Below are positions 1 through 33,462 of a stretch of 33,462 nt of DNA, one piece after another; position 1 is the first letter of the stretch; every line of letters starts with the position of its first letter. The DNA lies in NCBI GenBank assembly GCA_026706665.1, contig JAPOYI010000041.1, forward strand, positions 1 through 33,462. The letters run 5' to 3'. A program made the position numbers and the translations under genes. Origin of the DNA: Gammaproteobacteria bacterium. Its GTDB lineage: Bacteria; Pseudomonadota; Gammaproteobacteria; Pseudomonadales; Azotimanducaceae. The notes beneath the pieces were generated by a model. It did not search any database, was not told the DNA's origin, and saw nothing but the letters and a program-made list of their open reading frames with translations.

Positions 1-52
1 GCACTTCCTTACGCGTCAGCGGTCGGGGAACATTCCCCGGCTGAGGGCTCCT
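1..52 (+). repeat. Dispersed 82-bp repeat, copy A (cut by window edge)
   Basis: These bases match positions 31-82 of the repeat seen whole at 1099-1180 and, inverted, at 5035-5116. By hand about 45 of 52 bases agree with the copy at 5035-5116. The core is ACGCGTCAG, then a short inverted repeat CGGGGAA-N2-TTCCCCG, then GGCTGAGGGCTCCT. The first 30 bp would lie outside the window. It sits 23 bp beyond the folE2 stop and has the same orientation as the copy on the other side of folE2. Confidence 0.75.
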
Positions 53-75
53 AGGAGGGAGATCATTGGTCATCT

Positions 76-1050
76 TCAGGGAATCGGCAGGTAGCCGCGG
101 TCGATGCCCTTGGTGAGTACCGCAACCGCGTTGTGCGGGTGCAGGCTCTCGTGGTGTTCGACGCGCACCCAGTAGTCGATCAGGCGTGGTTCCCGCTCCA
201 GGGCGGTTTTCACCCTGCGCGCCGCGTCCTCGCAGAACATGAGGTTGGTTGCGTTCAACCGCGCGAACTCCTGCTCATCCTCGCGTTTGACTGCCGTCTG
301 CACGGGTGTCTGGACGGCTTCCTCGACGGAATCGATCAGGTTGGTGATCGGGAAGTGTTCCAGTCTGTCGTCGAACTTGGCCAGCACGCGCGCGATGCTG
401 CGCTGGGCGTGTGGAGTCGCCACGAAGGACTGTTCGGATCCGAGCCATTCCCTGACCGCTTCCACGTCCACTTTCCCGGTGCTGCCGAAGTCCTGGTCGA
501 ACTGTTGCTGAACGAGTTGCCGGGAGAGCGCGGCGGAGCATGGACAGGTGCTGGAATAGTGAACGCCCACGGCCAGCTCCACGTGGGTTTCTCCATCGAT
601 TTGCGTGCCCTTGATGGACACCGGATAGGCGTTCCAGCCGGAGTTTTCGGTGACCAGCGCCCGGCGGCGCAGGTAGTAGTCGAAGTCGAACTGGACGAAG
701 GCGCGGCCGGACAGCCCACGGTGCGATTCGAGCAGCGACGCGAGCAGCAGCTTCAGTCCGGCGACGCTCAAGGGGCGCGTCTCCAGGTGTTCGTCGAGAA
801 TCAGGTACAGGCGGGACATGTGGATGCCCTTTGCCTGCGGGTCGGCCAGGTCCACGTAGATCTGCACCCTTGCCTGCACTTCGCGCAGGTTACCGTCGTC
901 ACGAATTCGCAACGGTTGGTGCACCTCGCCCATGCCGACCCAGTCGAGGGTCTCCTCGGGGTTGCGCAGCTCCCGGCTGGCAATGTCGGGCATGTCCGTG
1001 ATCAACACGAGCCCGGGTGTGTTCTTTGCCGCCTGGTCCATATTACTCAT
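76..1050 (-). CDS. folE2: GTP cyclohydrolase IB (FolE2)
   Basis: FolE2 converts GTP to 7,8-dihydroneopterin triphosphate, the entry step of folate synthesis and a source of queuosine precursors; it acts in the cytoplasm. The 324-residue protein has a normal family length. Visible family motifs are GIHMSR (residues 75-80), the metal-site segment STCPCSAALSR with Cys169 and Cys171, and SFVATPHAQRS near 208-218. The ATG start at 1050 is the natural one. Type IB enzymes work with several metals and often replace the zinc-dependent FolE, but no Zur-type operator is evident here. The gene stands alone between two direct copies of an 82-bp repeat. queG, later in the window, is another queuosine-pathway gene. 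Confidence 0.95.
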   Translation of the reverse strand: MSNMDQAAKNTPGLVLITDMPDIASRELRNPEETLDWVGMGEVHQPLRIRDDGNLREVQARVQIYVDLADPQAKGIHMSRLYLILDEHLETRPLSVAGLKLLLASLLESHRGLSGRAFVQFDFDYYLRRRALVTENSGWNAYPVSIKGTQIDGETHVELAVGVHYSSTCPCSAALSRQLVQQQFDQDFGSTGKVDVEAVREWLGSEQSFVATPHAQRSIARVLAKFDDRLEHFPITNLIDSVEEAVQTPVQTAVKREDEQEFARLNATNLMFCEDAARRVKTALEREPRLIDYWVRVEHHESLHPHNAVAVLTKGIDRGYLPIP

Positions 1051-1098
1051 CGGTTGTCGCCGCCCCGTCCAAGGCGATTCGGTTGAGGACTTCTATGC

Positions 1099-1180
1099 AA
1101 GTACGCCTCCGCCGACGGGGAAATGCCCGCAATTCGTTACGCGTCAGTGGTCGGGGAATCTCCCCCGGCTGAAGGCTCCT
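1099..1180 (+). repeat. Dispersed 82-bp repeat, copy B (complete)
   Basis: A complete copy begins AAGTACGCCTCCG and ends GGCTGAAGGCTCCT. By hand it agrees with the inverted copy at 5035-5116 at about 70 of 82 bases with no gaps. The inner inverted repeat (CGGGGA-N3-TCCCCCG) differs in sequence between copies but stays able to pair, which suggests selection on structure. It fills most of the spacer between folE2 and the Trm112-like gene, where the folE2 promoter must lie. A 61-codon reading frame crosses it (1043-1228, minus, TTG start) but resembles repeat translation rather than a gene. Confidence 0.85.
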
Positions 1181-1240
1181 GTCAATTGGCCGACTAATCC
1201 TGGCGGATTCTATGCGAAACACGGTCAAACTTCTCCGCGC

Positions 1241-2802
<1,562 letters not shown>

Positions 2803-2812
<10 letters not shown>

Positions 2813-3678
2813 CCGTCCTTCAGGTACTTGAAGAACTCGCTGTTGGGATCCACGATCAGGAGGTCGCCCTTCTGGCTGAACACGGACACGTAGGCGTTGA
2901 TGCTCCGGTAGAACTCGTAGAACTCCGGATCGGCGCCATAGGCGTTCGCGTAGATGGCGGCAGCGCCGGCATCGCCGTCGCCGCGAATCTGCTCGGCTTC
3001 GCGGTACGCTTCGGCCTCGACGACGACGACCTGCCGGTCGGCGTCCGCGCGGATACCGAGGTCGACTTCCCGGCCGGTTGCACGGTATTGCTGCGCTTCG
3101 ATCTCGCGTTCGGAGTTCATTCGGTCGTAGACGGCGGCGGATACCTCCGGCGGAAGGTCTATCCGCTTCACCCGAACGTCTATGACATCCACGCCGACGT
3201 CGCGCCGCATTTCGTTGTTCAACTGCTGCGTCAGATCCGCCATCAGTTGGTCGCGCTCTCCCGAAATGACCTCGTGCATGTCCCGCCGGCTGATCTGGTT
3301 GCGCAAGCCTTCGTTCACGCGCTGTGACAACAGGAGTTCCGCCCTTCGCTGGTCGCCGCCCTCCGTTGTCTCGTAGTAGGTCTGGACGTCGCTCACCCTC
3401 CACTTGACGAACGAGTCCACCACGAGCGGCTTCTTCTCCAGCGTGAAATACCGTTCCGGCGCCGAATCCAGCGTCTGGATGCGGCCGTCGAACTTCTTGT
3501 CGTCGTCGGCGACGGGCAGCTTGAAATGCAGCCCCGGATCCAGGTCGACCTGCGTTATCTCACCGAAGCGAAGCACAAGCGCGCGCTGGGTCTCATGGAC
3601 CGTGAACACCGCGTCGGCCGCCAACACGATGAGCACGACGACAACAGCGGCCAACAGCATGTTGCGGATTGACATCAT
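2803..3678 (-). CDS. hflC: HflC, SPFH-family regulator of FtsH
   Basis: HflC pairs with HflK in a large inner-membrane cage around the FtsH protease and modulates turnover of membrane proteins. The 291-residue protein starts at the first of two adjacent ATGs (3678), with GGAGGG seven bases upstream. Residues about 5-26 form one N-terminal membrane segment, followed by the stomatin/prohibitin domain starting at VHETQRALVLRFGEI, then a charged coiled-coil region with EREIEAQQYRATGREVD and AYREAEQIRGDGDA. The C-terminal segment ADPEFYEFYRSINAY is typical of HflC. It follows hflK by 39 bp and is clearly cotranscribed. Confidence 0.95.
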
Positions 3679-3717
3679 TGGTCTGCCCTCCAGATGTTTG
3701 GCTTCATTTCCGAGGTG

Positions 3718-4827
3718 TCACCGCGAGTCGCGGCGAGTCGCGGGAAGTCGTTCGCTCACCAGTTCGTCGACCAGTCGCCGCAGCTCGGACTCCTCGGGAC
3801 TCCCGGCCGTACCGCTGCCCTGCATGAGGCGGTCGAGCGGCAGGTACAGCAGGTTGTTGCCGCCCTCGACATCCACGATGACCTTTGAACTTTGGCTCAG
3901 GACCGACTGTATGGCGTCTATGTAGAGGCGGTCGCGCGTGACTTCCTCGGCTTGTTGGTATTCGGTGAGCAGCTTCGAGAACCGGTCGGCCTCGCCCTGC
4001 GCCCGTGCCAGCACCTGGTCGCGGTAGGCATTCGCTTCCTCAAGCTGCCGTTGCGCCGCACCGCGCGCTTCCGGAACCACTTTTTCCGAGTAGGCATTCG
4101 CGAGGTTCACGAAGCGCTGTTCGTCCTCCTTGGCCTTCTGCACGTCGTCGAACGCCTCTTGCACCTGGTCCGGGGGCCCGCTCTCGTCGATGTTCACCGT
4201 CTGTACTAGGATGCCGGTCTGATAAAGGTTCAGATAGTTCTGTAGGCGTTCCTGTACTTCGCTGCCGAGGGCGGCACGGCCCTCGGTAATGACGTTGTCC
4301 ATGGTGGAACTGCCGACGACATGGCGAAGCGCGCTCTCCATCGCGTGCTCAACGCTCTTGTCGGGGTCGTTCACCTGTACGAGGTATGAAACGGGATCGC
4401 CGATCACATACTGGACCGTCATGCTGATGTCGACGATGTTCTCGTCCTCGGTCAGCATGAGCGCATTGTGGGACTTTTCGTTGAGGCGCGTTGCGACCAC
4501 TTTTTCCACGCGATCGATGATCGGGGGATTCCAGTGCAGGCCGGGAAGCTTGACCTCGTCCTGGGCCTTGCCGAAGCGGAACACAACGCCGCGCTCCTGC
4601 AGGTCGAGCTGGTAAACGCCCCAAATGCCGTAACCGATCACAAGCGCGGCGAGAACCCCGCCGAACAACTTGAGGCTGATGCCGCCTCCCCCGCGGCCCC
4701 CGAACAAGCCGGAGATCTGGGACTGCAGCTTGCGAAACGATTCGTCGAGGTCGGGGGGACCTTGTTCGCCGCCGCGGCTGCCCCAAGGGTCTCTTGGGCC
4801 GCCGCCACCTGGGTCATTCCACGCCAT
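3718..4827 (-). CDS. hflK: HflK, SPFH-family partner of HflC
   Basis: HflK forms the HflKC membrane complex with HflC that surrounds FtsH. The ATG at 4827 gives MAWNDPGGGG, matching the MAWN start of known HflK proteins; a TTG seven codons earlier is less likely. The 369-residue product has a Gly/Pro-rich cytoplasmic tail (about 1-50), one membrane segment (LKLFGGVLAALVIGYGIWGVY), the SPFH domain from LDLQERGVVFRFGKA, and a helical region with RGAAQRQLEEANAYRDQVLARA. The C-terminus is short and charged. The gene heads the hflK-hflC-purA group, and the 178-bp gap to hflX may carry a promoter. Confidence 0.95.
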   Translation of the reverse strand: MAWNDPGGGGPRDPWGSRGGEQGPPDLDESFRKLQSQISGLFGGRGGGGISLKLFGGVLAALVIGYGIWGVYQLDLQERGVVFRFGKAQDEVKLPGLHWNPPIIDRVEKVVATRLNEKSHNALMLTEDENIVDISMTVQYVIGDPVSYLVQVNDPDKSVEHAMESALRHVVGSSTMDNVITEGRAALGSEVQERLQNYLNLYQTGILVQTVNIDESGPPDQVQEAFDDVQKAKEDEQRFVNLANAYSEKVVPEARGAAQRQLEEANAYRDQVLARAQGEADRFSKLLTEYQQAEEVTRDRLYIDAIQSVLSQSSKVIVDVEGGNNLLYLPLDRLMQGSGTAGSPEESELRRLVDELVSERLPATRRDSR

Positions 4828-4907
4828 GGGTAATGCAATCCCCGCCAATCGTCGAAGGGTTCGATGGGATTCTATGGGCCGCCATCATTCGCTGCAACAA
4901 CACTCGG

Positions 4908-4934
4908 ACCGGCGGGCACCGGCGGGACCGGCGG
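4908..4934. repeat. Short tandem ACCGGCGGG repeat
   Basis: Three near-perfect ACCGGCGGG units (4908, 4918, 4927) occur in the hflX-hflK spacer. Short GC-rich tandem tracts can vary in length by slippage; no function is evident. Confidence 0.6.
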
Positions 4935-5005
4935 CCAGTCAGGACAAATCACTGCTCGGCAGGCAGGGCACCAGGCTATTCCCAGGGGGCGGCGACCCGG
5001 GGCAT

Positions 5006-6376
5006 CTACCCGGCGCGGGATCGCTTGGGCGCCGAGGAGCCTTCAGCCGGGGGAGCTTCCCGGAGCGCTGACGCGTGAGGAAGTGCCGGCATTTCCTCGC
5101 GGTCGGAGGCGTACTTCCTTGAAAGCCTGGCCGTTTCGGCCCGGTCGAGCCGCACCCGCAATGCGAGCGAGCCGTCCTCCTGCACGGTTTCGGTGAGCAC
5201 CGCCCCCAACGCGTACAGGCGCGCACGGAGTTTCCCGGACCCGGAATTGAGCAGCACCGTCACCGGCTTGGCGTTGACGCCGAGGGCGCGTCCCAGCGCC
5301 TTTCTCAAGGTCTCGAGGCCGGTAGCGTCCCTGGCGCTGACCACGACACGCGCCAACTCGGATTCGCGGCCGTCTTCCCAAATGTGTACGTGGTGCTGGT
5401 CCACGAGGTCCGCCTTGTTGAGGACCTTGATCGTCGGCACGTCGGCAGCGCCGATCTCTTCAAGCACGGCATCCACTTCCCGGACGAGGTCCTCCGCGTC
5501 GGGTGCCGCGGCGTCCACGACGTGCAGCAGGAGGTCCGCTTCGGCGACCTGCTCCAGGGTGGCCTTGAACGCGTCCACGAGGCCGTGGGGGAGGTCGCGG
5601 ATGAATCCGACGGTGTCCGCCAGCACCACCTTGCCGACGCCGTCTATATCGGCGCGGCGCATGAGCGGGTCCAGCGTGACGAATAGCTGGTCGGCGACGG
5701 TGGCGCGCGCGTCGGTCAGGGCGTTGAACAGGGTGGACTTGCCGGCATTGGTGTAACCGACCAGCGCGATGGTGGGGATACCGGTTCTGGCGCGCCGCCG
5801 CCGGCTTCGCTGGCGCTGCCGGTGGACGCCTTCCAGCCGGGCGCGGACGCGCCGGATACGGTCCCGGAGCATGCGGGCATCGAGTTCGATCTGCCTCTCA
5901 CCGGCGCCGCGCATGGCGACGCCGCCCCGCTGGCGGTCGAGGTGGGACCAGCCGCGGGTCATGCGCGTCCGCATGTGGCCGAGTTGCGCGAGCTCCACCT
6001 GGAGCTGGCCTTCAGAGGTCTGCGCGCGGTCCGCGAATATCTGCAGAATGAGTTCCGTGCGGGTCATGACCCGGCGCTCAAGGCGCTGTTCCAGGTTGCG
6101 CTGCTGGGCCGGCGTCAGCTCCTGGTTGACGATCAGCAGGTCCGCCTGTTCGGCATCCATCGCCGCCGCCACTTCGTCCACCTTTCCACTGCCGATGAAC
6201 CATTTCGAGTGCGGTCGGTTGCGCCTGGCATGAATGAGCGCGACGGGCGCGATGGCCGTGGAATGCACGAGTTGCGTCAATTCATCGGCGCTCGAGCGGA
6301 GATCTTGCGTCGACGAGTCGAGCCGAAGATTCAGCAGGACAGCGCGCGACCCCGCCTCGGGGCGGTCAAAGAGCAT
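5006..6376 (-). CDS. hflX: HflX, ribosome-associated GTPase with repeat-derived tail
   Basis: HflX is a GTPase that binds 50S/70S ribosomes and splits stalled or stress-inactivated ribosomes. The 456-residue protein has the N-terminal HflX domain (about 20-190, with GSGKVDEV and RTELILQIFADRA), the linker SHLDRQRGGVAMRGAGE, and the G domain with Walker A GYTNAGKST (207-215), DTVGFIRDLP (254-263) and NKAD (320-323). The ordinary HflX fold appears to end around residue 418. Residues 421-448, beginning KYASDREE, are encoded by an 82-bp dispersed repeat found elsewhere in the window as noncoding DNA, and the last few residues are basic. The gene follows hfq by 17 bp, as is standard. Confidence 0.95.
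   Translation of the reverse strand: MLFDRPEAGSRAVLLNLRLDSSTQDLRSSADELTQLVHSTAIAPVALIHARRNRPHSKWFIGSGKVDEVAAAMDAEQADLLIVNQELTPAQQRNLEQRLERRVMTRTELILQIFADRAQTSEGQLQVELAQLGHMRTRMTRGWSHLDRQRGGVAMRGAGERQIELDARMLRDRIRRVRARLEGVHRQRQRSRRRRARTGIPTIALVGYTNAGKSTLFNALTDARATVADQLFVTLDPLMRRADIDGVGKVVLADTVGFIRDLPHGLVDAFKATLEQVAEADLLLHVVDAAAPDAEDLVREVDAVLEEIGAADVPTIKVLNKADLVDQHHVHIWEDGRESELARVVVSARDATGLETLRKALGRALGVNAKPVTVLLNSGSGKLRARLYALGAVLTETVQEDGSLALRVRLDRAETARLSRKYASDREEMPALPHASALREAPPAEGSSAPKRSRAG
5035..5116 (-). repeat. Dispersed 82-bp repeat, copy C (within hflX)
   Basis: A complete repeat copy on the minus strand matches 1099-1180 over the same 82 positions with about 12 substitutions. It lies in the 3' end of hflX in frame, starting exactly at codon 421. 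The inner hairpin has changed to CCGGG/CCCGG arms, still paired, unlike the other two copies. Confidence 0.85.
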
Positions 6377-6393
6377 TTCGAGGGACCGTGATG

Positions 6394-6657
6394 TCAGACG
6401 AGTTCGCTGGTCTCGCCGCAGCTTTCGCGGCGCACCCCTGGGGGTTGCAGGCGCACGTTCCGAGTCGGAACCACGGTCGAGATCGCATGCTTGTACACCA
6501 TCTGGCTGACGGCATTTCGAAGCACGATGACGAACTGATCGAACGACTCGATCTGACCCTGGAGCTTGATGCCGTTGACGAGGTATACGGAGACGGGAAC
6601 CCGCTCCTTGCGCAGCATGTTGAGGTAAGAATCCTGAAGGGGGTTCCCTTTCGACAT
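6394..6657 (-). CDS. hfq: RNA chaperone Hfq
   Basis: Hfq is a hexameric Sm-like ring that pairs small RNAs with mRNAs and affects their stability and translation. The 87-residue protein shows the N-terminal [16 protein letters not shown], the Sm1 segment [19 protein letters not shown] and the Sm2 motif YKHAIST, followed by a short tail. A strong GAGGAAAG ribosome binding site precedes the ATG at 6657. It sits between miaA (33 bp upstream) and hflX (17 bp downstream), the classic miaA-hfq-hflX arrangement. Confidence 0.98.
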
Positions 6658-6690
6658 GATGCTTTCCTCGGATGCGCGGTCATAGCGAAT

Positions 6691-7653
6691 CTACAACCGA
6701 ACAATTTTGCGGCCTTGGTCCAAAGATTGCAAGATGCGGGTAGCGGTAGTAGCGGTAGCGGTGACAGGCGCGCCATCGACTTCGAGCAGGCCCGGCCAGT
6801 TTCGCAACCAGGTGGCCTGCCGGCGCGCGAGCTGGCGTGTCGCCGCCACCGCCTGTTCGCGCATCGCGTCGAAGTCGAGGTCCCCTTCGAGGAGGCGCCA
6901 CACCTGGCGGTATCCCACCGCGCGCATGGAGGGTCTGGAAAGGTCGAGGTTCGGGATGGCGCGCAATCGCGACACCTCTTCGACGAGGCCGCGTTCGAGC
7001 ATCCCGTCGAAGCGCTGGCTGATGCGCGTCGCGAGGTCCGCGTCCCTGCTGAGCGCGATCTCGAGCAGTGTGCAGTCGAGGCGCTCACCGGCGCTCGTGC
7101 CGGCAGAGGAAGACCACCACTCGGAGATCGGCGTACCCGACACGTAGAACACTTCGAGCGCCCGCTGAATGCGCTGTGGGTCGTTTCGATGAATCCGGGC
7201 TGCGGCGTCGGGGTCGATCCGCTCAAGTTCGGCGTGCAGGGCCTTCCACCCCTCGTTCGCGGCGCGTTGCTCGATGGCGGACCGCGTCTCCGGATGGGCG
7301 GGGGGCAACGTCGACAGGCCGTCTCGAAACGCCTTGAAATAGAGCATCGTGCCACCGACGAGGACGGGCAGCCTGCGGCGGTCCAGGGCGCGCGCGACCG
7401 CGGCATCCGCGCCAGCGAGAAAGTCGGCGGCCGAAAACGGCTCGGTCGGGTCGCGCACATCGATCAGTGCGTGGGGATACCGGTCCAGCACGTCGGTACC
7501 CGGTTTCGCCGTGCCGATGTCCATGCCCCGGTAGACCATCGCCGAGTCGACGCTGATAAGGTCGACGTCAGCCAGGTCGGCGAGTGCGAGTGCGGCGTCG
7601 GTCTTGCCCACGGCCGTGGGCCCCATGATGCAGACGGCAACGCGCCGCTCCAT
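6691..7653 (-). CDS. miaA: tRNA dimethylallyltransferase MiaA
   Basis: MiaA transfers the dimethylallyl group to N6 of A37 in tRNAs reading UNN codons, the first step to ms2i6A. The 320-residue length is typical. The P-loop GPTAVGKTD (about 11-19) and the substrate motif DSAMVYRGMDIGTAKP are plain, as are DVRDPTEPFSAADF and GGTMLYFKAF. The ATG at 7653 lies 6 bp after the mutL stop, so the genes are probably translated from one message. Unlike hfq it shows no striking ribosome binding site. Confidence 0.97.
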   Translation of the reverse strand: MERRVAVCIMGPTAVGKTDAALALADLADVDLISVDSAMVYRGMDIGTAKPGTDVLDRYPHALIDVRDPTEPFSAADFLAGADAAVARALDRRRLPVLVGGTMLYFKAFRDGLSTLPPAHPETRSAIEQRAANEGWKALHAELERIDPDAAARIHRNDPQRIQRALEVFYVSGTPISEWWSSSAGTSAGERLDCTLLEIALSRDADLATRISQRFDGMLERGLVEEVSRLRAIPNLDLSRPSMRAVGYRQVWRLLEGDLDFDAMREQAVAATRQLARRQATWLRNWPGLLEVDGAPVTATATTATRILQSLDQGRKIVRL

Positions 7654-7659
7654 GCAGTG

Positions 7660-9393
7660 TTACCGGCCGCGAAGGAACAGGTGATCGAGTTGCTGCATGC
7701 TCTGCACGAAGTACGTCGGCCGTCCGTGATTGCACTGTCCCGCGTTGGGCGTCGTCTCCATCTCCCGCAGGATCGCATTCATTTCCGGAATCGAAAGCCG
7801 GCGGTTGGCTCGCGCGGATCCGTGGCACGCCATGCTGGCGAGCAATTCGTCCGCCTTCGCCCGGACCGCGTCGCTGGTGCCGAACTCGGCGATCTCGTCG
7901 AGCACGTCGCGGACAAGCGCCGCGGCATCGCTGTCCGCCAGCAGCGAAGGTACTTCGCGAATGACGCAGCTCCGCGGGCCGGAGCGGTCGATGGCGAGCC
8001 CCAGCATTGCGAGTTCCCCTCCATGCGTCTCGGCAAGGTCGGCCTCGCGCGGTGTGACGTCGATCGGGATGGGCACCAGGAGCCGTTGCGCCGTCAGTTT
8101 GCCGCTCCCGTAATCGGCCTTGAGCTTTTCGTAAGTGATGCGCTCGTGGGCGGCATGCATGTCGATCACGACGAGGCCTTCCTCGTTCTGGCTCAGGATA
8201 TAGACCCCATGAAGCTGCGCGAGGGCGTATCCGAGGGGAGGGACGTCGTGGTCATCGATCGGGGGCGCATCGTGAACAGCGGGCGCATCGACTTGGGCGA
8301 CCAGGGAGGAAAGGCTCATGGAGGTCTGCGGATAGGGCGAATGCCGGTGTGGTGCGTGCCCGCGGTGACTGCCGGGCGGAAGACGGTCGCCTGCTGGCGG
8401 GCCGGATTCGGCCCCGGGCCGGGCGTCCGACAGCAGCCGGTGCAGGGAAGCGAAGACGAAGTCATGCACGCGGCGGGAGTCCCGGAAACGTACTTCGCGC
8501 TTGGTGGGATGCACGTTGACGTCGACGCTGCCGGGATCGAGTTCCAGGAACAGCACGAACACCGGGTGACGTCCGTGGAACATCACGTCCCGATAGGCCT
8601 GCCGTACCGCATGGCCCGCCAGCCGGTCCTGCACGGCGCGGCCGTTCACGAAAAAGAACTGGGCGTTCGCCTGGGCGCGGGTGTACCCGGGCAGGCCGAT
8701 CCAGCCAGAGAGACGCAGGTCCCCATTGCCTGTATCGATGGCGATGGACTGGGAAAGGAACTCGCTGCCCATGATCGCATCCAGCTCCCGCCCGGCCGGA
8801 AGCCGTTCCATGACGCGCTGGCCGTGTCTCAGTTCGAAGGCGACATCGCCGTGGGCGAGGGCGAGTCGTCTCACCACGTCGCTCACGTGGCCGGTTTCGG
8901 TGCGTTCGGTCTTGAGGAACTTTCGCCGTGCCGGCGTGTTGTAGAACAGGTCCGCCACCTCGACGGTGGTCCCGACCGGAGTGGCAGCCGGCCTGAAGGC
9001 CGCTTCTGTTCCACCCGCCAGGCTCAGGGACATGCCGCCGCCGGCGGATATCGCCGAGGTGATGGTGAGCCTGGAGACGGATGCCGCGCTGGCCAGGGCC
9101 TCGCCGCGAAAACCGAGAGTTTCGACGCCATCGAGATCGTCCGCGCCGCTGATCTTGCTGGTGGCGAAGCGGCTGACGGCGAGCCTGAGATCATCCGGTG
9201 CGATCCCGCAGCCGTCGTCCTGCACCACGATGCGCTTGACGCCGCCGTTTTCGATGGTCGTCCTGATGGACCGCGCGCCGGCGTCGAGGCTGTTTTCGAT
9301 CAGTTCCTTGACGATGGATGCCGGCCGCTCGACGACCTCGCCCGCGGCGATCTGGTTGGCGACGAACTCGGACAGCCGGTGGATGCGCGGCAT
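7660..9393 (-). CDS. mutL: DNA mismatch repair protein MutL, endonuclease-type
   Basis: MutL couples mismatch recognition by MutS to strand incision. The 577-residue protein has the GHKL ATPase domain with ENSLDAGA (Glu33), QDDGCGI (Asp60) and TLGFRGEAL (93-100), a short variable linker rich in Pro/His (about 325-385), and the C-terminal dimerisation domain. The C-terminal domain carries DMHAAHERITYE (411-422), which fits the DxHA(X)2E(X)4E nuclease motif with Met in place of the usual Gln, plus ACHGSAR (522-528) and CNHGRPT (554-560), the metal-site companions. This is the form found in bacteria without MutH, such as Pseudomonas, and differs from E. coli MutL. Confidence 0.96.
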   Translation of the reverse strand: MPRIHRLSEFVANQIAAGEVVERPASIVKELIENSLDAGARSIRTTIENGGVKRIVVQDDGCGIAPDDLRLAVSRFATSKISGADDLDGVETLGFRGEALASAASVSRLTITSAISAGGGMSLSLAGGTEAAFRPAATPVGTTVEVADLFYNTPARRKFLKTERTETGHVSDVVRRLALAHGDVAFELRHGQRVMERLPAGRELDAIMGSEFLSQSIAIDTGNGDLRLSGWIGLPGYTRAQANAQFFFVNGRAVQDRLAGHAVRQAYRDVMFHGRHPVFVLFLELDPGSVDVNVHPTKREVRFRDSRRVHDFVFASLHRLLSDARPGAESGPPAGDRLPPGSHRGHAPHRHSPYPQTSMSLSSLVAQVDAPAVHDAPPIDDHDVPPLGYALAQLHGVYILSQNEEGLVVIDMHAAHERITYEKLKADYGSGKLTAQRLLVPIPIDVTPREADLAETHGGELAMLGLAIDRSGPRSCVIREVPSLLADSDAAALVRDVLDEIAEFGTSDAVRAKADELLASMACHGSARANRRLSIPEMNAILREMETTPNAGQCNHGRPTYFVQSMQQLDHLFLRGR

Positions 9394-9402
9394 GCGTGTC
9401 TC

Positions 9403-10800
9403 TCAGGACCCTGCTGCCCCCGGAATACGGAGCACCTGCCCGACGTGGATCCGGTCCCCCTTGATGCCGTTGGCCGCGCGCAGCGCTCCCATCGAAACGC
9501 GGTAGCGCAGGGCGATCTCCGACAGTGTGTCGCCGCGCTGGATGACGTAGCGAAAGCCACCGGCGGCGACGCGCGCCGCGATCAGGGTGTCGGGCGGCGG
9601 GTTCTTGACGACGTAGGCGCGAATACCGTCGCCGATGGCGCGCGCCAGGCGTCTCTGGTACGCGGGGTTCGTCAGCAGGCGAGCGTCTTCCGGATTGGTA
9701 AGGAAGCCCGTCTCGATCAGTACCGCTGGTACGCCGGCAGCCCTCAACACGGCGAAGTTCTGCAACCGGGTGGTCGGCTTGTGGAGGCGGGCGGTGGGCG
9801 CCAGCGATCGAAGAATGGTGTCTCCGATTTCGATTCCCCCGGCTTGACTGAACCCCAGCGACAGGTCGACGAGCGTCTCCGCGACGTGGGAGGGCTGACC
9901 ATCGAGCGAGATGCCCCCGACCCCGCCGACGCCGCCTATCAGGTCGGATTTGTTCTCTCTTTCCGCCAGGATGCGGGCGGCCTCGGATGAACTGCCGCGC
10001 TCGGACAGCGCGAAGATGTGAGCGCCCCGAACCCTCGGCATGCGGAAGGCGTCGGCGTGTATCGAAATGAAGAGGTGGGCCGAGTGCTTCCGGACCATCT
10101 CGGCGCGCTGCCGCAGACCGACGTAGTAGTCGCCCTCGCGGGCCATGACCGTGCGGTATCCCTCCGTCCCGTTCAGGTCCCTTTCCAGCGCTCTCGCAAC
10201 GGCGAGGGCGATGTCTTTCTCCTTTACTCCGCCGACACCCGTGGCGCCATGGTCATCTCCACCGTGGCCGGCGTCCACCACCACCACGACATCGCGCTCG
10301 CCGTCCGGCATGCGGATTATGGGTGATGGCCTCCTTCGCTCGATGGCGTGGAGGTCGACGACGAGCCGGTATCCGTACGGCTCGATGGGATTGAGTTGGA
10401 AGTGCCTGGGATCGACCTGCTCGGCAACGTCGAGCACGATGCGGTAGGCCCCGTCCGGGCGCGCCGCACGCCGGATCCGCTTGATCAGGTCGCTGTCCTT
10501 TTTCGGCAGCGCGATCGTCGCCTCGGGGCTCGTGTCCTTGAGATCGATGACGACCCGCAACGGATTCTCCAGGGAAAAGACCTTGTAGGCGACCTTGGTG
10601 CTGGTGTCGAAGACCACGCGCGTGTGGTCGGGAGCGTCGTGGGTGCGGATTCCTTCGAGATCGGCGGCATTTCCGGCGGTCGCGGCCGCGACCGCGGCGG
10701 CAAGGGAAAGCGCCGGAAGTCCTCGGAGCCCTCGGCGGGCGCCGGCCCGGCTATGGTCGCAAGGACCGGTGGTCGACCATTTCAAGCAGTCTGCCTCCAT
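9403..10800 (-). CDS. N-acetylmuramoyl-L-alanine amidase (AmiB/AmiC type) with AMIN and LysM domains
   Basis: This periplasmic zinc enzyme cuts the amide bond between MurNAc and the stem peptide, splitting septal peptidoglycan during cell separation. The 465-residue frame has a signal sequence ending near ATAGNA-A (46), an AMIN domain (about 48-150), an Amidase_3 domain with zinc ligands His179 (DAGHGG), Glu194 and His248 (FISIHAD) and catalytic Glu363 (VLIETGF), and a C-terminal LysM domain (418-460, YVIQRGDTLSEIA). The start is uncertain: the ATG at 10800 and the TTG at 10785 both overlap tsaE and give a long n-region before the hydrophobic core. AmiB- and AmiC-type names are not separable by eye. 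Confidence 0.92.
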   Translation of the reverse strand: MEADCLKWSTTGPCDHSRAGARRGLRGLPALSLAAAVAAATAGNAADLEGIRTHDAPDHTRVVFDTSTKVAYKVFSLENPLRVVIDLKDTSPEATIALPKKDSDLIKRIRRAARPDGAYRIVLDVAEQVDPRHFQLNPIEPYGYRLVVDLHAIERRRPSPIIRMPDGERDVVVVVDAGHGGDDHGATGVGGVKEKDIALAVARALERDLNGTEGYRTVMAREGDYYVGLRQRAEMVRKHSAHLFISIHADAFRMPRVRGAHIFALSERGSSSEAARILAERENKSDLIGGVGGVGGISLDGQPSHVAETLVDLSLGFSQAGGIEIGDTILRSLAPTARLHKPTTRLQNFAVLRAAGVPAVLIETGFLTNPEDARLLTNPAYQRRLARAIGDGIRAYVVKNPPPDTLIAARVAAGGFRYVIQRGDTLSEIALRYRVSMGALRAANGIKGDRIHVGQVLRIPGAAGS

Positions 10801-11185
10801 CGATCTCGTGGAGTGAAATGTCCACGTCCGGATCGGGCAAGCGGTCCCCTGCGCGCTCCGGCCACTCTATCAATTTTAACGCCGACGACCCCATCAGGTC
10901 ATCGACCCCGATGAATTCGAGTTCTTCCGGGTCGACGATGCGATAGAAATCGAAGTGGAAGATCTCGCGGTCTCCCAGTGCGTAGGGTTCGAGCAGCGTG
11001 TACGTCGGGCTCTTTACCGGGCCGGTATGCCCCAGTCCCCGCAGGATGCCGCGGGCCAGCGTGGTCTTGCCGACACCGAGCTCTCCGCGCAGAAACACCA
11101 GTTCGTCGCCGAGTTGCGCGCTGAGCGCGGTGCCCCAGTCCAGGGTGGCGTCTGCATCGGGCAACTTGACGGTGGTCGTCTTCAA
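10751..11185 (-). CDS. tsaE: tRNA t6A biosynthesis ATPase TsaE
   Basis: TsaE is the ATPase of the TsaBDE complex that installs threonylcarbamoyl on A37 of ANN-decoding tRNAs. The 144-residue protein has the P-loop GELGVGKTT (34-42), SPTYTLLEPY, the HFDFYR segment (77-82) and IEWPER (106-111), all typical. The start is a TTG at 11185 that overlaps the nnr stop as TTGA; no better ATG exists nearby. Its 3' end overlaps the amidase gene by 35-50 bp. Confidence 0.95.
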   Translation of the reverse strand: MKTTTVKLPDADATLDWGTALSAQLGDELVFLRGELGVGKTTLARGILRGLGHTGPVKSPTYTLLEPYALGDREIFHFDFYRIVDPEELEFIGVDDLMGSSALKLIEWPERAGDRLPDPDVDISLHEIDGGRLLEMVDHRSLRP

Positions 11186-12639
11186 CGGTGCCGTTCAACT
11201 CCCAGCCAGAGATGTCGGACGATGTCGCTTGCGACGATGGGTTGCGGCGCCCGCCGGTCCGCGGCCAGGTCGCCCGCCGCCGCGTGAAGGGAAACCCCGG
11301 CTTCGGCGGCGGTCCGGATGTCACGCCCCTGCGCCAGCAGTCCCGCGATGATTCCCGTCAGCACGTCGCCGCTGCCGGCGGTCGCGAGCCCGGGATTCCC
11401 GGCGGTGCAGATCCCCGCGACTTCGCCCCTCTCGGCCACCAGTGTTCCCGCGCCCTTCAGCACCACGACGTTTCCGAATCGTGCGGACAGATCGCGCGCG
11501 GCGGCGGGCCGGTCGGAAACCGGGGCGCCGCCGAGCAGCCGGGCCGCTTCGCCGGGATGCGGTGTGAGGATGCTCAACGCCGGCGCGCGAAGATCGCGGG
11601 ATGCAATGAGGTTGAGGCCGTCCGCGTCGATGACCGCCGGCTTGCCGGTCGAAAGGGCCTCGTCCAGCAATTGCTCTCCCCACGGTTGTCGCCCGAGGCC
11701 GGGGCCGACGGCCACGACTGTGCAGGCCTCCAGCAGATCGCTGATGTCGTCGCCCTCCGATACGCCGCGCACCATCAGTTCCGGCATCCGCGCGAGGATG
11801 GGGGCGCGATGTTCAGGCCGGGTCAGGATGCTGACCAGTCCGCAACCGGTGCGCAGTGCCGCTTCCCCGGCAAGCAGCGTGGCGCCCCCCATGCCGCGCT
11901 CGCCGCCGATGACGAGCACGTGGCCGAACTGGTTCTTGTGTCCGGACCGCGGGCGTTCGGAGGGCGGAGGCGGGGAGACCACGGGGATGCCGGAGACGGC
12001 ATCGTAGATCCCGGCGGGGACCCCGAGGGCATCGAAGACGACTTCCCCGGCGTGATCCACTCCTTCGCCGGTGTGCAGGCCGAGTTTCTCGCCGATGAAG
12101 GTCACGGTGACGTCGGCACGGATCGCCGCACCCAATGTCGCGCCCGAGTCGGCGGAGATGCCGCTCGGGAGGTCGATGGCGAGAACCGGTCTGCCAGCGG
12201 CATTGATGGCCTCTATCGCTGCCCGGTACTGCGGCCGAAGCTCTCCCGTCGCGCCCGTTCCGAGCAGGGCGTCCACGACGACACGGCCGGCGACATCGAG
12301 CGACGCGTCGCCGCGCGGGACGCCGACATCTGCGGCCCAGTCGCGGGCGGTGGCCGCGTCGCCCTTCAGCCTGGCGGGATCGCCGACCTGGAGGAGTTGC
12401 GTGTCTATCCCGGCTTCGACGGCCATGCCGGCAACGATGTAGCCGTCGCCGGCGTTGTTCCCCGATCCGCAGGCGACCGTGATTGCGCGGCAGTCCGGCC
12501 AGCGGCGCCGCAACGTCTCGAAAGCCGCGCGGCCGGCGCGGCGCATCAGGCTGATCCCGGGAATGCCGTGGGTCTCGATGGCCGTTCGGTCGAGCTGCCG
12601 AACCTCGGCCGCGGTGTAGACTCTGCCGGGGCGGTGCAT
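11182..12639 (-). CDS. nnr: Bifunctional NAD(P)H-hydrate repair enzyme (epimerase and dehydratase)
   Basis: The protein repairs hydrated NAD(P)H: the N-terminal YjeF_N half (about 1-225) epimerises R- and S-NAD(P)HX, and the C-terminal half (about 235-480) dehydrates the S form using ADP. Visible pieces are CGSGNNAGDGYIVA and DALLGTGATGEL in the first half, and GHKNQFGHVLVIGG, DADGLNL, LTPHPGEAARLLG and TAGSGDVLTGIIAG in the second. The 485-residue length fits the fused bacterial enzyme. The ATG at 12639 lies only 25 bp from the preferred queG start on the other strand, so each promoter probably lies within the other gene. tsaE follows with a 4-bp overlap. Confidence 0.96.
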   Translation of the reverse strand: MHRPGRVYTAAEVRQLDRTAIETHGIPGISLMRRAGRAAFETLRRRWPDCRAITVACGSGNNAGDGYIVAGMAVEAGIDTQLLQVGDPARLKGDAATARDWAADVGVPRGDASLDVAGRVVVDALLGTGATGELRPQYRAAIEAINAAGRPVLAIDLPSGISADSGATLGAAIRADVTVTFIGEKLGLHTGEGVDHAGEVVFDALGVPAGIYDAVSGIPVVSPPPPSERPRSGHKNQFGHVLVIGGERGMGGATLLAGEAALRTGCGLVSILTRPEHRAPILARMPELMVRGVSEGDDISDLLEACTVVAVGPGLGRQPWGEQLLDEALSTGKPAVIDADGLNLIASRDLRAPALSILTPHPGEAARLLGGAPVSDRPAAARDLSARFGNVVVLKGAGTLVAERGEVAGICTAGNPGLATAGSGDVLTGIIAGLLAQGRDIRTAAEAGVSLHAAAGDLAADRRAPQPIVASDIVRHLWLGVERHR

Positions 12640-12664
12640 GGCGAAATTATACGCGCGCGACCGG

Positions 12665-13750
12665 ATGGACCTTGACGAGCTGGCGGACGATATCCGCGCC
12701 TGGGCTTCGGAACTGGGATTTCAGCAGGTCGGAATCACCGACACCGACCTGTCCCGATGCTCGGAAGACCTGCGCCGCTGGATCGGCCAGGGGCTGCACG
12801 GGACGATGGGCTACATGGCGCGCAACGTGGAGAAGCGCCTGCATCCCGAGCGCCTGGTCGATTCCACGATACGGATCATCTCGGCGCGAATGGACTACAT
12901 GCCGGGCGACTCGATGCCGCCGCTGCCGGAGAACGACGGCAGCGCCTACCTCGCCCGCTATGCCCTCGGCCGCGATTACCACAAGACCGTGCGGCGGCGA
13001 CTGGCGCGGCTTGCCAGCCGTATCAATGCGCGCGCGGGCGGCCGTTACCGCGCCTTCACAGATTCGGCGCCAGTACTGGAAAAACCCCTCGCGAACAAGG
13101 CGGGTATCGGATGGACGGGAAAGAACACGCTGCTACTGAGCGAAGACGCGGGCTCGATGTTCTTCCTGGGGGAGATCTATACGAACATCCCGTTGCCGGT
13201 GTCCACCATCGGAGTGTCGGACCAATGCGGCGCCTGCAAGGCATGCATCAACGTCTGCCCGACCGGCGCCATCGCCGGCCCCCGGCGGCTGGACGCCAGG
13301 AAGTGCATCTCCTATCTCACCATCGAGCACAAGGGCACCATTCCGCTGGAACTTCGGGAGGCAGTCGGCAACCGGGTTTTCGGTTGCGACGACTGTCAGC
13401 TCGTGTGTCCCTGGAACCGGTATGCCATGAGGACGGCGGAAGCGGACTTTGCGCCGCGCCACGGGCTCGACAGCGCGAGCCTGGCCGAGCTCCTGAGTTG
13501 GGACGAAGCGACCTTCTCGGCGAAGACCGAGGGAATGGCATTGCGGCGCGTCAACTACCGGCAATGGGTCCGCAACCTCGCCGTGGCGGCGGGAAATGCG
13601 CCTTGCGGGAGGAGGCTCGTCGACCTGCTGCGCCAGCGGCGGGCGGATGCGGACGAGATGGTCGCCGAGCACATCGACTGGGCACTTGCGCGCCAGGCGA
13701 AAGGCCGGGCGATCAGGGTGTGTGGAAGAACCGCTCCCGGTAGAACCTGA
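12665..13750 (+). CDS. queG: Epoxyqueuosine reductase QueG
   Basis: QueG performs the last step of queuosine synthesis, reducing epoxyqueuosine to queuosine in tRNA with a cobalamin and two [4Fe-4S] clusters. I choose the ATG at 12665 (MDLDELADDIRAW, 361 residues); an in-frame ATG at 12638 adds nine residues and would overlap nnr. Cluster ligands are in CGACKACINVCPTGA (Cys188, 191, 194, 198) and in C214 with FGCDDCQLVCPWN (Cys241, 244, 248). The substrate-binding N-terminal half with TDSAPVLEKPLANKAGIGWTG is well conserved. The 3' end overlaps the convergent orn gene by 38 bp. Confidence 0.96.
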   Translation: MDLDELADDIRAWASELGFQQVGITDTDLSRCSEDLRRWIGQGLHGTMGYMARNVEKRLHPERLVDSTIRIISARMDYMPGDSMPPLPENDGSAYLARYALGRDYHKTVRRRLARLASRINARAGGRYRAFTDSAPVLEKPLANKAGIGWTGKNTLLLSEDAGSMFFLGEIYTNIPLPVSTIGVSDQCGACKACINVCPTGAIAGPRRLDARKCISYLTIEHKGTIPLELREAVGNRVFGCDDCQLVCPWNRYAMRTAEADFAPRHGLDSASLAELLSWDEATFSAKTEGMALRRVNYRQWVRNLAVAAGNAPCGRRLVDLLRQRRADADEMVAEHIDWALARQAKGRAIRVCGRTAPGRT

Positions 13751-14252
13751 GTTCGTCGATCGACTCGCGAATGTCCTCCAGCGCGCGGTGGGCATTGGCC
13801 TTCCGTCTTTGCGAGATGAGTTCCGGGTGCCAGCGGAACGCGAGTTCCTTGATGCTGGAGACGTCGATGATCCGGTAGTGCAGGAAGGCCGCGACTTCCG
13901 GCATGTACTTGATGAGGAACCGCCGGTCCTGCCATATCGTATTGCCGCAGAGCGGCGACGTGTCCGGAGTCGTATGCCGCTCGAGAAAGTCCAGCGTCCG
14001 CGCCTCGGCTTCGATGAGCGGCACGCCGTCCTGCCGCACGCGGTCGATGAGTCCGGAGGCGGTGTGGTGCTCGGTGTTCCACTCGTTCATGCGGGCAAGT
14101 GCCGACTCCGGTTGCGAAACGGCCAGCACCGGCCCTTCCGCGATCGCGTTGAGTTCGCTGTCGGTAACGATGGTCGCGATTTCGAGGATGACGTCCACCT
14201 CGGGGTCGAGGCCGGTCATCTCCATGTCCATCCAGACGAGGTGCGGCGGCAT
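13713..14252 (-). CDS. orn: Oligoribonuclease
   Basis: Orn is the DEDDh 3'-5' exonuclease that degrades short RNA, above all dinucleotides such as pGpG, and so closes the c-di-GMP degradation route. The ATG at 14252 gives MPPHLVWMDMEMTGLDP, matching the family start; the frame runs on upstream to 14342 but that part is not conserved. The product is 179 residues with DMEMTGLDP (metal Asp and Glu), NTEHH, CGNTIWQDRRFL and the catalytic His in AHRALEDI. No strong ribosome binding site is seen. The gene converges on queG and is divergent from the downstream rhodanese. Confidence 0.96.
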   Translation of the reverse strand: MPPHLVWMDMEMTGLDPEVDVILEIATIVTDSELNAIAEGPVLAVSQPESALARMNEWNTEHHTASGLIDRVRQDGVPLIEAEARTLDFLERHTTPDTSPLCGNTIWQDRRFLIKYMPEVAAFLHYRIIDVSSIKELAFRWHPELISQRRKANAHRALEDIRESIDELRFYRERFFHTP

Positions 14253-14326
14253 GCTTCGCTGCCCGATGGGTAACTGGATCCTGGAGCATATATCATTCGC
14301 CGCGACCTCAATCAGCCAGGTTATCC

Positions 14327-15133
14327 GTGACCAGACCCGCAACCATCACGGTCGAAGAACTGGCCGGGCAATCGCCCGAAAACGATCTCCTCATCGTGCA
14401 GGTCACCGAGCCTGCGATGTTTGCCCAGGCCCGGATTCCGGGTGCGGTGCATGTTGCGCCGGCGGATCTCGTCCGGGGCCAGCCTCCGGCGCCCGGGGAA
14501 CTGCCGTCCGAACCGGCGCTGACCGCCCTGTTCCGCCGCATCGGCCTGACTCGGGAACGGACCGTCGTGGCCTGCGACGACGAAGGCGGCGGTTGGGCGG
14601 GCCGCCTGGCCTGGACGCTGGACGTGATCGGCCACCACGACTGGCTGTATCTCGACGGCGGTATGCATGCATGGGAGGCAGCCGGATTCCCGTTTGAGTC
14701 GGGGCCGTCATCGGCGCCTCCTCCCTCCGATATCGAAGTCGCCGTCAGCACCGATCCAATCGCGCGCATCGACGCCGTGCGGGAGTCGCTGGGACAGGCG
14801 GACGCGACGATCTGGGACTGTCGCAGCGCCGAGGAATTCGCGGGCATCAAGCCCACTGCGGCCCGCAACGGTCACATCCCGGGTGCCACGCATCTCGACT
14901 GGCTGGAGCTGATCGACCGCGCTCGCAACATGCGCCTGATCGAGAATCTCTCCGAGTCCCTTGCGGCGCGGGGCATCTCCCCGGAGCGGAACGTGATCGT
15001 TCACTGCCAGACGCACCACCGCTCGGGACTCGCCTACATGGCGGCGCGCCTGCTCGGTTTTCCCCGGATTCGCGCCTACCCCGGGTCCTGGTCGGAGTGG
15101 GGAAACCGCGACGACACGCCGATTGAATGTTGA
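14327..15133 (+). CDS. rhdA: Two-domain sulfurtransferase (RhdA-type rhodanese)
   Basis: This is a tandem rhodanese of 268 residues that moves sulfane sulfur from donors such as thiosulfate to thiophilic acceptors. The C-terminal domain carries the active loop HCQTHHRSG with catalytic Cys227, the loop I know from Azotobacter vinelandii RhdA. The N-terminal domain (1-125) is inactive by family precedent but keeps CDDEGGGWAGRL. The start is the GTG at 14327, with a weak AGG upstream. The gene overlaps psd by 7 bp, and the same sulfurtransferase-psd pair occurs in Pseudomonas. A 3-mercaptopyruvate preference (SseA) is less likely because SseA loops read CGSGVTA. Confidence 0.93.
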   Translation: MTRPATITVEELAGQSPENDLLIVQVTEPAMFAQARIPGAVHVAPADLVRGQPPAPGELPSEPALTALFRRIGLTRERTVVACDDEGGGWAGRLAWTLDVIGHHDWLYLDGGMHAWEAAGFPFESGPSSAPPPSDIEVAVSTDPIARIDAVRESLGQADATIWDCRSAEEFAGIKPTAARNGHIPGATHLDWLELIDRARNMRLIENLSESLAARGISPERNVIVHCQTHHRSGLAYMAARLLGFPRIRAYPGSWSEWGNRDDTPIEC

Positions 15134-15945
15134 ATCCTGCCGCGCTGTACCAGGCGCTGCCGACCCAGGCCATCTCGCGCCTGGCGGGGCTCCTTGGCCG
15201 AACCGAGATCCGTCCCGTAGCGCAGGCCCTGATCGGCGCCTTCGCGCATCACTACGGGGTCGACCTGAGCGAAGCGGAACGCCGGTCGCCTGAAGACTAC
15301 CGGTCGTTCAACGATTTCTTCGCGCGTCGCTTGAAGCCCGGCGCGCGGCCCATCGACGAGGATGCGCGGGCTGTTGTCAGTCCGTCGGACGGATATTTGA
15401 GTCAGTTCGGCATCGTCGAGGACCGTTGCCTGTTGCAGGCCAAGGGCCACAGGTTCTCGGTACGGGCGCTGTTGACGGACGCGGACCTGGCTCGACGCTA
15501 CGAGGGCGGCGCGTACGTCACGGTCTACCTCTCACCCAGGGACTACCATCGCGTCCACGCGCCGGCCGCTGGTCGCCTTGCGCGCACCATCGAGGTTCCC
15601 GGACGGCTGTTTCCCGTTAACGAAGGCTCGCAGGCTTCCATCGCGGGGCTCTTTTGCCGCAACGAGCGGTTGGTCTGCGACTTCGATACCTGCGCCCTGG
15701 TATTCGTCGGCGCTCTGATCGTCGCGAGTGTCGAAACGGCCTGGGAGGGGGGGCCGCGGTCGCCCTACGGCACGTACCTGGTGCGTCCGGCCGGAAAGTG
15801 CTTTGGTCGCGCGGAGGAGGTGGGCCGGTTCCTGCTCGGCTCCACGGTAATCGTGTTGTTTCCCCCGGGCGCGGTCGATCTGGACCCTGCCCTCAAGGCC
15901 GGCATGCCCATCCGCATGGGTGAACGTATCGGCCTGTCGGGTTAG
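15127..15945 (+). CDS. psd: Phosphatidylserine decarboxylase
   Basis: Psd makes phosphatidylethanolamine from phosphatidylserine at the inner membrane. The 272-residue proenzyme self-cleaves within LGST to give an alpha chain with an N-terminal pyruvoyl group; cleavage falls between Gly238 and Ser239. The charge-relay partners Asp88 (SPSDGYL) and His144 (RDYHRVHAP) are present. The stretch before the cleavage site, after GALIVASVETAW, is shorter than in E. coli Psd, which accounts for the smaller size. The ATG at 15127 overlaps the rhodanese stop. The last 4 bp overlap the end of convergent epmA. Confidence 0.95.
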   Translation: MLNPAALYQALPTQAISRLAGLLGRTEIRPVAQALIGAFAHHYGVDLSEAERRSPEDYRSFNDFFARRLKPGARPIDEDARAVVSPSDGYLSQFGIVEDRCLLQAKGHRFSVRALLTDADLARRYEGGAYVTVYLSPRDYHRVHAPAAGRLARTIEVPGRLFPVNEGSQASIAGLFCRNERLVCDFDTCALVFVGALIVASVETAWEGGPRSPYGTYLVRPAGKCFGRAEEVGRFLLGSTVIVLFPPGAVDLDPALKAGMPIRMGERIGLSG

Positions 15946-16799
15946 GCGCGTCCATCCGGGAACGGCATGACATCCGCCACGGCACGGGCGCCGATCTTGA
16001 GCGCCACCAAGCGATCGAAGCCGACCGCAACGCCGGCGCAGTCCGGCAAGCCGCGGGCGTGCGCCGCCAGGAATGCCCTGTCGATGTCGGGAACCGACCG
16101 ATCCCGTTCGCACCGCGCCAGGTTGTCGGCGGTGAGGCGTCGCGCGAGTTCCTCGACGTCGGTGAGTTCGTGGTATCCGTTCGCGACCTCGATGCCGTCG
16201 ATGACAAGTTCGAACCGGTCTGCGACGCCGTTCGAGATCCGCGCCAGGGCCGCTTGGCGCGCCGGGTAGCGCGTGACGAATACACGCTTGTCCCGGAGCC
16301 GTGCGACGGCGACGGCGATGGCGAGGTCGAGTTCATCGGTGGTGGCGTCGTCAATGTCGAGGGCCGTCAGGCTTGCGAAAGTGCGCCGCTCGTAATCCGA
16401 GGGTCCGAGCAGCGCGTCGGTAAGCGCGGCCAGTTCGCGCATCAGGTCGTCGGCGTCGAAGCCGAGGTGGTACCACTCGAGCATGGTGAATTCGGTGTTG
16501 TGCCAGCGGCCGGCCTCGTCCGCCCTGAACACGGGACCGATGCTGAAGATTGATGGGCCGCCGGCGGCGAGCAGGCGTTTCATGTGGTACTCCGGAGACG
16601 GCTGAAGGAAGCGACCGTCCTCGGTTCGGATGCACTCGATCGCCGGATCGGTGACGGCGTGCCGGCCGAGCACAGGCATCTGTACCTCGAGGACATCGCG
16701 CTCCTCGAAGAAGCGGCGGGTGATGCGGAGCATGCGGGCGCGCTCCATGAGCGCCTCGATGTCGCAGGAGGGTTCCCAGCAGGATCCGTCTGACGTCAA
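15942..16799 (-). CDS. epmA: EF-P--(R)-beta-lysine ligase EpmA (PoxA/GenX)
   Basis: EpmA, a truncated lysyl-tRNA-synthetase-like enzyme, attaches (R)-beta-lysine to Lys34 of elongation factor P. The 285-residue product lacks an anticodon-binding domain and shows class II motifs: [19 protein letters not shown] (motif 2, about 91-109) and [16 protein letters not shown] (motif 3). The start is a TTG at 16799 that overlaps the efp stop as TTGA; it is preferred over the ATG at 16748 because the N-terminal [14 protein letters not shown] aligns with the E. coli enzyme. epmB, which makes the beta-lysine, is not in this window. Confidence 0.94.
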
Positions 16800-17368
16800 C
16801 TCTTGACCCGGCTGACGTATTCCCCGGTGCGCGTGTCGATTCGAAGGACATCACCGATGTTGACGAACAGGGGCACCTTGACAGTGGCGCCGGTCGACAA
16901 CGTGGCGGGCTTGGTCGCCCCCTGTGCGGTGTCTCCCCTGAGCCCCGGGTCGGTCTCCGCGACCTCGAGGTCGACGAAGTTCGGAGGGGTAACGGAAATC
17001 GGGTCGCCGTTCCACAGCGTGACCGTGAACGTATCCTGCTCCTTCAGCCAGTCTCGCGCCTGGGCCACTGCGGCATCGCCGGCCTCCACCTGTTCGTAGC
17101 TGCCGTCGGTCTTCATGAAGTGCCAGAACTGCCCGTCGGTGTAGAGGTACTCCATTTCGGCCTCCATGACGTCGGCAGCTTCGATGGTCTCGCCGCTCTT
17201 GAACGTGCGCTCCCAGACGCGACCGGTCTTCAGGTTGCGGAACTTGACGCGGTTGAAGGCCTGTCCCTTCCCGGGCTTCACGAATTCGTTCTCGATGATC
17301 GAGCACGGGTCCGCCTCGAGCAGCACCTTCAATCCGGCGCGAAATTCATTGGTCGCGTAGATGGCCAT
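16796..17368 (-). CDS. efp: Translation elongation factor P
   Basis: EF-P rescues ribosomes stalled at polyproline stretches. The 190-residue protein begins [20 protein letters not shown] and carries the modification loop [11 protein letters not shown] with Lys34, the site used by the EpmAB pathway. The C-terminal [16 protein letters not shown] is canonical. The ATG at 17368 is unambiguous. efp and epmA form a two-gene unit with a 4-bp overlap, directly linking the factor and its ligase. The 81-bp gap to the upstream cytochrome operon must hold any private promoter. Confidence 0.97.
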
Positions 17369-17407
17369 GGTTCAGCCGTACCGGAAAAACCGAATGATAA
17401 CGCGACG

Positions 17408-17437
17408 GGCCTGCAGGACAGAACGTCCCTGCAGGCC
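17408..17437 (-). terminator. Hairpin after the cytochrome operon
   Basis: A perfect 10-bp stem, GGCCTGCAGG at 17408-17417 with CCTGCAGGCC at 17428-17437, lies 13 bp beyond the last cytochrome gene. The minus-strand T-run (TTTTT) comes about 20 nt later rather than at once, so this is a plausible but imperfect intrinsic terminator separating the operon from efp. Confidence 0.45.
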
Positions 17438-17449
17438 GCTGGCGCTGCA

Positions 17450-18016
17450 TCAGTCCATGGGGATGCGAATAACCACACCGCCGATGACGTCGCCGAGCTC
17501 GATGTCGGTGCGCGGCGAGTCCTTGTGGTCGTTGTGGCAATCGACGCAGGCTTCCGAGACCGCGAAGTCGGGATATACGGCGGTGAAGTAACGTTGACCC
17601 CCCAACTCCTCTTCGCCGTAGAACTTCTCTTCGTTGTCGAGGGCGTGTTGCAGGCCCTGCTGCTCCAGGTCGGTTCCGGGACCGTTTTTCCTGTTGATGG
17701 GATGCAGCGACAGCAGCGAATAGGAGAAGTCCTCCGTCTCGTCCGCCACCAGTTCGGCGCCGAAACGAAACATCTGCGCGGGAAGTGGCAGCGCGACGTC
17801 GTCTTCGAAATGCTCGGATGCGGTAATCGCCTCCTCGTCGATCGTCAGGCGCTCCACCACCAGGCGCGTATACACGCTGCGGTCCGCGGACACGACCTGG
17901 TAGATCATGTCGGTCACCTGCGGGTATGGAACGCCGGCATCGTCTGCCGCGGTTGCCGTCAACGTCAACGCCGCGCCGAGTCCGAACGCGAGGCGCTTGA
18001 GGGACTCTCGTTTCAT
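17450..18016 (-). CDS. Periplasmic Tll0287-like (DUF3365) heme protein
   Basis: This 188-residue protein is the third gene of the cytochrome operon. I start it at the ATG at 18016, which has GGGGAG about eight bases upstream and gives a clean signal peptide (MKRESLKRLAFGLGAALT, cut near residue 23-24). One heme-attachment motif, CVDCHNDH, lies at 157-161, inside the C-terminal segment YFTAVYPDFAVSEACVDCHN, then SPRTDIELGDVIGGVVIRIP, the signature of the Tll0287-like/DUF3365 fold. Such domains bind c-type heme and occur alone or as sensor domains. With a multiheme partner upstream it could be a small electron carrier or a redox sensor; the sequence does not decide. Confidence 0.85.
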   Translation of the reverse strand: MKRESLKRLAFGLGAALTLTATAADDAGVPYPQVTDMIYQVVSADRSVYTRLVVERLTIDEEAITASEHFEDDVALPLPAQMFRFGAELVADETEDFSYSLLSLHPINRKNGPGTDLEQQGLQHALDNEEKFYGEEELGGQRYFTAVYPDFAVSEACVDCHNDHKDSPRTDIELGDVIGGVVIRIPMD

Positions 18017-18058
18017 CCGACGATCTCCCCAATTTGAGAGAGTCGAATATAGCAACAT

Positions 18059-19537
18059 TCAACGGCCAGCGTCCGGCGGCTCGGCGCGCCGAACCGCCCA
18101 TTCAATGCTCTCCACGTGGACGGCGGGCCTGCCGGCGAAGTTCCGCGAGACCAGGTCGGTGTCGGCAAGCGCATCAAGAGAGAACGCCAGGCCGTGGCAA
18201 TCAAGGCAGACGGGGCGAATCATCTTCTCGTTCGGCCGCAGGCTGTCGTTCTGGTTGTGGTCGGTCGTCACCTTCCCCCGGCGCTTGCCCTTGACCATGT
18301 GACAGGTCGCGCAGCTCACGCCGGTGCCGAGAGCGGCTTCACCCGCCTGTTCCTTCAGCCACAACGCGTGGTGCGGGCTGCCGAAATACGCCCGCGTATG
18401 GAGGTCGTCGTGGCAGGACGCGCAGGCCGCGACGGCAGCGTGTTCGATGTCGACCGCGTGAGAGTCATGGCAGGTTCCGCAATCGAGCGGCTCGGTCGGA
18501 GCGTCGATTCGCATGGGCAGGCGCGCCTCGGCCGCGTGCATGTGCGTCGGCGGCACAGGATCCGACAACCTGGCTGAGATCGTCTCCGGCAGTGTCGCGT
18601 CGACCCCAAGCGTTGCGAGCCCCTGGCCCGGTTCCCGGGGCACCGCGATCTCGGGATGCTGCCGCATGCCATGCCGGCCCAGCGCGAAGGTGCGGACTTC
18701 CTGCCGATGGCAGTCGCGGCAGACGGAGACGGAGGGAGAGTCGGTCCACGCCGCCTCGACATCGCCTTGCAAGCCGCCTTCGGCGAAATCCGGGGCGTGG
18801 CAATCGGCGCATGCCACGCCCGCTTCCGCGTGACCGGAACCGGCCCAATGCGCGACGATCGCCGCATCCGCGAGTGCGACTGCGGGTGCCGCGACGGCGC
18901 CCGGTCCGATCGCCGATTCCTCCGGCGGTTCCCAAGCGCGGTACTGGGCCGACAGCGCGTGGACCGGCTCGGCCTTGAGCCAGGGTTGCCCGGCGTGCCT
19001 GACGAGGAAGTCCTCGTAGAGCGCGCGGTTGTCGTGGTAGTTGTGGCACCCGGCGCAGGTATCGAACGAAAGGCCTTCATGGCTCGGCCGGGTCGCCCGG
19101 ATGTCCTGTTCCCCCTCGGAGTGACACGCGACGCAGAAGTCCATGGCGACGGTCACGGCGCTCGCCCGCGTGATATCCGGGCGATGCTCGACATGACAGC
19201 TCGTGCAGTAGCGCGCGTCGACCTTCTCCCGGTAGGCGGCCATCCTTGGACTGCGGAATCTCTTTCGGGAGTGGCTGTCGTCGGCGTCGTCGAGCGCATC
19301 TTCGTGACATTTCCTGCAGGTCTTGTTGAGTTCATTCTTCGCCGTCTCGGCATCGGCGAACGCGGGCGCCGCGTGGCAGGTTTCGCAGGCCATTTCGAGC
19401 TGGTGGTGCGCGTCGGTCGTTGCGCCGATGAGCAGTGCCCGGCGGTCGCCGCCGACCATCATCAGGACCACGACGACCCCCACGGCAACCAGGGTGCCCA
19501 CCGTGGACATGGTCGCGATGACAGCATTTCGGGACAC
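18059..19537 (-). CDS. Membrane-anchored undecaheme c-type cytochrome
   Basis: This 492-residue protein has one N-terminal membrane anchor (about 8-29) and eleven CXXCH motifs beginning at residues 51, 74, 111, 135, 161, 243, 273, 353, 372, 409 and 444. No CXXCK or CX4CH variant is seen, so there is no NrfA-style catalytic site; an electron conduit is more likely than a reductase. Five hemes cluster in the first 165 residues, two in the middle and four near the C-terminus, suggesting modules. The start is a GTG at 19537; an ATG at 19510 is an alternative that shortens the anchor. It lies 12 bp after the GPP34-cytochrome b gene and 42 bp before the DUF3365 gene. I cannot assign a named family or substrate. 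Confidence 0.88.
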   Translation of the reverse strand: MSRNAVIATMSTVGTLVAVGVVVVLMMVGGDRRALLIGATTDAHHQLEMACETCHAAPAFADAETAKNELNKTCRKCHEDALDDADDSHSRKRFRSPRMAAYREKVDARYCTSCHVEHRPDITRASAVTVAMDFCVACHSEGEQDIRATRPSHEGLSFDTCAGCHNYHDNRALYEDFLVRHAGQPWLKAEPVHALSAQYRAWEPPEESAIGPGAVAAPAVALADAAIVAHWAGSGHAEAGVACADCHAPDFAEGGLQGDVEAAWTDSPSVSVCRDCHRQEVRTFALGRHGMRQHPEIAVPREPGQGLATLGVDATLPETISARLSDPVPPTHMHAAEARLPMRIDAPTEPLDCGTCHDSHAVDIEHAAVAACASCHDDLHTRAYFGSPHHALWLKEQAGEAALGTGVSCATCHMVKGKRRGKVTTDHNQNDSLRPNEKMIRPVCLDCHGLAFSLDALADTDLVSRNFAGRPAVHVESIEWAVRRAEPPDAGR

Positions 19538-19549
19538 GCGCGGGTTCCG

Positions 19550-20722
19550 TCAGTAGAGGTACACGATGAGGAGGTGGATGACGAGCAGCGCGGGCAGAGT
19601 GCACAGCGCGATGACATGCACCCGCATCGGAAGGCGGGTCAGCCTTCCGGCCTGGGCAAACCCGAAGCGCCGCAGCTGGGTGGCGCCGCCCATCAGAATC
19701 CCGGCGAACGCGCCGGATACCAGCGCGGCGAGGTAGCAGCCCATGAGCACGGCATTGAGGTTGTAGCCGAGGCGAAAGCCGGTATGGACGAACAGGAGCA
19801 GCACGCAGGACAAGCCAAGCCCGACATGCATGACCCGCCACCAGTTCTGATCGCCAATCTTCGCCGCAAACCGCATCCTCCTGAGGGAGGCGGCCGCGAA
19901 ACCGAGGACGCTCAAGGCCAGGAGCACGTACCCGCTCCATTCCTGCCAGGCGCCGTCGCCCCAGAGACGCTCGAGCAGCGTCGGGCCGAACCGGTCGGGC
20001 ACGGGGATGCGGGGCGCAAGAACGGTGGCAAGTGTTGCGATCCCGCCAATTGCGGCCAACGCCAGCACGTATCTTCGAAAGCGCGCCAGTCGCGCGCGGA
20101 CCGCCATCAGCATGGTGCGTTGAATGGCGGCGATGGCACCGGCGACCTCGCGGCCAATCAGGTCCATGATGCGAAGCTGCCGGATCCGGGGGGTCGCCTG
20201 CTCGATCTCCCTTTCCGAGAGCACTTCCGGAAAGATGCTGCATGCGTCACACAGCGCGATTCGCACGACGTCCCGGGGGTCAGGGATATCGTCGGCGAGC
20301 ACCACTTCGCGGATATGCAGCTTGATTTCCCGCTGGGCCGTACCATCGCGCATGGGGTAGTGCTCGACCCGTCGCCGCTCGCGCTGTTCGAGGATGCCGC
20401 GGTCGACCAGGCTGGCCAGTGCCTGCTCCCGAATGGTGTTGGCCTCTTCGCGGGCCAGCAGCCTCACCCAGGACTGTGCGTCCATCACTTCTGGATGGGT
20501 GGCGATCCTGGCCAGGATGCGGTCAAGCATCGCCAGGCCGGTCGGATTCTCGTTGAGGACGATGAGCGATTCGAGGTCGGTGTCGATTCGGAGCGCGAAC
20601 GCCAGATCCATCAACGTGGCGCCAGCCAGGGCGCACTCGAACGCGTTGCTGTTGACCGGCAGGAAGGCGCCGTCCTCCTCACCGAGCAGCAGCAGGAGTA
20701 TCTCTTCCGTGAAGGTGAGCAT
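19550..20722 (-). CDS. GOLPH3/GPP34-type domain fused to a di-heme cytochrome b-like membrane domain
   Basis: The first gene of the cytochrome operon encodes 390 residues in two parts. Residues 1 to about 200 resemble the GPP34 (GOLPH3/Vps74) fold: LTFTEEILLLLL, ALAGATLMDLAF, then IVLNENPTG, a helix with ARIA, and LASLVDRGILEQR. Residues about 218-390 hold five predicted membrane segments. Segment three contains His299 and His313, and segment five His369 and His383; both pairs are 14 apart, the spacing of bis-His heme b pairs in four-helix bundles. The GPP34 part should be cytoplasmic. Eukaryotic GOLPH3 binds phosphoinositide and glycosyltransferases; what the domain binds here is unknown. 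The ATG at 20722 has no strong ribosome binding site. The heme assignment is inference from spacing. Confidence 0.8.
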   Translation of the reverse strand: MLTFTEEILLLLLGEEDGAFLPVNSNAFECALAGATLMDLAFALRIDTDLESLIVLNENPTGLAMLDRILARIATHPEVMDAQSWVRLLAREEANTIREQALASLVDRGILEQRERRRVEHYPMRDGTAQREIKLHIREVVLADDIPDPRDVVRIALCDACSIFPEVLSEREIEQATPRIRQLRIMDLIGREVAGAIAAIQRTMLMAVRARLARFRRYVLALAAIGGIATLATVLAPRIPVPDRFGPTLLERLWGDGAWQEWSGYVLLALSVLGFAAASLRRMRFAAKIGDQNWWRVMHVGLGLSCVLLLFVHTGFRLGYNLNAVLMGCYLAALVSGAFAGILMGGATQLRRFGFAQAGRLTRLPMRVHVIALCTLPALLVIHLLIVYLY

Positions 20723-21069
20723 GGTGCGTGCGTTTCGTGCGAAGGTGCACCGTTACGACTTCCAGGAAGAGCATAGCCCATTCAGTTCTGGACTCGTCTC
20801 GCCCTTGGCAACGAGACAGGGTTCTTCATCAGTCTGCCGTGATGTCGCAATGGCGCGGCGACGCTTTGCATGGCGGAGTGCTCCCTCGCCACGTACCAGA
20901 TCGACGGTGTGAAAATACTCACATCCTTGCATCAACCCATTGCGCGAGCATCGTTGCCGAATCGCTCTAGGTCGAGCCAGCTGCGCACTTTATGCGCTTC
21001 CATGTTGCGCGGAGCTTCGCCCAACGCGACTCACGGTTTTCTCCTTGAGTTGTCGGTCGGAAAGTTGCC
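20723..21069. promoter_or_regulatory. Divergent promoter region, cytochrome operon and Crp-family regulator
   Basis: This 347-bp gap separates the minus-strand cytochrome operon from the plus-strand regulator. It looks somewhat less GC-rich than its neighbours and has no convincing reading frame. Its one clear element is a Crp-type palindrome at 20908-20923, 186 bp from the operon start and 147 bp from the regulator start. I could not assign -35/-10 boxes with confidence. Confidence 0.6.
20908..20923. promoter_or_regulatory. Crp-type operator 1, TGTGA-N6-TCACA
   Basis: The sequence TGTGAAAATACTCACA has both perfect Crp half-sites with the canonical six-base spacer. It is followed by TCCTTG, nearly the same flank as the second site (TCTTTG at 21913). 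Position between two divergent genes fits control of either or both. Confidence 0.75.
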
Positions 21070-21801
21070 GTGGCTTGCCAGACCAACTGGGGGTTGCAAA
21101 TCGACACGGACGATCCGGAAATCCCTGAACCGGCGACGCGCGACTTGGCGTCGAAGCTGGAGCGACTAGGCTGCGGGAAGCCGGAATTGCTCGCCCGAAG
21201 AGGTTCTGTCGTCAAGTACGACCACGGTGTGATCGTCTCATCGAGCGACCTCTCCCACTTGCACCTGATTCTCGACGGCGTGATTCAGATCATGCACTAC
21301 TCGGTGTCCGGCCGTTCGGTTCTGGTGCACGAATTCGGGGCCGGGCAGCCATTCGGCGGCTGCGACATGCCGGGCGACGAGCGCGTGCCGACACAGGCTG
21401 TCGCTAACGACAACGTAACCGCCCTGCGATTCAGGGGCTGGAACAGTCTCGACGCCGCGCGCAACGACGCCGGATTCGGGTTGATTCTGCTCGAGCACGC
21501 CTTGTCAGTGGCCTCGACCCTTGCCGGGCGTCTGATCGAACTGACGGTGGAGCGAGCGCGTGATCGGGTCCGTCTTGAACTTGTGAGACAGGCGCGTCAG
21601 AACATGCTCGACGAACAAGCAGGCCTCGTCGAGCCCGCTCCGACGCATTTAGATTTGGCGATTCAAGTCGGATCCCACCGGGAAGAAGTCTCCCGCGAGA
21701 TGAGCTACCTGAGGCGGCACGCGCTGATCGAGCGGGTCGGCACCGCCTTGAGGGTGCGCGTAGACGCGCTCGAGGAGTTGTACCAGCGGGGGCAGGTGTA
21801 A
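21070..21801 (+). CDS. Crp/Fnr-family transcriptional regulator
   Basis: The 243-residue protein has an N-terminal cyclic-nucleotide-type beta-barrel (about 45-125), a long dimerisation helix (about 132-175) and a winged helix-turn-helix (about 188-235). The recognition helix reads SHREEVSRE, with Arg204, Glu205 and Arg209 at the same spacing as Arg180, Glu181 and Arg185 of E. coli CRP, which read TGTGA. The effector pocket is not clearly CRP-like: where CRP has ERSAWV this protein has ERVPTQ. There is no Fnr-style N-terminal Cys cluster. The start is a GTG at 21070 with no strong ribosome binding site, so the first 20 residues are uncertain. It is divergent from the cytochrome operon and lies between two TGTGA-N6-TCACA sites. 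Confidence 0.87.
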   Translation: MACQTNWGLQIDTDDPEIPEPATRDLASKLERLGCGKPELLARRGSVVKYDHGVIVSSSDLSHLHLILDGVIQIMHYSVSGRSVLVHEFGAGQPFGGCDMPGDERVPTQAVANDNVTALRFRGWNSLDAARNDAGFGLILLEHALSVASTLAGRLIELTVERARDRVRLELVRQARQNMLDEQAGLVEPAPTHLDLAIQVGSHREEVSREMSYLRRHALIERVGTALRVRVDALEELYQRGQV

Positions 21802-21896
21802 TCCGCAGATGCTATCCGGTCGCGCCGGTTCAACCCGGTGGGCAACCGGAACACCCACGTTGGAGCCGCCGCAGACGCTTCTGAAAGTCCCCCGAT

Positions 21897-21912
21897 TGTG
21901 AAGATCTTCACA
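21897..21912. promoter_or_regulatory. Crp-type operator 2, TGTGA-N6-TCACA (perfect palindrome)
   Basis: TGTGAAGATCTTCACA is a perfect 16-bp palindrome with the Crp consensus half-sites. It lies 96 bp after the regulator stop and about 78 bp before the ATG of the small membrane peptide at 21990, so it most likely controls that gene pair. Its right flank TCTTTG resembles that of operator 1. Confidence 0.75.
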
Positions 21913-21989
21913 TCTTTGTGTTCGGTCGATCACGAAAGTCAAGCCCTTCGAGGCGAGCGACTTTTGGGGACCGAATCGGAGACACCAAC

Positions 21990-22106
21990 ATGACCTCGAA
22001 CCATGTCGTCATGTCCGTCGCGGTTGCGACCGTTCTCGGCGGAATCGTTCTCGGCCTAGCGGCGCTCGTCGTCTGCTGGCACCTGGAACGAAGGAAGAAA
22101 ACATGA
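21990..22106 (+). CDS. Small single-pass membrane peptide (38 aa)
   Basis: A 38-residue frame starts at the ATG at 21990, with GGAG about 10 bases upstream, and reads MTSNHVVMSVAVATVLGG then one hydrophobic helix ending before the basic tail HLERRKKT. The stop overlaps the next start as ATGA, which supports real, coupled translation. The short N-terminus followed by a helix and a positive C-terminus suggests an N-out, C-in inner-membrane peptide. I do not recognise a family. It is the first gene after Crp-type operator 2. Confidence 0.65.
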   Translation: MTSNHVVMSVAVATVLGGIVLGLAALVVCWHLERRKKT

Positions 22107-22498
22107 AAACAAGAAACGCTTTGCCTCTCATGCTCGCCGCCTTGATCGCGGCAGGGGGGTGCGCTTCGATCACCAAGGGAACTACCCACACCATCAACGT
22201 CGAGGTTGACGGATGCGGCGAAAAGACCGAATGCACCGCGACCAACAAGAAGGGAACGTGGATCTTCGACGCGCCCGGACCCGTCACCGTAAAAAAAAGC
22301 GACGACGCTTTGGCGCTCCGCTGCGTAGACGGCGACGAGTATGTCACCCGCACTGTGGCGCCGAACAACAGCGGCATGGTTTGGGGCAACGCCGTATTCG
22401 GCGGCGTGATCGGCGCCGCGGTGGACGCCAACACGGACGCCCACTGGGAGTACCCGGAAACGGTGACGATCAATCGCCAGAACTGTCCAGAGGACTAA
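22103..22498 (+). CDS. Small lipoprotein with GCASI-KGTT motif
   Basis: The 131-residue product has a lipoprotein signal ending in a loose lipobox, LIAAGGC (Cys20), followed by Ala, which favours outer-membrane sorting. After it comes SITKGTTHTINV, a pattern I recall from many small surface lipoproteins of unknown role that begin GC-A-[ST]-I-x-x-GT. Four further Cys (38, 44, 74, 128) could form two disulfides. A Gly-rich stretch, GNAVFGGVIGAAVDA (95-109), suggests a membrane-inserting hairpin. It is translationally coupled to the small membrane peptide upstream and is probably controlled with it from Crp-type operator 2. No function can be given. Confidence 0.75.
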   Translation: MKTRNALPLMLAALIAAGGCASITKGTTHTINVEVDGCGEKTECTATNKKGTWIFDAPGPVTVKKSDDALALRCVDGDEYVTRTVAPNNSGMVWGNAVFGGVIGAAVDANTDAHWEYPETVTINRQNCPED

Positions 22499-22535
22499 GT
22501 GCTGATCGGCGTAATCCTGCCGCTCCGCCCGGCGG

Positions 22536-22702
22536 GTGTTCTGGACCATGGACAACGGCTTATCCCACCGCGCGGCCAGGCCTGCGTCGAGCGCATCCGG
22601 GCGCAATGGCCGACCATCGTTCCGGTGCGCACGCCCGCACATGCCAGTTGGCTGAATCAAGTGGAGATATACTTCTCCATCCTGCAACGCAAGGCCCTGT
22701 GA
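22536..22702 (+). pseudogene. IS630-family transposase fragment, frameshifted
   Basis: A fragment of the C-terminal catalytic half of an IS630/Tc1-type DDE transposase is recognisable. One frame gives VFWTMDNGLSHR (second catalytic Asp in MDN). After about two extra bases the next frame gives GQACVERIRAQWP, then HASWLNQVEIYFSILQRKAL, the conserved end of the family with its third acidic residue. The N-terminal two thirds are gone, and a stop follows at 22702. The end overlaps the left arm of a 13-bp inverted repeat. The element is dead and marks past insertion into this accessory region. Confidence 0.85.
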
Positions 22703-22792
22703 CTTCCAGCGGTGGCTTCATGCCGGGCCGCCCGCTGAATACAACAGCCTGGGGCGAATAGGCGGAACTACAGCGCAATGCTGGAAGTCACA
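22698..22792. repeat. 13-bp inverted repeat, 95-bp span
   Basis: TGTGACTTCCAGC at 22698-22710 is perfectly inverted as GCTGGAAGTCACA at 22780-22792, with 69 bp between. The left arm begins at the last codons of the transposase fragment. It may be the scar of a mobile element end, a small non-autonomous element, or a stem in the leader of the secreted-protein gene that starts at 22838. Confidence 0.65.
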
Positions 22793-22837
22793 ACGGCCCG
22801 GCGCCAGCCGGGAACTCCATCCAGCAGGGGAACACCC

Positions 22838-23368
22838 ATGAAATACATCGCATCCGTGTGCGCGATCCTTTGGGCCGCTACCGCGTCCGCCCAGAACCTG
22901 ACCAAAACGGAAGAGGGCCGGGCGGCTATCGGCCTTTGCTACTCGGCCTGCTTCCAGCGGGACAACGAGGCGGCGACGGAACTGGCTTCCCAAATCCGCC
23001 GCCTCAACGACTTCTTCGTGTCCGACTTGTACGCGGCCACCGACTTCGACGCATGGAACGCCGTGGCCAGGGACGAATACGTGCTTCTATGCGGGCTCAT
23101 GGTGCGGCGATACAGCGTCGCCAAGGGATGCCACTACGGGTGCGACGACCTGGAAAAAGCCTACGGCACGACTACCGCCACGGCGCGTAGCAAATTCCAC
23201 TCCCGAATACGGCACCTGCGAGAACTATTGAAGCGGCAGGACCTTTGGGACGAATCAGCCAATGCCCCGGCGGAAGACATAGAAAAGATCTGCGGCGCGA
23301 AATGGGACGCCGCCGGATCCAGCGGCCGAACAGAGGTCCAACGAGCCCTACCGAATCTGACCCGATAA
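22838..23368 (+). CDS. Secreted helical protein with two CX3C motifs, unknown function
   Basis: I start at the ATG at 22838, which has AGGGG upstream and yields a clear signal peptide (MKYIASVCAILWAATASA, cut before or after Gln19); a longer frame from 22778 lacks such a start. The mature protein of about 157 residues is charged and mostly helical by eye. Six Cys remain: CYSAC (34, 38), Cys85, CHYGC (98, 102) and Cys152. Paired CX3C motifs are a known way to clamp two helices by disulfides, so a periplasmic helical fold is likely. I do not recognise a family. It lies just after the mobile-element scar and may be cargo or a local orphan. Confidence 0.7.
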   Translation: MKYIASVCAILWAATASAQNLTKTEEGRAAIGLCYSACFQRDNEAATELASQIRRLNDFFVSDLYAATDFDAWNAVARDEYVLLCGLMVRRYSVAKGCHYGCDDLEKAYGTTTATARSKFHSRIRHLRELLKRQDLWDESANAPAEDIEKICGAKWDAAGSSGRTEVQRALPNLTR

Positions 23369-23398
23369 GCGTATGTTCCGGTCGTGCCGCGCAAAAAC

Positions 23399-23430
23399 GG
23401 CTCGCGGCGGGTCGCATCCCGCCGCGAGCC
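23399..23430 (-). terminator. Perfect 13-bp hairpin with minus-strand T-run
   Basis: GGCTCGCGGCGGG at 23399-23411 pairs exactly with 23418-23430 across a 6-nt loop. On the minus strand the stem is followed by G-TTTTT-GC, a good intrinsic terminator; on the plus strand no T-run follows. Yet the only nearby gene end is on the plus strand (23368). Either it works for the plus strand without a T-run, or it ends an unseen minus-strand transcript from 23431-23888. Confidence 0.6.
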
Positions 23431-23888
23431 TAGCGCTTCGAACTGACCAGCTCTACGAAAACCAGCTCGAAACCGCGTCCTATAGGCGCCAACATTCCGC
23501 TATGGGCCTACGCTCAAATCGACCTCCACGCCTGCCGCCCGCAGCAGCGAAAAAAAAGCAAGCTGGAAATTGGTCAAACTGACCCACTACCTGTTTTTGG
23601 GGAGCGTCGCAGGCGTTCGGAGCGACGCAATCGTCGAATAACTGACATTGCGTCGTCGCGCGACGCCTCTTGGGTGCGAGTGAGCGGTAAGGTGTAATCA
23701 CTCTGACGACGAAATGAAAACGTTCTTGACATTCGGGGCCGTCTAACGGAGGCGATTCGCTCATCGCATAGAGATAGCAATTCCGGGGTTGCACTGGGTT
23801 TCTTCTCATACACCGACCCGGCAGGGTCAGGTCGAATTGAGTTCGGGCGCGCCGCCGTGCTACGTTCCCGGCGTTCGCTCTCCTCGTC
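23431..23888. other. Noncoding, structured 458-bp gap
   Basis: No convincing gene is seen on either strand. The content is less GC-rich than the flanks and includes an 8-A run near 23540. At 23567-23592 the sequence GGTCAAACTGACCCACTAC resembles terminal repeats of IS21-type elements as I remember them (weak). Two hairpins with related arms follow: GCGTCGC/GCGACGC (23604-23610 with 23622-23628) and GCGTCG/CGACGC (23650-23655 with 23661-23666). The right part must contain the promoter of the gene at 23889. Confidence 0.5.
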
Positions 23889-25000
23889 GTGACGCCAACG
23901 CCCGTGCTTGAGTTCATCCGACGCGTACCAGCGGTGGTATGGGCTGCCCTAGCCGGTTTTGTGGCCGCGTCGGTGGTCATTCTCGTGTTGGTCGACTACG
24001 TCCTGGAACGGCGCTCGGTCGCTCGGATGGATCGTTTTGGCGAGGTGCTTGGAACGCTCGCGGCTGAGTTGGCGGCCGGGCCCATGCTGCGGCCGAATCC
24101 CGTCGCGTTCAGCAATCTCGGTCATACCATGATGGCCTTCGATGAGGTCGTCGGGTTCAGTGTGTATGACGTCGACGATCGCGTGATGGTCTTCATGGGT
24201 CGCGATGCCCACGAGGCGGGAACCGTTCACCATACGAGCGCGGTGACGGCGGATGAAGCGGTCGTCGGCTATGCCCGCGTTGTGTTGGATCGGGAGCGGT
24301 TCCGGCCGACGGTAGCGGAGTTGGTTTCGGCGTCGGCGCCGTTCTGGCTGCTCGTGCTGGCCGGGACCCTCCTCCTCGTCACGGTGGGCCCACGCGTCGC
24401 GCGAACTGCGGATTCGCGCCCCGGAACCGTTGCGCCCAGCGAGGTTCAGGCCGCGTTCGTGCTGGTCATTAACCTCTTCGACCGGAAAAACGTCGAGGGC
24501 GAGCGAAAGGGCGCGGTACTGGGGCTGGTGCTGGAACGTGCCGACCAGCTCGCCAATATCTATGACGGGAAGGCAGACCCATACCTGGGCACCGGTGTCC
24601 TCGTGGTATTCAAAGACAACGGGGGCAGCGATCGTTGCTTCGAAGTGATCTGTGCGGCGCTGCTGACCGCGCGGGTGCTCGATCTGACCAGTTTCCGGCG
24701 CGTCGCAGAGTCGCGCCCGGCGTTTCGCTTCGGACTGCACCACTGCGGCGACCCCGGCTCGGACGGCACCATCGAGGAGTCCGAGGAGGTTCGCGAGGCG
24801 CTGCTGCTCTCCGCGCTGGCCCCGGACGGGAAACTTGCGGTCAGCGAGGAGGTGTTCGCGCGGGTCGACGGGCCGGACAAGCTGGCAGCGGACACGGCGG
24901 CGCGCCGTGCCATGGAAGCGCTGTCAGGAACCGGCCTGAGCGGATACCGGTTGGTCCACTCGGCGCTAGGGTCTTACGGAACCGTGATCGAACGCCAGGC

Positions 25001-29208
<4,208 letters not shown>

Positions 29209-29319
29209 TCAGGGTCGGCGGGCAGTCATCCATTTTCGGAGTCGATACGCCGGGGGAACGCCGGCAATCCTGGTGTAATCGGCGTGGGTAAACGCATTGC
29301 GCAACGACGTTAAGCGTCT

Positions 29320-30069
29320 TCAATTCCTCCCGGACATGTCGTCGATGCGCGAGACCCCGGTATCGAAATGGCCATTGTCGCCCAGTTCGATCCAGCGATA
29401 TCCGGGAGCGGAATCGTCGTCCAGAAGGGAGTCCGCGTTGCCGGACGCGTACTGGAAACAGGTGGACGGCGTGGCCAGGATCCTGACGTCTCCCGCGAAC
29501 GTATCGAATGGCTGATGGATGTGGCCGCAGACATAGGCGCGAACGCAATTATAAACGTTCAGGAGCCCGGTTAGCTCCTCGCCGTTGACGATGCGGTGCC
29601 TGTCGAATACCGGCGAGCCAATTTCTACGGGACAGTGATGCCCGACCACGACGACATCGCCGTCGGCGGCGGCCAGTTCCGCGTCCAGCCGGCGCAGTTC
29701 GGCCTCATGGACGTAACCCTCCACATGGTCCTCGATATGGGTGTCGATGCCGATGATGTCCCATCCCGCCGCGCCATGGCGGGAGCGGGACAGGACCGAC
29801 TCGAAAGGAACCTGCCGGTCGTGATTGCCGGGCACGCACACGAAGGGGCCGCCGTAGCGCGAGGTGACGGTGTCGCGAAAACGTCGATAGACAGCCTTCC
29901 CCGGTGTTTCCGCAATGTCGCCGGTCGCGAGCACGAGGTCGGGGGCGACTTCGCTCAAGCCCCTGTCAAGTACAGCTTCGAGGGATTTTTGCGTGTTGAC
30001 CCCGTGCATGCTCGCAAGGGGCGATTCAAACAGATGCGTATCGGTTATCTGCAATACGGTGAGGCGCAT
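29320..30069 (-). CDS. cpdA: 3',5'-cyclic-AMP phosphodiesterase CpdA
   Basis: CpdA hydrolyses cAMP to AMP and so sets the signal for Crp. The 249-residue calcineurin-like metallophosphoesterase shows the full metal-ligand set: DTH (Asp10, His12), ATGDIAE, VPGNHDRQ, VVGHHC and CGHIHQ. The ATG at 30069 directly abuts the yqiB stop (TAA then ATG), so the two are one unit. yqiB-cpdA upstream of parE is the E. coli order, although yqiA, which lies between cpdA and parE there, is missing. Its presence implies cAMP signalling in this organism, relevant to the two Crp-type boxes near 21-22 kb. Confidence 0.93.
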   Translation of the reverse strand: MRLTVLQITDTHLFESPLASMHGVNTQKSLEAVLDRGLSEVAPDLVLATGDIAETPGKAVYRRFRDTVTSRYGGPFVCVPGNHDRQVPFESVLSRSRHGAAGWDIIGIDTHIEDHVEGYVHEAELRRLDAELAAADGDVVVVGHHCPVEIGSPVFDRHRIVNGEELTGLLNVYNCVRAYVCGHIHQPFDTFAGDVRILATPSTCFQYASGNADSLLDDDSAPGYRWIELGDNGHFDTGVSRIDDMSGRN

Positions 30070-30609
30070 TTACGCTCGTAGGGTCACCCTCAGTCCGTCG
30101 AACCGGCCCCCGGAATCGGGCTGCTCAAGAGAGATGCCGTGCGTTGCGCACATGTGCAGGAACTCGCCAAGGAAGCGATTCACCTGCACTTTCTCGTCCG
30201 GGTGCCGCATCTGCCGGTTCGGGTATCCGTACACGGCCCTGAACGCCCGCTGGTCCTGGAAAGCGACGACTTCCGCGCACTTCGCGTCGTGGTACAACCG
30301 GACAGCGAGCTTGGTTTCCGGGGCTGTTTCCGACTCTGTTTCGCTGCCGTGATGTTGGCTCAGCTCGACTTCCGTCGTGTACTTGTAGCGCGCGACAACC
30401 CTCAAGACCACGTGCGGCTCGCTCTCGCCGAGGGTCATGGCGAATGCGCTTCGGTCGCGGTCATCCAGCATGCGCATGAGGCGCATGAGGCGCGCGTAGT
30501 TCGCCTCGCACATGGCCATGTGCGCATTGAGATCGATGCTGTAGCGCTTGCGGCCCGCCTTCTGCAGGCCAACCTCGCCGATTCTGCCGCCAAACATGAT
30601 GTGTGCCAT
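30070..30609 (-). CDS. yqiB: DUF1249 protein, YqiB-like
   Basis: This 179-residue protein matches the YqiB/DUF1249 family: AMCEANYARLMRL, YKYTTEVELSQ, LAVRLYHDAKCAEVVAFQ, FRAVYGYPN and HPDEKVQVNRFLGEFLHMC are its conserved segments. The family's function is unknown, though it is regularly found beside cpdA. The start is uncertain. ATGs at 30609 and 30597 are both plausible, and both give 20 or more residues before the usual family start. Neither has a strong ribosome binding site. A short acidic insert (HGSETESETAPET) interrupts the middle. It is divergent from the tolC-type gene, as in E. coli. Confidence 0.88.
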   Translation of the reverse strand: MAHIMFGGRIGEVGLQKAGRKRYSIDLNAHMAMCEANYARLMRLMRMLDDRDRSAFAMTLGESEPHVVLRVVARYKYTTEVELSQHHGSETESETAPETKLAVRLYHDAKCAEVVAFQDQRAFRAVYGYPNRQMRHPDEKVQVNRFLGEFLHMCATHGISLEQPDSGGRFDGLRVTLRA

Positions 30610-30793
30610 GCATGAACCGACTGCGAATTTAACCAGACCGGAGCGACGAGAAAAACCTCTTGATTCGCACAAGGGCAATATTCGTCGGCATTTTCAGAGA
30701 AAACGGCTGCCGGCAGGGGCAATACTCCGCAGCCACTTGCGGTGATTCACCCGGTCCCGGAGTCCGCGAAGGAATTTTATTTAGTAGACTGCG

Positions 30794-30823
30794 CGGCGGT
30801 CTGCCGCCGGCGGAAGTGGAGGA
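30794..30823 (+). promoter_or_regulatory. Leader hairpin and ribosome binding site of the tolC-type gene
   Basis: A 6-bp GC stem (CGGCGG at 30794-30799 with CCGCCG at 30804-30809) precedes a strong GGAGGA (30818-30823) that fixes the ATG at 30828. The hairpin ends eight bases before the binding site and could affect message stability; no effect on translation is shown. Confidence 0.5.
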
Positions 30824-30827
30824 ATCG

Positions 30828-32267
30828 ATGAAGAGATCGTCAACGGGCTGTTCGCTTGCCGCGAATCCATTTGGACGCCTCGTTGTGGCGGCCCTGGGCA
30901 TTGCTTTTGCCGCGTCTCTTCACGCGGCCGAAGGCGGCGCCAGCATCGAACAGCTCTACTCGGCGGCGAAGGCGAACGACCCGGTCCTTGGCGCCGCGAA
31001 GGCGGATTACCGGGCGCGCAAGGAAGGTGTGCCCCAGGCGCGCGCCGGGTTGCTGCCGACCCTCTCCATGGGCGGGTCGACGTCCCAGAACCGCCGCAGC
31101 TTCCCCGGTTCGCGCCTCGACATCGACCCGAACAGCCCGAGCTTCGGCCAGATATTCACCATTCCATCCCAGACCTCGAACAGCCACGGCTGGAACGCAC
31201 AGATACGGCAACCCGTGTTCAACGCGCCGAGCTGGTTCAACTACCGCCGCGCCCAGTCCCTGTCGGTGCAGGCGGATCACGATCTCGCCAACGCCGAGCG
31301 CAACCTGATCGTTCGGGTCGCTCGCGCCTACCTCGACGTGCTTCGCGCCCAGGCCCGCGTAGAGGCCGCCCGGGCCGAGGAGCAGGCCGTCAAGCGACAA
31401 CTGGAACAGGTGCAGCAGCGTTTCGATGTCGGCCTGGTCGCCATCACCGACGTTCTCGAATCGACCGCCGCCTACGATGCCGCAGTCGTACGGCGCATCC
31501 AGGCGGACGGCGATCACGACGTCTTCTTCGAGACCCTGAAGACCATTACCGGCGTGGCGCACGAGAGTGTCGACAGTCTCGACAGCGCTTTGCCCATTGC
31601 GGATCCGGTGCCGAATGACGAGGACGCGTGGGTGGCGCGCGCCGTGAATTCCAACCTGGCCATCCTGAGCGCGCGCGAAGGGCTCACGGCGGCGCAGCGC
31701 GGTCACCGGGCGGTGCGTTCCGGTCACTTGCCCACCCTGTCGGCGTCCATTTCCCACAACTATTCGTCCACCGGCGGAACCGAGTTGGTCGCAAGCCAGT
31801 CGGAGGCGCAGAGCTATGTCCTCTCGGCGAACATTCCGATCTTCCAGGGCGGGGCGCTGTGGTCGCGGTCGCGAGAGTCCCGACACAACGTCGAGCGGGC
31901 CCGCCAGTCCCTGCAGGAACGCGAATCGACGGTGATCCGGGACACGCGGAACCTGTTCCGGGCGGTGGTCACGGACGTCGTCCGCGTGCAGGCGAGGATC
32001 CGCGCCATCAAGTCGGCCGAGTCCGCGCTCGAGGCGACGCAGACGGGATACGAAGTCGGCACGCGCAATATCGTTGACGTGCTGCAGGCGCAGCAGAGAC
32101 TGTTCCAGTCGCAATTCGACTACGCCGATTCGCGCTACAACTACGTGCTCGACATGCTGCAGCTCAAGCTGAGCGCGGGGTCCCTCGGGGAGCAGGATAT
32201 CCGCGATCTGTCAGCCTATACCGATCCGGCGAACCCGGTGGTGCGAATCGTCCCCGCCGGGCGCTGA
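30828..32267 (+). CDS. tolC: TolC-family outer-membrane channel protein
   Basis: TolC-type proteins form trimeric outer-membrane ducts for type I secretion and multidrug efflux. The ATG at 30828 is chosen for its GGAGGA site and for the signal peptide it gives (cleavage near ASLHAA-E, residue about 34); a frame opening at 30660 adds 56 unlikely residues. The 479-residue protein shows the two OEP repeats: SIEQLYSAAKANDPVLGAAK, VARAYLDVLRAQARVEAA and FDVGLVAITDVLESTAAYD in the first, and GYEVGTRNIVDVLQAQQRLF in the second. There is no lipobox after the signal, as in TolC proper. No pump or adaptor gene is adjacent. Divergence from yqiB supports orthology to tolC. Confidence 0.93.
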   Translation: MKRSSTGCSLAANPFGRLVVAALGIAFAASLHAAEGGASIEQLYSAAKANDPVLGAAKADYRARKEGVPQARAGLLPTLSMGGSTSQNRRSFPGSRLDIDPNSPSFGQIFTIPSQTSNSHGWNAQIRQPVFNAPSWFNYRRAQSLSVQADHDLANAERNLIVRVARAYLDVLRAQARVEAARAEEQAVKRQLEQVQQRFDVGLVAITDVLESTAAYDAAVVRRIQADGDHDVFFETLKTITGVAHESVDSLDSALPIADPVPNDEDAWVARAVNSNLAILSAREGLTAAQRGHRAVRSGHLPTLSASISHNYSSTGGTELVASQSEAQSYVLSANIPIFQGGALWSRSRESRHNVERARQSLQERESTVIRDTRNLFRAVVTDVVRVQARIRAIKSAESALEATQTGYEVGTRNIVDVLQAQQRLFQSQFDYADSRYNYVLDMLQLKLSAGSLGEQDIRDLSAYTDPANPVVRIVPAGR

Positions 32268-32326
32268 CCCGACTGAGTTCCCTGCGCGTTTCCGGATGCG
32301 GAGGCGGGTCTCGACGAGGAGAGATA

Positions 32327-33403
32327 ATGGAATTCGGTGTGTCGTGCGGCCGCGTATCGCGTATCGATTTCGCCGCCGAGGCGGAAGAACTGGGCTTTGA
32401 CTTCTGCTGGGTCGGCGACTCGCCGATGCTGGCATCCAACCCCTGGGCGGCACTCGCACTGATATCGCAGCGGACCCGGCGCATGCGCATCGGGACGGGC
32501 GTTGCCATCCCGGGCCTGCGCAGCGCGCCGGATATGGCCAACGGCATTGCCACCATCAACCAGCTCGCGCCGGGACGCGTCTTTTTCGGTATCGGCACGG
32601 GGAATACGGCGATGCGGACCCTCGGGCGCCCGCCCATGCGGGTGAAACCCTTCGCCGACTACATTCGGCTGGTCCGGGGGCTGCTGCGAGGCGAGGAAGT
32701 CGAGTACGCGGAAGACGGGGATGCGCATGCCATCCGGTTCCAGCGGCCGGGGCACGGCAACTACGATCTGAGCGGCCCCATTCCGATCCATGTCGGCGGC
32801 TTTGGTCCCCGGGCGCAGGCGATTGCCGGCGAGTTGGGAGACGGACTGATCACTGGCATTCCGCGGGGCGGCGCCATCACCGAGGCGCTCGCGAACGTGC
32901 GGCGCGGCGCCGAACGCGCTGGCCGCGATCTGCGCGATCTGGATGGCTTCGTTACCACCGCGCTGGTCAACCTGATCGTGCTCGAACCCGGCGAGGCCCT
33001 CGACTCCGAGCGCGTGGTTCAACAACTGGGCCCCTCCATCATGGCGAATGTGCACTACCTGGTGGACGCCGCGCGGGATGTCGGCATGGAGCCGCCGAAC
33101 TACATCCGGCCGATCTGGGACGACTACCTGGCGTTCCACGAGTCGCGAGACGCGAAACACCGGCACCAGTTGCTGCACCAGAGCCACTACAGCTACATCG
33201 ACGAAGACGAGGCCCGGTTCATCACGCCGGAACTGGTGAGGGCGTTCGGTATCGTCGGAGAGCCCGATCAGATCATCGAGCAACTCGAGGCACTGGAAGC
33301 CCAAGGGCTTGACGGCATCGTTTTCATCCCGCCGGGTGGAAACGCGCGCGGCGCCTACAGGGATTTCGCCAGGGACGTGATCGCGAGGCTGCGAGCGAGC
33401 TAG
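32327..33403 (+). CDS. LLM-class (luciferase-like) flavin- or F420-dependent oxidoreductase
   Basis: The 358-residue protein starts at the ATG at 32327 behind GAGGAGAG. It has the luciferase-like TIM barrel: MEFGVSCGRVSRIDFAAEAE, ELGFDFCWVGDSP, RRMRIGTGVAIPG, APGRVFFGIGTGNTAMRTLG, and PIHVGGFGPRAQAIAGELGDG. The closest kin I recall are actinobacterial-type LLM enzymes annotated as F420-dependent, and their substrates are unknown. Whether it uses FMN or F420 cannot be read from the sequence, and no cofactor genes are near. It lies 59 bp after tolC on the same strand, so co-transcription is possible, though a shared job is not obvious. It may have been acquired. Confidence 0.88.
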   Translation: MEFGVSCGRVSRIDFAAEAEELGFDFCWVGDSPMLASNPWAALALISQRTRRMRIGTGVAIPGLRSAPDMANGIATINQLAPGRVFFGIGTGNTAMRTLGRPPMRVKPFADYIRLVRGLLRGEEVEYAEDGDAHAIRFQRPGHGNYDLSGPIPIHVGGFGPRAQAIAGELGDGLITGIPRGGAITEALANVRRGAERAGRDLRDLDGFVTTALVNLIVLEPGEALDSERVVQQLGPSIMANVHYLVDAARDVGMEPPNYIRPIWDDYLAFHESRDAKHRHQLLHQSHYSYIDEDEARFITPELVRAFGIVGEPDQIIEQLEALEAQGLDGIVFIPPGGNARGAYRDFARDVIARLRAS

Positions 33404-33420
33404 CTAGCAGTTCTCACAGC

Positions 33421-33450
33421 GGGTTCGCTGCGCTGACGCGCAGGGAACCC
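33421..33450. terminator. Long hairpin after the LLM oxidoreductase gene
   Basis: GGGTTCGCTGCGC (33421-33433) pairs with 33438-33450 across a TGAC loop with a single G-G mismatch. It begins 18 bp after the stop and has no T-run on the plus strand, so it is a weak intrinsic terminator by sequence. It shares GCGCTGACGCG with the 82-bp dispersed repeat and could be a degenerate relative cut by the window end. Confidence 0.5.
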
Positions 33451-33462
33451 GTGATTACGCGG

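Follow-up and report, generated by a model that had tools for sequence, protein, structure and literature searches.

What does a GPP34 domain do at the head of a membrane protein that resembles a di-heme cytochrome b? Bacterial GPP34 domains have been little studied, and one of them is joined to such a membrane domain in the window (the whole 33,462-nt stretch of DNA analysed here). The 390-codon ORF on which a preliminary description of this DNA was based, and for which no strand had been given, exists and lies on the minus strand. The fusion gene heads a tight three-gene operon, with gaps of 12 nt and 0 nt. The features concerned are as follows.

21070..21801, plus strand: CRP/FNR-type regulator, divergent neighbour (Pfam HTH_Crp_2 and cNMP_binding)
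19550..20722, minus strand: GPP34–cytochrome b fusion protein, 390 aa (open frame, ATG start; full-length homologues at loci L033–L052 and L005–L007)
20126..20707, minus strand: GPP34 domain, residues 6–199, predicted cytoplasmic (Pfam PF05719, E 5.2e-33)
19553..20110, minus strand: membrane domain, residues 205–390, putative di-heme cytochrome b, approximately five helices (hydropathy, invariant columns, positive-inside loops)
19826..19828, minus strand: His299, putative cytoplasm-side heme ligand (21/21 fusions; 28/28 class-wide rows)
19784..19786, minus strand: His313, putative periplasm-side heme ligand (21/21 fusions; 28/28 class-wide rows)
19616..19618, minus strand: His369, putative cytoplasm-side heme ligand (21/21 fusions; 28/28 class-wide rows)
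19574..19576, minus strand: His383, putative periplasm-side heme ligand (21/21 fusions; 28/28 class-wide rows)
18059..19537, minus strand: 11-heme cytochrome c, 492 aa, with an N-terminal hydrophobic anchor, presumably periplasmic (GTG start; 11 CXXCH motifs)
17450..18058, minus strand: Tll0287-like (sCache_heme) single c-heme protein (Pfam PF11845, E 4.4e-19)

The fusion protein, its membrane domain and its operon

Relatives of the query were found in 116 stretches of the genome collection. Among the best 80 of these, which were examined, the full fusion was present at 20 loci (L033–L052) from 17 assemblies; L005 and L033 are probably one contig. A full-length fusion was also detected in four of 58 genomes of relatives, the source genome included (G000, G005, G007 and G008). 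In G004, which belongs to the same genus, the fusion was matched in two separate pieces (G004:C1:1554892–1555370) and may be decaying. Both halves of the fusion were under purifying selection, with dN/dS values of 0.03–0.33 in six pairs. Since the draft genome that contains the window is split into 252 contigs, an assembly or annotation artefact could in principle produce such a protein. This explanation can be dismissed with near certainty, being ruled out by the independent assemblies in which the same fusion recurs, two of the 20 loci lying on chromosome records (OY282430.1 and OY282447.1), and opposed by the constraint acting on both halves. The observed combination of the fusion with conserved histidine pairs is far above chance expectation.

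A hydropathy scan of the region following the GPP34 part gave five segments, the number originally proposed for the window protein, at 17 of the 20 fusion loci, four each at L048 and L051 and three at L052. The two conserved histidine pairs of the preliminary description, H299/H313 and H369/H383, each 14 residues apart, were recovered throughout. All four residues were invariant in the 21 aligned fusion proteins (window and L033–L052), among which the remaining three histidines of the window protein were variable, and in 15 of 15 rows of an alignment that included four of the FAD-type proteins described below. Most rows of a 34-row alignment (A4) had been picked by a pattern requiring the four histidines, and invariance in A4 is partly by choice; the class-wide count of 28/28 rests on rows not selected by this pattern. 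The pattern with both pairs occurred at 26 of 28 class-wide places, which were chosen by profile; the other two (L135 and L139) missed it only by a serine in place of threonine after the second histidine, and both H-x13-H pairs were present in each.

When the 34 members were searched singly against Pfam, 19 matched DUF4405, five Ni_hydr_CYTB, five DUF4079 and three Ferric_reduct; the matches were weak, save for the best Ni_hydr_CYTB match (2e-6). We take these four families to form together one di-heme cytochrome clan. A match to an ATPase C-terminus in five of the 34 members was put down to chance. Using hhalign, A4 showed a weak similarity, of 40 % (E 2.9e-4), to prokaryotic cytochrome b561 (PF01292, 16 of 20 fetched members), compared with 17.5 % for A4 against its own reverse and 0.6 % for reversed targets and a permease family. 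Against the MsrQ/NOX ferric reductase family (PF01794, 13 of 20 fetched members) the score was 0.3 %, which is no signal; membership in that family was rejected on this ground and because Ferric_reduct was matched, weakly, by only three of the 34 members. In both attempts AlphaFold gave the membrane part a low confidence (pLDDT near 55; 55.7, with pTM 0.33, when it was modelled alone). The mean numbers of K+R in successive loops over 21 rows were 5.1, 2.4, 5.6, 1.0 and 5.7, and because of these charges the GPP34 domain is predicted to be cytoplasmic. The membrane domain is described here as a putative di-heme cytochrome b, a designation that presumes from sequence both heme binding and histidines that face each other.

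The 11-heme cytochrome c gene adjoined the fusion gene at all 20 loci. The Tll0287-like gene, whose true start may be an ATG 14 codons inside the ORF, was present at 18 of the 20; it was not in the L038 flank, and locus L040 stops too soon to show it. In an alignment of 42 cytochrome c rows covering both operon types, the 11 motif histidines and exactly 11 further histidines were conserved in at least 41 rows; therefore every heme could be bis-His, an arrangement that would suit an electron wire better than an enzyme. The CRP/FNR-type regulator was found only at L005/L033 among L005–L007 and L033–L052, several of the other loci having little DNA on that side, and it probably lies outside the conserved unit. 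Clustering of the flanks revealed no further neighbour gene common to more than three fusion loci; the gene caller used overlooked frames, recovering the fusion gene at only 13 of the 20.

The GPP34 domain: fold, lipid pocket and origin

The assignment of residues 1–200 to the GPP34 fold, as first proposed, was confirmed by three approaches. Pfam GPP34 (PF05719) matched residues 6–199 with 115.2 bits against a cut-off of 29.1. A search of the PDB with a profile of 30 relatives (21 fusions and nine stand-alone copies) retrieved human GOLPH3 (E 7.8e-19). Foldseek matched the structure predicted for the domain (AlphaFold, pLDDT mostly 84–96, with one block of ten at 70) to GOLPH3 chain 9qpq_B (E 4.9e-10, TM-score 0.71 by target length) and to 3kn1 (TM-score 0.69). 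The so-called Gpp34 pesticidal proteins share only the name with this domain.

The domain thus belongs to the same family and fold as GOLPH3 and Vps74, Golgi proteins of animals and yeast, which accords with the earlier suggestion of a lipid- or protein-sensing module, taken here as one that senses a phosphoinositide-like lipid. The domain differs from GOLPH3 and Vps74 in being covalently joined to its membrane protein and in having largely lost the PI4P pocket. In GOLPH3 this pocket is formed by W81, R90, R171 and R174, according to PMC4414131 and PMC13408441. Only one of these four residues was kept in the window protein (R98). Equivalents of W81, R90 and R171 were missing in 30 of 30 aligned GPP34 domains, whereas that of R174, the one point of the pocket in favour of lipid binding, was conserved in 29 of 30. 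The hydrophobic tip of the membrane-inserting hairpin (GOLPH3 190–201) was deleted in the window protein and in L033, shortened in L052 and present in most relatives (alignments read by eye). In the human protein R90L alone largely abolishes Golgi localisation, as stated in PMC13408441. The PI4P route is therefore very unlikely, since three of the four pocket residues are gone and the window protein is without the hairpin tip, and phosphoinositide sensing was rejected.

Nine bacterial stand-alone copies aligned with the fused GPP34 domain at 45–58 % identity, compared with 21–23 % for GOLPH3. A phylogenetic tree was built from 81 GPP34 domains; those fused to the cytochrome, 21 in number, formed one clade (0.949) within a 50-tip clade (0.991). 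Because the fused clade nests among bacterial copies, the fused domain was most likely derived from a bacterial stand-alone family. A direct gift of GPP34 from a sponge host was considered and found unsupported by these identities and this nesting, in a comparison that covered bacterial copies and GOLPH3. The prefixes RHO and COS, one or other of which is present at six of the 20 fusion loci, appear to be sponge host names, judging from the species list in PMC8163846.

GPP34 was above the cut-off in nine of 398 genomes of a phylum sample. The membrane domain occurred once in the source genome and GPP34 several times, in one case fused to a cytochrome P450; additional partial GPP34 copies lie at G000:C57:2140–2460 and 11161–11525. 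The GPP34–cytochrome P450 fusion, of approximately 680–700 aa, was identified by Pfam both in the source genome (L003:1447–3489, on G000:C156) and at L097:7884–9995. Fifteen loci of L095–L111 (L096 and L109 excepted, L097 included) formed one clade of the GPP34 tree (0.926), L097 being the one in which the P450 was tested with Pfam. At L109:7833–9878, GPP34 is joined to a sugar-transporter-like MFS protein. Another bacterial GPP34 domain is found in the GOLPH3-like protein SCO4440 of Streptomyces, whose neighbour sco4439 encodes a carboxypeptidase; in PMC12402492, the one experimental paper found on such proteins, mutation of sco4439/40 is reported to affect wall-deficient cell formation and GOLPH3-like proteins are described as previously undescribed in prokaryotes.

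Sister operons with a flavin and iron–sulfur module

The membrane domain was detected at E 1e-8 in 27 of 369 genomes of the class, at 28 places. Two of these places were GPP34 fusions (L113 and L114) and 23 were long frames that begin with a Rossmann-type segment; a BFD-like cysteine pattern was also present in 19 of the 23 (both by inspection). The remainder comprised L131, cut by a contig end, L135, which has no reductase module, and L139, with another reductase type. Pfam identified Pyr_redox_2, Rubredoxin_C and Fer2_BFD in all four FAD-type proteins tested (L017, L018, L020 and L153). L139 and L206 instead possess BFD with FAD_binding_6 and NAD_binding_1, a ferredoxin-reductase-type module; of these two, only L206 is adjoined by a multiheme gene of the 11-heme type. 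A frame with at least 10 CXXCH motifs lay beside 25 of the 28 class-wide places, the exceptions being L122, with four, and L136 and L139, with none in the stretch examined. The L135 relative, a 298-aa frame without the FAD part, also adjoins an 11-heme-type gene. In the phylum sample of 398 genomes the domain was present in 20 at E 1e-6, with three strong cases (G000, G051 and G547).

NAD(P)H-FAD-BFD-cytochrome b/11-heme cytochrome c/Tll0287 operons were seen in Gammaproteobacteria at L141–L160, except L156 (for example L153:8056–12529), several of them with globin, nitrate-type transport and ANTAR genes. FAD-type and fusion operons have in common the membrane domain with its four histidines, the 11-heme partner, the Tll0287 third gene and the gene order. 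They differ in the cytoplasmic module, which is a flavin/iron–sulfur reductase in the former and GPP34 in the latter. They differ also in their surroundings: nitrate-type transport, ANTAR or globin genes were nearby in approximately eight of 20 larger regions (19 FAD-type and one fusion) and were not found at the fusion loci. Clustering of these 20 regions, in which the clusters may include spurious frames and one example of each neighbour cluster was checked by Pfam, gave a monoheme cytochrome at seven loci, a globin at eight, a truncated globin at four, an NMT1-type binding protein at eight, a permease at eight, an ABC ATPase at nine and an ANTAR regulator at eight. Molybdopterin oxidoreductase and NirB-like genes occurred at some of the loci. 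Together, the transport, ANTAR, globin, molybdopterin oxidoreductase and NirB-like neighbours suggest a role of the FAD-type operons in nitrate assimilation. Among those extra neighbours of the FAD type that were searched for at the 20 fusion loci and in the window, only generic ABC ATPases (two loci) were found.

Trees of the cytochrome b, the cytochrome c and both jointly were reconstructed from 42 rows; L146, for which no cytochrome c frame could be located, was dropped. In these trees the 24 GPP34 rows (probably 23 distinct, as L156 and L051 are probably one locus) formed one clade, with support of 1.0 in the joint tree. Of the three trees, only that of cytochrome b showed the FAD type as a clade; all were midpoint-rooted, and any direction of module swap is to be read with that rooting.

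No description of the GPP34–cytochrome b fusion was found among the papers listed in searches of the open-licence literature, in keeping with the preliminary description, whose author knew of no described protein with this architecture. The FAD-type/11-heme operon was likewise not found described there, nor in passages of PMC4013037. The FAD-type operon, standing near nitrate-type transport and globin genes, appears to be an electron-export system that those papers do not describe, and it may occur in culturable Gammaproteobacteria. The third gene belongs to the Tll0287/sCache_heme proteins, for whose stand-alone members redox roles have been proposed and of which the signalling-type members bind NO; the terms 'operon' and 'cytochrome b' are absent from the main text of PMC12889525, the source of these statements.

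Proposed electron export and the position of GPP34

More can be learned about function from the partners in the operon and from the FAD-type sisters of the protein than from the GPP34 label. As the same membrane domain and 11-heme partner elsewhere carry an NAD(P)H-FAD-[2Fe-2S] module, GPP34 stands at the usual site of electron input. The most plausible course of electrons in the sister proteins is outward from NAD(P)H, and the shared part is therefore best read as an exporter. The fusion protein would accordingly form the section of a trans-membrane electron exporter that lies in the inner membrane, and its GPP34 domain would dock or gate a donor that is a distinct cytosolic protein, a reading to which we assign a probability of about 0.6. 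Its exporter part is well supported by context, and the docking or gating role is suggested by the position of the domain.

Electrons would enter the cytochrome b domain at its cytoplasm-side hemes (H299/H369), move on to those of the periplasm side (H313/H383) and be taken up by the anchored 11-heme cytochrome c, which could conduct them like a wire to an acceptor in the periplasm, the Tll0287-type cytochrome or another; heme binding, the direction of flow and the acceptor are presumed in this scheme. Most of the relatives examined have a built-in input, from NAD(P)H via FAD to the [2Fe-2S] BFD domain. In the fusion the reductase module is missing and its position is occupied by GPP34, for which, to our knowledge, no redox cofactor is known, and for these two reasons the donor would have to be a separate protein or a quinol. 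GPP34 most likely docks or gates a separate donor. A precedent is offered by E. coli MsrQ, a cytochrome b without a reductase module of its own, which receives its electrons from a separate cytosolic flavin reductase, Fre (PMC11031084). The likeness to MsrQ and the NOX-type ferric reductases is functional only, in that a membrane cytochrome b exports electrons and MsrQ has a separate flavin reductase; the fusion system gave no homology signal against them in profile comparison and has an 11-heme cytochrome c as partner.

Candidate donors were sought in two ways. No donor gene conserved next to the fusion was seen in the flanks of the fusion loci, where the gene caller missed frames. A search of the source genome with the FAD part of the sister proteins gave three matches, which by eye were ferredoxin-reductase-like or disulfide-reductase-like and were without BFD.

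The lack of a nearby donor gene and of a known GPP34 cofactor would also be expected if the cytochrome b were fed by membrane quinol and GPP34 served only as a tether for assembly or positioning, without contributing to electron input. Quinol is a common electron source of di-heme b proteins, and the existence of the L135 relative is a further point in favour. Against this, the homologous operons mostly have an NAD(P)H-FAD-FeS input, and GPP34 was under purifying selection in all six pairs, from which it follows that the domain does something; we regard quinol feeding with a tether as rather improbable. Alternatively, GPP34 could be a signalling module that binds a STAS-type or other protein, by which electron export would be turned on or off. 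Of 43 stand-alone GPP34 loci (L053–L094 and L112), 19 had a STAS-like gene in the flank, 15 of these genes lying within 900 nt upstream, and Pfam STAS was found in both genes tested (L082:7617–7988 and L053:7647–7979). The 50-tip clade in which the fused clade is nested contains all 19 STAS-associated copies. Bacterial GPP34 may thus have a connection with partner switching. However, a STAS-like gene was found at none of the 20 fusion loci within the flanks examined, and at only one (L014) of 20 further GPP34 loci with shorter flanks, among them the stand-alone copy of the source genome (L002). In the set labelled P450 it was present at one of 16 loci, L096, which itself has no P450-length frame. 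Switching by such a partner is considered unlikely.

A broader proposal, put forward as a speculation with the odds clearly against it, is that in a single lineage of Alpha- and Gammaproteobacteria, which apparently includes sponge symbionts, the flavin/iron–sulfur input was swapped for a GPP34 domain of a STAS-linked family, whereby NAD(P)H-driven export would have become export gated by protein docking or partner switching. If true, this would assign a defined molecular function to a bacterial GPP34 domain and, together with the GPP34–P450 and GPP34–transporter fusions, would point to a general adaptor role in bacteria. Docking or gating of a donor by GPP34, the preferred reading, is open to experiment in that a GPP34 domain in the usual reductase position gives a direct test of domain function.

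Distant relatives of the membrane domain at L207:2–1390 and L208:2–1306 lie beside a protein with two cNMP domains and multiple 4Fe-4S clusters and represent another input type; the L207 locus also contains a frame with several CXXCH motifs.
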